A DNA stretch of 64,000 nucleotides. Source: Gemmatimonadaceae bacterium (GTDB lineage: Bacteria; Gemmatimonadota; Gemmatimonadetes; Gemmatimonadales; Gemmatimonadaceae). Position 1 is the stretch's first letter; each line of letters starts with the position of its first letter. The position numbers and the translations under genes were made by a program. The stretch is from contig DASXKV010000029.1 in the NCBI GenBank assembly GCA_036496605.1, positions 62,001 to 126,000 on the forward strand. The letters run 5' to 3'. The notes beneath the pieces were generated by a model. That model was not told the origin of the DNA. It did not search any database and saw nothing but the letters and a program-made list of their open reading frames with translations. Shown here piece after piece: positions 1 through 64,000 of the stretch.

Positions 1-2165
<2,165 letters not shown>

Positions 2166-2210
2166 GCGCGGCGCTCGGGGCGGATTGGGGCCGCGTCAGT
2201 CACGATGGGC

Positions 2211-2239
2211 AATGTATTTGAGAGGGACGGGGGATGCAA
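2211..2239 (-). promoter_or_regulatory. candidate promoter of kdsB-pyrG
   Basis: On the minus strand, TTGCAT (2239-2234) and TACATT (2216-2211) are separated by 17 bp, resembling a sigma-70-type -35/-10 pair. The match is 3/6 for -35 and 4/6 for -10. It lies about 45 bp before the kdsB GTG, inside the 164-bp gap 2166-2329 that separates kdsB from the preceding outer-membrane gene. Nothing else recognisable is in that gap. Based on sequence resemblance only. Confidence 0.35.
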
Positions 2240-2329
2240 ATCCGCCTTGTCATTTGTTAGCGGCCAGCCACCAAGCAGGGGACGTTGGATACATCGGCCG
2301 CTACGCTCCCTCAGGACGACCGTGGTATC

Positions 2330-3832
2330 TCATCTCGCCATCGACAACCCAAATCCAAAATCCCACGTCCGCGTCGCGGGATCGACGACGCCATCGAATC
2401 GCAGAAAGCTCAGCGCGAGTCTCAATCCGAGATTCTGCTCGAACGACGGCAATCGGCCAACGCCGGCCGAGCCAATCATGTGCCGCAGTGTGATGCTTGG
2501 CGCGCCGACGATCGGGAGGTCAATCCAGGGAATCGGCGCGTAGTAATTGCTCTCGATGTAGACGAGCCGATCGCCGCCTAGCGAGAGGAGTGGCAGCGTC
2601 GTAATTGTTCCTGATCCACCGAGATAGCTCCAGCGCTGCGGCGGCGCGGTATCACCGAAGGTGTACACGACGTGTGTGCTGAGATAAAAGAATTGCGCGC
2701 CGAACGTCGGAAAGCGGACGACACCGTCGAGTGTGGACTGCAGAAAGCGGAGTGAGCCGACGTCGAACGCAGCGGCTTCATTCGTCAGATTGAACGACGT
2801 GCGCACGCCCTGCAACTGCCAGTCGAACAAGACGCCGAAGAGTACCGACTCGAGCGTCCCAGGAACGATTGGAGGATTTGGACGCAACATGTCGTCGGCG
2901 GCGCGTCGTCCAAAGAAGCTCCACGGCCCGCCGGTAGCGAATGAATCGGGTCGGATCGAGCGATCGCGCTCGGCGCGCAGACCGACGAACGGCGCGAGTT
3001 CCGTCATCGACGTCTCGAGGAGCCGATGCAGCGTCACCTCGCCGCGATCGCCACGATAGTAGTTGCGCGTGTCGAGACCCAGCCCCAACACCGCCGAGGA
3101 ATTCACGAGGTCTGTCCAGATCCAGTCGTCATTGCTGAGCGTCGTCCGTCCGAAGTACGCATGCACTCGTGTGCGCCGGTCGAATGCGAATTCACCGTCG
3201 AGCGATGGGTCGAAGGCGCCGATGTTCGAGCGGTACGTGACGATCGGATTGATCTCGAGGTAGCCGGTGTCGAGAGAGATTGTCGGTCCGAACGGCAGCG
3301 ACAGGCCGTCGGAGCGATCGTACCCAGGAATACGAACTCCATAAACTCCCGGCAGTGACAAGGGCGACGACGGGTGCTCGCGCACGAGCCGGTAATCGAG
3401 CAGGTAGCCCTCGCTCGTGCCGTTGGTGCGCGCATCGTAGGTGAAATCGCGATGGCTCTCCACGCCATTTCGCGTGATGGCCAGTCGCGATTCGTATACC
3501 GCGCCGCCCACGGCAATGACACGTCCGTCAACGACGGCGCCGGGGCGAAGGAAAGCGTCGCCGCCGACGACGATCACGTCGCCGTGCACGCGTCCTTCGA
3601 TCACGACGTCGCGATGGAGTACGACGACGGTTTGAGCGTACGCGGAATCGCGCGGCAAGATGGCCGGCGTAGCCGCGGGTCCAATGAGGCGATGTGGCGA
3701 CGCGAACATCTCGGCAAGCCGGTGTCCGAATGATCCCGGTCCCGCGTCACGGACGATGATCCGTTGAGCATCGAGCCGCGCAGCATTCATCGCGCCGGCG
3801 AAGAGCAGCAAGGGCGCGAGGCGTGCGTTCAA
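2330..3832 (-). CDS. Predicted outer-membrane beta-barrel protein with polymer-forming-like repeats
   Basis: This is not a family I can name. The 500-residue protein starts with a hydrophobic signal-peptide-like segment (about residues 1-22, ending AARLDAQ). Residues about 70-110 contain short valine/glycine repeats ([21 protein letters not shown] and similar) that resemble the right-handed beta-helix of bactofilin/polymer-forming proteins. The remainder alternates aromatic and polar residues ([31 protein letters not shown] at the end), as in outer-membrane barrels. The TTG start at 3832 overlaps the amidotransferase stop as TTGA, suggesting translational coupling. A later ATG at 3790 would cut into the signal peptide. 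Function unknown; a surface role is inference. Confidence 0.7.
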
Positions 3833-4410
3833 TGTGACCGCGCGAGCTCTAGAAAATTCCTCAGTAGTGCTTTGCCATGTTGCGTCATTACTGACTCCGG
3901 GTGGAATTGAACGCCGTACACCGGATGTTCGCGGTGCCGAACGCCGTGAATTTCGTTTGCGTCGCCCGCTGCTCGGGCGACCACCTGAAGGGAGTCAGGA
4001 AGCGAAGTTCGTTCCACGACGAGAGAGTGGTAGCGCATCACCTCGAGCGGCGATGGCAGACCCGCAAACACTCCTGTCCCATCGTGCTCGACCTGCGAGG
4101 TTTTTCCATGCATAACGCGGTCGGCGCGCACGACGCGGCCGCCATATGCCTCTCCGATTGCCTGGTGTCCCAGACAGACGCCGAGAGTCGGGATGCTGCT
4201 TCCCCATCGCCGAATCGCCTCGACCGTGATCCCGGCCTGTGCGGGCGCGCACGGGCCTGGCGAGAGCACGATCGCCGAGGGATTCAGCGCGCCGATCTCG
4301 TCGACTGTGATGGCGTCGTTGCGGCGCACGTCTATCTCCGCTCCGAGTTCGCCGAGGTACTGGACGAGGTTGTACGTGAATGAGTCGTAGTTGTCGATGA
4401 CGAGCAGCAT
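3829..4410 (-). CDS. trpG/pabA: Anthranilate / aminodeoxychorismate synthase, glutamine amidotransferase subunit
   Basis: This subunit hydrolyses glutamine and passes ammonia to TrpE (tryptophan) or PabB (folate). The 193-residue length is normal. It shows NYDSFTYNL (residues 7-15), the nucleophile Cys79 in GVCLGHQ, and His170/Glu172 in FHPES, so the triad is complete. No trpE or pabB partner lies nearby. Sequence alone cannot separate TrpG from PabA, and many bacteria use one amphibolic subunit. It is followed by an outer-membrane protein gene with a 4-bp overlap, an odd pairing without obvious functional logic. Confidence 0.92.
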
Positions 4411-4449
4411 GATGCCGTTACCCTGTTAGCAACCGCGGTGCAATCACCG

Positions 4450-5391
4450 TCAGCCCCTCGGATGATATTGCTTGTGCACGGCCCTGAGATACTCGCGGTC
4501 CACGTGCGTGTAAATCTGAGTGGTGGAAATATCGGCGTGGCCGAGCATTTCCTGAACGGCGCGAAGATCTGCACCTCCCTCGAGCAAGTGCGTCGCGAAC
4601 GAGTGTCGTAGTGTGTGCGGAGAAACGTGCTTGGTGATCTGCGCCTTCTCGACGTGATGCCGCAGTATCTTCCAGGCGCCCATGCGCGTGAGGGGCCGGC
4701 CTCGCGCGTTGAGGATCAAGACGCCCTTCCCCTCACCTTTTTCGAGCCGCGGTCGCAGTTCACGCAAGTAAATCGCGACGGCACTGATTGCCGAACGGCC
4801 GATGGGGACGAGGCGCTCCTTACTTCCCTTTCCAAAAACGCGCACCAGGCCCTCTTCGAAGAGCACGTCACGTACGGCGAGCGTGATCCATTCGGAGACA
4901 CGCAGGCCAGCGCCATACGCCACCTCGAGCAGCGCGCGATCGCGAAATGTAAATGGCTCGTCGAGGCTCGGTGCGGAGAGCAGCCGTCCGACCTCATCGA
5001 CGCTCAACACATCGGGAAGTGAGCGCCACCTCTTCGGCGTCTCGAGGCGTTCACTGGGGTCGCGTACGACGAGACCGTCAGCCAACAGGAAACGGAAGTA
5101 CGTCCGGGCCGAGGACACATTGCGTCGTATCGACGCCGGGGCGAGTCCGAGATCCTTCAGGTGATACACGAACTCACGGAGCAACCGGCTCGAAATATCG
5201 GTAGGGACGCGCGCGCCTTTCGTTGTCGCATAAATCGCGAGGCGCTCGAGGTCGCGCCGATACGCCTCCGATGTGCGCGGCGAGGATCCCTGCTCCAGCG
5301 CGAGAAAGTCAGCGAATCGCTCGATGAAAAATGCTCGAGCGATGTTTGGATCGATCAGAGCTCGCTGATCTTTCTGCTGCGTGTCCGCCAT
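4450..5391 (-). CDS. xerD: Tyrosine recombinase XerD (XerC/D family)
   Basis: The protein is a site-specific recombinase, expected to resolve chromosome dimers at dif with a XerC partner. From the ATG at 5391 it has 313 residues. An N-terminal SAM-like core-binding domain spans about 20-110. The catalytic domain holds all six active-site positions: Arg164 (GLRVSE), Lys188 (FGKGSKERL), His259 and Arg262 (HTLRHSFATHLL), His285 (LGHADISTTQ) and Tyr294 (IYTHV). The start lies inside the end of the dedA gene (37-bp overlap); longer upstream starts add a low-complexity Arg-rich stretch and look wrong. Lack of mobile-element context favours housekeeping XerD over an integrase. XerC versus XerD is not settled. 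Confidence 0.9.
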   Translation of the reverse strand: MADTQQKDQRALIDPNIARAFFIERFADFLALEQGSSPRTSEAYRRDLERLAIYATTKGARVPTDISSRLLREFVYHLKDLGLAPASIRRNVSSARTYFRFLLADGLVVRDPSERLETPKRWRSLPDVLSVDEVGRLLSAPSLDEPFTFRDRALLEVAYGAGLRVSEWITLAVRDVLFEEGLVRVFGKGSKERLVPIGRSAISAVAIYLRELRPRLEKGEGKGVLILNARGRPLTRMGAWKILRHHVEKAQITKHVSPHTLRHSFATHLLEGGADLRAVQEMLGHADISTTQIYTHVDREYLRAVHKQYHPRG

Positions 5392-5966
5392 ATCACCGCG
5401 CCGACGAGGAGCACGACGGCGGCCATTATCGCGAGTATGCGCCCGTAATCGGTGATCAGGCGCTGGACGCGCGGCCAATTACCGCCGATGGTGAATCCAA
5501 GATAACTCACTGTGCCGTACCAGATCGCGGAGGCGGCGGCGATCGCGATTCCCGCGCGTACCGGCGGAACGCGCAGCGCGCCAGCGAAGGGCGGAACGAT
5601 CGCGCGTACACCTGGAATGAATCGGCTCGCAAAGAGCGCGGCGACGCCGTAGCGACCGTACAGGCGCTCGAGTCGAGACTCGGCCTGTGGCCCTCTCGCC
5701 CCGAGGAACCGTTGGTCGAAGCGCGCGGCGCCGTAACGCCGGCCGACGCCATACATGACCATGGCACTCGTCACGTTGCCTAACCACGTAGCGGCAAAGG
5801 CCGCGACCACACTCCCCCGACCGCGCGCGGCGAGAAAGCTGCCGAATGCGACGACGGTATCGGCCGGAATGGGTGGAAAAATATTCTCGATCGCCGCGAC
5901 GAGGGCGAGCGCAACGTAGAGTGTGCCGATCGGCACCGCGGTAAGCCACGCGATGAGCGAATCCAC
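5355..5966 (-). CDS. DedA family inner-membrane protein
   Basis: DedA/SNARE-associated (VTT domain) proteins are polytopic membrane proteins linked to lipid transport and membrane homeostasis. The 203-residue protein has several hydrophobic helices. It carries the family signature ENIFPPIPADTVVAFGSFLAARG (about residues 27-49) and the Gly-rich GVGRRYG and FIPGVRAIVPPFAG segments. The Arg in FIPGVRAIV matches the conserved Arg of the family. It sits between ispF and xerD with short spacing and overlaps the xerD start. The exact transported substrate cannot be told from sequence. Confidence 0.9.
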   Translation of the reverse strand: MDSLIAWLTAVPIGTLYVALALVAAIENIFPPIPADTVVAFGSFLAARGRGSVVAAFAATWLGNVTSAMVMYGVGRRYGAARFDQRFLGARGPQAESRLERLYGRYGVAALFASRFIPGVRAIVPPFAGALRVPPVRAGIAIAAASAIWYGTVSYLGFTIGGNWPRVQRLITDYGRILAIMAAVVLLVGAVIWRTRSRKISEL

Positions 5967-5969
5967 CGC

Positions 5970-6473
5970 TTACCGTTCTTGTTCGTTAGGTGCGAGACTC
6001 GCGACGGCGAGACAGGCGATCCCCTCGCCACGTCCGATCCACCCCATTCCTTCGTTCGTCTTTCCCTTGACGTTCACCGATGTCGACGGCACGCAGAGCA
6101 CGCGCGCCAGCGTGGCGCACATTGCATCACGATAGGGCGCGATGTGCGGCGCTTCGGCGACGACCGTGACGTCGACCTGCGACACGCTGTAGCCCGCGCC
6201 GCGAGCGCGGCCGACGGCGACGCTCAGCATCTCCAGCGAGTCGCGGCCGCGATTCGTCGGATCTCCATCAGAAAAGAGCTGGCCGATGTCGCCGGCGCCG
6301 ACGGCGCCGAGAATGGCATCAGTGACGGCATGAGCCACGGCGTCGCCGTCCGAGTGTCCAACGAGATGTCGATCGAATGCGATGTCGACGCCGCCGAGCT
6401 TGAGAGGTCCGCCGGCACCGAACCGATGTGAGTCGTAACCTAGTCCCACGCGGATGATAGTGGGGCCAATCAC
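5970..6473 (-). CDS. ispF: 2-C-methyl-D-erythritol 2,4-cyclodiphosphate synthase
   Basis: IspF forms the cyclic diphosphate intermediate of the MEP isoprenoid pathway. I chose the GTG at 6473 because it overlaps the mqnC stop as GTGA and leaves a 167-residue protein, the normal size. Metal ligands are visible: Asp14 and His16 in GYDSHRF, and His48 in the stretch after VGHSDGDAV. The C-terminal KTNEGMGWIGRGEG segment is also typical. ispD, which acts two steps earlier, lies far away at 53.8 kb rather than fused or adjacent. Confidence 0.95.
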   Translation of the reverse strand: MIGPTIIRVGLGYDSHRFGAGGPLKLGGVDIAFDRHLVGHSDGDAVAHAVTDAILGAVGAGDIGQLFSDGDPTNRGRDSLEMLSVAVGRARGAGYSVSQVDVTVVAEAPHIAPYRDAMCATLARVLCVPSTSVNVKGKTNEGMGWIGRGEGIACLAVASLAPNEQER

Positions 6474-7495
6474 GCGGCCGCGCTCGAGATGATTGAATAA
6501 TCCTGCCGACGACGAGCAGGAGTGAAGCCGGCGTCGCGAATCAGGCGCTGCATCTCGTCCGTTGTGGTTCGGTACGTCGTGTTCGCGGCGGAGACGACGT
6601 TCTCCTCGATCATCAACGATCCGAAATCGTTGCAACCAAAACGCAATGCAAGCTGACCGATCTTCATGCCCATCGTTACCCAGCTCGCCTGGAGATTCGG
6701 CACGTTGTCGAGGACGACACGCGCAATCGCCACGGTGCGGAGATAGTCGATGGCGTCGGTCTTGGGTTGGTTGCGCATCGACGGCGTATTCTCCGGCTGG
6801 AGCGGCCAGCAGATGAAGGCGGTGAAGCCACGGGTTCGCGACTGTACCTCGCGCACGCGTTGGAGATGCTCGAGGCGTTCGGCAAGCGTCTCGCCGATCC
6901 CGTACATCATCGTCACCGACGTTTTCATTCCCTCCTGATGGGCGAGCTCCATGATCTCGAGCCAGCGATCTGCCCCCGCCTTTTTCTTTGCCACGAGATC
7001 ACGAACGCGCTGAACAAGAATCTCTCCGCCGCCACCAGGAATGGAATCGAGCCCGGCTTTCATCAGCTCCCGAATGACGTCGCGTGCGTCCATGCGGAAT
7101 GTTTTCGCGAAGAAGTCGATCTCGGATGGGCTGAAGCCGTGAATGTGGATCGGATGAAACGTCTTGATGTACTTGAGCAGGTCCAGATACCACTCGAACG
7201 GGATATACGGATTGTGCCCGCCCTGCATCAGAATCTGAACGGCACCGAGCTCCTTCGCTTCGTCGATCTTCTTGCCGATGTCCTCATAGGAGAGCGTCCA
7301 GCCTTCCGTGTGCTTCGGCCGCCGATAGAACGCGCAGAAGCCGCAATCGGCGACGCAGACGTTGGTGTAGTTGATGTTCCGATCGACGATGAAGGTAACG
7401 ATGTCGCGCGGATGCTTCTCGCGCCTAACGCGATCCGCCTCGGCGCCAAGCTCGAGGAGCGGTGCGTTGGTGTAGAAGTCGAGAAGGTCCGACAT
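6470..7495 (-). CDS. mqnC: Cyclic dehypoxanthinyl futalosine synthase (radical SAM)
   Basis: MqnC catalyses the radical cyclisation of dehypoxanthine futalosine in the futalosine menaquinone pathway. The 341-residue protein has the standard radical-SAM CX3CX2C motif at Cys47, Cys51 and Cys54 (CVADCGFC). Other family features are GGHNP, HGFSPSEI and the Gly-rich SIPGGGGEIL. The ATG at 7495 follows a heptad-repeat gap after mqnA. Together with mqnA and mqnE nearby, it shows the organism makes menaquinone by the futalosine route. The hydrolase MqnB and MqnD are not in this window. Confidence 0.96.
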   Translation of the reverse strand: MSDLLDFYTNAPLLELGAEADRVRREKHPRDIVTFIVDRNINYTNVCVADCGFCAFYRRPKHTEGWTLSYEDIGKKIDEAKELGAVQILMQGGHNPYIPFEWYLDLLKYIKTFHPIHIHGFSPSEIDFFAKTFRMDARDVIRELMKAGLDSIPGGGGEILVQRVRDLVAKKKAGADRWLEIMELAHQEGMKTSVTMMYGIGETLAERLEHLQRVREVQSRTRGFTAFICWPLQPENTPSMRNQPKTDAIDYLRTVAIARVVLDNVPNLQASWVTMGMKIGQLALRFGCNDFGSLMIEENVVSAANTTYRTTTDEMQRLIRDAGFTPARRRQDYSIISSAAA

Positions 7496-7529
7496 GGGAC
7501 TTAGGGGCTAGGGATGAGGGCTCGAGCGC
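7496..7529. repeat. CTAG-type heptad repeat, mqnA-mqnC gap
   Basis: The gap between the mqnA stop (7537) and the mqnC start (7495) holds units in 7-bp register from 7502: TAGGGGC, TAGGGAT, GAGGGCT, CGAGCGC. The same kind of unit appears in three other gaps (15.7, 50.0 and 56.0 kb). The array is short and only loosely conserved, so chance cannot be excluded here in isolation. Confidence 0.5.
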
Positions 7530-7536
7530 ACCCGGA

Positions 7537-8403
7537 CTATGCTGCGGGAAGAAAAGCCAATGAGCCGTTGGGTACGCGGCCGGCGAGAACAAGTCGACGG
7601 AAGAACTCCGTCAAGCCGGCCAGGTGATGATACGAAAGTCCGTAATCCAGGCCGGATAGGTACTCGAGACAGCTGTGGTGATCGACACCGGTCGTTACAG
7701 AAGCCTGCTCCGCCAGCATCTCCAGATGACGCAGGCCCCAGTCACGTGACTCGATGAGCGTGGCGTGCACGCCTAACGCATCGGCGACCGGCGTCGTTCG
7801 CTGCGCAACCCACACTGCGAACACGAACGGGAGTCCCGTCCAGCGCTTCCACTGCTCGCCCAGATCGTAGGCGTGTTGATAGCCAGCCGGGACACGGCGA
7901 TGGGCGCGCAGGCGCGAGCCGAGCAGCAGCGCTGCGTCGCCGATGACGAGGCGTGCGTCGTGCTCGTCGTCACCGAAACGCTCGACGTCGATGATTTCCG
8001 CGTTCGCCGGCACGAACTGCGGCTGCACGTCCCATACGTGCTCGAACAACAGCTCGAGGAGTGCAACACTCGTCATCGAGCTGCGGCTCACGAGCACGCG
8101 ACGGCCGTCCAGCTCTTCAGCCGGCCGCTTGGAGAACAGCAGCACGCTGCGCACCGGTCCGTCGCATGAGATCGCGAGATCGGGGAGCAACACGTAACGC
8201 TTCGCTTCGCGCGCGTACTCGACGGCGGACACCACACTGACATCCAGCGCGCCCGCCGCCATCTGCAGATTGAGTTCCGTTGGCACGCCATCAACGAGCG
8301 TCGCCTCGAGGCGGACGGCGCCACGATCGACGGCACCGTAGACGGGATAGCAGTTGATGTATGGAATGCGACCAACGCGCAACCGGACGTTAGGCATCGT
8401 CAT
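7537..8403 (-). CDS. mqnA: Chorismate dehydratase
   Basis: MqnA converts chorismate to 3-[(1-carboxyvinyl)oxy]benzoate, the entry step of the futalosine menaquinone pathway. The protein has a periplasmic-binding-protein-like fold in its family. Here it opens with RVGRIPYINCYPVY and contains GVPTELN and SSMTSVALLELL, all characteristic. I chose the ATG at 8403, which leaves 288 residues and sits one base after the mqnE stop; an ATG at 8397 is equally possible. It is tightly linked to mqnE, which uses its product. Confidence 0.95.
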   Translation of the reverse strand: MTMPNVRLRVGRIPYINCYPVYGAVDRGAVRLEATLVDGVPTELNLQMAAGALDVSVVSAVEYAREAKRYVLLPDLAISCDGPVRSVLLFSKRPAEELDGRRVLVSRSSMTSVALLELLFEHVWDVQPQFVPANAEIIDVERFGDDEHDARLVIGDAALLLGSRLRAHRRVPAGYQHAYDLGEQWKRWTGLPFVFAVWVAQRTTPVADALGVHATLIESRDWGLRHLEMLAEQASVTTGVDHHSCLEYLSGLDYGLSYHHLAGLTEFFRRLVLAGRVPNGSLAFLPAA

Positions 8404-8404
8404 C

Positions 8405-9598
8405 CTATGCGGCGACTGGAGCGCCGGCATGCGGGGCGACGCCATCGGGCGACGGATCGCCGTCGAACGTGCGGAGGACGCGATAAAACGAATCACGCTC
8501 GACCGGCACCTTCCCAGCGCCACGAATGAGGCGCAGAATCGCGTCGAGCGTCATCGCCTGAGCGGTATGCGCACCCGCCTCGTGATAGATCTTCTCACGG
8601 ACCATGGTCCCCTCCATGTCGTTGACGCCGAAATGCAGTGACGTCTGCGAAATGAACGGAGTGACCATGACCCAATGGGTCTTCACGTGGTCGATGTTGT
8701 CGAGAAAGAGGCGGCCGACGGCGAGGTTCTTGAGGTCATCGAAGCCGCTCGTCGCCGTTCCCTCGCGATGCAACGCATGTCCGAGCTCGTTATTGTCCGG
8801 GTGGTACGCGAGCGGAATGTACGCAAGGAATCCGCCAGTCTCGTCCTGGAGGTCACGAAGCATGGCCAGGTGCGCTATGCGATCGGCGAAGGTTTCGACG
8901 TGGCCGTACAGCATCGTGCAGTTACTGCGGATGCCCAATTGATGTGCGACTCGGTGTACGTCGATCCATTCTTCACCCGCCAGTTTTTTGTCGGCAATCG
9001 TCGCCCGCACGCCCGCGCTGAAAACTTCAGCGCCGCCACCGGGCATCGTATCGAGCCCCGCCTCGCGCAGCGCGATGAGCGTTTCACGAATGCTCATCTT
9101 CTCGATACGTGCGATGTGTGCGATCTCGACGGCCGTGAGCGCCTTGATGTGCACGTGCGGGAAATTGGCCTTGAGCGCGCGGAACATTTCCGAGTAATAC
9201 GCGAGCCCGGCTTTCATATCGAGCCCACCGACGATATGAAACTCACGGGTCAGTGTGCTATTGGCGGTCGCCGCTTCTTCCAGCACCTGCTCCAGCGTAT
9301 AGCGATACGCGCCATCCTCCTTCGGCAGACGCGCATAGGAGCAGAACACGCACGTCCTGCGCAGCGTGCAGACATTCGTCGGATTGATGTGTTGGTTGGC
9401 GGCAAACAAAACGCGGTCGCCGTGCTTCGCACGGTTGACCGCGTTCGCCATCGCACCAATCGCGACGATATCGGGCGACGCGAAGAGCGCCACGCCGTCG
9501 TCGACCGTCAGCCGCTCGCCCGATTCGATCTTGTCGGCAATCCGGCCTAACGATTCATCGCCAATCAGCTTCCGGTCGAGCGGCACAGCGGCTGGCAT
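8405..9598 (-). CDS. mqnE: Aminofutalosine synthase (radical SAM), non-canonical cysteine spacing
   Basis: MqnE joins the MqnA product to SAM-derived adenosyl radical to make aminofutalosine. Length (397 residues from the ATG at 9598) and motifs NPTNVC, GGLDMKAGL, TMPGGGAEVF and AYIPLAYHPDN fit the family. The radical-SAM cysteines are Cys77, Cys83 and Cys86 in VCTLRRTCVFCSYAR, a CX5CX2C spacing instead of CX3CX2C. MqnC in the same cluster has the standard spacing. The start is 7 bp after the fabF stop, so menaquinone genes follow the fatty-acid genes in one transcript. Confidence 0.94.
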   Translation of the reverse strand: MPAAVPLDRKLIGDESLGRIADKIESGERLTVDDGVALFASPDIVAIGAMANAVNRAKHGDRVLFAANQHINPTNVCTLRRTCVFCSYARLPKEDGAYRYTLEQVLEEAATANSTLTREFHIVGGLDMKAGLAYYSEMFRALKANFPHVHIKALTAVEIAHIARIEKMSIRETLIALREAGLDTMPGGGAEVFSAGVRATIADKKLAGEEWIDVHRVAHQLGIRSNCTMLYGHVETFADRIAHLAMLRDLQDETGGFLAYIPLAYHPDNNELGHALHREGTATSGFDDLKNLAVGRLFLDNIDHVKTHWVMVTPFISQTSLHFGVNDMEGTMVREKIYHEAGAHTAQAMTLDAILRLIRGAGKVPVERDSFYRVLRTFDGDPSPDGVAPHAGAPVAA

Positions 9599-9605
9599 CG
9601 CGTCC

Positions 9606-10850
9606 TCAGCCTCGGAACCGCCGCACCGCCAACGTAACGTTGTGGCCGCCGAAGCCAAAGCTATTGCTCAGGGCGATCTCGACGTCGCGGCGCACGGCAC
9701 GGTTCGGCGTGTAGTTCAAATCGAGCTCCGGGTCCGGATGCTCATAGTTGATCGTCGGCGGTACGACGCAATCGCGCACCGCGAGTGTGCAGATGATGAA
9801 CTCCACCGCGCCGGCGGCCCCGAGCATGTGACCCGTCATCGATTTCGTCGAGCTGACGTTGATGTCCGGCGCGACATCACCGAAGACGGCCTTGATCGCC
9901 TTCGTCTCGTTGAGGTCATTGGCGGGCGTCGACGTGCCATGCGCGTTGATGTAGTCGATGTCCGTGGCTTCGAGGTTGGCGTCGGCCATCGCACGGCGCA
10001 TCGCACGCTGCGCGCCTTCGCCGTCCGGCGCCGGCGCAGTGAGATGATAGGCATCGCCAGTCGCACCATAGCCGACGATCTCGGCGTAGATGTGCGCGCC
10101 GCGCTTCTTCGCGTGCCCCAAGTCCTCGAGCACGACGACGCCCGCACCCTCCCCCATCACAAATCCGTCGCGCGTTTGATCGAAGGGCCGAGACGCCGTC
10201 TCCGGCGCGTCATTCCGCTCGGAGAGGGCTTTCATATTTGCGAATCCACCAATCGCCATCGGCGTCACCGTCGCTTCCGATCCGCCGGTGATGACGACGT
10301 CTGCGTCCCCATACTGGATCGTCCGGAAGGCATCGCCAATCGCGTGAGCGCTCGTGGCACACGCCGAAATCGTCGCGTAGTTTGGCCCCTTCGCGTTGTA
10401 TCGCATCGAGACGAGACCGGCCGCGATATCGGCGATGAACATCGGGATAAAGAACGGGCTGATCTTACTTGGCCCGCGCTCGCGGTAGATGTCGTGCTGC
10501 TCCTCGAAGCTCTTGAGACCACCAATCCCACTGCCGAGGATAACTCCAACACGGTCCGGGTCGTACATCCCGGGATCGGTGAGCCCGGCGTCTGCCATCG
10601 CCTGCGCCGAGCCGGCGAGCGCGTACTGCGCGTAGGCATCGGCGCGCTTTGCCTCCTTGCGATCCATGTACTGCAACGGGTCAAAGCCCTTCACCTCGCA
10701 CGCGAAGCGCACCGGGAATTTCGAGGGGTCGAACTTCGTGATCGGACCCGCCCCGGGAACGCCGTCGATGAGCGCACGCCAAGCCGCCGCCACGTCGTTG
10801 CCGACGGGCGTGATCGCCCCTAGGCCGGTGACGACGACCCGACGCTTCAT
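9606..10850 (-). CDS. fabF: Beta-ketoacyl-ACP synthase II
   Basis: FabF elongates acyl-ACP by condensation with malonyl-ACP in type II fatty-acid synthesis. The 414-residue protein has the complete Cys-His-His triad: Cys164 in SACATSAH, His303 in NAHGTSTPAND and His340 in SMTGHMLGAAG. The C-terminal NSFGFGGHN is also typical. Its ATG overlaps the acpP stop by one base (TGATG), so synthesis of enzyme and carrier is coupled. It ends the fab run and is followed 7 bp later by mqnE. Confidence 0.97.
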   Translation of the reverse strand: MKRRVVVTGLGAITPVGNDVAAAWRALIDGVPGAGPITKFDPSKFPVRFACEVKGFDPLQYMDRKEAKRADAYAQYALAGSAQAMADAGLTDPGMYDPDRVGVILGSGIGGLKSFEEQHDIYRERGPSKISPFFIPMFIADIAAGLVSMRYNAKGPNYATISACATSAHAIGDAFRTIQYGDADVVITGGSEATVTPMAIGGFANMKALSERNDAPETASRPFDQTRDGFVMGEGAGVVVLEDLGHAKKRGAHIYAEIVGYGATGDAYHLTAPAPDGEGAQRAMRRAMADANLEATDIDYINAHGTSTPANDLNETKAIKAVFGDVAPDINVSSTKSMTGHMLGAAGAVEFIICTLAVRDCVVPPTINYEHPDPELDLNYTPNRAVRRDVEIALSNSFGFGGHNVTLAVRRFRG

Positions 10851-11092
10851 CAGACCGCAACCTTGTCGTTGAGGTATTTGATCGCGTCGCCGACTGTCCG
10901 AAGCTTCTCGGCATCCTCGTCCGGGATGTCGATGTTGAACTCCTTCTCGAACTCCATCACCAGTTCCACGATGTCGAGGCTGTCCGCACCAAGGTCCTCG
11001 ATGAAGCTTGCGTCATCGGAGAGCTTCTCGCGTTCGACGCCGAGCTCCTTCTCGATGATGTCGCGGACTTTCTGCGCGTTGTTGTCGGCCAT
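10850..11092 (-). CDS. acpP: Acyl carrier protein
   Basis: ACP carries growing acyl chains on a phosphopantetheine arm. The 80-residue acidic protein has the attachment serine Ser38 in [15 protein letters not shown], the universal motif. A strong ribosome-binding site (GGGGAGGA on the minus strand) precedes the ATG, as expected for an abundant protein. The 67-bp space from the fabG stop is one of the larger gaps in the fab cluster and could hold a promoter, though I see no convincing one. It is one-base coupled to fabF. Confidence 0.98.
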
Positions 11093-11159
11093 GGGCGTGC
11101 GTCCTCCCCTCTGCGGTTGACGGTATTACGGGAAATCTACTGTGCCATGAAGGCGGATG

Positions 11160-11900
11160 TCACATGACCATCCCGCCATCCACTACGATGACTTGTCCGG
11201 TGATGTACGCCGCGTGATCCGAGGCGAGAAAACCGACAATTCCAGCAACGTCGTTGGGAGTGCCCAGACGCTCCAGCGGTATCTGGTGCGACAATGCGGT
11301 GCGGGCTTCTGGCGTCATTGCCGCCGTCATGTCCGTCTCGATAAATCCGGGCGCGACGACGTTAGCCAAGATATTGCGCGACGCCAACTCCTTCGCCACC
11401 GATTTCGTGAGTCCGATCAACCCAGCCTTGCTCGCGGCGTAGTTGGCTTGGCCCTTATTGCCGACGATGCCGACGACGCTCGCGATGTTGATCACCCGTC
11501 CCCAGCGGCGCTTCATCATGCCCCGCGTTGCCGCGCGAATCGCGACGAATGCCCCGCGCAGATTCGCGTCGACGACGGCATCCCAATCATCGTCTTTGAG
11601 TCGCATCAGCAGGTTGTCGCGCGTGAGCCCCGCATTATTGACCAGAATATCGACAGCGCCCAGCGATTTCTCGACGTCGCTGACGAGCTGCATGACTGAT
11701 TCGACGTTCCCAACGTCGCACGCGAACCCCTGTGAAGTGCCGGTTGGAAGCTCCGTCGCAACAGCGTCGGCACGCGCCTTATCCCTGCCGACGACCGCGA
11801 CCTTCGCACCGCTGTGCGCCAACGTCTCAGCGATGGCCCGGCCGATGCCGCGCGTGCTGCCGGTGACCAGTGCCGAGCGGCCGGAGAGGTCGATCTTCAC
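11160..11900 (-). CDS. fabG: 3-oxoacyl-ACP reductase
   Basis: FabG reduces beta-ketoacyl-ACP with NADPH. From the GTG at 11900, chosen because it overlaps the fabD stop as GTGA, the protein has 246 residues. It shows the Rossmann motif TGSTRGIGRA (about 13-22), NNAG (88-91), and the catalytic Ser141 and Tyr154-X3-Lys158 (YAASK). Position between fabD and acpP confirms the fatty-acid role over a general short-chain dehydrogenase. Confidence 0.97.
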   Translation of the reverse strand: MKIDLSGRSALVTGSTRGIGRAIAETLAHSGAKVAVVGRDKARADAVATELPTGTSQGFACDVGNVESVMQLVSDVEKSLGAVDILVNNAGLTRDNLLMRLKDDDWDAVVDANLRGAFVAIRAATRGMMKRRWGRVINIASVVGIVGNKGQANYAASKAGLIGLTKSVAKELASRNILANVVAPGFIETDMTAAMTPEARTALSHQIPLERLGTPNDVAGIVGFLASDHAAYITGQVIVVDGGMVM

Positions 11901-12838
11901 GACGTTACCAGCCCGAGAAGCTGCTCCACTTCGGCGACTGTCCCGCACGACGCAGTCTTCACCGATGGCGCAATCTTGCGTACAAGACCAACGAGGACGG
12001 TGCCTGGGCCCATTTCGACGAACAGCGCATTCGGGAAGTCGCAGGCGATCGACTGTACTTCCTCGGTCCATCGCACGGGACTCGTGAGTTGGCTGACGAG
12101 CCGCTCGCGTGCATCGGAGGCCGCTGTGACCGGCTTACCGTCCAAATTCGCGTAAACAGGAAATGCGGGATCCGCGACGGCGGTAGCCTCGAGGATCTCG
12201 GTGAGCCCGCGCTCGGCGCTCTTCATGAGCGGGGAGTGGAAGGCGCCGCTCACGTTCAAGCGCATCGCGCGCTTCGCCCCGGACTCCTTCGCGAGCGCCA
12301 TCGCCCGCTCGACGCCATCGATCTCGCCACTGATGACGATCTGATCGGGCGTGTTGTAGTTCGCCGGCACCACGAGCCCCGCGTCCTTCGAGGCGCGCGC
12401 ACAGAGGTCCTCGATCGGGTCACGGAGCGTACCGAGGATTGCCGCCATGGCCCCGGGTCGTTCGGCACCGGCCTGATACATCAGCTCGCCGCGGCGCCTA
12501 ACGATCCGGAAGGCGTCGTCCAATGGCAGCGCGGAGGCGGCGTGATACGCGGAGAATTCACCTAACGAGTGACCAGCGGCGGCGCGAACTCGCGAGCCGA
12601 TGCGCTCGCGGGCCACCGCCCACAGCGCCGCGCCGTGGGCGAGCAGCGCCGGCTGCGCGTTGTGCGTGAGCGTGAGCTGCTCGGCGGGACCCTCGAAGCA
12701 CAACCGGCTGAGGCGCGCGCCTAACACCTCGTCAGCGCGATCGAAGACCGCGCGAGCCTCTGGAAAGGTCTCGGCGAGATCCTTCCCCATGCCCGGCTTC
12801 TGCGATCCCTGGCCGGGAAACAGCAGGACGATGTCCAT
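11897..12838 (-). CDS. fabD: Malonyl-CoA:ACP transacylase
   Basis: FabD loads malonyl groups onto ACP. The 313-residue protein starts with LLFPGQGSQKPGMG and has the nucleophile Ser91 in GHSLGEFSA plus the GAFHSPLM segment with the catalytic His. The ATG at 12838 lies one base after the fabH stop. An overlap of 4 bp with fabG follows. The leucine in GHSLGE is encoded by TTA within a copy of the dispersed CGTTAGG word (12561-12567). Confidence 0.97.
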   Translation of the reverse strand: MDIVLLFPGQGSQKPGMGKDLAETFPEARAVFDRADEVLGARLSRLCFEGPAEQLTLTHNAQPALLAHGAALWAVARERIGSRVRAAAGHSLGEFSAYHAASALPLDDAFRIVRRRGELMYQAGAERPGAMAAILGTLRDPIEDLCARASKDAGLVVPANYNTPDQIVISGEIDGVERAMALAKESGAKRAMRLNVSGAFHSPLMKSAERGLTEILEATAVADPAFPVYANLDGKPVTAASDARERLVSQLTSPVRWTEEVQSIACDFPNALFVEMGPGTVLVGLVRKIAPSVKTASCGTVAEVEQLLGLVTS

Positions 12839-12839
12839 G

Positions 12840-13829
12840 CTAGAAGCGCAGTACCATCGACGCCCACGTGAAGCCAGCACCAAACGCGACGAGGAGAACG
12901 TTCATGCCCTCCTTGATGCGTCCGTTTTCGAGCGCCTCGTCGAGCGCGATCGCGACCGAGGCCGAAGACGTGTTACCGTAGCGGTCCACGTTGACGTAGA
13001 CCTTTTCCATCGAGACGTTCGCGTGCTTCGCGGTTGCCTCGATGATACGAACGTTGGCCTGGTGCGGAATGAGCAAGTCGATGTCCTTGCCGGTGAGCTT
13101 GGCGCCATCGAGGGCGCGATCGCAGGCATCGGCCATCGAGCGCACGGCGTGCTTGAACACCTCGCGACCGGCCATCTTCACATACTGGCTGCGCGCCTGC
13201 AGCACTTCATCCGAGAAGGGCATGCAAGCGCCACCCGCCGGCCTATAGAGCAGATTCGCGAGCGTGCCGTCGCTGCGCATGTACGTGCTCAGAATCCCCT
13301 TGTGATGCTTCGCGCGGCGCAGCACCGCTGCGCCCGCGCCATCGCCAAAGAGCACGCACGTCGAGCGATCCTGCCAATCGATGATCGAGCTCATTTTCTC
13401 GGAACCGACCACGAGCACTGTCTCGGCGGTTCCGGTCGAGATCATTCCCTCGCCAATCGCGGCGGCGAAGATGAAACCAGCGCAAGCAGCGCCGATGTCG
13501 AAGGCCGCGGCTCGAGTCGCGCCGAGCTCCGCTTGCAGGTCGACAGCAGTTGCTGGGAGCAGCCGGTCCGGCGTCGCGGTGCTGAGCACGATCGCGTCGA
13601 TCTCGCCCTCGCTGACGCCGGCACGGTGCATTGCCTGACGAGCGGCGGCAGCGGCCATCGTCGTCGTCGATTCGCCCTGACGCGCAATGTGTCGCTGCTT
13701 GATGCCCGTACGCTCGGTGATCCACTCGTCGGTCGTTTCGATGCCGATCTTCGCGAAATCGAAGTTTGTCATCACGGTCGCGGGGAGACCGCGGCCAGTG
13801 CCAGCGATCGCTGCAATGGGACGTCTCAT
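12840..13829 (-). CDS. fabH: Beta-ketoacyl-ACP synthase III
   Basis: FabH starts fatty-acid synthesis by condensing an acyl-CoA with malonyl-ACP. The 329-residue protein has Cys116 in GAACAGFIFA, His256 in IPHQANVRI and the Asn of YGNTSSAS, the complete triad. The ATG at 13829 overlaps the plsX stop as ATGA. Primer preference (acetyl versus branched) cannot be read from sequence by eye. Confidence 0.97.
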   Translation of the reverse strand: MRRPIAAIAGTGRGLPATVMTNFDFAKIGIETTDEWITERTGIKQRHIARQGESTTTMAAAAARQAMHRAGVSEGEIDAIVLSTATPDRLLPATAVDLQAELGATRAAAFDIGAACAGFIFAAAIGEGMISTGTAETVLVVGSEKMSSIIDWQDRSTCVLFGDGAGAAVLRRAKHHKGILSTYMRSDGTLANLLYRPAGGACMPFSDEVLQARSQYVKMAGREVFKHAVRSMADACDRALDGAKLTGKDIDLLIPHQANVRIIEATAKHANVSMEKVYVNVDRYGNTSSASVAIALDEALENGRIKEGMNVLLVAFGAGFTWASMVLRF

Positions 13830-14854
13830 GCCGCTTCTCCCTCGCCGGCAACGGATTGCAGGCCACGTCCGATGTGCTCGTTCATGTGTGACTCCACGGC
13901 GCGCACGGCGACGCCGATTGCATTCTTGATCGCACGCGGTGACGACTTGCCGTGTGAGATAATACTCACACCGCGGACGCCCAGGAGCGGTGCGCCACCA
14001 TGCTCGGAGTAATCGAGGTCCTTGAGGGCAGCCGTTAGGCGCTGGGGCTCGACCCCGGCGCGTTTGAGGATGCCGAGCATCATCGGCGCAACGGCCTCGT
14101 AGAACTTGAGCACGACGTTGCCGACAAAGCCGTCGCACACGACAACGTCGATCGCGCCGCGATCGCATTGGCCCGCGGGCAGGTCACGACCTTCGACGTT
14201 CCCAACGAAGTTGAGCCCCGCACCCCGAAGCAGCTCATGGGCCTCCTTCACGACGGCGTTTCCCTTCTCCGGCTCTTCGCCGATGCTGAGCAATCCGACG
14301 GCGGGGTTGTCGCGGCCGAGGATGTCTTCGACGTACACGGCACCGAGGCGCGCGAACTGCACCAGCTCGTCCGCCGAACAGTCGACGTTCGCGCCGGAGT
14401 CGAGCACGACGATGGGCTTGCGCGACGTCGGAAAGATCGTGGCGATCGCCGGTCGCTTCAGCCCTTCGTGCAGCTTGAGGATGATCATCGACGCGGCCAT
14501 CTGTGCGCCGGTATTCCCGGCCGACACAAAACCGTCCGATTGGCCCTCGGCCTGGAGTCGCAGCCCCACGACCATCGAGCTGTTCGGCTTACTGCGCACC
14601 GCCACGCCAGGCTTATCGGCCATATCGATGACCTCCGGCGCCTCGACGACCTCGATGCGACTCCGTAAGTCCCGCGAGTGACCAGCAAACTCGCCGGTGA
14701 ACAGGTCGTGCAGCTCGCGCTCAACGACGCTCGTCTGCCCAACGAGCTGAATCGTATGAGCCGCCTCGAGCTCGGTGAGCGATTGGAGCGCCCCGGCGAC
14801 GGTTGCGCGTGGGGCAAAGTCGCCACCCATGGCGTCCAAGGCGATCCGAGCCAA
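13826..14854 (-). CDS. plsX: Phosphate acyltransferase PlsX
   Basis: PlsX makes acyl-phosphate from acyl-ACP, feeding PlsY in phospholipid synthesis. The 342-residue protein shows ALDAMGGDFAP at the N terminus, VSAGNTGAQMA and CDGFVGNVVLKF, all family signatures. The start is TTG at 14854, two bases after the rpmF stop; the next ATG would remove the conserved DAMGGD region. Placement between rpmF and fabH is the classic bacterial order. Confidence 0.96.
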   Translation of the reverse strand: MARIALDAMGGDFAPRATVAGALQSLTELEAAHTIQLVGQTSVVERELHDLFTGEFAGHSRDLRSRIEVVEAPEVIDMADKPGVAVRSKPNSSMVVGLRLQAEGQSDGFVSAGNTGAQMAASMIILKLHEGLKRPAIATIFPTSRKPIVVLDSGANVDCSADELVQFARLGAVYVEDILGRDNPAVGLLSIGEEPEKGNAVVKEAHELLRGAGLNFVGNVEGRDLPAGQCDRGAIDVVVCDGFVGNVVLKFYEAVAPMMLGILKRAGVEPQRLTAALKDLDYSEHGGAPLLGVRGVSIISHGKSSPRAIKNAIGVAVRAVESHMNEHIGRGLQSVAGEGEAA

Positions 14855-14856
14855 GG

Positions 14857-15039
14857 CTACGCTTCCCGCGCTTCGACCCGCTGCTCACCGGCGTAGTAGC
14901 CGCACTCCGGACAGACGTGGTGCGGGCGCTTCATTGCCTGGCACTGGGGACACTTCTGAAGCGCAATCACCGGCGCCGTCTTGTGCGTGTTGCGGGCGCG
15001 CTTCTTTCGCTTTGAGGTGCGTCTCTTCGGAACGGCCAT
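14857..15039 (-). CDS. rpmF: 50S ribosomal protein L32
   Basis: L32 is a small protein of the large ribosomal subunit. The 60-residue product begins MAVPKRRTSKRKKRARNTHK and carries a zinc-ribbon pattern CPQC followed by CPEC about 15 residues later. I took the ATG at 15039 because it gives the universal MAVPKRR start. The neighbours DUF177 upstream and plsX downstream are standard for rpmF. Confidence 0.97.
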   Translation of the reverse strand: MAVPKRRTSKRKKRARNTHKTAPVIALQKCPQCQAMKRPHHVCPECGYYAGEQRVEAREA

Positions 15040-15082
15040 CGTCGTGGAGGTAGTTAGAGAATCGATAATCGAGAGGGAGCGC

Positions 15083-15655
15083 TCAGCGCGACTCGCCACC
15101 GCTCCGTCGCTTCTGCTTCGTCTGCTGCATCGAGGCGTCGTCAGCGTTACCCGTCGTTATGGAACGTAGCGCGTCCCACCGCCCGTCGACCGAGACCTGT
15201 GGTGGGCAGGCGCAGTCACCAAGATTGAGATCGGCGCCGCACGTTGGGCAGAGTCCTTTGCAGTTTTCCTTGCAAAGAACAAAGCCGGGAACCGCGAGGA
15301 GCCACTGCTCGCGCACTGCAGGCCGGAGATCCACTTCATCGGCTCGCGCGTCGAGCGCGTAGACGTCGGGATTGTCCGCTTCCTCGTCATCGGCGTCGAC
15401 GAAGATCACATGTTCCTCGGCCGCCACGTGCGCCGATGCGTCCGAGAGACACCGGCGACACGGCATGACCACATCGCCCTCGATGCGGCCGTGCCAGTAG
15501 TATCTCCCGGCGCCGGCGGTAGAGAGCCGTCCCGTGACGTGCAGCGGTCCCGACGGTCGTGGGTCCTCGCCCTGCCAAATCGCGTCGTCAGGCGCGAGCA
15601 TGGCATCGACCGCGACGCCGTGGTGCTCGAGGGACCGAATGTCAAAGGACAGCAT
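15083..15655 (-). CDS. DUF177 / YceD family protein
   Basis: YceD-like proteins are found next to rpmF in most bacteria and have been linked to 23S rRNA maturation in some lineages. The 190-residue protein has the family Cys motif MPCRRCL (about 73-79), a second CKENCKGLCPTCGADLN cluster typical of the family, and an acidic middle. Its start follows the heptad-repeat gap after ndk, so it probably opens the rpmF-plsX-fab transcript. Confidence 0.88.
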   Translation of the reverse strand: MLSFDIRSLEHHGVAVDAMLAPDDAIWQGEDPRPSGPLHVTGRLSTAGAGRYYWHGRIEGDVVMPCRRCLSDASAHVAAEEHVIFVDADDEEADNPDVYALDARADEVDLRPAVREQWLLAVPGFVLCKENCKGLCPTCGADLNLGDCACPPQVSVDGRWDALRSITTGNADDASMQQTKQKRRSGGESR

Positions 15656-15699
15656 AGCCGGGAAAACTATCCACGCGCGGCGCGAGTTACAAGTGAATG

Positions 15700-15788
15700 A
15701 GGGACTAGAGTTTAGGGGCTGAAGGTTAGGGCAGAATTCGGAACGAAGCGTTTCATTCGGTAAATCGCTAGGCCCTAGTCTCTAGCCA
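15700..15788. repeat. CTAG-type heptad repeats, inverted, ndk-DUF177 gap
   Basis: This gap has a left arm read as GGGACTA, GAGTTTA, GGGGCTG, AAGGTTA from 15701 and a right arm GGCCCTA, GTCTCTA, GCCATTA ending at the ndk stop. The arms are in opposite orientation and each keeps a 7-bp period. Between them lies a partly self-complementary stretch (15740-15758). The gap is otherwise empty. Confidence 0.6.
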
Positions 15789-16220
15789 TTAGCGCCTCGC
15801 CCTGATCAGCTCCGTCTCCGAGAAGAAGAATCTGGCCTCCCGCGCGGCATTCTCGTCGCTATCGGATGCGTGAATCGCGTTTCTCTCCTTTGACTCCGCG
15901 TAGAGCTTTCGCACAGTGCCTTCGGCTGCCTCCTTCGGATCGGTCGCGCCGATCGCGGCGCGCAACGACGCGACGGCGTCGCGCTTCTCGAGGACCATCG
16001 GCATCGCGGGGCCGGAAGTCATGAACGCGACGAGCGGTCCATAAAACGGCCGCTCTCGATGAACGGCGTAGAACTCCTTTGCCTCGTCATCGGTGAGCAG
16101 CGTGACGCGCGCGGCGCGCACGCGAAAGCCCTGTTGCTCCAGGTGCGCGATGATCTTTCCTGCCTTGCCGTTGCCAAATGCGTCGGGCTTGATGATCGCG
16201 AGCGTGAAATTGCCGGCCAT
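15789..16220 (-). CDS. ndk: Nucleoside diphosphate kinase
   Basis: Ndk transfers the gamma-phosphate between nucleoside triphosphates through a phospho-histidine. The 143-residue protein has Lys11 in IIKPDAF and the active-site His117 in NAIHASDS, with the usual length. It lies 15 bp after an EIIA-like/CBS regulator gene and ends a run that includes sucCD. Its stop codon directly abuts a heptad-repeat gap. Confidence 0.97.
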
Positions 16221-16235
16221 TGTGGGTTCTCGAGA

Positions 16236-17105
16236 TCAGGGTGCAATGAGTTTGCGAACGATGTCGCCGCGCGTGAGAAAGCCGACGAGGCGCCCGCCGC
16301 GGACGACAGGTACCCGTTCGACATCCTTGTTGGTCATGAGCGCGGCCACTTCGGCCAACGATTGCTCGGGGGCGACGCAGAGCACCTGACGCGTCATTAC
16401 GTCGCGCACGGTGCGCGCGCCAGACGCGCCAGGTGGTGTGAAGCGCGAACTCCGCGTGAGCATCGCCGTCGATATGAAATGGCGCATCAGCTCGCGCTCG
16501 CTGAGGAGGCCGAGGAGGCCATCGTCTTCGTCGACGACCGGCAGCGCGCTCAATCCCGAGGAGAGCATCTCGCGCGCAGCATCGGGGAGCGGCATATCTG
16601 GCGTCGTCGTGCGCGGACGCTCTGTCATGAGATCGCGCACGGTGAGCTCCTCCGGGAGATTGAACTCCTCGAGCGCGCTCAGCGCGGCGAGCTCTTCGGC
16701 GCTTTCGGCGGCGAGAATCGAATCGACGGCGTCGGGCTGCGAGAGCAACAGCGCGAACGCACGGACCACTTGCAGGTGCCGGGCCGCCTCACGAGGCGGG
16801 GCGACAACGAGTACAACGACACGGGCGTGTGCGTCGTCCGTGCTTCGAACAATCGGCTCGGGCGCGACGCCGAGCGCGACTCGCAATGCGCCAACGCAAT
16901 CCGCGCGAAAGTGCAAGAGAAACGCACGATCGCCGACGACGACGAGATCCTTGTCGCGGGATTCGTCGAGACGTCGCCGAAGCTTGGCGGCGTCGCGCAC
17001 CGCCGGCTCGTCCACGCGCGCGAGCAAAGCGTCGGCCGCTTCGACAAGCGTGGATGGGAGCGGTACGACAACGCGCTCGGCGGAAACAAAATCGCCCAGC
17101 TTCAT
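16236..17105 (-). CDS. PTS EIIA-like domain fused to paired CBS domains
   Basis: The 289-residue protein (ATG at 17105) has two parts. Residues about 1-145 resemble the fructose/nitrogen-type PTS EIIA fold: a hydrophobic strand LVVVGDRAFLLHF with His65 at the usual phosphorylation position, then APEPIV and a VVVLVVAPP strand. Residues about 155-289 are two CBS repeats, each with a VRDLMTERP- or VRDVMTRQV-type start and an ALPVVDEDDGL or ERVPVVRGGRL core. CBS pairs bind adenine nucleotides. No PTS sugar permease is nearby, so a regulatory role sensing energy state is likely but unproven. It sits between sucD and ndk with 7- and 15-bp spacers. Confidence 0.82.
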   Translation of the reverse strand: MKLGDFVSAERVVVPLPSTLVEAADALLARVDEPAVRDAAKLRRRLDESRDKDLVVVGDRAFLLHFRADCVGALRVALGVAPEPIVRSTDDAHARVVVLVVAPPREAARHLQVVRAFALLLSQPDAVDSILAAESAEELAALSALEEFNLPEELTVRDLMTERPRTTTPDMPLPDAAREMLSSGLSALPVVDEDDGLLGLLSERELMRHFISTAMLTRSSRFTPPGASGARTVRDVMTRQVLCVAPEQSLAEVAALMTNKDVERVPVVRGGRLVGFLTRGDIVRKLIAP

Positions 17106-17112
17106 GAAGTCG

Positions 17113-17985
17113 TTAGGCGAGTCGTTCCCGCAGCAAGTCGACGAAGTCCTTCGGCCGCTTGGCGACGCCCATCCCTGCCTGCTCGAACGCGGCGACTTTT
17201 TCTGCTGCCGTGCCGGACGAACCCGAAATGATGGCGCCGGCGTGACCCATGCGTCGACCGGGCGGCGCCGTCTGTCCGGCAATGAATCCGACGACCGGCT
17301 TCTTCATCCGTTCCCTCACGAAGCGCGCGGCGTCTTGCTCGTCGGTGCCACCGATCTCGCCCATCATCGCGATGGCCTGCGTTCCAGGATCTGCCTCGAA
17401 GGCAGCGAGGCAATCGATGAAATTCGTCCCGTTGATCGGGTCACCGCCGATGCCGACGCATGTCGACTGCCCGAGGCCTGCGCGCGTGAGCTGATATACA
17501 ACTTCGTAAGTCAGCGTTCCCGAGCGGCTCACGACACCGATGTTGCCTGGCGTGCAGATGCGACCAGGTATGATCCCGACTTTCGAGCGACCAGGTGTGA
17601 TGAGGCCTGGACAGTTCGGTCCAATGAGCCGAGCGCCGTGCTCCTTCACGAACGGATAGACTCTGGTCATGTCGAGGACGGGAACGCCTTCGGTGATGGC
17701 AACGATCAGCTTGATGCCGGCGTCCGCCGCTTCCATGATCGCGTCGGCGGCAAACATCGGCGGCACGTAGATCACCGACGTGTTCGCGCTCGTCTCGGCG
17801 ACGGCGCTCGCCACGGTGTCGAAAACGGGCACCGTGTTCTCGAATCGCTGACCGCCCTTCCCGGGCGTGACGCCAGCGACTACACAGGTGCCGTACTCGA
17901 GCATCTGCTTGGCATGGAACGAGCCGTCGCGGCCGGTGATCCCCTGCACGACAAGCGTCGTGCCGCTGTCGATGAAGATGCTCAC
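17113..17985 (-). CDS. sucD: Succinyl-CoA synthetase, alpha subunit
   Basis: SucD with SucC interconverts succinyl-CoA and succinate with substrate-level phosphorylation in the TCA cycle. The 290-residue protein has the CoA-binding [10 protein letters not shown] (15-24) and the phosphorylated His248 in GHAGAIISG. The start is GTG at 17985, overlapping sucC as GTGA. Its TAA stop lies within a copy of the dispersed CGTTAGGC octamer (17111-17118). Confidence 0.97.
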
Positions 17986-19127
17986 GCGGCCTTCCCTCCC
18001 TTTGCCAGTTCCACGGCGCGCCTCACGGCTTCGTCCATGTCGGTCATCGCGGAGAAGCCATTCTCCTTGAGAATCTTGACCGCGATCTCTTCGTTGGTGC
18101 CCGTTAGGCGAATGACAATCGGGAGCTTGAGTGGATTCAGCTTCGTCGCCATGACGATGCCATTCGCAACGTCATCTGTCCGAGTGATTCCGCCGAAGAT
18201 ATTGAAGAGAATTGCTTTCACGCTCGGGTCACTTGTAATGATGCGGAGCGCGCTGACGACCTTCTCCGGATTCGACGAGCCCCCGATGTCGAGAAAGTTC
18301 GCGGGCTCGCCGCCGTAGTACTTCACCAGGTCCATCGTTGCCATTGCGAGTCCTGCGCCGTTCACGCAACAGCCGACGTTTCCGTCGAGCTTGATGAACG
18401 TCAGCCCTGCCTCACGCGCCTGCACCTCACTCGGCGCCTCCGCCGTTGGATCGCGCAGCGCTTCGATTTCCGGATGTCGCTCGAGCTCGTTGTCGTCGAT
18501 CACCATTTTCGCATCGAGCGCGACGACGTCGCCGGCCGGCGTCGTGACCAGCGGGTTGATCTCAGCCAACGAACAACCGCTCTGCATAAACGCCATGTAG
18601 AGCTGCTGCATGATTTTGCCGGCGGCTCTCACCTTCTTTACGTCTTCGAACAGAAAGAAACCGAGCCGCGTCGCCTGGAACGGCAACAAGCCATAACGCG
18701 TATCGACCGGCAGCTTGAGAATCTTGTCGGGCGTCGAGGCGGCGACTTCTTCGATATCGATACCGCCCGCAGGGCTCACCATGAACACCGGTTTCTTCGC
18801 CGCGCGATCGACGATGATCCCGACATACGCTTCCGACGCGATGTCGGCGGCGGGCGTGACGAGCACTTGGTGCACCGTCAACCCCTTGATCTGCATGCCG
18901 AGAATCTTGGTCGCGATCGCCTTCGCCTCGTCAGGCGTCTTCGCGAGCTTCACGCCGCCAGCTTTGCCGCGGCCCCCCGCGTGCACCTGCGCTTTGACGA
19001 CGACGGTCCCGCCGAACTCGCGCGCGATCGCCGCGGCCTCGTCAGGCGTCCTTGCTACACGGCCTGGTGGAATCGGCACGCCTACGCGCCGCAGAATGTC
19101 TTTCGCTTGAAATTCGTGAATGTTCAC
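17982..19127 (-). CDS. sucC: Succinyl-CoA synthetase, beta subunit
   Basis: SucC provides the ATP-grasp and CoA/succinate sites of the heterotetramer. The 381-residue protein begins [17 protein letters not shown] and shows [16 protein letters not shown] and FNIFGGITR, family hallmarks. The GTG start at 19127 overlaps the carbamate kinase stop by 4 bp. The nucleotide preference (ATP or GTP) is not clear by eye. Confidence 0.97.
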
Positions 19128-20113
19128 ACGTGCTCCGCACTCGGTGCTGTTGTCGTAATCGTCGTTCCTGCTTCTCCCCGCACAGCTTCCCGGCCCTTCT
19201 CCAACGCGGTGATGATCGCACGGCCGCCCGTGCGGCGCGCGAAATCCACCGCCGCGCGAATCTTCGGCGCCATGCTGCCCTCGCCGAAGGCGCCATCACG
19301 GTCCATCTGCACCGCTTCTTCAATTGTGAGGCGCGGCAGCGCCCGCTGTTGCGGCGTGCCCCAGTCGGCGTATACCGCGTCGACATCGGTGAGGATCAGC
19401 AACAGGTCGGCGCCGAGATCGCGCGCGAGTACGGCTGCCGCCAGATCCTTGTCGACGACCGCGTCGAGCCCCTCCCAACCTAGTCGAGGATCGTCGTAAA
19501 TGGGTGCCCCGCCGCCACCGCCAGCGATGACCACGGTGCCCGCGTCGAGCAGCCGACGTATGGATGGGAGCTCGTGAACGGCGAGCGGCCTCGGGCTACC
19601 GACGACGCGTCGCAAGCGACCGTGACCGTCAGACTTCACGGCGAAGCCAGCGCGTTGGAGCTCGTCGGCGCGTTCTTCCGGCAGCTCGCGGCCGATGAAC
19701 TTGGTTGGATTCTGCAGCGCGGGATCGTTGGGATCGACGACGACCTGGGTGACGATGGTCGCGACATCACGCGGAGTGCCCGCCCGGCGAAGCGCGTTGT
19801 CGATCGACTGCTGAATCATGTAGCCGATCCACCCCGCCGTGGCGGCGACGAGCACGCCGAGGGGAAGCGGCGGCGCATCGTACCTTGCGATCTCGTTCCG
19901 AACGAGCTCATCTCCGACTTGCGGCCCATTTCCGTGAACGACGCAGACGCTCCAGCCGGCGTTCACAAGGTCGACGATCGGGCCAAGGCTGGCGCGCGCG
20001 TGCCGGAACTGATCATAGACGTTCGAACGCTCGCCGGCCGGTGCGAGGGCGTTGCCGCCGAGCGCAATCACGGCTGTGCTGACTGACTCGTTAGGCGAGT
20101 CAGACTCGCTCAT
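19124..20113 (-). CDS. arcC: Carbamate kinase
   Basis: Carbamate kinase makes ATP and carbamate from carbamoyl phosphate and ADP, normally the last step of arginine fermentation. The 329-residue protein has ALGGNALAP (17-25), VVHGNGPQVG, the AGGGGGAP loop and VDKDLAAAVLA, all typical. It overlaps sucC and the UPF0182 gene by 4 bp each. No arginine deiminase (arcA) or ornithine carbamoyltransferase is in the window. A role in another carbamoyl-phosphate pathway, or simple energy balance, is possible. The enzyme identity is firm; the pathway is not. Confidence 0.93.
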   Translation of the reverse strand: MSESDSPNESVSTAVIALGGNALAPAGERSNVYDQFRHARASLGPIVDLVNAGWSVCVVHGNGPQVGDELVRNEIARYDAPPLPLGVLVAATAGWIGYMIQQSIDNALRRAGTPRDVATIVTQVVVDPNDPALQNPTKFIGRELPEERADELQRAGFAVKSDGHGRLRRVVGSPRPLAVHELPSIRRLLDAGTVVIAGGGGGAPIYDDPRLGWEGLDAVVDKDLAAAVLARDLGADLLLILTDVDAVYADWGTPQQRALPRLTIEEAVQMDRDGAFGEGSMAPKIRAAVDFARRTGGRAIITALEKGREAVRGEAGTTITTTAPSAEHV

Positions 20114-22587
20114 CGCGCTCCATTGCCCGCAAGCAACTTGCCCAGCTCATCGAACGCCTGGCCGAAGCCGGACCAGTCGCCGCGGCGCAAGGCTTCTCTC
20201 ATCCGCGCGTAGAGCGCCGCGGCACGCGCGCGGACGTCGGTCGCCGTCGAGGTCCTCGCCGCTGCCGGTGGTGCGACCGGCGTGCCCGCCACCTGTGCGA
20301 GCGACGCGCCCGTGCGCACGCTGTCGTCCATGAGCACTCCGACGTGAAGGAGCGTGGGCGAACTCTGCGCGCGCCACGAGTACGTGGGCTGTGCAAATGC
20401 CACGGTGCCCGGCAGTGGGAGCGCGCGAATCGGCCCGTGAGCAATCGTTGCGTCGCGAACGCTGCCCCCTGACGCGCTATCGACGACATGCAAACGATCG
20501 AGCACGGCCGCCCACTTGAGACCGAGTTGCGGGGATTCGTGCCAGAGCGTGCGATGGTCGCTCCCGCCCATGCCGATAATGATTCCGCGCACGCGGTCGT
20601 TCGCGTCGACGACGACGAGGCTGACGGCAGTCACCCCGGCACGCGGTAACACGAACTCGGGTGTGCCTCCGGCGAGGGCGCTATCGGCGCCGTCGATCGC
20701 GACGAGTCGTCGAGGGACGTCGCTGTCAGCGCGCGTGCCATATTCCGCGAACGCTTCGCCCTGTGCGCGAAGGCCATCGATGGCCGGCGGCACCGCACTG
20801 CGCAGGGAGGCGGGCAGCACCGACCACGTCACGAACAAGGTCGGGAAGCGCCTGATCCAGGTCAGGGCGAGCGCCCCAGGGTTCGTGTCGGCGACGACGA
20901 AGCTCTCGCCCGTTGCCGCGTATACGATCGCGGTGGCGGCGTGCTGGAAGTATGTGCGCTCGTCGCCTGCGGCCGATATGTGCCGACTCAACGGATATGA
21001 CGATGACGCGGAGTATAGATCGAGTGCCCAGAAAAGCGAGTCACCGAGCACGATCGGCGTCACGGTTGTGCCTTGCGTGAAGAAGGGCATGAGCGCGCGC
21101 AAGCGATCACGTAGATCGCGTCGGCTGACAACCGTCGGTCGCGGGCGCGGCAGATCGCTCGACGCCCAGCGGAGGCGCTGAAAGCTCAACGCGTGCGCGA
21201 ATCGCGCGCCATCGCTCTCGATCGGCGCACCGACAATGCGCGCGAGTGAGTCCGAGACGATCACGTAACCTCGCGCCCCGGGAAAGACGATGGCGTTCAC
21301 GAGCTGCGTTTCCTCTTCGCCAGCACGCGTCGGCGGCGCGTGCACCAGGCCGCCATGATCGTCCACCTCCCAGGCAAGGATCCGGGTCAGGCCGAACGTC
21401 GCGCGCGTGGTGTCGCTTCCCGCGCGCGGTGGACGTTCAGGCACGTCGGCGACGACTCCCACTGCGGATCCGTGCCAGCCTAACGAGCCTACGTCGGCAT
21501 GTGTCGTCGTCTCGAGGGACCGGGAAATGGCAGATGCGTCCCAGATCGCGACATTGCGCGAGAGATCGCCGAGCGAAGAAAACATCGTATTGCTGTCGGT
21601 CCGGCGGACGGCATCGGTCGCGTACGCGCGACGCGAATACGCGACGCGTGCGTTCTGATACGGCATCTCGCGACGCTGTGGATCCTGCTCTTCGGCGATA
21701 TGCTCGCCAATGAATGGCGCGACCTCTCGGGTGAGTAACGCGAGAACCATGATGCCGAGGATCGCGGCGCCCGCAAGACGGCCCTGCCCGGTCCATCCCG
21801 CCCAGACCACGACGAGCGCCGAGCCGAGTGTCGCGATCGAGAGAATCAGATTGCCAGGAATCAGTACTTTGTGATCGACATATCCGAACGCGCCGTCCGG
21901 CCCGCTCCCGCTCGTCAGCACGGCATACATGTCGAGCCGGAAGCTCCACGCGAGGACGAGGAGCACCACCCCGGCGAGTACCGTGAGGTGTCGTCGCACA
22001 TAACCGGAGATGTAGAGCCGTCCGCGATCCCAGCGGAGACTCGGCGTCAACGCATAGAGGAAGACGACGAGCGCGGTGACGATGAGCAGGGCGATGAGCG
22101 ACCAGTAGTAGAGCGTTTGCTCAAATGGCAGCCAGTAGACGAAGAACCCAAGGTCGGCGCCGAAGTACGGATCGGTCTCGTTGAACGGAACGTTAGAAAA
22201 CGCGGTCGTGAACGTGGTCCAGTCGTCCTGCGGCAGACTGAGCACGCCGCCGAGCACGATCGCGATGACGATGACCGCAACCATCAGGTAGCGGCCGGAG
22301 ACGCGCTCGCGAATCTCGAGGTTTGCCACTTTGCGCGGCAGATCCACCGAGACGATGGAATAGCGAACCGCGTAGAGGTTTACAAAGACGAACAGACCGG
22401 CGGCGAAACCCGAGAGCAGGCGCATAACGAGCCCCGCCGCCGTGCGAGCGCGCCACAGCTCGAGCGCGCCTGCGGCCTCGAACCATTGGTAGTCGACGTA
22501 GACCTGGGCGACGGCGCGCGCCGCGAGAAGGAGAATCGCCGCGCCGAATACGGCCAGGAGCACCCATCGCCGCGGAGGAGCCGCCAT
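20110..22587 (-). CDS. UPF0182 family large membrane protein
   Basis: The 825-residue protein belongs to the uncharacterised UPF0182 (COG1615) family. Residues about 1-310 hold around seven membrane helices, with the family segments VYVDYQWFEAAG (29-40) and ETDPYFGADLGFFVYWLPFEQ. The remaining 500 residues are mostly soluble, with the YQNARVAYSRRAY segment and a Pro-rich, Ala-rich C terminus. Function is unknown in the family. Its 4-bp overlap with carbamate kinase and 10-bp distance from a sugar phosphomutase give no clear hint. Confidence 0.9.
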   Translation of the reverse strand: MAAPPRRWVLLAVFGAAILLLAARAVAQVYVDYQWFEAAGALELWRARTAAGLVMRLLSGFAAGLFVFVNLYAVRYSIVSVDLPRKVANLEIRERVSGRYLMVAVIVIAIVLGGVLSLPQDDWTTFTTAFSNVPFNETDPYFGADLGFFVYWLPFEQTLYYWSLIALLIVTALVVFLYALTPSLRWDRGRLYISGYVRRHLTVLAGVVLLVLAWSFRLDMYAVLTSGSGPDGAFGYVDHKVLIPGNLILSIATLGSALVVVWAGWTGQGRLAGAAILGIMVLALLTREVAPFIGEHIAEEQDPQRREMPYQNARVAYSRRAYATDAVRRTDSNTMFSSLGDLSRNVAIWDASAISRSLETTTHADVGSLGWHGSAVGVVADVPERPPRAGSDTTRATFGLTRILAWEVDDHGGLVHAPPTRAGEEETQLVNAIVFPGARGYVIVSDSLARIVGAPIESDGARFAHALSFQRLRWASSDLPRPRPTVVSRRDLRDRLRALMPFFTQGTTVTPIVLGDSLFWALDLYSASSSYPLSRHISAAGDERTYFQHAATAIVYAATGESFVVADTNPGALALTWIRRFPTLFVTWSVLPASLRSAVPPAIDGLRAQGEAFAEYGTRADSDVPRRLVAIDGADSALAGGTPEFVLPRAGVTAVSLVVVDANDRVRGIIIGMGGSDHRTLWHESPQLGLKWAAVLDRLHVVDSASGGSVRDATIAHGPIRALPLPGTVAFAQPTYSWRAQSSPTLLHVGVLMDDSVRTGASLAQVAGTPVAPPAAARTSTATDVRARAAALYARMREALRRGDWSGFGQAFDELGKLLAGNGAR

Positions 22588-22597
22588 CAGCCGTCCG

Positions 22598-23980
22598 TTA
22601 CACGCTCACGCCCTGCGACCGCAGCCACCCTTCCATCTCGCCCCGGATTGCCGCGAGCCGCTGAGGCGATGATGCTTCGTATCGCGCGACGAGCACCGGC
22701 TGCGTGTTGGATGCGCGGATGAGACCCCACCCATCGCCGAAGAGTACTCGTACGCCGTCCACATCGATCACGTCGTGTTGCGCGCGAAAATGTTGCACCG
22801 CCTTGTCGACGAGCCCGAACTTCTTCTCCTCTGGCACCTCGACACGAATTTCCGGCGTCGATACGAAGTTCGGAACGTCGGCGAGGAGCTGACGCACCGT
22901 TTTCCCCGAATCCGCGAGAATGCGCAGCAGCCGCGCGGCGCCGTAGAGCGCATCGTCGTGGCCGTAAAAACCCTCGCTGAAGAACATGTGGCCGGACATC
23001 TCGCCGGCAATTGGCGCATGCGTCTCCTTCATCTTGTCCTTGATGAGGGAGTGACCCGTCTTCCACATGATCGGCTTCCCGCCCGCGCGTTGAATGGAAT
23101 CGGGCAGCGCCTGCGAGCATTTCACGTCGAAGATAATGGGTTGGCCGGCACCCGTACGCGCCAGCACATCACGCGCGTACAGAATGAGGATTCGATCGCC
23201 CCAGACGATCTCGCCTTTGTCGTCGACGACGCCGATGCGGTCGGCATCGCCATCGAAGGCGATGCCGATCTCGGCGCCATCCTTATTCACCGCGGCAATG
23301 AGATCCTCGAGATTCTCCGGCACCGTTGGATCCGGATGATGATTCGGGAACGTGCCGTCACTCTCGCAGAATAACCCGCGTCCCCCGCCCGTGAGCCCGA
23401 GCTTCTCGAAGAGTGTGGGCGCGACAATAGCGCCGGCGCCGTTTCCACAATCGTAAACTGCCTTGATCTTTCGCGAGAGCGTACCGATGCGCCGCACGAC
23501 GTCATCGATGTAGCGATCCACGATCGAATCGTTACGGACGGCACCCTTGCCACTCGGGATGTCACCCGACTGAATGATCTGATAGAGTCGTTGAATCTCC
23601 GCGCCGTGCATCGAGCTTTTGCCGACGGACAATTTGAATCCGTTGTACTCGGGCGGATTGTGCGACCCGGTAATCTGAATCCCGCCGACCACGTCGAGGT
23701 GATGCAGGCTCCAATAGTTCAGCGGTGTCGGAACCACACCAATATCGACGACGTCCGCGCCCGCCGCCGTGAGTCCCTCGACTAGTGCGTCGCGAAGCTC
23801 CGAGCCGCTCGGCCGGTTGTCGCGCCCGACGGCGATCGCACCAATGCGACCGCTGGCACCCTTCGCGCGAAGATACGCAGCGTAAGCGCCGCCGATCGCG
23901 CGTGCTGCTTCGGTCGTTAGGTCACGGCCGACGATGCCGCGAATATCATACTGTCGAAAAATCCCTGGTGCGACGGCCAT
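22598..23980 (-). CDS. Phosphomannomutase / phosphoglucomutase
   Basis: The enzyme moves phosphate between C1 and C6 of mannose or glucose, feeding GDP-mannose or polysaccharide synthesis. The 460-residue alpha-D-phosphohexomutase has the catalytic Ser106 in TGSHNPPEYNG, the metal loop DGDADR (243-248), the sugar-binding GEMSGH (326-331) and the phosphate-binding RASNTQP near the end. GEMSGH favours an AlgC/ManB-like dual-specificity enzyme over phosphoglucosamine mutase. It follows nuoN by 28 bp and may be read from the nuo transcript. Confidence 0.92.
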   Translation of the reverse strand: MAVAPGIFRQYDIRGIVGRDLTTEAARAIGGAYAAYLRAKGASGRIGAIAVGRDNRPSGSELRDALVEGLTAAGADVVDIGVVPTPLNYWSLHHLDVVGGIQITGSHNPPEYNGFKLSVGKSSMHGAEIQRLYQIIQSGDIPSGKGAVRNDSIVDRYIDDVVRRIGTLSRKIKAVYDCGNGAGAIVAPTLFEKLGLTGGGRGLFCESDGTFPNHHPDPTVPENLEDLIAAVNKDGAEIGIAFDGDADRIGVVDDKGEIVWGDRILILYARDVLARTGAGQPIIFDVKCSQALPDSIQRAGGKPIMWKTGHSLIKDKMKETHAPIAGEMSGHMFFSEGFYGHDDALYGAARLLRILADSGKTVRQLLADVPNFVSTPEIRVEVPEEKKFGLVDKAVQHFRAQHDVIDVDGVRVLFGDGWGLIRASNTQPVLVARYEASSPQRLAAIRGEMEGWLRSQGVSV

Positions 23981-24008
23981 GCGAGTTCTCCGTACGTCAT
24001 CCTGAGCA

Positions 24009-25544
24009 TTATCTCGAATAGAGCCGCTCAGCCGTTGTTGTCGCGAGCTGCGGCCGGCCCGCCCACGTCAGTCGAACGACATAATCCGGAACGATGCCGA
24101 GCACGAGGAGCAGTATCACCGTCGCTACCAAAACGAGGCGCGTCAAGCCACCCGAGCGTGCCGGTACAGGCAGCCCGTCGAGTCGTGGCCGCATGAACAT
24201 CACCATCACGACGTACAGGTAATATCCTGCCGAGACAACGGTGGTGAGCACGAGCACGACGACGAGCAGTGTCTGCGGTGCCGGCGACTGAAGCGCGGCC
24301 TGAATGACATACCACTTTGCGAAAAAGCCCGCGCCGCCGAAGATCGGAAAACCGAGGAGCGCCAACATCAGGACGGCCATCGAGAACGCTGTCCACGGCT
24401 TCACACTCCAGAGTCCGGCGAGCTCGTCGAGCACCACGGTGCTCGAGCCGCTCCGAGTCAGCGAGCTGACGACGGCAAAGCAGCCGAAAGTCGCCAGCGT
24501 GTAGATGAGCAAATAGAAAATCATCGCCGACGCGCCCTGCGTCGTCCCCGCGGCCAGAGCAACCAACAGATAGCCGGCGTGGCCGATGCTCGAGTAGGCG
24601 AGCATCCGCTTGATGTTCTGCTGCCAGAGGCCAATCGCGTTGCCCAACACCATCGTTGCAATGGCGATTCCCACCACGGCGGGATGCCAGGCATTAAACG
24701 CTGCGGGAAACGCCTCGAGCCAGGCTCGCAAGAACGCCGCGAACGCCGCCGTTTTCACTGTCGCCGCCATGTACGCCGTGATGGGCGACGGTGCGCCGTC
24801 ATAGACGTCCGGTGCCCACATGTGGAACGGCACCGTTGCGACCTTGAAACCGAACCCGACGAGCAAGAGCGCGATGCCGATCAGGAACAGCGGACCGCCG
24901 GCGATGGCGCCGCCATCGGCGAGCGCGCGCGCCCCGATCGTCGCCAGGTTCGTTGCTCCGGTCGCGCCATACACGAGCGCGATACCGTACAGCAGGAACG
25001 CCGTCGAAAAGGCGCCGAGCAAGAAGTACTTCAGCGCTCCTTCGGCGGAGCGAATGCTGCGGCGATTGATGCCCGCCAGCGCGTACACCGAGATCGACAT
25101 CAGCTCGATGCCGAGGAAGACGATCATGAGATCGCGCGCCGCGGCGAGCAACATCATGCCTGACGAGGCGAGCAAGACGAGGACGTGCGTCTCCGGTGCG
25201 GTAATCAGCTCGCGATCGTTGTCGTCGATCGCAAGCATCAAAGTGAGCATCGTGCCGAGGAGAATGACGATGTCCACCATCCAGCGATAGTTGTCGACGG
25301 CGATCGGTCCCGGGCCCGCGCCATAGCCGCCGAGCAGGAAGTAGATCACGGCAACGAGCGACAGCAACGTGACGAGAATGCTCGCCCAGCCAATCGCCCG
25401 CTGGTGGCTTGGGCTATCGGGACGCCAAGCTGCCGCGATGACCAGAATCATCGCGCCCGCCACGAGCACGAGATCCGGGATCAAAGCCGCGGTCAGCTCG
25501 AGCGGCTTCGAGAGATCGAGCATCGACGGGATCGCGAGCATCAT
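24009..25544 (-). CDS. nuoN: NADH-quinone oxidoreductase subunit N
   Basis: NuoN is one of three antiporter-like proton-pumping subunits of complex I. The 511-residue protein has about 14 hydrophobic helices. Landmarks are the glutamate-containing FLGIELMSISVYAL in helix 5, the lysine-bearing KYFLLGAFSTAFLLYG and FKVATVPFHMWAPDVYDGAPSP. The ATG at 25544 overlaps nuoM as ATGA. It is the last gene of the nuo operon in transcription order. Confidence 0.96.
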   Translation of the reverse strand: MMLAIPSMLDLSKPLELTAALIPDLVLVAGAMILVIAAAWRPDSPSHQRAIGWASILVTLLSLVAVIYFLLGGYGAGPGPIAVDNYRWMVDIVILLGTMLTLMLAIDDNDRELITAPETHVLVLLASSGMMLLAAARDLMIVFLGIELMSISVYALAGINRRSIRSAEGALKYFLLGAFSTAFLLYGIALVYGATGATNLATIGARALADGGAIAGGPLFLIGIALLLVGFGFKVATVPFHMWAPDVYDGAPSPITAYMAATVKTAAFAAFLRAWLEAFPAAFNAWHPAVVGIAIATMVLGNAIGLWQQNIKRMLAYSSIGHAGYLLVALAAGTTQGASAMIFYLLIYTLATFGCFAVVSSLTRSGSSTVVLDELAGLWSVKPWTAFSMAVLMLALLGFPIFGGAGFFAKWYVIQAALQSPAPQTLLVVVLVLTTVVSAGYYLYVVMVMFMRPRLDGLPVPARSGGLTRLVLVATVILLLVLGIVPDYVVRLTWAGRPQLATTTAERLYSR

Positions 25545-27205
25545 CGCGGTCCTCCCGGTATGCTCGCGTACGACGTCGATGAGCGCGACTGCACCGTCGT
25601 CACAAATCGCTCAGCCGAGCTTTGCATGCGGCGGAGCACGGGAGCAGGATATACGCCGAGCCAAACGATCGCCGCGACGAGCGGCGCCATGATCAACAGC
25701 TCGCGCACATTGAGATCCGCGATATGCTCGTTTTCCGCTTTACTCAACGCGTTGAAGAGGATGCGCTGAATGGCCCAGAGGAGATAGGCGGCGGCGAAGA
25801 TGACAGCCGTCGTCGCGACGACGGTGAAGATCGGAACCGTTTTGAACGATCCAATGAGCACGAGGAATTCGCCGACGAATCCATTGGTCCCCGGCAAGCC
25901 GATGCTGCTCAACGAGACGAAGGTCAGTATGGCTGCGAACATCGGTACGACGCGCGCGATGCCGCCGTACGCTGCGATCTCGCGCGAATGCCTACGCTCG
26001 TAGATCATGCCGATCAATAGAAAGAGAGCACCCGTCGAGATGCCATGGTTGATCATGACCATCAGCGCGCCCTGCACACTCTGTACAGTCAGCGCGAAGA
26101 TGCCCAGCATGACGAAACCAAGGTGGCTCACCGACGAGTACGCGACGAGCTTCTTGAAGTCCGGCTGCACCATCGAGACGAGGGCGCCGTAGACGATACC
26201 GATCACGGCCAGGCCGAGGATGATCGAACGCACCGTGTCGTTGAGCGCCGCCGAAGGAAACAGCGGCACAGCGATCCTGAGGAATCCGAAAGTGCCGAGC
26301 TTCAGCATGATGCTCGCCAGCACCACGGATCCTGCCGTTGGTGCTTCGACGTGCGCGTCGGGCAGCCACGTGTGGAACGGGAACATCGGCACCTTCACCG
26401 CGAATGCCATGAAGAAGGCGCCGAACAACCAGAGCGCCGCACGGGGCGACACGGCGACATTTCGCAAGATGTAATCGTACGAGAACGTCGGGATTCCAGT
26501 CATCGGGTTCTTCGCGGCGAGGCCGATATAGACGATGGCGGCCAGCATCAGCATCGAACCGACCATCGTGTAGATGAAGAACTTGAGACTGGCATAAATC
26601 CGCCGTTCCCCGCCCCAGATGCCGATGATGAAGTACATCGGCACAAGCATGACCTCCCACATCACGTAGAACAGGAAGAGGTCGAGACTCATGAAGACGC
26701 CGAGCATGCCGGTCGTCAGCACCAGCATGAGGACGTAAAAGCTATGCGTCCGCGTGCGAATGTAAGTCCAGCTACCGAGCGACGAGAGCACCATGATGAA
26801 CGTCGTCAGCAGGATCATCATCATGGCCATGCCGTCGACGCCGATCGTGAAGCGCACGCCCCACGCCGGGATCCAGGAATGATCGAAGGCGAATTGCCAG
26901 CGCGGATCGCCCGGATCGAACGCCCACCACAAGCCTAACGATACAATGAACTCGGCGAGGAAAGTCACGAGCGCAATGATGCGCGGCACCGAGGCGACAC
27001 CGGTCGCGACCTCGTCCACGGCCGTCCGCGGGTCGACGCCGGCGCGCGCGGCCGCCGATTCCTCGGGCGCCGCCACCGGCGCCGCACCTGCTCTCGAGCC
27101 GAACGCGCCGTGAAGCCAGATCACGAGCGCGCCTGCCACCGGAATGGCGAGCAACGCCGTTAAAACCCAGCGATCGTAAGCGATGGAGCTCAAGAAACCG
27201 TTCAT
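25541..27205 (-). CDS. nuoM: NADH-quinone oxidoreductase subunit M
   Basis: NuoM is an antiporter-like membrane subunit of complex I. From the ATG at 27205 it has 554 residues. Conserved landmarks are YVMWEVMLVPMYFIIGIWGG (helix 5 Glu), VKVPMFPFHTWLPDAHVEAPT and SVSHLGFVMLGI. A hydrophilic Ala/Glu-rich insertion follows the first helix (about residues 36-70), longer than usual. It starts 2 bp after the nuoL stop and overlaps nuoN by 4 bp. Confidence 0.96.
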   Translation of the reverse strand: MNGFLSSIAYDRWVLTALLAIPVAGALVIWLHGAFGSRAGAAPVAAPEESAAARAGVDPRTAVDEVATGVASVPRIIALVTFLAEFIVSLGLWWAFDPGDPRWQFAFDHSWIPAWGVRFTIGVDGMAMMMILLTTFIMVLSSLGSWTYIRTRTHSFYVLMLVLTTGMLGVFMSLDLFLFYVMWEVMLVPMYFIIGIWGGERRIYASLKFFIYTMVGSMLMLAAIVYIGLAAKNPMTGIPTFSYDYILRNVAVSPRAALWLFGAFFMAFAVKVPMFPFHTWLPDAHVEAPTAGSVVLASIMLKLGTFGFLRIAVPLFPSAALNDTVRSIILGLAVIGIVYGALVSMVQPDFKKLVAYSSVSHLGFVMLGIFALTVQSVQGALMVMINHGISTGALFLLIGMIYERRHSREIAAYGGIARVVPMFAAILTFVSLSSIGLPGTNGFVGEFLVLIGSFKTVPIFTVVATTAVIFAAAYLLWAIQRILFNALSKAENEHIADLNVRELLIMAPLVAAIVWLGVYPAPVLRRMQSSAERFVTTVQSRSSTSYASIPGGPR

Positions 27206-27207
27206 GA

Positions 27208-29421
27208 TCACCGGATCGTGAAAGCGCCAAGCACGAACAACACACCAACGATCAACACCCAGGCATACGTGCCCACCTGACCGGACTGCAATCGCGAACC
27301 GATCCAACCGACGAAGCGCGGAACTTGTCCACCGACGAAGCGCACCATGACGCCGTCGATCAGCCCGTCGTCGATGCCCTCCCACAGCAGCCCACGCGAA
27401 ACACCAACCGTCGGTTGCACGACCGCGTCGTCATAGATCTCGTCGACGTAATACTTGTTCGCGAGCACGCGCTCGAATCCCTCTTCCGGCTTCGCGTCGC
27501 GCTTCGGAAGGAGCCGCCCTGGCTCGAGGACCGTCCACGCGACGATGATTCCCGCAATCGCGATTGCGAGCGCGACACCGATCAGCGCGTACTCGAGCGT
27601 CTGGTTCACCTCGGGTACTGTGCCGTGAGTAATTCGCAGCGTGGATTCACCGACGACCGGCTCGAGCCAGCGGTCCAGCAGGCCGATGCGTCCGAGCTTG
27701 ATCGTTTCCGGCAGGTTGAGCCATCCTCCGACGACGCTCAACGCGCCGAGGACGACGAGCGGCCCCGTCATCACCCACGGCGCCTCGCCGAGAAACTCTC
27801 GCTCACGCTCACCGGAGCGGTTCGGCCCGAGGAACGTGTAGATGAGCATGCGCATCATGTACACGGCAGTCATGAACGCGGCTGCCAGACCGAGCGCGTA
27901 GCACGCGTAGAGCACGATTCCGCCGGGAATGCCTAACCAGTGCGCGTCCGCCAGCGTCGACCCGCGGGCGCGCAGAAACAGCGTGCCCAGGATCTCGTCC
28001 TTCGAGAAGAACCCCGCAAAGGGGAAAATACCCGCAATCGCGAGCGTGGCCGCGAGCATCAGCAGGAACGTCCACGGCATGTACCGCCGCAGGCCGCCCA
28101 TGTTGCGCATGTCCTGCGCATCGTCCTCGTTGTGCGTCGCATGATAGGCGCGATGCATCGCGAAGATCACCGAGCCCGAGCCGAGGAAGAGGAGTGCCTT
28201 GAAGAAGGCGTGCGTCACGAGATGGAACACACCGGACACATAAGCACCTGCCCCAACGCCGACGAACATGTAGCCGAGTTGTGAGACCGTGGAATACGCC
28301 AACACCTTCTTGATATCCCACTGCTTGAGTCCGATCGACGCCGCGAAGATCGCGGTGAGCGCCCCGATCACCACGACCGTTAGGCTCGCCGAGGGCGACA
28401 GCGCGAAAAGGAAATTGCTGCGCGCGATGAGGTACACACCCGCCGTCACCATCGTTGCGGCGTGAATCAGCGCCGAGACCGGCGTCGGGCCGGCCATGGC
28501 GTCAGGCAGCCAGGTGTAGAGCGGGATCTGCGCGCTCTTGCCGGTGCAGCCCAGGAAGAAGAAGAGGCAGATCCAGGTGACGACGTTCGGGGCAAGACTG
28601 GCCGCCTGTCCCCGCACGCCCTCGAACTCGAGCGTGCCGACGTTCGCCCACAGCATGAACATGGCGACAAGAAACCCGAAGTCGCCGATCCGGTTCATGA
28701 TGAATGCCTTCTTGCCGGCGTTCGCATTCGCCTCGTCCAAATACCAGAAGCCGATGAGCAGATACGAACAGAGGCCGACGCCTTCCCAGCCGACGAACAT
28801 CACCGGATAGCTCGCGCCCATTACGAGCACGAGCATGAACGCGACGAACAGGTTCAGATACGCGAAGTAGCGCGGGTAGCCCGGATCGTCCTGCATATAT
28901 CCGACGCTAAAAATGTGGATCAACATGCCGACGCCAGTAATGACCAGGATCATTACCATCGACAGTTGGTCCAGCTGAAATGCGGCGTCGATACGGAGAT
29001 CGCCGACCGGCATCCACTCGTAGTACCGCTGGACGAATGGCGCGTGCAGCTCGGCGCCAGCGCCTCGCATCGCCATGAAGATCGCGACCGCAAGAACGAA
29101 GGCGAGCACCATCACGCCCGGTCCAACGATGCTCGTTAGGGTCGCGAAGCGATGGCGGACAATGACGTGATGATCGTCGCCGTGACCGCCGCCGCCGGTG
29201 ACATCATGGCCCGTGTGTGCCTCGTGCGCTTCCTCTGCCGACGGTTGCGGATCATGCGGATGGGCTCCCGGGTCGGCCGGACCCGCATGATAGGCGCTGA
29301 AGATCGATAACGCGCCGTTGAGCACGAACCCCAGCAGCGGCAACAACGGCAACGCCGACATCCAGCGGGCAACTGTGCCGGCGAGCGGCTGCGCGATACC
29401 CGTGACGTCCTGGAGAGACAT
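27208..29421 (-). CDS. nuoL: NADH-quinone oxidoreductase subunit L with His-rich insertion
   Basis: NuoL is the distal antiporter-like subunit, with the long lateral helix that spans the membrane arm. The 737-residue protein shows FVGWEGVGLCSYLLIGFWY, GKSAQIPLYTWLPDAMAGPTPVSALIHAATMV and a C-terminal lateral-helix region. Residues about 45-90, between the first two helices, form an unusual soluble loop with some ten histidines and several acidic residues (for example HPHD, HEAHTGHD, GHGDDHH). The ATG at 29421 shares one base with the nuoK stop. Confidence 0.95.
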   Translation of the reverse strand: MSLQDVTGIAQPLAGTVARWMSALPLLPLLGFVLNGALSIFSAYHAGPADPGAHPHDPQPSAEEAHEAHTGHDVTGGGGHGDDHHVIVRHRFATLTSIVGPGVMVLAFVLAVAIFMAMRGAGAELHAPFVQRYYEWMPVGDLRIDAAFQLDQLSMVMILVITGVGMLIHIFSVGYMQDDPGYPRYFAYLNLFVAFMLVLVMGASYPVMFVGWEGVGLCSYLLIGFWYLDEANANAGKKAFIMNRIGDFGFLVAMFMLWANVGTLEFEGVRGQAASLAPNVVTWICLFFFLGCTGKSAQIPLYTWLPDAMAGPTPVSALIHAATMVTAGVYLIARSNFLFALSPSASLTVVVIGALTAIFAASIGLKQWDIKKVLAYSTVSQLGYMFVGVGAGAYVSGVFHLVTHAFFKALLFLGSGSVIFAMHRAYHATHNEDDAQDMRNMGGLRRYMPWTFLLMLAATLAIAGIFPFAGFFSKDEILGTLFLRARGSTLADAHWLGIPGGIVLYACYALGLAAAFMTAVYMMRMLIYTFLGPNRSGEREREFLGEAPWVMTGPLVVLGALSVVGGWLNLPETIKLGRIGLLDRWLEPVVGESTLRITHGTVPEVNQTLEYALIGVALAIAIAGIIVAWTVLEPGRLLPKRDAKPEEGFERVLANKYYVDEIYDDAVVQPTVGVSRGLLWEGIDDGLIDGVMVRFVGGQVPRFVGWIGSRLQSGQVGTYAWVLIVGVLFVLGAFTIR

Positions 29422-29714
29422 CAGCCCTTCAGCAAGTTGATGTTCTGCAGATCGACCGTCTGTCGATGACGGAAGAGCGCGATAATGATCGCGAGGCCAA
29501 CGGCGGCTTCCGCCGCCGCCACGGTCATCACGAAGAACACGAACACCTGGCCGCCGACGCCATACACCTGCGAGAAGGCGACGAAGGTCAGGTTCACGGC
29601 ATTGAGCATCAGTTCCACGCACATGAAGACGATGATCGCATTGCGTCGCGTGAGCACGCCGACGACGCCAATCGTGAATAGCACCGCCGAGAAGAAGAGC
29701 GCCTCAGCCAGCAT
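29421..29714 (-). CDS. nuoK: NADH-quinone oxidoreductase subunit K
   Basis: NuoK is a three-helix membrane subunit that helps form the quinone-linked proton channel. The 97-residue protein has the helix-2 glutamate in [18 protein letters not shown] and the second conserved glutamate in [13 protein letters not shown]. It overlaps nuoJ by 11 bp and nuoL by one base, so the order and coupling of a standard nuo operon are kept. Confidence 0.96.
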
Positions 29715-30255
29715 CGGTCACCGACCTCCTTCTTCCGAGCACCACTGCCCCGACAACCGCCGCGAGCAGCAGCACGCTCGTCACCTCAAAGGCGAGGAGA
29801 TATTCGTTGAAGAGTGAACCCGCGACGGGCGCGATGACGCCGGTGTACTGGATCTGCCGTGCGAGGTAGCCAGGGGCGATTCGCGGCTGCACATGCACGC
29901 GCGTGAGCGCGAAGATCTGCGCGAGGAGCGCGATGCCCACCGCGCCGGCAACCAGCCTCCAACCCCGACCACGTGCGTCAGCCACCTCGGACGGATGGCC
30001 AAGGTTGAGCAACATGATGACGAACAAGAAAACCACCATGATCGCGCCGGCGTACACCAGTACCTGGATGGCGCCAATGAACTGGGCGTCGAGCATGACG
30101 AACAGCGCGGCGAGGGCGAACATCGTCGTCACGAGCCACATTGCCGCGGCGACGGGACTCCGTCGCGTCACGAACAGAATCGCCGCGACGACGGCAACGA
30201 TGCCGAAGACGTAGAAGTTGAAGGTGTAGAAGAGAGGAAGGTTCTCGTGCAACAC
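29704..30255 (-). CDS. nuoJ: NADH-quinone oxidoreductase subunit J
   Basis: NuoJ is a five-helix membrane subunit next to the quinone chamber. The 183-residue protein carries the family core [29 protein letters not shown] (about 57-85), which includes the unwound helix-3 region. It starts directly after the nuoI stop. Confidence 0.95.
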
Positions 30256-30750
30256 TCACTCTCCTTTCGGGTCCGCCGGGTCCCACATCTCGCACACGGG
30301 ATGCGTCTGCGCCATCAACCGCTCGAGGTCATAGACAAACCCCTCGCGGCTGTATTCAGAGTTCTCGTAATGCCGACCGACGTGAATCGCTTCCTCGGGA
30401 CACACCTCCTGGCAGTACCCGCAGAAGATGCACCTGAACTCGTCGATCTCGAACAGCAGGGGATACCGATTGCCCTGCTCGTCTTCGCCCGGCACCAACT
30501 TGATGCAGTTCGCGGGACACACCGTCGGACACAGTCCGCACGCGACGCATTTGGCTTTCCCATCCTCGGTGGTGAGCATGCGATGCGTCCCACGCCAGCG
30601 CGGCGAGAGCGCCCACTTTTCCTCCGGATACTGCACCGTCACCTTCTCCGAGAAGAGATGCTTCAGCGTCAACGCCATGCCGTTCAGCGTCGCGCGTACG
30701 TAACTCGTTTGCTCGATCGGACGCTCGAGCACCTTCACGCCAATAGACAT
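30256..30750 (-). CDS. nuoI: NADH-quinone oxidoreductase subunit I (2x 4Fe-4S)
   Basis: NuoI carries clusters N6a and N6b, which pass electrons towards NuoB. The 164-residue protein has two CX2CX2CX3CP motifs: CVACGLCPTVCP (about 67-78) and CIFCGYCQEVCP (about 107-118). An N-terminal amphipathic stretch precedes YPEEKWALSPRWRGTH, as is normal for bacterial NuoI. It overlaps nuoH by one base (TGATG). Confidence 0.97.
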   Translation of the reverse strand: MSIGVKVLERPIEQTSYVRATLNGMALTLKHLFSEKVTVQYPEEKWALSPRWRGTHRMLTTEDGKAKCVACGLCPTVCPANCIKLVPGEDEQGNRYPLLFEIDEFRCIFCGYCQEVCPEEAIHVGRHYENSEYSREGFVYDLERLMAQTHPVCEMWDPADPKGE

Positions 30751-32069
30751 CAGTCGCCCGCCTCCGCGGGATGAAAGCGCGCTCGGTCGAGTGCCGCCTG
30801 ACGCAACTTCTCGAGGTTGCGCCTATCGAGCCGCGAATACGCCGGACTCACGATCCGTCCGCGGTCGAGAATCAGGAACACGATCGCGACGATCAGGATG
30901 TTGAGCGCGAGCAACGCGGCGCCGAACTGCCAGGACCCGCGGTAGTAGCCGCCGTAGTTGAGCCCGACGATCGCCCCCGCCATCGCGACGATGTACGTGA
31001 GCGCGAGCGGCAAGAGAACCTTCCACCCAAGCGCCATTAGTTGGTCGTATCGAAAGCGCGGCAGTGTCCAGCGCACCCACATGAAGATGAAGACGAAGAT
31101 CAGGATCTTCACGAAGAAGAACGCTGCGGTGAGCAAGGACGCGACCAGGCTGTGGGCGTAGTTGTCCCACAGTGTGAATGGAATGTCCCATCCGCCGAAG
31201 AAGAGCGTCGTCATCAACGCGCTCGCCGTCACCATGTTTGCGTACTCGGCGATGAAAAACATCGAGAACTTCATCGCGCTGTACTCGGAGTGATAGCCCG
31301 CGATGAGCTCCGACTCGGCTTCCGGCAGATCGAACGGCAGGCGATTCGTTTCGGCGAACGCCGAGACGAAGAAGATGAAGAAAGCGAACGTACAGCCGAA
31401 GATGTTCCACGCGAGCGGCCACTGTCCCGACGTCTGCTGGGAGACGATTGCGCTGAGCGAGACGTTGCCCGAGAGCAGCAACACCGGGATCGTCGCCATA
31501 CCCATCGCGATCTCGTACGAGATCATCTGTGCGCTCGAGCGCAGGCCGCCCAGGAGTGCGTACTTGTTGTTCGAGGACCACCCGGCGAGCACGATACCGT
31601 AGACGCCTAACGACGATATTGCCAGGATGTAGAGGAAGCCGATCGGCAGGGGCGCGATTGACATGTCGATCAGTCCCCAGCGCGAATACCACGGAGCCCC
31701 GAACGGGATCACCGCCATCGTCATCAGCGCCGGTATGAACGAGAGCGCCGGCGCGAGGATGAACAGCGGCTTGTACGCCGCGCTGGGGTACGTCTCCTCC
31801 TTCATGATGTTCTTGAGACCGTCTGCGGCCGGCTGCAGTAGGCCACCCGGTCCAACGCGATTCGGCCCGAGGCGGTCCTGGATCCATCCGGCGATTTTCC
31901 GCTCGAGGAGCGTGAGCATCGCGACGCCAACGAGATAGATACTGAACAACAGGATCATCTTGATGATCGTCGCGATCAGCCAGGCCTTGAAATGTTCGGG
32001 CCCTGGGACGATCACCAGTCCCGGCTGCGTCGACGCGGTCTGAAGCGCGAACGGAAAGCTCAGGATCAT
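30750..32069 (-). CDS. nuoH: NADH-quinone oxidoreductase subunit H
   Basis: NuoH forms much of the quinone-binding chamber. The 439-residue protein is longer than the common 320-350 because of an extended N terminus and a charged C-terminal tail (about 400-439). Signatures are LTLLERKIAGWIQDRLGPNRVGP, AETNRLPFDLPEAESELIAGYHSEYS and MWVRWTLPRFRYDQLM. It overlaps nuoG by 4 bp. Confidence 0.96.
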   Translation of the reverse strand: MILSFPFALQTASTQPGLVIVPGPEHFKAWLIATIIKMILLFSIYLVGVAMLTLLERKIAGWIQDRLGPNRVGPGGLLQPAADGLKNIMKEETYPSAAYKPLFILAPALSFIPALMTMAVIPFGAPWYSRWGLIDMSIAPLPIGFLYILAISSLGVYGIVLAGWSSNNKYALLGGLRSSAQMISYEIAMGMATIPVLLLSGNVSLSAIVSQQTSGQWPLAWNIFGCTFAFFIFFVSAFAETNRLPFDLPEAESELIAGYHSEYSAMKFSMFFIAEYANMVTASALMTTLFFGGWDIPFTLWDNYAHSLVASLLTAAFFFVKILIFVFIFMWVRWTLPRFRYDQLMALGWKVLLPLALTYIVAMAGAIVGLNYGGYYRGSWQFGAALLALNILIVAIVFLILDRGRIVSPAYSRLDRRNLEKLRQAALDRARFHPAEAGD

Positions 32070-33631
32070 GCGGACGCCTCTGCGATCGCGCCCGCGATCA
32101 TCGCGCCCTTCATGCCCAACGCATCGTACGACATCCCGCTGAACTCGGGACGCGCCGCGGCGAGCGCCGCAAATACGTCACTGGGCAGCCCGCCGCCAGC
32201 CGAACCGCCTAACGCGGCGAGCAGATCCGAGAACACGAACCAGCTTGGTCGAGCGAAGCCAGGCGCTGCTTTCGCCTGCATGAAGCGCTGGACCCGCCCG
32301 CGCAAATTGGTGAACGTGCCCTCTTCCTCGCTCATGTTCGCGATCGGGAGGACGACGGCCGCCGTGTGACGCGCCCAGAACGGAAGCGTGGTACCGACGA
32401 CGATCGTCGTCGCGGCGCGCGCCGCGCCCGCGGCATCTTCACCAGCAAGCTCCTCGTCGGCGACGAGGAGCACGTCACCAGCGGCGACCTTCTCGAGTGG
32501 ACGATCACTGCGCGTGAAGCCGAGGACCTCTGCGCCGCGCACGTTCGCGGCGCGATCGGCGCGCAACGAGAGATCGTCGACCCCGGGCAACGGCACCTCC
32601 GGCCCCCTCGTGACGCGGAATGCCCCGGCGCCGCCAGTGCGCTTCACGATCTCCGACAACACGAACAGCGCTTCGTTCGAAAGCATCGGCGACGCGAGCA
32701 CGAAGACGCGCTTGCCGGTGATGAGCTTCGTCGCATCGGCGAGCGCGCGATCCCAATCGCAGCCCGCGAGCGACGCCCCATTGCGCACCATCGGCACGTC
32801 GACGCGATCGCGGCGATTCAGCCACCGATAATTCAGGCGGCCGTGGTCGCACATGAAGTACTTGTTGACATCCTCGTTAGGTCGCGGCCGCATACGCACG
32901 ACCTGATTGTCGCGCGTTTCGATCATCATGTTGCAGCCCTGCGAGCAGTTTGGGCACACGGATGCGGCGCGATCGAGCTCCCACGCGCGCGCCTTGTTCA
33001 GCGCGTCCTTGGAGAGCAGCGCACCGACCGGACAGAGATCGATGACGTTCCCGGCCCATGGGTGCGTCATATCCTCGCCCTCGAACTTGCCGATCACCGC
33101 GCGATCCCCGCGCTCCGAGACGTTGAGGATCGGATGATGAGCGACATCATCCATGAAACGCACGCAGCGTGTGCACAGAATACATCTATTCGCGACGTAG
33201 ATAACGTCGCCGCCGAAATCCTCGACGGGATTGAATCGCTTCGGCTCGCGGTAGCGTCCTTCGGGACGCCCTTCCTGATACGTGTAGTCCTGCAGCTCGC
33301 ACTCGCCGGCCTGATCGCAGATCGGACAATCGAGCGGATGGTTGATGAGCAACATCTCGAGGACGCCCCGCCGCGCCTCGAGTGCCTTGTCGGTGTGCAC
33401 GCGGACGACCTGCCCTTCGGCGACTGACGTCGCGCACGATGGCGCGAGCTTCGGCGCCTTCTCGACCTCGACAAGGCACATGCGGCATACGCCGGCAACC
33501 GGAAGCCCCGGGTGATAGCAATAGTGCGGGATCAGCACGCCCGCCGCTTTTGCCGCCTCGAGGATCGACGTCCCCGCCGGCACTGACACCGCGCGCCCTT
33601 CGATCGTTACGTTGACCAGCTTATCTGCCAT
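32066..33631 (-). CDS. nuoG: NADH-quinone oxidoreductase subunit G
   Basis: NuoG carries several Fe-S clusters. In the 521-residue protein the N-terminal 2Fe-2S ligands lie in HYCYHPGLPVAGVCRMC. The His-ligated N5 site is in NHPLDCPICDQAGEC, and the N4-type CX2CX2C is in CILCTRC. A further CPNCSQGC with a later Cys (MCDHGR) matches the N7 site that only some bacteria keep. The C-terminal molybdopterin-oxidoreductase-like part is short compared with longer relatives of about 900 residues. Confidence 0.95.
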   Translation of the reverse strand: MADKLVNVTIEGRAVSVPAGTSILEAAKAAGVLIPHYCYHPGLPVAGVCRMCLVEVEKAPKLAPSCATSVAEGQVVRVHTDKALEARRGVLEMLLINHPLDCPICDQAGECELQDYTYQEGRPEGRYREPKRFNPVEDFGGDVIYVANRCILCTRCVRFMDDVAHHPILNVSERGDRAVIGKFEGEDMTHPWAGNVIDLCPVGALLSKDALNKARAWELDRAASVCPNCSQGCNMMIETRDNQVVRMRPRPNEDVNKYFMCDHGRLNYRWLNRRDRVDVPMVRNGASLAGCDWDRALADATKLITGKRVFVLASPMLSNEALFVLSEIVKRTGGAGAFRVTRGPEVPLPGVDDLSLRADRAANVRGAEVLGFTRSDRPLEKVAAGDVLLVADEELAGEDAAGAARAATTIVVGTTLPFWARHTAAVVLPIANMSEEEGTFTNLRGRVQRFMQAKAAPGFARPSWFVFSDLLAALGGSAGGGLPSDVFAALAAARPEFSGMSYDALGMKGAMIAGAIAEASA

Positions 33632-33640
33632 CGGGCGGCC

Positions 33641-34954
33641 TCAAGCCACGGCGGGCACGAGATGATGAGTCTTCTTCTTGATCAGCGACTCGAAGTCATT
33701 CCTGAATTTCTTCAGGCCCGAGACCACCGGCGTCCCGCACGAATCGCTCAAGACGCAAATCGTCTTGCCTGTCATGTTGTCGGCTATCTCGAGCAGCGTA
33801 TCGAGATCTTCTGACGTCCCGTCACCCGCAGCGATGCGCTCGAGAATCTTCGTCGTCCACGCGGTGCCTTCGCGGCACTGCGTGCACTGCGCACAGCTCT
33901 CGTGCGCGAAAAAGCGCGCCGCCCGCGCGATGAACTTCACGAGATTCTGTGCGTCGTCGATGACGATCACGCCGCCGGAGCCGAGCATCGTGCCTTGAGC
34001 GACGAAGCCCTCGTAGTCCATGAGCGACGCTTCCGCCTCGGCGAGGTTCTGAATCGGCACCGAGATGCCGCCTGGAATAATCGCTTTGAACTTTCGCCCT
34101 GGCAGCGGGCCGCCGCACAGATCGTACAAGAAATCCCTGAACGGAAATCCCATCGGGACCTCGTAGTTCCCCGGGCGCGCGATGTTGCCACAGACCGAGT
34201 AGAGCTTGGTGCCGGTCGATTTCGGGTTGTCGGAACGTGAAAACCTCTTGTACCAGTCGGCGCCGTTGTTGAGAACATGTGGAACGGCAACGAGCGTTTC
34301 GACGTTGTTGATCGTCGTCGGCTGCCCGAAGACGCCTGCGACCGCAGGGAATGGCGGCTTGATGCGTGGATTCCCGCGGCGCCCTTCCAACGAGTTCATC
34401 AGAGCGGTCTCTTCACCGCAGATATAGGCACCGGCGCCGCGGTGGACCCACACGTTCACTGTTTTGCCCGTCCCCATCGCGTCTTGTCCAAGGATACCGG
34501 CGGCATAGGCCTCCTTGATTGCTGCTTCCATCCGTTCGATCGGCTCGGTGAACTCGCCGCGAATGTAGATGTACGCCGTTTCCGCGCCGATTGCCCACGC
34601 GCCGATCGCGCATCCTTCCACGAGCGCGTGCGGCGTCCACCGCATGATCTCGCGGTCCTTGAACGTGCCGGGCTCCGATTCGTCGGCGTTGCAACACAGA
34701 TAGTGAGGCTTGCCATCGCCGGGCTTCATGAACGACCACTTGACGCCAGTTGGGAAGCCGGCGCCGCCGCGACCGCGGAGTCCGGAGTCCTTGACGATAT
34801 TCACGATGTCGCCAGGCGCCATGCCTAACGCGCGCTCGAGCGCGACGTATCCGCCGCGCTTACGCCAACCTTCGAGAGTGGTCGCGCCTATGTCGCCAAA
34901 ATGCTGCGACAGGACCGTCGTCTCGCGATCGTGCGGCTTGTGGGGATAGCCCAT
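33641..34954 (-). CDS. nuoF: NADH-quinone oxidoreductase subunit F
   Basis: NuoF binds NADH and FMN and holds cluster N3. The 437-residue protein has the FMN/NADH loop GLRGRGGAGFPTG (about 59-71) and the second glycine-rich region GAGAYICGEETALMNSLEG. The N3 ligands are in ESCAQCTQCREG plus a later Cys. It starts next to the nuoE stop. No hydrogenase or formate dehydrogenase genes are nearby, so complex I is the natural assignment. Confidence 0.97.
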   Translation of the reverse strand: MGYPHKPHDRETTVLSQHFGDIGATTLEGWRKRGGYVALERALGMAPGDIVNIVKDSGLRGRGGAGFPTGVKWSFMKPGDGKPHYLCCNADESEPGTFKDREIMRWTPHALVEGCAIGAWAIGAETAYIYIRGEFTEPIERMEAAIKEAYAAGILGQDAMGTGKTVNVWVHRGAGAYICGEETALMNSLEGRRGNPRIKPPFPAVAGVFGQPTTINNVETLVAVPHVLNNGADWYKRFSRSDNPKSTGTKLYSVCGNIARPGNYEVPMGFPFRDFLYDLCGGPLPGRKFKAIIPGGISVPIQNLAEAEASLMDYEGFVAQGTMLGSGGVIVIDDAQNLVKFIARAARFFAHESCAQCTQCREGTAWTTKILERIAAGDGTSEDLDTLLEIADNMTGKTICVLSDSCGTPVVSGLKKFRNDFESLIKKKTHHLVPAVA

Positions 34955-35503
34955 TTACTTGTATCGCGAAAGGAGCTCGGGGACACCTTCCGGCGTCACC
35001 GACTCGATGAAATCCTCATTGACCATTACCGGCGTCGCGAAACCGCATGCGCCGAGACATTCGACCTCGATGACCGTGAAACGCTCGTCAGGCGACGTGA
35101 CGCCGAGCTCCTGACAGCCGGTATGGCGCAGGAAGGCGTCGACGACTTCTTCGGCGCCGCAGATCTGGCAGGGCGAGGTCGTGCAGACCTGCACGAAATA
35201 TTTCCCGACCGGATGCTGGTGGTACATCGTGTAGAATGTGACGACGCCCTTCACGTAAGCAGGCGTGAGCTCGAGCAGGTGTGCAACTTCCGTCATCCCC
35301 TCCTCGCTCACCCAGCCTCGATCGTGCTGCACCATCCAGAGCGCGGGAAGCAGCGCGGCCATCTTCGACGGATAGCGCGTGAGGAGCTCATCGAGCTCCT
35401 GCTTCCGTGTGCCGACGAAGACCGGCTTGTATGGCTCGCTGGAATGACGGCCGTGTACGGTATCCGCGGGGGCCTCGACGCCGCCCATTTCGTGAATACT
35501 CAT
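34955..35503 (-). CDS. nuoE: NADH-quinone oxidoreductase subunit E
   Basis: NuoE holds the off-path 2Fe-2S cluster N1a. The 182-residue thioredoxin-like protein shows its four ligands in CTTSPCQICG (first pair) and CLGACGFAT (second pair). The N terminus has about 30 variable residues before the conserved PSKMAALLPALWMVQ helix. It overlaps nuoD by 4 bp. Confidence 0.96.
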   Translation of the reverse strand: MSIHEMGGVEAPADTVHGRHSSEPYKPVFVGTRKQELDELLTRYPSKMAALLPALWMVQHDRGWVSEEGMTEVAHLLELTPAYVKGVVTFYTMYHQHPVGKYFVQVCTTSPCQICGAEEVVDAFLRHTGCQELGVTSPDERFTVIEVECLGACGFATPVMVNEDFIESVTPEGVPELLSRYK

Positions 35504-36813
35504 CGATCGATCTCGCCCATCACGATATCGATACTCGCATTGATCGCGATCACATCCGACAACAGATGCCCTTCGACCATCTTCGCGATCGCCGAGAGAT
35601 TCACGAAGGACGGTGGACGGATGCGCCAGCGTACCGGCTTCGACGTGCCGTCGGAGACCATATAGTAGCCCTTCTCGCCCTTCGGGCTCTCGACGGCGAC
35701 GTACGACTCACCGATCGGCGGACGCGGACCTTCCATCACTTGCTTGAAATGATGGATCATCGACTCCATGTCGCTCGTTGCCTTGCTCTTCGGCGGCAGA
35801 ATCACGCGATGATCGTCGATGTTGACGGGTCCATCGGGTAATCGCTTGATCGCCTGTTCGAGGATTCGCGTCGACTGACGCAGCTCCTCCATGCGAACGA
35901 GATACCGATCGTAGACATCGCCGTTCGTGCCGACCGGCACATCGAAGTCATACGTCTCGTAATCGAGATACGGGAAGTCTTTGCGTACATCGTAGGCGAC
36001 GCCGGACGCGCGCACCATCGGACCGGAGAGTCCGTAGTTCACCGCTTCGTCGGCGCTCATGACCCCGAGTCCGATCGTGCGGCCGACCCAAATCCCGTTC
36101 CTGGTGACGACGCGGTCGATCTCCTCGACGGTCTTTGGGAAGTCCGTCAGGAAGCCGCGCAGATTCTCCAGCCAGCCATCGGGAATGTCCGCGCCCAGTC
36201 CCCCAACGCGGGTGAACGTCGTCGTCAGGCGCGCGCCGATCCAGGACTCGAACAGCTCGTAGATCTTTTCGCGTTTCTCGAACGACCAGAGGAACGGCGT
36301 GAAGGCGCCGATGTCGATGCAGGTCGTTCCGAGCCAGACGAGATGTGAGATGATGCGCGAGAGCTCCATCAGCATCACGCGCAGCACCTTGCAGCGTTCC
36401 GTGATCTCGATCCCGAAGAGCCGCTCCGCGCCTAACGCAAATGCAACGTTGTTTCCGGGTGAGTTGAGATAATCCTCACGATCGGTCCAGGGGATGATCT
36501 GATTGTACTGGCGGTACTCGCCGATCTTCTCGAAGCCGCAGTGCAGGTAGCCGATGTGCGGAATGCACCGCACGACGGTCTCGCCGTCCAGCTCGAGCAC
36601 GAGGCGGAGCACGCCGTGCGTCGCCGGATGCTGTGGACCGAGATTGATGAGCATGTGCTCACCAGTGAGATCCGGCTCGAGCGACGGCGGTGCCTCGAGC
36701 GCGACCGGTGAGCCGCCATCATCGACAACGAGAGGCACGCGCTGCGGCCGCCCCTGCGCGTCCACCCCGCTCGTCGATAGCTCGACTTCGACCGTGCGTT
36801 TGGTTGTCGCCAT
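35500..36813 (-). CDS. nuoD: NADH-quinone oxidoreductase subunit D
   Basis: NuoD lines the quinone site together with NuoB. The 437-residue protein carries GPQHPATHGVLRL (about 59-71), the CIPHIGYLHCGFEKIGEYR segment and PKGEKGYYMVSDGTSKPVRWRIR. A 50-residue hydrophilic leader before GEHMLINLGPQHP is longer than in E. coli-type non-fused NuoD. nuoC is separate, 8 bp upstream, so this is not a NuoCD fusion. Confidence 0.97.
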   Translation of the reverse strand: MATTKRTVEVELSTSGVDAQGRPQRVPLVVDDGGSPVALEAPPSLEPDLTGEHMLINLGPQHPATHGVLRLVLELDGETVVRCIPHIGYLHCGFEKIGEYRQYNQIIPWTDREDYLNSPGNNVAFALGAERLFGIEITERCKVLRVMLMELSRIISHLVWLGTTCIDIGAFTPFLWSFEKREKIYELFESWIGARLTTTFTRVGGLGADIPDGWLENLRGFLTDFPKTVEEIDRVVTRNGIWVGRTIGLGVMSADEAVNYGLSGPMVRASGVAYDVRKDFPYLDYETYDFDVPVGTNGDVYDRYLVRMEELRQSTRILEQAIKRLPDGPVNIDDHRVILPPKSKATSDMESMIHHFKQVMEGPRPPIGESYVAVESPKGEKGYYMVSDGTSKPVRWRIRPPSFVNLSAIAKMVEGHLLSDVIAINASIDIVMGEIDR

Positions 36814-36821
36814 GTCGCCGT

Positions 36822-37526
36822 CTACTCTCCCGTCTTCTCGCCCGTGCTCAGACGGCGCCGCATGTCGTCAGGTAGATCCTCGAACGCTTGCGCGATCGTC
36901 AACTCCTCCTTCGAGTAGCGCGCCTCCGGATTCGCGGCCAACGCCTGCCGCAATTGTTCCGAGCGACTGAATCGCCCGCGCAGCGGAAAGTCCTTCCGCA
37001 GCGGAAACCCCTCCTTGTACTGCTCCCACATCAACAGTCGCCGGAGATCCGGATGGCCCGTGAAGCGGATCCCGAACATGTCGTAGCATTCACGCTCGAG
37101 CCAATCGGCACCGCGATACACGCTCCACACGCTCGGCACTTCGAGCGCGGCGCCCTTCGCGATCTTCACCTTGAGCCGGAGAAAGCGGCGATACGGAAGC
37201 GAACGCAAATGCCAAACGACGTCGATCGGCTCCTCGAGATCGCGATACTCGACCGCCGTGACATCTGACAGGTAGTCGTAGCGCTGTCCGGGATCGTCGT
37301 GCAGCCACCGGACGATGTCGAGCAATTGCCCGCCGGCGACGACGACAGTGGTCTCGCCCCAGATGACATCGACGCGCTGCACCGCCGCGCCGAAGCGCTG
37401 CTTCAATGCCTCGACACTTGGATTCGGCGCGGCGCCGCGTTGCGCGATTGCCTTTGGCGTCGCCGGTGCTGGTGCGTCGCTTGGCAACGCGTTCCCCGCG
37501 ACCACCGGAGTGAAGCTCTTGTTCAC
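36822..37526 (-). CDS. nuoC: NADH-quinone oxidoreductase subunit C
   Basis: NuoC is a soluble subunit that stabilises the quinone-module connection. The 234-residue protein has the family core [42 protein letters not shown] Pro/Ala-rich N-terminal extension of about 35 residues is atypical. The GTG start at 37526 overlaps nuoB as GTGA. Confidence 0.95.
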
Positions 37527-38146
37527 AGGCCGGAGCGCGTTTGGTGCACCGAGTTCCCGAACGGCTCGGACACCTCGTCGATCACCGACGCCGGGATGTA
37601 GAGTTGGCTGCGCGGATCCGGCTCCATCTCATTGCGCAATGATTTATCCTTCGCGCGCTCATTCATGACCTTTTTCTGCAGGAGCAGGATGCCGTACAGC
37701 AATCCTTCCGGTCGTGGCGGGCAGCCCGGCACGTACACGTCGACCGGGATGATCGTGTCGATGCCCTGCACCACGGCATAGTTGTCGAACATGCCGCCGC
37801 TCGATGCGCACGCGCCCATCGAGATTGACCACTTGGGCTGCGGCATCTGTTGCCAGATGCGCCGTAACACTGGCGCGAGCTTGAACGGCACGCGCCCCGC
37901 GCAGATCAGCACGTCTGCCTGACGAGGCGAGAAGCTCTGACGCTCCATGCCGAAGCGCGCAAGATCGTAACGACTCGCCGCCGTCGCCATGAATTCGATC
38001 GCACAACACGCGGTGCCGAAAGGCATTGGCCACAGCGAATTCGCGCGTGCCCAGTTCACGAGGAAATCGAGTCGCGTGGTCATCCACGGCTCGCCACCGC
38101 CGACGACCTTGGTCGAGCTGAGGTCTGGTCGCGGGCTCAATCCCAT
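37523..38146 (-). CDS. nuoB: NADH-quinone oxidoreductase subunit B
   Basis: NuoB holds cluster N2, the last before the quinone. The protein from the ATG at 38146 has 207 residues. It shows tandem cysteines in [11 protein letters not shown], then [14 protein letters not shown] and [14 protein letters not shown], which supply the four N2 ligands. It overlaps nuoA by 10 bp. The C-terminal tail after [12 protein letters not shown] is longer than the minimal family. Confidence 0.96.
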
Positions 38147-38544
38147 TGCAGCGCTCCCTTCTTCCACACGTAGATGAACCCGACGAGCAAGATCACGATG
38201 AACACCACCATCTCGGTGAAACCGAACAACGAGACCTCTCCTCGCGGACAGGTCCCACCGACCGCGAGCGGACGCGCGCACGAGAGCTGCCAGAAGTACG
38301 CGCCCCAGGGAATCATGAAGACGGTCTCGATGTCGAAGATGATGAACAACACCGCCACCATATAGAATTTCACGGAGAAGCGCTCACGCGCATCGCCGAG
38401 CGGCGGAATGCCGGACTCGTACGCCGTCTGCTTCACGGGCGTCGGTCGCGCGCGCAATGTCAGCGCGGACACGCCCAACATCAAAATGGCATTGACTACC
38501 ACGAATCCGAGAAGCAGCAGAACCGGCACGTACGCGCGTTCCAT
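38137..38544 (-). CDS. nuoA: NADH-quinone oxidoreductase subunit A
   Basis: NuoA is a three-helix membrane subunit and the first gene of the 14-gene nuo operon. The 135-residue protein has [40 protein letters not shown], with the conserved Cys-to-Glu loop region and DIE motif; the loop here has Ser in YESGIPP where many relatives have Cys. Its ATG lies 15 bp from a cluster of palindromes (38559-38586) that may hold the operator. Confidence 0.95.
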
Positions 38545-38558
38545 AATCTCCCGACTTC

Positions 38559-38586
38559 GTGAAAACTTTCACTAAGTGCCGAAAGT
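38559..38586. promoter_or_regulatory. Overlapping palindromes upstream of nuoA
   Basis: Three symmetric elements crowd into 28 bp just upstream of nuoA: GTGAAA-N2-TTTCAC (38559-38572), CACT-A-AGTG (38570-38578) and ACTTTC-N10-GAAAGT (38565-38586). AT-rich symmetry in a GC-rich gap fits a regulator binding site near the nuo promoter. No clear -35/-10 pair was identified. The bound protein is unknown. Confidence 0.45.
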
Positions 38587-38620
38587 TATCTGAGCCCGAG
38601 ACGCAGTGTCAACGGCGCGG

Positions 38621-38662
38621 AGCGATGAGCACAGAGCGTGAAGCGTGCAGCGCAGAAGGCAG
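38621..38662. repeat. AGCG-type heptad repeats, left arm upstream of dcd
   Basis: Six units in strict 7-bp register: AGCGATG, AGCACAG, AGCGTGA, AGCGTGC, AGCGCAG, AAGGCAG. It is the mirror-orientation partner of the CGCT-type array at 38737-38799. It belongs to the 256-bp divergent gap between nuoA and dcd. Confidence 0.55.
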
Positions 38663-38691
38663 GCGACCGCGGGGAAATGTCGTGCCATGCC

Positions 38692-38720
38692 TTGGTACCG
38701 GAGCCGTCTCCGCCTACCTT
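38692..38720 (+). promoter_or_regulatory. candidate promoter of dcd
   Basis: TTGGTA (38692-38697) and TACCTT (38715-38720) are spaced by 17 bp on the plus strand, about 80 bp before the dcd ATG. Agreement with the sigma-70 consensus is modest (about 4/6 and 3/6). It lies between the two heptad arrays. Confidence 0.3.
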
Positions 38721-38736
38721 CCGCCAACCCCTCCTC

Positions 38737-38799
38737 CGCACGCTCGCGCTCGACGCGCAACGCGCTGCGCTCAACGCTCTCCGCTCCGCGCTCAACACA
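38737..38799. repeat. CGCT-type heptad repeats, right arm upstream of dcd
   Basis: Nine units in 7-bp register end immediately at the dcd start: CGCACGC, TCGCGCT, CGACGCG, CAACGCG, CTGCGCT, CAACGCT, CTCCGCT, CCGCGCT, CAACACA. The consensus is CNNCGCT, the reverse complement of the AGCG-type units at 38621-38662. Transcribed, the two arms could pair as a long imperfect hairpin in the dcd leader. Confidence 0.6.
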
Positions 38800-38800
38800 T

Positions 38801-39355
38801 ATGTCTCTCATGTCTGACCGCTGGATCACGCGCATGGCCGCCGAGGCGCGCATGATCGAGCCCTTCGAGCAGAGTCAGGTTCGCGCCGGAGTCATCTCGT
38901 ATGGCGTGAGCTCCTACGGCTACGACATGCGCGTCGCGCGCGAGTTCCGGATCTTCACGAACGTGCTCAACTCGATCGTCGATCCGAAGGCGTTCGATCC
39001 CAAATCGTTCGTCGAGTTCGAGGGGGACGTGTGCATCGTGCCGCCCAATTCCTTCGCGCTTGCTCGCTCGGTGGAGTATTTCCGCATCCCGCGGAACGTG
39101 CTCACGGTCACGGTTGGCAAGTCGACCTACGCGCGTTGTGGCATCATCACCAACGTCACGCCGTTCGAGCCCGAGTGGGAAGGCTACGTCACGCTCGAGA
39201 TCTCGAACACGACTCCGCTCCCGGCGAAGATCTACGCGAACGAGGGCATCGCGCAGGTGCTCTTCTTCCGCGGCGACGAAGAGCCCGCCGTGTCGTACAA
39301 GGACAAGAAAGGCAAATACCAGGGGCAGCAAGGGGTGACGCTGCCGAAGTTGTGA
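38801..39355 (+). CDS. dcd: dCTP deaminase
   Basis: Dcd deaminates dCTP to dUTP, the main source of dUMP for thymidylate in many bacteria. It is the only plus-strand gene of the window. From ATG 38801 the protein has 184 residues and begins [13 protein letters not shown], aligned with the MSIKSDRWIRRMA start of family members. Signatures are [12 protein letters not shown], the active-site region [11 protein letters not shown] and [32 protein letters not shown]. It is divergent from nuoA and convergent with a small membrane protein gene. I see no clear terminator in the 81-bp gap after it. Confidence 0.96.
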
Positions 39356-39436
39356 CGGGTGCGGGAGGTTGACGGATGCGGCGTGGATGAGATAACTCTA
39401 ACGTTTTTTCCGGCCGCCCGCGCCGCGGCCCGAGAC

Positions 39437-39685
39437 TCAGCGAACGACCCCCAGAAGGTACGCGAGCGCAACGAGCAGCATCAGCGCGACGAGCACGACC
39501 GCAACCACGAATGGCGCGCCGCGGCTCGGCACTGTCGCCGATGGACCGCCGCTCCGCGCGGAAGGATCGGTGCCTTTCCCGACGACGTATGTCGTCTTCT
39601 CGACCGAGTCGGCGCCGCCGAGCTGAGCCTCGGGGTCGTTATTGAGCGCGCTGGGTTCGGATTTGTCTCGAGAGTGCTCGGTCAC
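39437..39685 (-). CDS. Small single-pass membrane protein, unknown
   Basis: The 82-residue product (GTG start) has a hydrophilic N-terminal 58 residues rich in Ser, Asp and Gly. One hydrophobic segment follows (FVVAVVLVALMLLVALAYLLGVV, about 59-81) and ends the chain, like a tail-anchored protein. I recognise no family. It lies 47 bp after sdhB in the same direction and could be an accessory of the succinate dehydrogenase cluster; that is a guess. Codon use resembles its neighbours, which supports a real gene. Confidence 0.55.
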   Translation of the reverse strand: MTEHSRDKSEPSALNNDPEAQLGGADSVEKTTYVVGKGTDPSARSGGPSATVPSRGAPFVVAVVLVALMLLVALAYLLGVVR

Positions 39686-39732
39686 GACTACCTCACTCGC
39701 CTGGGCGCTTGCGCTTGCACCTCGCGGGCCAA

Positions 39733-40506
39733 TTAGCCCATACCGGCCGCTGCCTTTTCAGCGCGGTGCATAACGCTGGCACGGAGATAATCCCGATTCA
39801 TTCGCGCGATGGTGTCGATGCTGATCTCCTTCGGGCAGGCCTCCTGGCATTCGCCAAAGAGCGTGCAATGTCCGAATCCTTCGACGTCCATTTGGGCAAC
39901 CATCCTCAGCGCACGTCGATTTCGCTCCGGCTGACCATGTGGCAAGAGCCCAAGGTGCGAGATCTTGGCCGCCGTGAAGAGTGAGGCCGATCCGTTCGGA
40001 CATGCCGCGACGCACGCGCCGCAGCCGATGCACGCGGCGGCGTCCATTGCGTCGTTGGCATCCTGCTTCGCGACCGGCAGGGAGTTGGCTTCGGGCGCGC
40101 TTCCCGTATTCACACTGATGAAACCGCCGGCCGCAACGATGCGATCGAGCGCGCCGCGGTTCACGACCAGATCCTTCACGACGGGAAACGCTCGTGCGCG
40201 CCAAGGCTCGATCCAGACGACGTCGCGGTCGTTGAAGTGGCGCATATGCAGCTGACAGGTCGCCGTCGCTTTCATCGGCCCGTGCGCCACGCCGTTGATC
40301 ACCATGCCACACGAGCCACAAATGCCCTCGCGACAATCATGATCGAACGCGATCGGCTCCTTCCCACTCGCCACGAGCCCCTCGTTCACGACATCGAGCA
40401 TCTCGAGGAACGACATGTCGGGACGGATGTCACTCGCCTGGTACGTGACAAAAGAGCCCTTCGCGTCGGCCGTCGCCTGTCGCCAAACGTGCAGTTCAAG
40501 ATTCAT
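39733..40506 (-). CDS. sdhB: Succinate dehydrogenase / fumarate reductase iron-sulfur subunit
   Basis: SdhB passes electrons from FAD to the quinone through three Fe-S clusters. The 257-residue protein (ATG 40506) has the 2Fe-2S motif [11 protein letters not shown] with a later Cys, the 4Fe-4S motif [12 protein letters not shown], and the [12 protein letters not shown] segment for 3Fe-4S. It follows sdhA after a 78-bp gap that holds no recognised feature. Pairing with a type-B style sdhA and a single cytochrome subunit indicates the sdhCAB (three-subunit) form. Confidence 0.95.
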
Positions 40507-40584
40507 TAAGGCTTGCTTCGCTCGCCGCTTAGCTATATGGAGTCGCTCGCGCGTTGCGCTCGCTCCTGCTCCTCTCACCAATCA

Positions 40585-42498
40585 CTACCGGTAACTTCGC
40601 GTTGCCAACGCCACGTTCTCGAACAATAGCGGCTCCTTGTGCAGGATTGGCGGTCTGTTCTCCCCTGCAAATTCCCACGCGGCGACGTAAGCGAATTTGT
40701 CATCGTGACGCAGCGCTTCGCCGTCCGGAGTCTGATGCTCGATGCGAAAGTGCGCGCCGCATGACTCCTCGCGTTGCAGCGCGTCGATGCACATCAGCTC
40801 CGCGAGCTCGAGAAAGTCGGCGACGCGACCGGCACGCTCGAGCTCTTGATTGAGCTCCTGGCCAGTACCGGGGACAAGCAGATCGCTCCAGAACTCTTCC
40901 CGCAGCGCCGGAATGAGCTGCAGCGCCTTCTTGAGTCCCTCCGCGCTACGTGCCATGCCGCAATACTCCCACACGATCTTTCCCAGCTCGCGGTGGAACG
41001 ACGTCGCCGAGCGCGCTCCACGGATCGACGTTAGGCGATTCGTCCGCTCCCGCACCGACTCAATCGTCGCCCGCACGTCCGGATGATCGTCCGCAATCGC
41101 CTCGGGTCGCGACGACGCGAGATAATCGCCGATCGTGAGCGGAATGACGAAGTAGCCATCCGCTAATCCTTGCATCAGTGCGCTGGCGCCGAGACGATTC
41201 GCGCCGTGATCGGAGAAGTTTGCTTCCCCGATGACGTGGAGGCCGGGGATCGTGGACATCAAGTTGTAATCGACCCACAGTCCGCCCATGGTGTAGTGGA
41301 CCGCGGGATAGATGCGCATCGGGACGCGATACGGATTCTCGTCCGTGATACGTTCGTACATCTCGAACAGATTACCGTAGCGCTCCGCGATGCGGTCGGC
41401 GCCGAGCCGCTTGATCGCGTCGCCGAAGTCGAGATAGACCCCGCGGCCGCCGGGCCCGACCCCGCGTCCCTCGTCGCAGACTTCCTTCGCGGCGCGTGAG
41501 GCGATATCACGGGGCGACAGATTGCCGAAGCTCGGGTATTTGCGCTCGAGGTAATAGTCCCGGTCGCCCTCCGCTATCTCGTTGGGTGCGCGGTTGTCCC
41601 CGCTTCGCTTCGGTACCCAGACGCGACCATCGTTGCGGAGCGACTCGCTCATCAGGGTGAGCTTCGACTGATAGTCTCCGGCAACGGGGATGCACGTGGG
41701 GTGGATCTGCGTGTAGCACGGATTGGCGAAGGCTGCGCCGCGGCGATACGCACGCCAGATCGCTGTCGCATTCGATCCCTTCGCGTTCGTCGACAGATAG
41801 AAGACGTTGCCGTAGCCGCCCGTCCCGAGGATCACGGCGTCAGCGAGATGGGCCTCGATCGCGCCCGTCACCATGTTCCGCGTCACGATCCCGCGCGCCT
41901 TGCCATTCACGACGATGACATCGAGCATCTCAGTGCGCGGATGCATGGTCACGTTGCCCTTCGCGATTTCCTTCTCGAGCGCCTGGTAGCAACCGAGCAA
42001 CAGTTGCTGGCCGGTCTGCCCTCGCGCGTAAAACGTCCGCGAAACCTGCGCGCCGCCAAAGGATCGATTGGCGAGCAACCCGCCGTACTCGCGTGCGAAG
42101 GGGACGCCCTGCGCGACGCACTGGTCGATTATGCGAACGCTCAGTTCGGCTAGCCGATAGACGTTCGCCTCGCGCGAGCGGAAGTCGCCACCCTTGATCG
42201 TATCGTAGAAGAGGCGGTAAACGCTGTCGCCGTCGTTCTGGTAGTTCTTCGCAGCGTTGATACCGCCCTGCGCGGCAATGCTGTGAGCTCGGCGAGGCGA
42301 ATCCTGGAAACAGAAGGCCTTGACGCGATAACCCAGCTCACTGAGCGACGCGGCCGCGGCGCCGCCGGCCAAACCAGTGCCGACGACGATGACCGTGTGG
42401 CGGCGCTTGTTCGCGGGATTCACCAGCTTCATGTCGAAGCAGTGTTTCTCCCACTTGCGTTCCAGCGGTCCCGACGGGATGCGTGCGCGCAGCTCCAT
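40585..42498 (-). CDS. sdhA: Succinate dehydrogenase / fumarate reductase flavoprotein subunit
   Basis: SdhA oxidises succinate with covalently bound FAD. The 637-residue protein has the dinucleotide motif [15 protein letters not shown], the FAD-attachment His in [18 protein letters not shown], and active-site segments HPTCIP and [27 protein letters not shown]. The length and the N-terminal extension before the Rossmann fold resemble the Bacteroidetes-type (class B) enzyme. With mdh and sdhC upstream it forms a TCA/respiratory block. The direction (oxidase or fumarate reductase) is inferred from aerobic context. Confidence 0.95.
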
Positions 42499-42510
42499 AT
42501 TTAGCGTGTC

Positions 42511-43191
42511 TTAGTGAATGACTCCGGCGAGCACACCGAGCGGTACGATCGTGAAGCCGAACCACACAATGGCGGCAACGACGAACGCGATCCGTCGGTG
42601 CAACGGGTTCGGCGACGACTTCGCGTAGCCTAACGTGCGCACCGAGCTCCACGCGCCATGATAGAGATGGAGGCCGAGAAAGAGCATCGCCAACAGATAA
42701 AACGCCGACACCCACCAGATGCGAAAGCTCGCGACGAGATTGCCGTAGACGTCACGATGTCCGGCTGCATCCACGCCGCCGTAGGCACGCGCCGGATCCA
42801 CCTGACCAGTCGTGAAATGCAGGATGTGTAGCACGATGAACAGGAGCAGCAACACGCCGCCCCATCGCATCGTTCGCGACGCCCAGGTCGAGACCTGTGG
42901 ATCCCGCTTCTGATATCCAATCGGACGCGCCGCGTGCGCGCGCCGCGTCAGCTGCCACGCCATCAGTACGTGCAGAACGACGCAGATGATCAACACGACG
43001 CGAACGATCCACAGCAACTCGCCCAGCGGACCATGCAGCAGCGCGCCGTACGCGTTGAGCTTGTCGCGTCCGATGAATGTCTGGAGGTTTCCCGCCATGT
43101 GGCCGATGACGAAGGCAATGCCGATCAGCCCCGTCGTGGCCATGATGATCTTCTTACCGATCGTCGAGCGATAAAACTGAACGAGCCACAT
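42511..43191 (-). CDS. sdhC: Succinate dehydrogenase cytochrome b subunit
   Basis: This is the single large membrane anchor of class B enzymes, binding two haems. From the ATG at 43191 it has 226 residues and about five helices. Candidate haem ligands are the His residues in IGHMAGNLQ, VVLHVLMAW, IVLHILHF and GLHLYHGAW. A lone cytochrome b instead of separate SdhC and SdhD is consistent with menaquinone as the electron acceptor. Twenty base pairs separate it from mdh. Confidence 0.92.
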   Translation of the reverse strand: MWLVQFYRSTIGKKIIMATTGLIGIAFVIGHMAGNLQTFIGRDKLNAYGALLHGPLGELLWIVRVVLIICVVLHVLMAWQLTRRAHAARPIGYQKRDPQVSTWASRTMRWGGVLLLLFIVLHILHFTTGQVDPARAYGGVDAAGHRDVYGNLVASFRIWWVSAFYLLAMLFLGLHLYHGAWSSVRTLGYAKSSPNPLHRRIAFVVAAIVWFGFTIVPLGVLAGVIH

Positions 43192-43211
43192 CGCAGCGCC
43201 GTTCCAGCCGA

Positions 43212-44141
43212 TTAAAGCTTCACGGCTTTCATCGGCTCGCGAACGGCATCGGCACTCTTCGCGAGCGCGGCACGCTCCTCGGCGGTGAGCTGCACTTCGA
43301 GAACGCGCTCCAATCCGCGGCGGCCCAATTTGCACGGAACACCCAGAAAGAGGCCCTTCATGCCATATTCGCCCTCGAGCCATGCTGCGCATGGGAGGAC
43401 GCGCTTCTGGTCGTTGACGATCGCTTCGACCATCTGCACTGCGCCTGACGACGGTGCGTAGTACGCCGAGCCCGTCTTGAGGTACTTCACGATCTCCGCG
43501 CCGCCGTTGCGCGTGCGATCGACAATCGCATCCAGCTGCGAACGTTCGATGAGTTGTGTGACGGGTATGCCGCTTACCGTCGTATAGCTGATCAACGGCA
43601 CCATCGTATCGCCGTGGCCGCCGAGCACCATTGCCTGGATGTCGCGGACCGAGACGTCGAGCGCTTCGGCGAGAAACGCGCGATACCGTGCCGTGTCGAG
43701 TACGCCAGCCATGCCGATAACGCGCTCACGCGGGAAGCCCGTCACCGCCTTCGCGACGTAACACATGACGTCGAGCGGATTGGAGACGACGATGACGATC
43801 GCATTTGGCGAACTGCGCTTGATCTGCTGCGAGACATCCTTGACGATACCGGCGTTCGTGTTGAGCAAATCATCACGCGACATGCCGGGCTTTCGCGCGA
43901 TGCCGGCGGTAATGACGACCACCTCCGAGCCGCTCGTCTCGTCGTACCCGTTCGCACCGATCACGCGGGAGTCGAAGCCCTCGATCGGCGCCGATTGCCA
44001 CTGATCCAGTCCCTTCCCCTGTGGAATGCCCTCGACGACGTCGACCATGACGACGGTGCGGGCGAGCTCCTTCTCGGCGATACGTTGCGCGGTCGTCGCG
44101 CCCACGTTGCCGGCGCCGACAACCGTAATCTTGTTGACCAT
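43212..44141 (-). CDS. mdh: Malate dehydrogenase
   Basis: Mdh interconverts malate and oxaloacetate with NAD. The 309-residue protein shows the NAD loop [12 protein letters not shown] (7-18), the substrate motif [14 protein letters not shown] with its Arg pair, VSNPLDVM and the catalytic His in GGHGDTMVP. The LDH-like layout is typical of many bacterial malate dehydrogenases; MSRDD rather than QSRxD supports malate. It heads an mdh-sdhCAB run. An inverted repeat lies just upstream (44163-44193). Confidence 0.94.
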
Positions 44142-44162
44142 TTCGATCGCTTGTTGATGAGT

Positions 44163-44193
44163 TGAATAGGTCGTGCGAGACGAAACCTATTCA
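44163..44193. promoter_or_regulatory. Perfect 9-bp inverted repeat upstream of mdh
   Basis: TGAATAGGT (44163-44171) and ACCTATTCA (44185-44193) are exact complements with a 13-bp spacer. The element is about 20 bp before the mdh ATG and 36 bp after the moaA stop. There is no T-run next to it, so a terminator is unlikely and an operator is more likely. No regulator is identified. Confidence 0.4.
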
Positions 44194-44228
44194 GTTCGCG
44201 GGGCAGGGTGTAGCTCGTTGCGACTCGC

Positions 44229-45212
44229 CTATCCACCCACCTGCGACAGCGCTCGCAGCCCGCCCACGCGCAACTGCAGCAGCGCATGCTCCTTCGGCTT
44301 CTCCGCGAGCGCGCGACGGAAGTACGACTCGAGCGGCTCATCGGCGCGCAAAGGCGTGCGGAGGTCAACTTCGTGATCGCCGAACAGACACGTGCGCAAA
44401 CGCCCGTCGGCAGTGAGTCGCACACGGTTGCACGAACCGCAGTACGTGTGTGTCATCGGTGTGATCACGCCAATGGAGCCAGGAGCACCAACGAAATGAT
44501 AGTATGCCGCGGGCCCGTTGCCGCGTGGCGGACCACCGCCTGGCTCGAGCGATCCGAGCACCGACGCGCGCTCGAGCACTTCCTCACTCGGCACGATGTG
44601 CTCGGCGGTGAGCTCGCGTAGTCCCCCGACCGGCATCAGCTCGATGAATCGCACGTGCCATGGATGATTGAGCGTGAGACGCGCGAAGTCCATGATCTCA
44701 TCGTCGTTCACGCCGCGCATCACGACCACGTTCAGCTTGATTGGTCCAATGCCGGCTGCTTCCGCGGCGCTCGCGGCGACGATTGGATCGAAGCCGAGGT
44801 CGCGTCGCGCAATTGCCGCGATGCGCTCGGGCCGCAAGCTGTCAGCGCTGATATTGACGCGATCAAGTCCGGCCGTGCGAAGCGACGTCGCGAGCTCAGG
44901 CAGTCGCACGCCGTTCGTCGACAGTGCGATGTCCTCGACTTCCGGGATCCCGCGCAGCATCTCGATCAGGCGCGGCAATGCGGGCCGGATTGTCGGCTCG
45001 CCACCCGTTATGCGCAGCCGCCGCAAGCCAAGCGGCGCGAGCTGCGCGACGACCTGATTGATCTCCTCGTAGCTGAGAATGTCGGCCTTGGGCAACCACG
45101 TGAGCCCTTCGACAGGCATGCAGTACAAGCAACGGAAATTGCAGCGATCGGTCACCGAGATACGGAGATACTCGATGCTTCGGCCGAACTGATCGCGAAG
45201 TGTCTCGCTCAC
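44229..45212 (-). CDS. moaA: GTP 3',8-cyclase (molybdenum cofactor)
   Basis: MoaA is a radical-SAM enzyme starting molybdopterin synthesis from GTP. From the GTG at 45212 (GTGA overlap with moaE) it has 327 residues. It has the N-terminal CX3CX2C at Cys24, Cys28 and Cys31, the second cluster in CGSCNRVRLTADGRLRTC, and the functionally important C-terminal Gly-Gly (residues 326-327). Neighbours moaE and moaD confirm the pathway; moaC is not in the window. Confidence 0.96.
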   Translation of the reverse strand: MSETLRDQFGRSIEYLRISVTDRCNFRCLYCMPVEGLTWLPKADILSYEEINQVVAQLAPLGLRRLRITGGEPTIRPALPRLIEMLRGIPEVEDIALSTNGVRLPELATSLRTAGLDRVNISADSLRPERIAAIARRDLGFDPIVAASAAEAAGIGPIKLNVVVMRGVNDDEIMDFARLTLNHPWHVRFIELMPVGGLRELTAEHIVPSEEVLERASVLGSLEPGGGPPRGNGPAAYYHFVGAPGSIGVITPMTHTYCGSCNRVRLTADGRLRTCLFGDHEVDLRTPLRADEPLESYFRRALAEKPKEHALLQLRVGGLRALSQVGG

Positions 45213-45661
45213 CGATCCTCTCCGGCATCGACGAGTTGTGCGTCGCCACTCGTGGCACGCACCCACTCTCGCGTTCCATCGACGTATTGCTCGCGCTTCC
45301 AGATGGGAACGCGGCGCTTCAACTCCTCGATGACATAACGCGCGGCGTCGAACGCAGGTCCGCGGTGTGGATGCCCCACGGCGATTGCCACGCTGCATTC
45401 GCCGAGCGCCACCTCGCCCAGTCGATGCTCGACGGCGATGTCATTGCTCCCGGCGAGCGCGGCCGCTTCCTGTACGATCCGTCCGAGCTCGCGCTCGGCC
45501 ATCGAGCGATATGCCGTGTACTCGATGCCTGTCACGTCGCGTCCGTCATTCACGTCACGCACGGTGCCGAGGAACAGCAAAGCGGCGCCGTTCGACTTGC
45601 GGCTCACGCGCTCCAGGATTTGCGAGACGTCGATGGCCGTATCGATGATCGCCGAGTACAC
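45209..45661 (-). CDS. moaE: Molybdopterin synthase catalytic subunit
   Basis: MoaE inserts sulfur from MoaD-thiocarboxylate into precursor Z. I prefer the GTG at 45661: an AGGAGG ribosome-binding site lies 5 bases upstream, inside the moaD end, giving about 150 residues. A TTG at 45676 would add five residues. Motifs are FLGTVRD, GIEYTAYRSMAERE, HRLGEVALGE and KRRVPIWKREQY, with the catalytic lysines. Adjacent moaD supplies its partner. Confidence 0.93.
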   Translation of the reverse strand: MYSAIIDTAIDVSQILERVSRKSNGAALLFLGTVRDVNDGRDVTGIEYTAYRSMAERELGRIVQEAAALAGSNDIAVEHRLGEVALGECSVAIAVGHPHRGPAFDAARYVIEELKRRVPIWKREQYVDGTREWVRATSGDAQLVDAGEDR

Positions 45662-45662
45662 C

Positions 45663-45905
45663 TCAGCCTCCTGCAACTGGCGGAATCAAGGCCACTTCGT
45701 CGCCCTCGCGCAGTTCGTGATCACGTGTTGCGTACTCCTCGTTCACTGCCACCATTGGTGCAGCAGGCAGCCTCTTGGCGTCGCCCATTGCACGCACTCG
45801 ATCTATGACGTGTCGCACCGTCGTGCCCGTCTCGACGTCGAGCTCGATCTCTGATCGGCCGACAGCGTCGGCGTACGAAGCGAAAAGCAGAACCGTGATG
45901 GTCAT
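45663..45905 (-). CDS. moaD: Molybdopterin synthase sulfur carrier subunit
   Basis: MoaD carries the thiocarboxylate on its C-terminal Gly-Gly. The 80-residue ubiquitin-like protein ends PPVAGG and starts ITVLLFASYAD. Order moaD-moaE-moaA suggests one transcript. The end of the coding region overlaps the moaE ribosome-binding site. Confidence 0.94.
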   Translation of the reverse strand: MTITVLLFASYADAVGRSEIELDVETGTTVRHVIDRVRAMGDAKRLPAAPMVAVNEEYATRDHELREGDEVALIPPVAGG

Positions 45906-45955
45906 AACGGAGAACCTCTACATCCTACGCCGGCGCGAAACAATGGGAAAGCAGC

Positions 45956-45984
45956 AAAACAAAAAGCCCGGCGCGTGCCGGGCT
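45956..45984 (-). terminator. Rho-independent terminator of the HU gene
   Basis: On the minus strand, a perfect 8-bp stem AGCCCGGC / GCCGGGCT with a 4-base loop (45965-45984) is followed by TTTTTGTTTT. This is the only textbook intrinsic terminator I found. It lies 20 bp after the HU stop and before moaD, separating the two transcripts. Confidence 0.88.
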
Positions 45985-46003
45985 CAAATTGATGTCGCAC
46001 AAC

Positions 46004-46342
46004 TCACTGCGCTATTTCCTCTGCCTCGTCCTCGATGTCGTTCTCCTCAACGCCGGCGACCATCGCGCGCAACTCCTTCGATGGCTTGAACACGGGAACG
46101 GGACGCGCGGAAACTTCGACAGGCGAACCGGTGCGAGGATTGCGCGCCATGCGCGTCTTCCGGTGCCGGATCTTGAACGTGCCGAAGCCGCGAACCTCGA
46201 TGTTCTTCTGGCTCTGCAGCGCCTCTTTGATGGCGTCGAGAAAGGCATCGACGACGCGCGCGCAGTCCTTCTTCGAAATCATCGGACCCGCCGTTCGGGA
46301 GATCTGTTCAGTGACTCTCTCGACCAGGTCAGCTTTGGTCAT
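46004..46342 (-). CDS. HU/IHF family DNA-binding protein
   Basis: HU/IHF proteins bend DNA and compact the nucleoid. The 112-residue protein has the N-terminal helices MTKADLVERVTEQ, the beta-arm RNPRTGSPVEVSARPVPVFKPSKELR with its intercalating proline and an acidic C-terminal tail of about 15 residues that standard 90-residue HU lacks. HU versus IHF subunit cannot be decided. It has its own promoter and terminator, so it is a monocistronic unit. Confidence 0.93.
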   Translation of the reverse strand: MTKADLVERVTEQISRTAGPMISKKDCARVVDAFLDAIKEALQSQKNIEVRGFGTFKIRHRKTRMARNPRTGSPVEVSARPVPVFKPSKELRAMVAGVEENDIEDEAEEIAQ

Positions 46343-46391
46343 GAAATGTGCCTCGTGTTAGCGCGCCGTTCTGCACCGGATGCTTGCCGAA

Positions 46392-46424
46392 CTTATCGCC
46401 GTTAACTCTTGTGTGTCAAGAGTT
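46392..46424 (-). promoter_or_regulatory. Promoter of the HU gene with overlapping inverted repeat
   Basis: The minus strand has a perfect -35 TTGACA (46419-46414) and GATAAG (46397-46392) as -10, with a 16-bp spacer, about 50 bp upstream of the HU ATG. The -35 lies in the hairpin-forming repeat AACTCTTG-TGTGT-CAAGAGTT (46404-46424), 8 bp per arm. The repeat may be an operator, or act as a 3' hairpin for carA, whose stop is 10 bp away. Confidence 0.6.
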
Positions 46425-46433
46425 TGTACCACT

Positions 46434-47549
46434 TCACGCCGACTGCTTTCTGACCACGTCGAGAAATTGATTGAAGAGCGGACGAGCGTCATGTGGTCCG
46501 GGGGCAGCTTCGGGGTGGTATTGAACGGCGAAGATTGGAAGCTCCCGATGCCGCAGCCCTTCGATCGTGCCGTCATTCAGGTTGACGTGCGTGACTTCGA
46601 GTTCCGAAACGCCTTTGATTCCCGCCTCGCTCCCCTGTACCGCAAAACCGTGATTCTGCGACGTGATGAGCACTCGACCCGAAGCGAGGTCGCGTACCGG
46701 ATGATTGCCGCCGCGGTGCCCATACGGCATCTTCACCGTTCCGGCGCCGTATGTGAGACCAATGATTTGGTGCCCGAGGCAGATCCCGAACAGCGGTACA
46801 TCCTTCGATGCAATCTCTCGGACAATGCCCGGAGCATACTCCACCGCCGCCGGATCTCCCGGCCCATTCGAGAGGAATACGCCATCGGGATCGAGCTCCA
46901 GCGCTTCCTTTGCAGACGTCGTTGCAGGAACGACTGTCACGCGACATCCATGGTCGCTGAATAGCCGCAGAATATTGCGCTTGATGCCATAGTCGTAGGC
47001 GACGATGTGCCAGCGCGATTGCGGGTTGCCCCACTCATAGCGCTGGCGAGTCGACACGCGCGAGGCGAGGTCCAGTCCCTCCATCGAGGGGCACGCATCG
47101 AGCGCTGCCATAGCCTCGACGTCAGGTGAGTCGCCAGCGCCAATCACGCCGCGCATAACCCCGGCGCTGCGCAGGTGCTTCGTCAACCGCCGCGTGTCGA
47201 CGTTCTCGATGATCGGGATCTGCCTCTCACGCAGCCACTCGCCGAGGTCACCCTCGGCCCGCCAGCTCGAGTAGTTCTTCGAGAGCTCGCGCATGACGAC
47301 TCCGGCGATCTGGGGCTGCGCCGATTCTGGATCGTCGTCGTTGACCCCATAGTTGCCGATCATCGGTGCGGTCATCACGACGATCTGTCCTTGATACGAG
47401 GGGTCGGTGAAGACCTCCTGATACCCGCTCATGTTCGTCGTGAAGACGACCTCGGCGACCGTTGGCTGCGCAGGAGAGGAGAGCGTGCCGTGAAAAAGGG
47501 TTCCGTCCTCGAGGAGAAGGAACCCTGGCACTTCGGACCGTTGGGTCAC
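46434..47549 (-). CDS. carA: Carbamoyl-phosphate synthase small subunit
   Basis: CarA hydrolyses glutamine and sends ammonia to CarB for arginine and pyrimidine synthesis. From the GTG at 47549 it has 371 residues. It starts FLLLEDGTLFHG, contains NMSGYQEVFTDPSYQGQIVV, YDYGIKRNILR, FLSNGPGDP, the nucleophile Cys257 in GICLGHQ and the His/Glu pair in QYHPEAAPGPHD. A GTG at 47531 is an alternative start. carB is not in the window. It follows secG by 14 bp. Confidence 0.95.
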   Translation of the reverse strand: MTQRSEVPGFLLLEDGTLFHGTLSSPAQPTVAEVVFTTNMSGYQEVFTDPSYQGQIVVMTAPMIGNYGVNDDDPESAQPQIAGVVMRELSKNYSSWRAEGDLGEWLRERQIPIIENVDTRRLTKHLRSAGVMRGVIGAGDSPDVEAMAALDACPSMEGLDLASRVSTRQRYEWGNPQSRWHIVAYDYGIKRNILRLFSDHGCRVTVVPATTSAKEALELDPDGVFLSNGPGDPAAVEYAPGIVREIASKDVPLFGICLGHQIIGLTYGAGTVKMPYGHRGGNHPVRDLASGRVLITSQNHGFAVQGSEAGIKGVSELEVTHVNLNDGTIEGLRHRELPIFAVQYHPEAAPGPHDARPLFNQFLDVVRKQSA

Positions 47550-47563
47550 TGAGTGCTCACTCG

Positions 47564-47977
47564 TTATGGCTTTTTCGCCGGTGCCTTCGTGCCCTGGTTC
47601 GGCGTAGCTGGTGAAGGCTGCGGCGCGGGCGTCAGAGGTACGACCGGAGCTTGAGTCCCAGCATTTCCAGGATTCGCCGGCGCCGTCGGCGCGGGGACAT
47701 TCGGAAAAGCCTGATCGAGCACCGACCGCGGTGCGCGGCTCCGCGATGATGCGAGCGAGAGAAGAAATGCGAAGAAAAGAAAGAGCCCTCCGCACCACCA
47801 ACTAGCTTTCGTGAGGAGATTGCCCGTTTGACGCGTTCCAAAGAGCGAGCTTGCGGAGCTACTCACACCGCCGAATGTGGCAGCAAGGCCTTGACCCTGG
47901 CCGCTCTGAAGCAGGATGGCAAGGATGAGAACAAGACTATCGATTATGAGGAGCACCATCAGGAGAGTGTACAGCAT
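47564..47977 (-). CDS. secG: Preprotein translocase subunit SecG
   Basis: SecG is the small membrane component of the SecYEG channel. The 137-residue protein has two helices (about 1-23 and 58-78) around the conserved LQSGQGQGLAATFGG and SSLFGTRQTGNLLTKASW. A Pro/Ala/Thr-rich soluble tail of about 50 residues follows the second helix and is longer than usual. It lies next to tpiA, a common arrangement (tpiA-secG). Confidence 0.93.
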   Translation of the reverse strand: MLYTLLMVLLIIDSLVLILAILLQSGQGQGLAATFGGVSSSASSLFGTRQTGNLLTKASWWCGGLFLFFAFLLSLASSRSRAPRSVLDQAFPNVPAPTAPANPGNAGTQAPVVPLTPAPQPSPATPNQGTKAPAKKP

Positions 47978-48019
47978 TTTGCGAGAGACTCGAGTGTGAG
48001 GCGGGCGGTGTAAGCTTCA

Positions 48020-48049
48020 AATATCACTGGACTTAGCAGCTTCCGTCAA
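48020..48049 (-). promoter_or_regulatory. candidate promoter of secG-carA
   Basis: TTGACG (48049-48044) and GATATT (48025-48020) are spaced 18 bp on the minus strand, about 45 bp before the secG ATG. The -35 overlaps the last bases of tpiA. The match to the sigma-70 consensus is 5/6 and 4/6. Confidence 0.45.
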
Positions 48050-48792
48050 GTGCGACAAATCTCAGCCCAAGCTTCCGGATCGAGACAGGCGCTGCCGACG
48101 AGCAGCCCATCGACGCCATCAGCGCTCAAGAGTGATTTCGCGTTCCCACGATTGACGCTGCCGCCGTAAAGAATCGGTGTCCGATCGGCGTCGGCTTTCG
48201 GGTTCTCCCGCAGCGTCTGACGAATGACGCGATGCATCGCCGAGGCATCGGCCGGCGTCGCGCTCCGCCCCGTCCCGATCGCCCAGACCGGCTCATACGC
48301 GATGATGAGATCTGTCTGCGCCGCGAGCTCGTCCATTCCCACCGTCAGCTGCTCGACGACGATTGCCTCGGCGTCACCCATTTCCCGCTGATCGAGCGTT
48401 TCGCCGATGCAGAGGACGGGAGTAAGTCCGAAGCGCGCGGCGACGACGGTCTTTCGAGCGGCTTCGACGTTCGTCTCGGCGAAGATGTGCCGTCGCTCCG
48501 AGTGGCCGACGAGCGCCAGTCGCGCGCCCGCGTCGCGCGCCATCGGAGCCGAGTTCTCGCCGGTAAACGCGCCTTTTTCCTGCGTCCAGATGTTCTGAAC
48601 GCCGAGCAGGATGTCGCTGCGATCGGCGCGTGCATCACGGACAGTGGTCAGCGAAAGTGCCGGCGGGAAGAGCGCGACGGTGCGATCGTCGTGCGGTGCG
48701 AAGAGGCGCAGAAAGGCCGCGATATAGGCACGGGCCTCAGTCGGCCCGTGATTCATCTTCCAGTTCGCGAAGAAGAGCGGTCGTTTCATCAT
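48046..48792 (-). CDS. tpiA: Triosephosphate isomerase
   Basis: TpiA interconverts dihydroxyacetone phosphate and glyceraldehyde-3-phosphate. The 248-residue protein has the catalytic Asn10 and Lys12 (FANWKMN), His97 (VGHSERR) and Glu167 (AYEPVWAIGTG), with the ILYGGSVN phosphate loop. ATG ATG at 48792/48789 gives two possible starts; the first overlaps pgk by 4 bp. It completes a gap-pgk-tpiA block. Confidence 0.97.
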   Translation of the reverse strand: MMKRPLFFANWKMNHGPTEARAYIAAFLRLFAPHDDRTVALFPPALSLTTVRDARADRSDILLGVQNIWTQEKGAFTGENSAPMARDAGARLALVGHSERRHIFAETNVEAARKTVVAARFGLTPVLCIGETLDQREMGDAEAIVVEQLTVGMDELAAQTDLIIAYEPVWAIGTGRSATPADASAMHRVIRQTLRENPKADADRTPILYGGSVNRGNAKSLLSADGVDGLLVGSACLDPEAWAEICRT

Positions 48793-50006
48793 GCGGCTCG
48801 ACTGCCTCCTCCTGGCCGATCGTCGAGCGCAGCGACGCCGGGCAGCGTCTTGCCTTCGAGCAACTCGAGCGATGCTCCACCGCCTGTGGACACGTGACTC
48901 ATCGCACTATCGAGTCCGAGCTCGGCGACGGCCGCGGCAGAGTCGCCGCCACCGACGATAGTTGTCGCACCGCTCTTCGTCGCCCTGGCCATCGCTTGCG
49001 CGACTGCGCGAGTGCCGGCGTCGAATGGTGGCTTCTCGAACACTCCCATCGGGCCGTTCCAGACGACGGTCTTCGCGTCACCAATGATCTTCGCGAAGGC
49101 CTTCGCGCTCTCGGGGCCGATGTCGAACATCCCTTCGCCGCTCGGAATTGCCTCGCGGTTAACGGCGTGCGCGTGTACGCCGTCGTCGAGCTTGGGCGCC
49201 ACGCAGGCGTCCACCGGAAGCTCGAGCTTCTTGCCGCCGCGCGAGAGCAGTTGCTTCGCCATGTCGACGCGATCGGCTTCGACGAGCGATTTACCAGTCT
49301 CTAAACCCATCGCCTTGAAGAACGTGCAAGCCATCGCCCCGCCGATGATCAAGCGATCAACCTTCGGCAGCAGGTTCTCGATGACGTCGATCTTTCCGGA
49401 AATCTTCGCGCCCCCGAGCACCGCGACGAACGGTCGCTTCGGATCGGCGACGGCGGCGCCGAGATATTGGAGCTCCTGCTCCATGAGCAAACCCGCAACA
49501 GCGGGCTTGAGGCAACGGGCAACGCCTTCCGTCGACGCGTGTGCGCGGTGCGCGGATCCGAACGCGTCGTTCACGTAGAAGTCGCCGAGTTCCGCGAGCG
49601 CGCGCGATAGGCGCTCGTCGTTTGTCTCTTCGCCGCCGAGAAATCGGGTATTCTCGAGGAGCACGACGGGCGGTCCCTTCTTCGTCGCCTTCATCGCTTC
49701 GTCCGTGTCCGTGCTCTCCACAAATTGCACCTGTTCGTTAGGCATCAACTCCTGGAGACGACGCGCGACGGGCTCGAGCGAGTACTTCGCCTCGGGTTTT
49801 CCTTTTGGTCGGCCGAGGTGAGAGAGCAGGATGACGCGCGCGCCCCGATCGCGCAGATACTTGATCGTCGGGAGCGCGGCGCGAATGCGAGTATCGTCGC
49901 CGACACGACCATGCTCGTCGAGCGGCACATTGAAATCCACGCGAACCAGAGCGCGCTTCCCGCGCAGATCCGTATCGCGTAAGTCGCGAATGGTTTTCTT
50001 ATTCAT
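48789..50006 (-). CDS. pgk: Phosphoglycerate kinase
   Basis: Pgk makes ATP and 3-phosphoglycerate from 1,3-bisphosphoglycerate. The 405-residue protein has RVDFNVPLDEHGRVGDDTRI, LLSHLGRPKG, FYVNDAFGSAHRAHAST, the nucleotide region VVWNGPMGVFE and the GGGDSAAAV loop. It follows the gap gene after a heptad-repeat gap and overlaps tpiA by 4 bp. Confidence 0.97.
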   Translation of the reverse strand: MNKKTIRDLRDTDLRGKRALVRVDFNVPLDEHGRVGDDTRIRAALPTIKYLRDRGARVILLSHLGRPKGKPEAKYSLEPVARRLQELMPNEQVQFVESTDTDEAMKATKKGPPVVLLENTRFLGGEETNDERLSRALAELGDFYVNDAFGSAHRAHASTEGVARCLKPAVAGLLMEQELQYLGAAVADPKRPFVAVLGGAKISGKIDVIENLLPKVDRLIIGGAMACTFFKAMGLETGKSLVEADRVDMAKQLLSRGGKKLELPVDACVAPKLDDGVHAHAVNREAIPSGEGMFDIGPESAKAFAKIIGDAKTVVWNGPMGVFEKPPFDAGTRAVAQAMARATKSGATTIVGGGDSAAAVAELGLDSAMSHVSTGGGASLELLEGKTLPGVAALDDRPGGGSRAA

Positions 50007-50025
50007 GTAGAATGGGGCCAGGGAC

Positions 50026-50079
50026 GAGGGTCTAGGTTGGGGCTTTCAATTCTAGCCCCTATGCCCTAGCCCCTAGCGA
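50026..50079. repeat. CTAG-type heptad repeats, gap-pgk gap
   Basis: Left arm GAGGGTCTAGGTTGGGGCT (50027-50045) and right arm CTAGCCC, CTATGCC, CTAGCCC, CTAGCGA (50052-50079) are inverted and could pair as a hairpin around TTCAATT. CTAG sites in the right arm fall at multiples of 7 bp. The left arm matches the stretch GACGAGGGTCTAGG also found before radA (55974). Confidence 0.6.
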
Positions 50080-51114
<1,035 letters not shown>

Positions 51115-51894
51115 TTAGAGTCGATCGCCGATTGCCGGCGCCCGACCAAAGGTGACGTAACTGATCATGCGAACGCCGGCCTCGTGGAGCACGGCCGCGC
51201 ACGCGTTGAGTGTCGCTGCGGTCGTCACGACATCGTCGACGAGGACGACGTGCGCTCCGCGCAATGTCGTTCGCGCCGCTGCTGTCGCCGAAAACGCGCC
51301 ATGTACGTTCCGCACTCGCTCCTCCGGTGTCAGGCGCGTCTGCGTTTGCGTCGAGCGGGATCGCACCAGCATGTCGCAGCGCATCGGCACCTTCCACAGC
51401 GGCGCGAGCGCACGCGCCAAACACTCACTCTGATTGTAACCACGCTGGCGCTGTCTGGAAGCGGCAAGCGGCACCGGCAACAATGCAGCACGCTCTTCGA
51501 TCACATCGACGGGCCAGTCGAGTCGCGCCATTCGCTGAGCGGCGCCCTCGGCGACGCGAGACCAACCCTCATATTTGAGTGAGTGGACGATGCGCTGTCC
51601 CGTGTCAACCGTCGCCCAGCAGACGCTGCGGGCCGACCTCACGTATGGCGGAAGGCTCGCACACCAGCGGCAAGCGTGACCGCTCGCTGGATGCCCGCAG
51701 CGCGAGCAGCGCGGCAGCGGTAGGAGGCGAAGGCGCGCCCAACATCTGCCGCAGATAATGCCTGGCTCGGCGGCATCGACGGCTCGCCCGCAGCCGGCGC
51801 AATGAATCGGGAGTACGAAGTCGGCGAGCGCCGAAAGGGCAGCGCGCGCCGACCTGAGCCGATGCGCGAGGGCGCCTAGCGCACCGCCGACCAC
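51115..51894 (-). CDS. comF: ComF family phosphoribosyltransferase-like protein
   Basis: ComF-like proteins are needed for DNA uptake in naturally competent bacteria; the biochemical role is unclear. From the GTG at 51894 the protein has 259 residues. The N-terminal zinc finger has CAGCGRAV, CGRCW, CSRCG and CRWC pairs; the PRT domain has PVPLAASRQRQRGYNQSE and the VVLVDDVVTTAATL loop. The start overlaps aroE by 19 bp; no later ATG/GTG/TTG precedes the zinc finger. Whether the organism is competent is unknown. Confidence 0.85.
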   Translation of the reverse strand: MVGGALGALAHRLRSARAALSALADFVLPIHCAGCGRAVDAAEPGIICGRCWARLRLLPLPRCSRCGHPASGHACRWCASLPPYVRSARSVCWATVDTGQRIVHSLKYEGWSRVAEGAAQRMARLDWPVDVIEERAALLPVPLAASRQRQRGYNQSECLARALAPLWKVPMRCDMLVRSRSTQTQTRLTPEERVRNVHGAFSATAAARTTLRGAHVVLVDDVVTTAATLNACAAVLHEAGVRMISYVTFGRAPAIGDRL

Positions 51895-52679
51895 ATGGCG
51901 TCCCGGTCGGGCGGAAATCCAAACCACCGCTCGAACGCGGCAGCACCCTGCTCGATGAGCATTACGAGACCGTCGCGCGCGCGAAGTCCGCGAGCACGTG
52001 CAGCACGGACCCACGCCGTTTCGCCACGACGATAAACGAGATCCAATACGGCAGCGTCGGCACGGAGCGCTTCCGGATCGATCGGCAATTCGTCATTGCG
52101 CAATCCAACGGAGGTCGCATTCACGACAAGATCGCTCTCGCTCGCCAATCTCTTTGGATCACTCACGGTCGCCACGGATGAAAATCGCGCACAAAGCGCG
52201 TCGGCCCGGCTCGCGGTGCGGTTGCTGACGAGCGTGCGACTATGCGGCCACGCCGACACGGCGGCGACGACCGCTGCCGCGGCGCCACCGGCGCCCAGCA
52301 CGCCGACGGTGAGTTGGCTCGGCTCGCGATCGAGCAGCTGGCGCACTGCGGCATTGAAGCCCTCAACGTCGGTATTGTCGCCGACAAGTTCACCGCGCTC
52401 GAACCAGAACGTGTTCACTGCACCGACTTGCTGCGCGACCGACGTGAGGCGGTCACACGACTCGTACACCTTTTCCTTGTACGGGATGGTGACATTGCCC
52501 GCGGCGCCGTGCGCGGCAAGCTCCTCCAGCGTGTCGTCGAGCGCGCTGGCGGGTACGTCGAGCGTCTCATAGCGAAGCGGAAGCTTCGCCTGCTCGAGCG
52601 CGGCGTTCTGAAAGAGTGGCGAGAGTGAATGTCCGAGCGAACGGCCGAGCAGGACTAGCCGCCCCGGCCGCTTGATCAC
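51876..52679 (-). CDS. aroE: Shikimate dehydrogenase
   Basis: AroE reduces 3-dehydroshikimate with NADPH in aromatic amino-acid synthesis. The 267-residue protein has GHSLSPLFQNAAL (shikimate site), the catalytic Lys in NVTIPYKEKV, NTDVEGF with the catalytic Asp, and the Rossmann loop GAGGAAAAV. The GTG start overlaps the phosphatase gene as GTGA. Confidence 0.95.
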   Translation of the reverse strand: MIKRPGRLVLLGRSLGHSLSPLFQNAALEQAKLPLRYETLDVPASALDDTLEELAAHGAAGNVTIPYKEKVYESCDRLTSVAQQVGAVNTFWFERGELVGDNTDVEGFNAAVRQLLDREPSQLTVGVLGAGGAAAAVVAAVSAWPHSRTLVSNRTASRADALCARFSSVATVSDPKRLASESDLVVNATSVGLRNDELPIDPEALRADAAVLDLVYRRGETAWVRAARARGLRARDGLVMLIEQGAAAFERWFGFPPDRDAMWSAVR

Positions 52680-53146
52680 GTCGTCCCCGACGAGCGCTCC
52701 GCCATGATTCGATCCATTACGCGCCGGATCTCCTCCTCCAGCTCGTCGGTCGTCGCGCGATAGACATCGAGCTCGGCGCCGACCGGATCGCTGATCGGTC
52801 GCACCGACGCACCATACGACGCGAAGTCGGACAGTAGGTACGACTTGCCGCTCCCTCCAAGCGCTTCGATACGCTCGAGGTGATGCGGCCCCATCGCGAG
52901 AATGAGATCGGAGCTGGTCACCAAATCACGGCTGAGAGACTGCGCCCGATGGCTGCTCAGATCCATGTTGCGCTCCATGCCGACGAGCAGCGATCCATCG
53001 GAAGCCGGCGCCCCATCCCACGCGCTCGTTCCCGCGCTGGACACTTCGACATCCTGGAGCCCGCGCTCGATACTGATTTTGCGCGCGATCGCTTCCGCCA
53101 GCGGGCTGCGGCACGTGTTGCCGGTGCAGACAAACAAAACCTTCAT
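52676..53146 (-). CDS. Low-molecular-weight protein-tyrosine phosphatase family
   Basis: This family dephosphorylates phosphotyrosine, or arsenate in the ArsC branch. The 156-residue protein (ATG 53146) has the CX5R loop with Cys7 and Arg13 (FVCTGNTCRSPLA) near the N terminus and a late ISDPVG with the general-acid Asp. Context (tsaC upstream, aroE downstream) does not identify the substrate; a role in exopolysaccharide tyrosine-kinase control is possible. A TTG at 53164 is an alternative start. Confidence 0.88.
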   Translation of the reverse strand: MKVLFVCTGNTCRSPLAEAIARKISIERGLQDVEVSSAGTSAWDGAPASDGSLLVGMERNMDLSSHRAQSLSRDLVTSSDLILAMGPHHLERIEALGGSGKSYLLSDFASYGASVRPISDPVGAELDVYRATTDELEEEIRRVMDRIMAERSSGTT

Positions 53147-53150
53147 CCGA

Positions 53151-53831
53151 TCACGCGTCTCCAATCAGGTTGGGCACACTGTCACGTAATACCGCGGCCG
53201 GAATTGCTCCAGGACGAATGACTCGCGCTCGACGACCCGTGCAATCCACGACCGTAGACGGCGGGGATGGTGTCAATCGTCCGCCGTCGAGTACGCGAAG
53301 CTGTCCCCGCGCTATCGCATCGCCCCACTGCGTAAGAATTTCTCCCGCTGAAGTAGCTGGCGGAACCCCCGGGCGATTCGCGCTCGTCGAAGTGATCGCG
53401 TCGCCGTGGGCGCGGATCAGACGCGAAATCCCAAGATGACTGGTCCAGCGGACTGCGATGCCGCCTTCGGGACCGCGTAGTCTTTCCGGTACCCGCTTCT
53501 CGCCGCCGGGAACAACAAGTGTCAACGGCCCAGGCCAGTGGCGTGCGGCGAGGTTCGCCGCATAACTCGGGAGTGCCAGATCGAGGCGCTCGAGCATATC
53601 GCTTCCAGCGACGAGCAGAAGAAACGGCTTTCCCGGTGGACGGCGCTTCATCTCGACCAGCGCGTCGACCGAGTCCCGATCGATGGCGCCCCCGAAGCCG
53701 TAGACCGTCTCGGTTGGATACGCGAGCACACGACGCATATCGAGGTGCGCGAGCGCAAGACGCAGCGCCGACATGACTTCTTCGGCCGACCAGAATGGCA
53801 CGGCAAGCGCGTCGCGGCGCAGCGCCGTCAC
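53151..53831 (-). CDS. tsaC: Threonylcarbamoyl-AMP synthase (Sua5/YrdC family)
   Basis: The enzyme makes threonylcarbamoyl-AMP for the t6A37 modification of ANN-decoding tRNAs. I use the GTG at 53831, which overlaps the ispD stop as GTGA and gives 226 residues. It shows YPTETVYGFGGA, KRRPPGKPFLLLV, the PGPLTLVVP strand and TSTSANRPG, all typical. It is the short YrdC form without the Sua5 C-terminal domain. Confidence 0.92.
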   Translation of the reverse strand: MTALRRDALAVPFWSAEEVMSALRLALAHLDMRRVLAYPTETVYGFGGAIDRDSVDALVEMKRRPPGKPFLLLVAGSDMLERLDLALPSYAANLAARHWPGPLTLVVPGGEKRVPERLRGPEGGIAVRWTSHLGISRLIRAHGDAITSTSANRPGVPPATSAGEILTQWGDAIARGQLRVLDGGRLTPSPPSTVVDCTGRRARVIRPGAIPAAVLRDSVPNLIGDA

Positions 53832-54556
53832 TCGGTCGACCTCGCGAGCGCCTCGATCCGCGCGAAGTCTTCCTCCTCGGTGATTTTCAATGCGCGCTCG
53901 CTGCCGCGCACGACAGCGACGTGAATGCCGAGGCGCTCGCAGAGCGCGGCGTCGTCCGTCGTGGAAAGCTTGGCTTTCGCGGCCTCCCGATGCGCGCGCA
54001 CGATCACCTCGCGCGGAAATCCCTGCGGTGTTTGGGCGCGCCACAGCGAGGAGCGATCGAGGGTGCGCGTGATGCGATGAGACGCGTCGACTTCCTTGAT
54101 CGTATCGGTGACGGGCAGCGCCGCAATCGCCGGTTCGCCACTCCGAACGTGATGGACGACGCGATCGATCGTCGCATTGTCCACCAGAGGCCGCGCCGCA
54201 TCGTGAACGAGCACGATGCTCGCTTCGTCAGGCAGATCGTCGAGACCGTTCGCGACCGACGCCGTGCGCGTCTCGCCACCGGGCGCGATCATCAGCCGGC
54301 TGATATCGCACTGAAAGATCCATGGCGGCGGATCGCCTGCATAACGATTCGGTAACACGCAGACGACGCTCACGACGTCGGGTCTGGACATAAAGGTCTG
54401 AAGGCTGTGGAGCAGCATCGGCTTGCCCGCGACCCAGCGCAGCTGCTTGAGCTCTCCGGCCCCCGCTCGCGTACTTGCGCCCGCGGCGACGATGACGACG
54501 CCGATGTCGCGATGAGCGGACTCGGGCGAATGCGTGGCGTCCCCGGCGCCGCTCAC
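53828..54556 (-). CDS. ispD: 2-C-methyl-D-erythritol 4-phosphate cytidylyltransferase
   Basis: IspD attaches CMP to MEP in isoprenoid synthesis. The 242-residue protein has VIVAAGASTRAG, KQLRWVAGKPML (Lys at the CTP site) and VHDAARPLV, with TPQGF later. The start is GTG at 54556 (GTGA with radA). Residues 1-15 before the nucleotide fold are extra. It is unlinked from ispF at 6 kb. Confidence 0.93.
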   Translation of the reverse strand: MSGAGDATHSPESAHRDIGVVIVAAGASTRAGAGELKQLRWVAGKPMLLHSLQTFMSRPDVVSVVCVLPNRYAGDPPPWIFQCDISRLMIAPGGETRTASVANGLDDLPDEASIVLVHDAARPLVDNATIDRVVHHVRSGEPAIAALPVTDTIKEVDASHRITRTLDRSSLWRAQTPQGFPREVIVRAHREAAKAKLSTTDDAALCERLGIHVAVVRGSERALKITEEEDFARIEALARSTE

Positions 54557-55956
54557 GCGAAGAGGCGCTGAAATAGATCGGCGATGGTGCGGACGCCGAT
54601 CACCTGCGTCTCGCGTGTCGCCGCGACTCGCTTCGGCACGCCGCGCTCGGCGACATACACACGCGTCATGCCCATGTTCGCTGCTTCGGCAACGCGTCGC
54701 TCGATCTGAGAAACCGGCCGTACCTCACCGCCCAGCCCCACTTCACCAACGAACACGGCATCTGCCGGCAAGGGACGCTCGTAGACACTCGAAGCCAACG
54801 CCGTGGCGACGGCGAGATCGCCGCCCGGCTCCTGGAGCCTAACGCCGCCCACCACATTCAAGAAGACATCGAGCGCGGCGAACGAGAGACCGGTGCGCTT
54901 GTCGAGCACCGCGAGCAAGAGGGCAAGGCGACGACCATCGTAACCTGTCGCGACGCGTTGCGGCGTGCCGAAACCTGCTTTCGCCGCGAGCGCCTGCACT
55001 TCGATCAGGACGGGGCGCGTTCCCTCGAGCAGCGCGGTGATCGCGCTGCCCGACGCGTGGCTATTGCGATCGCCAAGGAAGAGCTCCGAGGGATTCTGCA
55101 CGGGATCGAGTCCGGTTTCGGACATGCGAAACACGCCGATCTCGTCGACGGAACCGAAGCGATTCTTGGTCGCGCGAAGCACCCGGTGATCCAATGTGCT
55201 CTCGCCCTCGAAGTACAACACGGTATCGACGATGTGTTCGAGGGTCTTCGGTCCCGCGATACCGCCGCCCTTGGTGACGTGGCCGACGACGAACACCGTC
55301 GTCCCGCTCTCCTTTGCGAAGCGCATCAGCCGCGCGGCGCACTCGCGAACTTGCCCGACGTTGCCCGGTGCGCCCTCGAGATCGGCGGTGAAGATCGTCT
55401 GAATCGAATCGACGATCAGCGCCGACGGCGATACTGCACTCGCGGTCGCGAGTATCGTCTCGAGATTCGTCTCGCTCAGGAGTTCCACATCCCCTGCGTC
55501 GCTACTCAATCGGTCGGCGCGAAGCTTCACCTGCAACGGCGACTCTTCGCCCGAGGCGTACAACGCGCGATGTCCGCTTCCCTGCAGTTGGGCTGCGACC
55601 TGAAGCAACAGGGTCGACTTGCCGATGCCTGGCTCGCCGCCGATCAGGATCATCGAGCCGGGCACGATGCCACCACCGACGACGAAATCGAACTCGTCGA
55701 GACCCGTTTTCCAGCGTTTCGCCTCCGAGCCGCTGACGTCGCGCAAACGAGGAGTCGTTGCGACGCTTCCACCCTCACCTAACGAGCGCGCGCCGCCGAT
55801 CCGGCGCGCGGACCCACCACTCGCCACCGCGACCTTGGGCGCGACCATCTCTTCGACGAGGGTGTTCCATTCACCGCACGTATCGCAGCGCCCCTGCCAC
55901 TTCGAGTACTCGGCGCCGCATTCGGCGCAGCGGTAGACGGTCTTTGTCTTGGCCAT
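54553..55956 (-). CDS. radA: DNA repair protein RadA
   Basis: RadA (Sms) is a hexameric ATP-driven helicase-like factor aiding branch migration in recombination. The 467-residue protein has a zinc finger (Cys10, Cys13, Cys24, Cys27), Walker A GGEPGIGKST (107-116), the signature KNRFGSVDEIGVF, and a Lon-like C-terminal domain. It begins after a long heptad-repeat gap that follows dnaB. Confidence 0.96.
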   Translation of the reverse strand: MAKTKTVYRCAECGAEYSKWQGRCDTCGEWNTLVEEMVAPKVAVASGGSARRIGGARSLGEGGSVATTPRLRDVSGSEAKRWKTGLDEFDFVVGGGIVPGSMILIGGEPGIGKSTLLLQVAAQLQGSGHRALYASGEESPLQVKLRADRLSSDAGDVELLSETNLETILATASAVSPSALIVDSIQTIFTADLEGAPGNVGQVRECAARLMRFAKESGTTVFVVGHVTKGGGIAGPKTLEHIVDTVLYFEGESTLDHRVLRATKNRFGSVDEIGVFRMSETGLDPVQNPSELFLGDRNSHASGSAITALLEGTRPVLIEVQALAAKAGFGTPQRVATGYDGRRLALLLAVLDKRTGLSFAALDVFLNVVGGVRLQEPGGDLAVATALASSVYERPLPADAVFVGEVGLGGEVRPVSQIERRVAEAANMGMTRVYVAERGVPKRVAATRETQVIGVRTIADLFQRLFA

Positions 55957-55975
55957 GTCTTGGTGCGCGACGGAC

Positions 55976-56087
55976 GAGGGTCTAGGGACATAGGGGCTAG
56001 GTGCCGACCCTAGGCTCTAGCCCCGAGGCTCTAGCCCCTAGGCTCTAGGCTCTAGCCTCTAGCCTCTAGCCCCTGGGCTCTAGCCCC
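55976..56087. repeat. CTAG-type heptad repeat array, dnaB-radA gap
   Basis: Eleven CTAG tetranucleotides occur in 102 bp (55982-56083). From 56010 they fall on a 7-bp register: CTAGGCT, CTAGCCC, CGAGGCT, CTAGCCC, CTAGGCT, CTAGGCT, CTAGCCT, CTAGCCT, CTAGCCC, CTGGGCT, CTAGCCC. A shorter left part (GGGTCTAGGG, AGGGGCTAGG) is in the opposite sense, so the region can fold back. No gene fits here. Confidence 0.85.
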
Positions 56088-57494
56088 TCACTGATCCTGC
56101 GGCCGCTTGGAGTAGTTCTCAAACCGCGTGTACTGCTTATGGAAATGTAGATTGACGACGCCCGTTGGACCGTTGCGCTGTTTGCCGACGATCACCTCGG
56201 CTTTCCCTTCGAGCGAGTTACCGTCCCTGTCCACGGGACCGTCGTACATCTCCTGCCGGTACAGGAACATGATCAGGTCCGCGTCCTGCTCGATCGCGCC
56301 AGACTCGCGGAGATCCGATAGCTGCGGGCGCTTGTGCTCGCCAGTGCGTTGCTCCGGCGCACGCGAGAGCTGGGACAGCGCAATTACGGGAACGCTCAAT
56401 TCCTTCGCCAACGCTTTGAGCCCGCGCGAGATCATGCTGACTTCTTGCTGCCTGCTTTCCGAGTTGGAAGGTCCTTGCATGAGCTGCAAGTAGTCGACGA
56501 TGACCATCTTCACTCCCGACTCCGCCTTGAGCCGGCGTGCCTTTGATCGCATCTCGAGCAGGGTGATGCCCGGCGTGTCGTCGATCCACACCGGTGCCGA
56601 ACTTAGTATGCCCGCCGCGCGCGCGAGGCGCGGAAAATCATCGTCACGGAGCATTCCCTTGCGAAGACGCTGCGCGTCGATGCGCGCTTCTGCTGTGAGC
56701 ATTCGCTGAACGAGCGATTCCTTGCTCATTTCCAGCGAGAAGAAGGCGACCGGCACCTGATCGACGATCGCAGCGTGCTGGGCGACGTTGAGGCAGAACG
56801 CGGTCTTTCCCATCGATGGACGCGCGGCGACGATGACGAGATCGGCCGGTTGGAAGCCCGACGTCAGGTCGTCGAGGTCGTTGAAACCGCTGGCCACACC
56901 CGTGACCGTGTTACCGCCGTGCTGGAGCGCCTCGATCCGCTCCATCGTCGGCCACAGCAGCTCCTTGATGCGCGTGAAGCCTTCGCGTGCGCGTGCCTGC
57001 GCGACCTGGAAGATCTTTGCTTCCGCGTCGTCGAGCAGCTCGAAGCTCGTGAGCTGGCTCTCGTAAGCTTCCTGCACGATGACCGTCGAGACTTCGATCA
57101 ATCGGCGGCGGAGGGCCTTTTCCTTAACGATCTGCCCGTGGTAATCGATATTCGCCGCGGTCGGCACGACGTCGACGAGAAAGCCGACGTAATCCTTGCC
57201 GCCTGACGACTCGAGCTCACCGCGACGTGACAGTTCCTCGCAGAGCGTCAGTGGATCGACGACTCCGCCGCGTTCCGTAATCGCGACCATCGCACGGAAA
57301 ATCCGTCGATGACGCTCCGCGTAGAACATCGTGTCGTCGACCGTCTCCGTGGCGCGCAGGACCGCATCCTGGTCCATGAGCATCGCGGAGAGGACGGCCT
57401 GCTCCGCGTCCTCGGAGTAGGGGGGACGACGATCGCGATAGGGATCACGCGCCGCTGAGGGCGCGATCGAGTATTCGACGGGCGAGCTGGACAT
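56088..57494 (-). CDS. dnaB: Replicative DNA helicase
   Basis: DnaB unwinds DNA at the replication fork. The 468-residue protein has the N-terminal collar EDAEQAVLSAMLMD and the RecA-like core with Walker A RPSMGKTAF, VDYLQLM (Walker B) and ESGAIEQDADLIMFLYR. The ATG at 57494 lies 50 bp inside the end of the uracil-DNA glycosylase gene; no later start precedes the conserved collar. Intein-free. Confidence 0.97.
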   Translation of the reverse strand: MSSSPVEYSIAPSAARDPYRDRRPPYSEDAEQAVLSAMLMDQDAVLRATETVDDTMFYAERHRRIFRAMVAITERGGVVDPLTLCEELSRRGELESSGGKDYVGFLVDVVPTAANIDYHGQIVKEKALRRRLIEVSTVIVQEAYESQLTSFELLDDAEAKIFQVAQARAREGFTRIKELLWPTMERIEALQHGGNTVTGVASGFNDLDDLTSGFQPADLVIVAARPSMGKTAFCLNVAQHAAIVDQVPVAFFSLEMSKESLVQRMLTAEARIDAQRLRKGMLRDDDFPRLARAAGILSSAPVWIDDTPGITLLEMRSKARRLKAESGVKMVIVDYLQLMQGPSNSESRQQEVSMISRGLKALAKELSVPVIALSQLSRAPEQRTGEHKRPQLSDLRESGAIEQDADLIMFLYRQEMYDGPVDRDGNSLEGKAEVIVGKQRNGPTGVVNLHFHKQYTRFENYSKRPQDQ

Positions 57495-58368
57495 CTTCCC
57501 AGGTGGGGCGCTTCCAAGCGGGATTTCTGAGAAGCGCGGCGGGGTGATACGTGACGATCAGGGGAACCCCATAATAGCGATGAATCTGTCCCCGCAGCTT
57601 GCCAATGGAAAGTTTTGTGTCCAACAGCGTCTGCGCCGCGAACGTGCCGAGCGCGACGAGCACCTTCGGTCGAATCAACTCGATTTGACGTACCAGATAA
57701 GGGCTACACGCGGAAACCTCTTCGGGACGCGGGTTTCGGTTTCCCGGCGGCCGATGTTTGAGCACGTTGACGATGAAGACGTCTTCACGCGAAAACTTGA
57801 TGGCCGCCAAAATCTTCTCGAGCAGCTGACCTGCCTGCCCAACGAACGGGCGTCCGGTTTCGTCCTCGGTCGCGCCTGGAGCTTCGCCAACGAGCATGAA
57901 GTCCGCGTTGGGATTCCCTTCTCCGGGCACGGGATTCTTCGCCGTTGCATAGAGGGGACAACGGGTACACGTCGCAATCGCCTTCTCGATTGAATCGACC
58001 GTGTCCAGACTCGGACCGCCCGAGCCGAATAGATCGCGCGAGGTCGTTCCCACGACAATTCCTGCTGGCGCGAGCTGGCCTCCGACCTCGGGCGTCGAGG
58101 CGGGAATGCCGCGATCTGCGGATGGTCGCCCTCCTTTTTTGTTTGGCTCGGCTCCCGCGGCGCGGAGCGCGGCGCGCCAGTCGTCGGGCGGAGAGTTCTC
58201 CGGCTGCCTAACGTCGCTCGGCTCGAAAGCCTGCTTCGCTGCCGGCTGACGGGCTCCCACGATCCGGAGTGCCTCCTCGACGCTGAGAGCGTCGAGCACG
58301 AGCTCACGCTCGCCGAGCTCGCGGCGCTGCTCCAGATATCGGCGTAACTGCTCTCTAGGATCGGTCAC
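57445..58368 (-). CDS. Uracil-DNA glycosylase, family 4-like with altered cluster ligand
   Basis: The enzyme should remove uracil from DNA. The 307-residue protein (GTG 58368) has an extra N-terminal 125 residues, Pro- and Gly-rich in part, before the catalytic fold. In the fold are CTRCPLY (Cys134, Cys137), GEAPGATEDETGRPFVGQAG and VTYHPAALLRNP, plus Cys221 in SACSPYL. The segment KHRPPGNRNP has His205 where family-4 enzymes I recall have Cys (KCRPP), so the 4Fe-4S cluster may have three Cys and one His, or be absent. It overlaps coaBC by 14 bp and dnaB by 50 bp. Confidence 0.9.
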   Translation of the reverse strand: MTDPREQLRRYLEQRRELGERELVLDALSVEEALRIVGARQPAAKQAFEPSDVRQPENSPPDDWRAALRAAGAEPNKKGGRPSADRGIPASTPEVGGQLAPAGIVVGTTSRDLFGSGGPSLDTVDSIEKAIATCTRCPLYATAKNPVPGEGNPNADFMLVGEAPGATEDETGRPFVGQAGQLLEKILAAIKFSREDVFIVNVLKHRPPGNRNPRPEEVSACSPYLVRQIELIRPKVLVALGTFAAQTLLDTKLSIGKLRGQIHRYYGVPLIVTYHPAALLRNPAWKRPTWEDVQLARRILDRALSGA

Positions 58369-59566
58369 GAATGAGCTTCTCCACCCGATCGAGGATCTCA
58401 TCGGCGACGTCATCCTTCGACAGAAGGGGAAGGACTTCATCCTTTCCGTCGCGACCGATGAGCGTCACGCGGTTCGTGTCGACCTCGAAGCCCGCGCCGG
58501 GCTCGCGCGCGTCGTTGACGACAATGAGGTCGAGCGCTTTTGCGTCGAGCTTCTCTCGCGCGCCGCGGACGACGTCATCCGTCTCGAGCGCGAATCCAAT
58601 GATCACCGCGTCCTTCGCGCGTGCCTTACGAGTGCTCGCGAGAATATCCAGTGTCGGCGTCAGCGCGACCGATTTTGGTGCCGACTTCTTCTTGATCTTC
58701 GACGGCGACGGTTGCTCCGCGCGAAAATCAGCGGGCGCCGCGGCCATGATCAGTGCTTCTGCCTTCGGCAGCTCCTGCTCGACCGCTTCCGCCATCTCCT
58801 CCGTCGTCTCTACTTCACGTGTGGCGACGCCGACGGGCGCGCTCACGCTCATCGGACCGGCGATCAGCGTGACATCGGCGCCTCGACGCCAGGCCGCAGC
58901 CGCGATCGCGACACCCATCTTGCCGCTGCTGCGATTCGAGATGAAGCGCACGGGATCGATCGCCTCGCGCGTCGGGCCGGCCGTAACGAGAATGCGCCGA
59001 TCGCGCAGCGATGAATCGGTCTCGAGGAGCCGCCCGACGTGTGCGAAGATCGTCTCCGGCTCGGGCATCCGTCCCGGACCGCTTCCCTCACCGGCGGCGA
59101 GCATTCCTTCTTCTGGTTCGAGAATCCGATAGCCGAGAGATTCGCGCAGATGCGAGACGTTTTCTGCCGTCTGCCGGTGCGCCCACATTGCATCGTTCAT
59201 CGCCGGAACGATGAGCACCGGCGCCTTGGTCGCCAACAGTACGGCGGACAACAAGTCACCTGCCTGACCGGCCGCGGCGCGCGCGATGAAATCCGCGGTC
59301 GCGGGTGCAACGACGATCGCGTGCGCCTCGCGGGCAAGTTTGATGTGATCGAGCGCGCGGCCGGCGTCGAAGAGACCGGTGTGCACCGCGCGCCCGGTGA
59401 GCGCCTCGAACGTGACGCGGCCAATGAACTCCGCGGCGCCGGCTGTGAGCACGACGTCCACTTCGGCCCCAGCCTTGCCTAACAAGCGCGCGAGCCACGC
59501 CGACTTGTAGCTCGCGATGCCGCCGGTGACGCCAAGCAGGACGCGACGCCGGTCGAACGGCCGCAT
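58355..59566 (-). CDS. coaBC: Bifunctional phosphopantothenoylcysteine decarboxylase / synthetase
   Basis: CoaBC performs two coenzyme A steps: CoaB adds Cys to phosphopantothenate, CoaC decarboxylates it. The 403-residue protein has the flavin domain GVTGGIASYKSAWL, the catalytic His in DHIKLAREA and PAMNDAMW, then the synthetase ITAGPTRE-like VTAGPTREAIDPVRFISNRSSGKMG. The flap usually carrying a reactive Cys (LACG) reads LAAGEGSGPGRM here. rpoZ precedes it by 21 bp, the common order gmk-rpoZ-coaBC. Confidence 0.94.
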   Translation of the reverse strand: MRPFDRRRVLLGVTGGIASYKSAWLARLLGKAGAEVDVVLTAGAAEFIGRVTFEALTGRAVHTGLFDAGRALDHIKLAREAHAIVVAPATADFIARAAAGQAGDLLSAVLLATKAPVLIVPAMNDAMWAHRQTAENVSHLRESLGYRILEPEEGMLAAGEGSGPGRMPEPETIFAHVGRLLETDSSLRDRRILVTAGPTREAIDPVRFISNRSSGKMGVAIAAAAWRRGADVTLIAGPMSVSAPVGVATREVETTEEMAEAVEQELPKAEALIMAAAPADFRAEQPSPSKIKKKSAPKSVALTPTLDILASTRKARAKDAVIIGFALETDDVVRGAREKLDAKALDLIVVNDAREPGAGFEVDTNRVTLIGRDGKDEVLPLLSKDDVADEILDRVEKLIRDRS

Positions 59567-59587
59567 TGGCGAAGGCGGGGTGACGCG

Positions 59588-59803
59588 CTACTCCGCGCGG
59601 CGGCGCGGCACCACGCGATAGACGATGCTGCCCGTCGCCAGCTCCTCCATCGAACGCGTGGTCAGCTTCTTCTCGCGCGTCGACGACCGATCGCGGGGGA
59701 ACTCGTTGAGCACGCGCGCGTGCTTCGCGGCAATGAGCACGCCGAGATACTTGTTCGCCGCCTTGTCCTTCCCGACGAGATCACTGGGAGTAAAAACGCG
59801 CAT
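59588..59803 (-). CDS. rpoZ: RNA polymerase omega subunit
   Basis: Omega helps assemble RNA polymerase by binding beta-prime. The 71-residue protein has ANKYLGVLIAAKHARVLNE (about 16-34) and EKKLTTRSMEELATGSIVYR, typical of the family. It lies between gmk and coaBC, the conserved arrangement. The size is on the short side but complete. Confidence 0.9.
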   Translation of the reverse strand: MRVFTPSDLVGKDKAANKYLGVLIAAKHARVLNEFPRDRSSTREKKLTTRSMEELATGSIVYRVVPRRRAE

Positions 59804-59836
59804 TGATGACTCTCGCTGAATAAATGAAAAAAACGC

Positions 59837-60469
59837 TCAATTCCGTAATTCACGTTCCAGACGCTGCACGAGGGCCGAGACCTGATGTCTCAACCCTGAC
59901 ACGCGCTCGCGTCGTAAGACTTCCGCATCGATGATCGACGACACCCGCGCGACTGCTTTGGACAGGTCGTCGTTGACGACCACGTACTGGTACAGATCGA
60001 CTGCCTGGAGCTCCTGAAGTGCCGACTGCAATCGCCTCGCCAGCTGATCCGGCGACTCCGTTCGACGCTGGCGCAACCGCTCCAGCAATACTTCCGCCGA
60101 CGGTGGCAGGACAAAAATCGTCACAGCTTGCGGAAACGCTCGAACTAACTGCTGCGCTCCCTGAACGTCGATGTCCATTACCACGTGCTTCCCCGCCCCG
60201 AGAACCCGCTCGATCTCCGACCGCAACGTGCCGTACATATTGTCGTGCACCTGCGCCGATTCGGCGAATTCGCCGTGGTCGCGCCGACGCTCGAAGTCCG
60301 TATCGGAGAGGAAATAATAATCTCTCGCGTCCACTTCTCCGACCCTTGGGGCACGAGTCGTACACGAAACCGAGTACCCGAGGTCCGATCGCTTCTGGAG
60401 CAGTTCCCGGGCGATCGTCGTCTTCCCGCCGCCGGACGGCGACGAAAGGATGATCGGGAACGGATTCAC
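59837..60469 (-). CDS. gmk: Guanylate kinase
   Basis: Gmk phosphorylates GMP to GDP. The 210-residue protein has Walker A SSPSGGGKTT (9-18), the GMP-binding SCTTRAPRVGEVDARDYYFLS and MDIDVQGAQQ. The GTG at 60469 overlaps yicC as GTGA. The order yicC-gmk-rpoZ-coaBC is standard in many bacteria. Confidence 0.96.
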   Translation of the reverse strand: MNPFPIILSSPSGGGKTTIARELLQKRSDLGYSVSCTTRAPRVGEVDARDYYFLSDTDFERRRDHGEFAESAQVHDNMYGTLRSEIERVLGAGKHVVMDIDVQGAQQLVRAFPQAVTIFVLPPSAEVLLERLRQRRTESPDQLARRLQSALQELQAVDLYQYVVVNDDLSKAVARVSSIIDAEVLRRERVSGLRHQVSALVQRLERELRN

Positions 60470-61341
60470 TCCAGATTCTCCACCTGCTCCCGAATCCGCT
60501 CCAACTCCTCCTTGATAAGGAGCACGTCCTGGAGCATCGCGGCGTCGTTCGCCTTGCTCCCGGTCGTGTTCGCTTCTCGCAACAACTCCTGAAGCAGGAA
60601 GCCGAGCCGCTTACCTACCCCGTCGCTCGGAGCGCTTTTCAGCGCTACCCGGAACGCGTCACTATGGGAGCGAAAGCGTGAGACCTCTTCGCTCACGTCC
60701 AAACGATCGGCGAGAATCGCGATCTCTTGCGCGAGTCGCTGGTCATCCAGCGTCACTCCACCTGCCAGTTCCTGAACCGCCTGCCGCAGACGATCGCGTT
60801 GTTCCACCAGCCGCGTCGGTGCCCGCGCTGCGATCCGGTCCACCGCCTCTTCGATGAGCCGCAGTCGCTCCAGGACGTAGGCCGCGAGCCGCTCGCCCTC
60901 CGCTACGCGCATCGCGTCGAGCGCCGACACCGCACGTGAGACAATGTCAACGAGCTCCTGCGCACTGCCCGCGGCTTCCGCGCCGTTCTCATGCGATCCC
61001 AGAACGTCTGGAAGACGCAGAATCGTTCCAACGTCGAGCGTCGGCTCGAGGGCGTAGCGCTGCTGCAGCCCCCGCAGCTGCTCGACATACGCCGCGAACC
61101 GCGCCTCGTCGATGCGTCCTTCCGCTTGCTCGCGTGCGATGCGCGCGATGAGCGTGACGTGACCTCGACTCACGCCGCGCCTCAGCGCGTCGCGTACGTC
61201 GCCTTCCCACTTGCCGAATTCCGACGGAAGCTTGATGGAAGGATTGAAGAACCGGTGATTGACGGATCGCACCTCGACGGCAACCAGCGCCCCGCCGACC
61301 TCACCTTCCGCGGATCCGAACCCGGTCATGCTCCGTATCAT
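60466..61341 (-). CDS. yicC: YicC family protein (endoribonuclease-like)
   Basis: YicC proteins are associated with RNA decay and stress; some members show endoribonuclease activity. From the ATG at 61341 the protein has 291 residues, beginning MIRSMTGFGSAEG. It contains EVRSVNHRF, LDDQRLAQEIAILADRLDVSEEVSRFRSH and a C-terminal KRLGFLLQELLREANTTGSKAND, all family hallmarks. It sits directly upstream of gmk. Confidence 0.92.
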   Translation of the reverse strand: MIRSMTGFGSAEGEVGGALVAVEVRSVNHRFFNPSIKLPSEFGKWEGDVRDALRRGVSRGHVTLIARIAREQAEGRIDEARFAAYVEQLRGLQQRYALEPTLDVGTILRLPDVLGSHENGAEAAGSAQELVDIVSRAVSALDAMRVAEGERLAAYVLERLRLIEEAVDRIAARAPTRLVEQRDRLRQAVQELAGGVTLDDQRLAQEIAILADRLDVSEEVSRFRSHSDAFRVALKSAPSDGVGKRLGFLLQELLREANTTGSKANDAAMLQDVLLIKEELERIREQVENLE

Positions 61342-61378
61342 CGGCAAGCGCCTAAGATGTGCGCTGACAACAACCTTG

Positions 61379-63388
61379 TCAATTCCAGAACTCCCAGCGC
61401 ACACCGTAGAACTGGTTCAGCCGCGGCATCAGGTAGCCAGGCACGAGCTCGTACGGCTCGCCACGAATGTCCCGGAACTGATACGTGAAGATCGCACTCA
61501 CGATCCGGATCTCGAGGTGAAAGTTCCAAACTCGTGAATCAGGCACCGGGATCGCCTGGAAGGCGTTTGCCGTGGTGTCGAACGTCGGAAACAACGTTCG
61601 CGATCGGTACTCGTGCATGATCGACGCGAGGATGCTGAAGTTTCCACTCGGGAAGCGACTCAGCCAATTCGTTGAGAGATAGACTTCCGTGCGTGCCTGG
61701 TACTGCGGGCGGTAAAAGCCCGCCGAGTCGTTCCAGCGAACGCCGAACGCCTGCATGCGGAGCGCTTTGTAGATCGTCCCGTTGATCTCGGCCATGTAGC
61801 CGGTGGCTGGTGTGCCTTCGATCGCGACGTACGGGCGGCCGAACACCCGAGGAGGAACGAGCAACGTGCTATCCCGCCGGATCACGCCTCCTCCGAGCCA
61901 CAATCCGCCAAAAAGGCGAAGTGCTGCCTCGCCACGAAGAAAGTTTGTCGTGCTGCTCGAGTCGGGTGATTGCCGGTCCTTGCTCGTGCCGGCCGTCGCG
62001 AGGACGCTCAGGAACGGCAGCGGCGTTAGGCGCCCGGTGACCTCGGCCCGATTCAGCGAGTCGGGTCCCATTCCCTCGGCGAACGCCGAGACGGAGAGCG
62101 GGCCGGTAACGAACTCCACGCGGCCCGAGGGCGTCCAGAGCGTCGGCGCCTTTGCTCGTTTCGTCAGGATAGACGTTAGGCAGACGGTGCACGGAGGTAT
62201 CGGCGGCGACAAGTTGAGATCGCCGACGCGGTATCGCTCGGCAGCCTCGAGGCGCAGCGGGCCGAGCGTGAGGCCGCTCGATAGTACGTACTGAGCGCGA
62301 AAGCGAGTCGTGTCCTTCTCGCGCGTATCGCCGCTCGACAGTCCGAGTCCATTGTTCGATTGATGCGAGATCGTGTAGCCCACCGAGCTGGCCATTGCCT
62401 GCATCCATGGGCCCTGCTCAGGGTCGCCATAGCCAAGGCGCAGATATGCATCGGTGCGTGTTGCCGTGAGCGCTGGCACGCTGTCGACCGCTTGCGTGCC
62501 GCGAATCGTCTGCGGAGTGATCTCGCCTCGATTGCGGCTCGTGTGCAGCGCGAAGGCATCGAAGCTCCAACCGCGCTTCGCCCAACCAAGTCGGCCGAGT
62601 AGCGAAAGCTGATCACTGCTCGGGCTGACGCGGCCCGGTGGTGTCGTGCCGTATTGCTGTGCGCCGACCTGAACACCTTCTCCTCCGCCGAAGCGCTTGC
62701 CAAAGTAGCCACGGTAAAGGTTCGTCTGCTGATCGCCGGTGCTGATGTCCGTGCGCGTGTACGGCGTCGTGTGATCGACACGCCAGGTACGTGTATAGAC
62801 GCGAACCTCCGTTGCGCCCCACTCGATGCGCAGCTCCTCGAGTGTCCAGAGCTGCACCTCGGTGAGGTCGAGCAAACCGCTCGTGCGCTCGTCGACCTCG
62901 TCGTATTCGACGCCATCGAAGAAGACGCGGACGCGCCTGACGTCTCCAAGATACGAAGACATCATCGGCGACGCGATCCAACCGGACCTGAGCCCGGTGA
63001 TGCCGGGAATGCGGTCGAGAAGATCTTGCAGTGTCACTGCGCCGCTCGCGAAGAGCGCCGCCTTGTCGAAGACGAGTGTCCGCCCGATCGCGAGCGGAAC
63101 GGGCATCGGGGCGCGTGTATACGGCGGCTGAATCGAATCGCGAACGGGCGGTTTCGGACGAATCGAGTCGCGTTTCGCGAGTGAGTCGCGCAGCAGAGAA
63201 TCCGGCGTCGGCCTCGCGGGGATTTTGATCGCCGCCGAATCGCGGCCGGCCGAGTCACGTTTGACACGCGAGCTGTCGCGCTTCGCGCGCGTCGTGTCGA
63301 CCTGTGCCTCCGCGGTGCGGTGCAAAATGGCCCCGACCGCCAGGCCGAGGCCGATCAGCAGCAGAAGCCGTCGCGCGCGTGCGATCAG
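61379..63388 (-). CDS. Outer-membrane TonB-dependent-receptor-like protein with plug domain
   Basis: The frame holds a signal peptide (LLLLIGLGLAVGAIL, about 9-23), then a repetitive KRDS/RDS linker (about 30-85), a plug-like domain (VTLQDLLDRIPGITGLRSG, VRRVRVFFDGVEYDEV, EELRIEWGATEVRVYTRTWRV) and a beta-barrel ending YGVRWEFWN. No ATG, GTG or TTG lies before the signal peptide in frame. A CTG at 63388 overlaps the pepA stop as CTGA, matching the 4-bp overlaps elsewhere, so I use it (669 residues). No TonB box was identified and the substrate is unknown. Confidence 0.75.
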   Translation of the reverse strand: MIARARRLLLLIGLGLAVGAILHRTAEAQVDTTRAKRDSSRVKRDSAGRDSAAIKIPARPTPDSLLRDSLAKRDSIRPKPPVRDSIQPPYTRAPMPVPLAIGRTLVFDKAALFASGAVTLQDLLDRIPGITGLRSGWIASPMMSSYLGDVRRVRVFFDGVEYDEVDERTSGLLDLTEVQLWTLEELRIEWGATEVRVYTRTWRVDHTTPYTRTDISTGDQQTNLYRGYFGKRFGGGEGVQVGAQQYGTTPPGRVSPSSDQLSLLGRLGWAKRGWSFDAFALHTSRNRGEITPQTIRGTQAVDSVPALTATRTDAYLRLGYGDPEQGPWMQAMASSVGYTISHQSNNGLGLSSGDTREKDTTRFRAQYVLSSGLTLGPLRLEAAERYRVGDLNLSPPIPPCTVCLTSILTKRAKAPTLWTPSGRVEFVTGPLSVSAFAEGMGPDSLNRAEVTGRLTPLPFLSVLATAGTSKDRQSPDSSSTTNFLRGEAALRLFGGLWLGGGVIRRDSTLLVPPRVFGRPYVAIEGTPATGYMAEINGTIYKALRMQAFGVRWNDSAGFYRPQYQARTEVYLSTNWLSRFPSGNFSILASIMHEYRSRTLFPTFDTTANAFQAIPVPDSRVWNFHLEIRIVSAIFTYQFRDIRGEPYELVPGYLMPRLNQFYGVRWEFWN

Positions 63389-64000
63389 CGCGTCCTTCCC
63401 CGCACGAATTCGACGAATGTTCCCACCGGGACGCCCGTCGGACCTCGTGGAATCGTGCCGAGATCTGATTCCGTGTACGCCGTCCCGGCGACGTCCAGAT
63501 GGACCCAGGGATACTCCTCGGCGAACTCCCTCAGGAACAGCGCGGCCGTGATCGTGCCCGCCGGACGTCCGCCCGAATTCTTGATATCGGCGACATCCGA
63601 CTTGATGAGCTCTTTGTAATCGTCCCACAACGGCAGCGGCCATCCCGGTTCCCCAGCGCGCTTCCCCGCGTCGAGCACTTCCTGCACGAGTGCTTCGTCG
63701 CTTCCCATCACCCCCGTCGCCGTGTGGCCTAACGCGATGACGCAGGCGCCCGTGAGCGTTGCGGCATCGATGACCGCCGCCGGTTTGTAGCGCGCCGCGT
63801 ACGCCAACACGTCAGCCAACACCAAACGTCCTTCGGCGTCGGTATTGATGATCTCTATGTACTTGCCATTGCTCGCCTGCACGACATCGCCCGGCTTTAC
63901 CGCCGTTCCCGACGGCATGTTCGTCGTCGAGCCGATGAGACCGACGACGTTCACCGGCAATTGCAACCGCCCGATCGCTTCCATTGCTCCGAGAACGCCA
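63385..64000 (-). CDS. pepA: Leucyl aminopeptidase, 3' end (cut by window edge)
   Basis: The M17 leucyl aminopeptidase removes N-terminal residues using two metal ions. About 204 C-terminal codons are visible and the frame is open to the edge. Near the N-terminal side of this part are TTNMPSGTAVKPGDVV and the metal-binding NTDAEGRLVLADVL, then DAATLTGACVIALGHTATG. PAGTITAALFLREF and the GVPVGTFVEFV end follow. The stop overlaps the receptor-like gene as CTGA. Confidence 0.95.
   Translation of the reverse strand, partial: GVLGAMEAIGRLQLPVNVVGLIGSTTNMPSGTAVKPGDVVQASNGKYIEIINTDAEGRLVLADVLAYAARYKPAAVIDAATLTGACVIALGHTATGVMGSDEALVQEVLDAGKRAGEPGWPLPLWDDYKELIKSDVADIKNSGGRPAGTITAALFLREFAEEYPWVHLDVAGTAYTESDLGTIPRGPTGVPVGTFVEFVRGRTR

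What the first reader, a model, noticed from the sequence alone, without database searches (positions are those of the whole stretch)
55976..56087. CTAG-rich heptad array between dnaB and radA
Eleven CTAG sites in about 100 bp, falling on a 7-bp register over 11 units, in a genome where CTAG is otherwise scarce in genes. The left part is in reverse sense, giving a fold-back structure. Heptanucleotide short tandem repeats are known in cyanobacteria (STRR), but this unit differs.
Basis: seen in the sequence. Interest (0 to 1): 0.55.

Follow-up and report, generated by a model that had tools for sequence, protein, structure and literature searches.

The report
Heptad-armed hairpin elements in bacteria
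The 7-base repeat between dnaB and radA is one of many such repeats in this soil bacterium, and repeats of the same build bracket a widespread small gene of unknown function, which suggests one class of bacterial repeat element that had been described only in separate pieces.

Summary
The array is real: 11 CTAG sites at 55982-56083 on a 7-bp register, abutting the dnaB stop codon. It is not unique: in 864 kb of this Gemmatimonadaceae genome 37 period-7 arrays pass a threshold that seven other lags pass 0-4 times each, with several units.

Unexpectedly, tandem arrays of this build bracket the four-helix-bundle gene PF05635 (S23, 23S rRNA intervening-sequence protein). Of 97 testable loci (Gemmatimonadota, mainly cyanobacterial plasmids, viral contigs) 59 have inverted flanks against 3 of 713 control genes; the strongest flank has period 7 in 38 of the 72 with a clear period. 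Unit length follows protein phylogeny. ORF-less arrays share units with PF05635 arms of the same genome. Two Nostoc plasmids show empty and filled sites.

Best reading: an ORF-less, partly decayed member of a class of repeat-armed elements whose coding members carry PF05635. Against it: the array's own fold-back is not exceptional, and array density does not track PF05635 number across 22 genomes. Mechanism of spread and RNA role are inferred. Nine searches of open-licence papers (capped listings) showed no report of the link.

The parts
55976..56090 (-). whole heptad array as transcribed with dnaB and radA; folds end to end into one hairpin on its own
   Evidence: fold not better than shuffles (z -1.1)
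55976..56006 (+). left arm, purine-rich on the + strand: GAGGGTCTAGGGACATAGGGGCTAGGTGCC
56007..56087 (+). right arm, mixed CTAGGCT / CTAGCCY heptads ending TAGCCCCTC
56088..57494 (-). dnaB (replicative helicase; name from its sequence as recalled and from the finding); stop codon TGA abuts the array
54553..55956 (-). radA; start codon 19 bp beyond the array
50032..50080 (.). second CTAG-heptad fold-back in the window, between genes on the minus strand
15705..15790 (.). third, short CTAG array beside a GAATTCGGAACGAAGCG sequence that recurs between arms elsewhere
38751..38794 (.). weak period-7 array with another unit (CGCTCAA-like), in an intergenic gap

Best explanation
The dnaB-radA array is an ORF-less, partly decayed member of a class of repeat-armed stem-loop elements: a tandem array (unit most often 7 bp, the unit differing between genomes and elements), a loop, and the inverted array, purine-rich arm first. 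Coding members carry in the loop a PF05635 four-helix-bundle gene, the protein also known from intervening sequences (IVS) of 23S rRNA. Elements lie in intercistronic gaps, often right after a stop codon. Shown here: period, genome-wide recurrence, arms around PF05635, unit length following protein phylogeny, unit sharing between ORF-less and coding elements of one genome, empty and filled sites. Inferred: that the ORF-less arrays descend from coding elements or were spread with help of the protein; that arms grow by slippage in 7-bp steps; that in mRNA the arms form a duplex which RNase III or similar may cut, as reported for rRNA IVSs, which would make insertion inside an operon tolerable.
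For: Period 7 against other lags, 37 vs 0-4. PF05635 loci of three congeners: inverted-repeat score of at least 29 in 13 of 20 scoreable loci (of 21), against 14 of 1495 random positions. Wider set: 59 of 97 with inverted flanks vs 3 of 713 control genes, Fisher 1.3e-59; both flanks tandem 49 of 97 vs 6 of 713, 2e-44. Plasmids and viral contigs: 17 of 25 loci beat all 200 shuffles of their own flanks. Polarity: purine-rich arm first in 39 of 46 two-armed PF05635 elements, pyrimidine first in 2. Unit length on the protein tree: 12 changes against a shuffled mean of 21.7, minimum 18; one 12-row clade has only units of 14-17. Unit sharing: 9.1 matches per Mb in the same genome vs 0.65 in others; in genomes whose stretches were not chosen for arrays 7 in 0.7 Mb vs 18 in 39.4 Mb. 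Same gap with ORF-less CTAGGGG element in G000 and PF05635-bearing CTAGGTG element in G001. Empty and filled operon junctions in Nostoc sp. ATCC 53789 plasmids. An IVS inside 23S rRNA with heptad arms, L284 Azospirillum. On one Anabaena plasmid stretch both period-7 arrays sit at the PF05635 gene, and the homologous DGR Avd gene has no arms.
Against: The target's own fold-back is ordinary (z -1.1; score 19, below the 95th percentile of intergenic gaps). Of 33 intergenic arrays only 14 exceed that 95th percentile and 4 the 99th; 18 of 33 scanned blocks are one-sided in G/C skew. Array density does not correlate with PF05635 number over 22 genomes, rho 0.09, p 0.70; samples were 20-80 kb each. 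Own-genome controls are themselves array-rich: 91 of 713 have a tandem flank on one side. 19 of 97 PF05635 loci meet neither criterion, among them a conserved group without arms (L231, L240, L246); L228 and L277 have arms in direct orientation. In the unit-sharing test only 17 of 34 loci had a match in their own genome and 15 of 34 a higher density there than elsewhere. No mobility enzyme was found: RVT_1 in 4 of 25 genomes, Y1 transposase in 0 of 3.
Confidence: 0.55

Rival explanations
1. Ordinary simple-sequence expansion: bacterial polymerases slip in 7-bp steps, short hairpins after genes are preferred sites, and PF05635 genes are irrelevant to the arrays.
For: Period-7 dominates whatever the unit; the two arms of one element often differ in unit and length; density does not track PF05635 number; Rehm et al. 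relate a polymerase-footprint idea for heptads (Discussion read).
Against: Does not explain arms around 59 of 97 PF05635 genes vs 3 of 713 controls, periods of 8, 10, 11 and 14-17 around them or the phylogenetic signal of unit length.
Confidence: 0.2
2. Passive cargo: PF05635 genes move by their own means and prefer the loops of pre-existing hairpin arrays, as IVSs sit in rRNA helices; the arrays are older and independent.
For: Same gap with an ORF-less array in one species and a PF05635 gene between arms in another; IVSs replace rRNA tetraloops (PMC4990558, passages); arms of an L284-type IVS are also heptads.
Against: On the Anabaena plasmid stretch no other period-7 array exists to insert into, and the Nostoc empty sites are 3-bp gaps without an array.
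Confidence: 0.15
3. A domesticated 3'-end device: the array works as a transcription terminator, attenuator or mRNA stabiliser between dnaB and radA.
For: Array edges lie within 15 bp of a stop codon in 23 of 37 cases against 10 of 29 for start codons, p 0.046; one orthologous G001 gap has a hairpin with a T run where G000 has a heptad hairpin.
Against: No T run follows this array on the transcribed strand; fold no better than shuffles; not conserved at this gap in G001 or G002.
Confidence: 0.1

Closest known systems
G-rich heptad repeats GGGAATC / GGGGA(C/T)T of Xanthomonas and Nostoc (Rehm et al. 2015, PMC4692102: abstract, Results part 1, Discussion and found passages read)
   Same: Heptads, G-rich, dispersed and mostly intergenic; 70 and 75 convergent inverted pairs in the two xanthomonads; function unknown.
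   Different: Unit CTAGGGG and several others in one genome; the paper's text holds no 'S23', 'four helix' or 'intervening' and says no general association with mobile elements was found.
23S rRNA intervening sequences with S23p ORF (Coxiella IVS paper PMC4990558, passages read)
   Same: Stem of inverted repeats around a PF05635 gene; L284 shows such an IVS with heptad arms.
   Different: The dnaB-radA array is intergenic and has no ORF; heptads did not appear in the passages seen, although the word 'heptamer' occurs 6 times in that paper and those places were not read.
TAACTGA direct heptad repeats of Beggiatoaceae, cyanobacteria and Bacteroidetes (PMC4679880, listing and found passages)
   Same: Intergenic heptads, many loci.
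   Different: Direct repeats of one unit, one inverted case; no 'four helix', 'S23' or '23S rRNA' in the text.
STRR heptanucleotide repeats of heterocystous cyanobacteria (recalled, not read)
   Same: Heptanucleotide tandem repeats in noncoding DNA.
   Different: Other units; not tested here.
Avd of diversity-generating retroelements (PMC10053308, passages; NCBIfam NF033474 hit by 3 of 9 members)
   Same: Homologous four-helix-bundle protein family.
   Different: One DGR Avd gene looked at has no arms; no RT needed to be present in 21 of 25 genomes.

Membership tests
Heptanucleotide tandem repeat arrays | head-to-tail units of 7 bp | tested here: met
Heptanucleotide tandem repeat arrays | dispersed, intergenic | tested here: met
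   33 of 37 arrays overlap predicted genes by under 30%, own simple gene caller
GGGNATC repeats of Rehm et al. | unit GGGNATC | tested here: not met
   unit CTAGGGG / CTAGGCT
GGGNATC repeats of Rehm et al. | G-quadruplex formation | not testable with these tools
   CD spectroscopy needed
PF05635 (S23) elements | PF05635 gene between the arms | tested here: not met
   no room for an ORF in the 131-bp gap; genome hits lie elsewhere
PF05635 (S23) elements | inverted tandem arms | tested here: inconclusive
   tandem array met; inversion present but not above background
PF05635 (S23) elements | unit shared with a coding element of the same genome | tested here: inconclusive
   CTAGGGG/TTAGGGG arms of L235 match 17 places in G000 and none in 23 others; I did not check that this array is one of the 17
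23S rRNA IVS | located in 23S rRNA | tested here: not met
   between dnaB and radA
23S rRNA IVS | excised by RNase III | not testable with these tools
   needs RNA work
Intrinsic terminator | GC-rich hairpin followed by a U run | tested here: not met
   no T run after the array on the minus strand, read from the sequence; no terminator scan run
REP elements with RAYT | Y1 transposase PF01797 in the genome | tested here: not met
   0 of 3 genomes of the genus

The most novel reading that the evidence does not exclude
PF05635 four-helix-bundle proteins maintain and spread their own inverted tandem arms: the protein subfamily sets the repeat length (7-8 or 14-17 bp), elements insert at stop codons of operon junctions, and the orphan heptad repeats of Gemmatimonadota, Xanthomonas and cyanobacteria are ORF-less derivatives. 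This would be a class of mobile repeat-armed element without transposase or reverse transcriptase of its own, with 23S rRNA IVSs as the special case that landed in rRNA.
Probability: 0.4. Interest if true: 0.9.

Novelty: new variant of a known kind. Interest (0 to 1): 0.68.

Why it matters
Two old puzzles would become one testable question: why bacteria carry hundreds of heptad repeats between genes, and what the very common four-helix-bundle (S23) protein does. If the protein acts on its arms, a family with a known fold (2gsc, 2rld) gets a substrate, and the origin of 23S rRNA intervening sequences gets a mechanism to test.

Tried and rejected
REP/RAYT: no PF01797 in 3 of 3 genomes. Linked reverse transcriptase: RVT_1 in only 4 of 25 genomes, none in G006, G008, G011 or G018, which have 8-10 PF05635 hits each. 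Genome-level correlation of array density with PF05635 number: none. Intrinsic terminator: no T run. A viral-contig scan with the L244 subtype found no relative. GxxExxY (PF13366) genes: 5 of 12 scoreable loci (of 13) reach a score of 29, so a similar build is possible but was not pursued; three loci were misplaced at contig ends and put right. My first count of 15- and 16-mer arms by eye was wrong for four loci (they are 14-mers).

Dropped before the counts: L260, L314, L352 (my script found no open frame; L314 because its coordinate was wrong), L262, L263, L270 (as similar to L261), L288 (same as L243), two redundant proteins, L234 (flank too short to score). Of 24 plasmid records 17 were fetched. 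L284 counts as negative, because the longer frame chosen there runs into the arm, but as positive.

Full report
What is there. Between dnaB (stop at 56088) and radA (start at 55956), both on the minus strand, lies a heptad array with 11 CTAG sites, 55976-56090. TRF gives period 7 and 10.9 copies. The genome, G000, is 5.97 Mb in 70 contigs; RadA places it in Gemmatimonadaceae, its nearest named relative being a 'Gemmatimonas sp.' MAG at 91% identity, which is probably G001 (contig C238 has the same length).

It is one of many. The pattern of four CTAG heptads occurs at 53 overlapping places in the genome, with none for the reversed control, in 11 of 60 relatives, and with other third letters in other species (CTAGGTG in G001 and G002, CTAGAGA in G056). 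A 864-kb sample (window plus 40 stretches, some of them picked because one search had hits there) has 37 arrays at lag 7 and 0, 3, 0, 4, 2, 2, 0 at lags 5, 6, 8, 9, 10, 11, 13; at a stricter threshold 22 against 0 at every lag from 4 to 13 other than 7, with 3 at lag 15 and 2 at lag 17. Units include CTAGGGG, TTAGGGG, AGGGTAG, AGGGCTG and TTGGTGG. 33 of 37 lie mostly outside genes predicted by a simple caller of mine; contexts are 21 tandem, 8 convergent, 4 divergent, against 228, 47 and 99 of 374 gaps of 60 bp or more. Array edges lie within 15 bp of a stop codon in 23 of 37 cases and of a start codon in 10 of 29 (p 0.046).

How far the arrays are inverted. By eye many consist of a G-rich arm, a loop and a C-rich arm. 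Measured: 10 of 33 blocks are G-rich then C-rich, none the reverse, 18 keep one sign. Inverted-repeat scores have a median of 24 against 15 in 184 other intergenic gaps; 14 of 33 exceed the 95th percentile of those gaps and 4 the 99th. The target scores 19, and its RNA fold is no better than shuffles (z -1.1). So inversion is common in the class but weak in this copy.

The gap in relatives. Own and G001 sequences were compared gap by gap. The same gaps hold different elements: CTAGGGG in G000 against CTAGGTG in G001, AGGGTTG against CACCGAT, a heptad hairpin against a plain hairpin with a T run. At dnaB-radA, G001 has a long unrelated inverted repeat (z -11.7), G002 a weaker one (z -2.6), L026 (Roseisolibacter) and L067 hairpins of GAGCGTC and AGTNNGG heptads (z -5.0, -10.5).

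The link with PF05635. In one of these gaps, G001 has CTAGGTG arms around a small gene. It is PF05635, the 23S rRNA IVP or four-helix-bundle family; TIGR02436 matched 9 of 9 aligned members and the solved relatives are 2gsc (XCC0516) and 2rld. The three congeners have 11, 7 and 3 hits, the 14 control genomes none. Reading the flanks showed arms around most of them: GGGCGAC, AGGGTAG, TTGGTGG, TTAGGGG, CTAGGTG, GCGGGAC heptads, and 14-17-mers around another subtype. 13 of 20 scoreable loci have an inverted-repeat score of at least 29, against 14 of 1495 random positions and a maximum of 33 in 108 small genes.

Beyond the genus. A plasmid search gave 24 records, mostly cyanobacteria; 17 were fetched. 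A viral-contig scan gave 11 loci. In 11 of 17 plasmid loci and 6 of 8 viral loci the inverted score beats all 200 shuffles of the same flanks, for example GGGAGTA arms between two ribonucleotide reductase genes in Nostoc edaphicum, GGTGACA arms between cas6 and cas4 in Anabaena sp. 90, and AAAAGCT repeats, there in direct orientation, between cas6 and cas4 of Pseudanabaena. In Azospirillum (L284) the gene lies inside 23S rRNA and its arms are heptads. With further Gemmatimonadota loci the set is 97 scored loci: inverted flanks in 59, tandem flank on either side in 72, on both in 49, neither sign in 19; for 713 own-genome genes 3, 91, 6 (Fisher 1.3e-59 and 2e-44 for the first and third). The control genes come from one genome only. 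The period of the strongest flank is 7 in 38, 14 in 7, 8 in 7, 15 in 5, 17 in 4, 16 in 3, 21 in 3, others in 5. The purine-rich arm comes first in 39 of 46 two-armed elements, the pyrimidine-rich in 2.

Unit length and phylogeny. On a quick tree of 97 proteins with few columns, a supported clade of 12 has only units of 14-17, and 5 such rows lie elsewhere. Length classes need 12 changes over 66 rows against a mean of 21.7 and a minimum of 18 in 200 shuffles. Inheritance of arms with the gene would give this too.

ORF-less arrays and coding elements of one genome share the unit: G065 has a 10-mer CGACAGAGTA and an 11-mer in both, G016 an 8-mer, G018 a 14-mer, G008 two heptads. Pooled over 34 loci, 9.1 matches per Mb in the same genome and 0.65 in 23 others; 17 of 34 have a match in their own genome, 15 of 34 a higher density there, most samples being only 20-40 kb. 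In genomes whose stretches were not chosen for arrays: 7 in 0.7 Mb against 18 in 39.4 Mb. But density of period-7 arrays does not follow PF05635 number over 22 genomes (rho 0.09, p 0.70).

Empty and filled sites. Two plasmids of Nostoc sp. ATCC 53789 carry the same small operon (144 of 147 and 90 of 96 aligned positions identical in two genes). In each, a PF05635 gene with repeats sits in a junction that is a bare 3-bp gap after the stop codon in the other plasmid; at one of them TTCTA stands on both sides. The two PF05635 proteins differ (50 of 126). On a 50-kb stretch of the Anabaena plasmid both period-7 arrays sit at the PF05635 gene, while the DGR Avd gene, a homologue, has no arms.

How it may work. 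Transcribed with the upstream gene, inverted arms would form a duplex; IVS stems in rRNA are reported to be cut by RNase III (PMC4990558, passages). That would free the upstream mRNA and make insertion after a stop codon tolerable. Heptad steps would come from slippage or from the protein. No enzyme for movement was found. These steps are inference.

Literature. Rehm et al. (PMC4692102) describe GGGAATC heptads in Xanthomonas, with 70 and 75 convergent pairs, and leave the function open; the words S23, four helix and intervening do not occur there. The solved PF05635 structure 2gsc is called XCC0516, by its name a Xanthomonas campestris protein, so the genus has both pieces; I could not inspect its flanks. 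Searches, with capped listings of open-licence papers, showed no paper that joins the two.

Verdict. A confirmed heptad array, ordinary as a single locus; of interest because its class appears tied to PF05635 elements.

Noticed in passing
G000, G001, G002: loci L247-L259: GxxExxY (PF13366) genes: 5 of 12 scoreable loci have inverted flanks of other make (such as GCGGACA or GACGCGAAT words).
   Followed up: partly
C4, C33 of G000; G001 C118; window 15705: Loops between heptad arms often hold dispersed palindromes, e.g. GGAATTCGGAACGAAGCG..CGCTTCGTTCCGAA and TCATCCTGAGCG..; seen by eye.
   Followed up: no
L272, L277, L281 (cyanobacterial plasmids): PF05635 genes sit inside CRISPR-cas operons: twice between cas6 and cas4, once between cas10 and a cmr3-like gene.
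   Followed up: no
L231, L240, L246: One PF05635 group is conserved in three congeners without arms, near the word TGTGATATTTTTCACAAGC.
   Followed up: no
L368:10186-10539: A DGR Avd gene with a neighbouring reverse transcriptase on the Anabaena sp. 90 plasmid that also carries a PF05635 element.
   Followed up: partly
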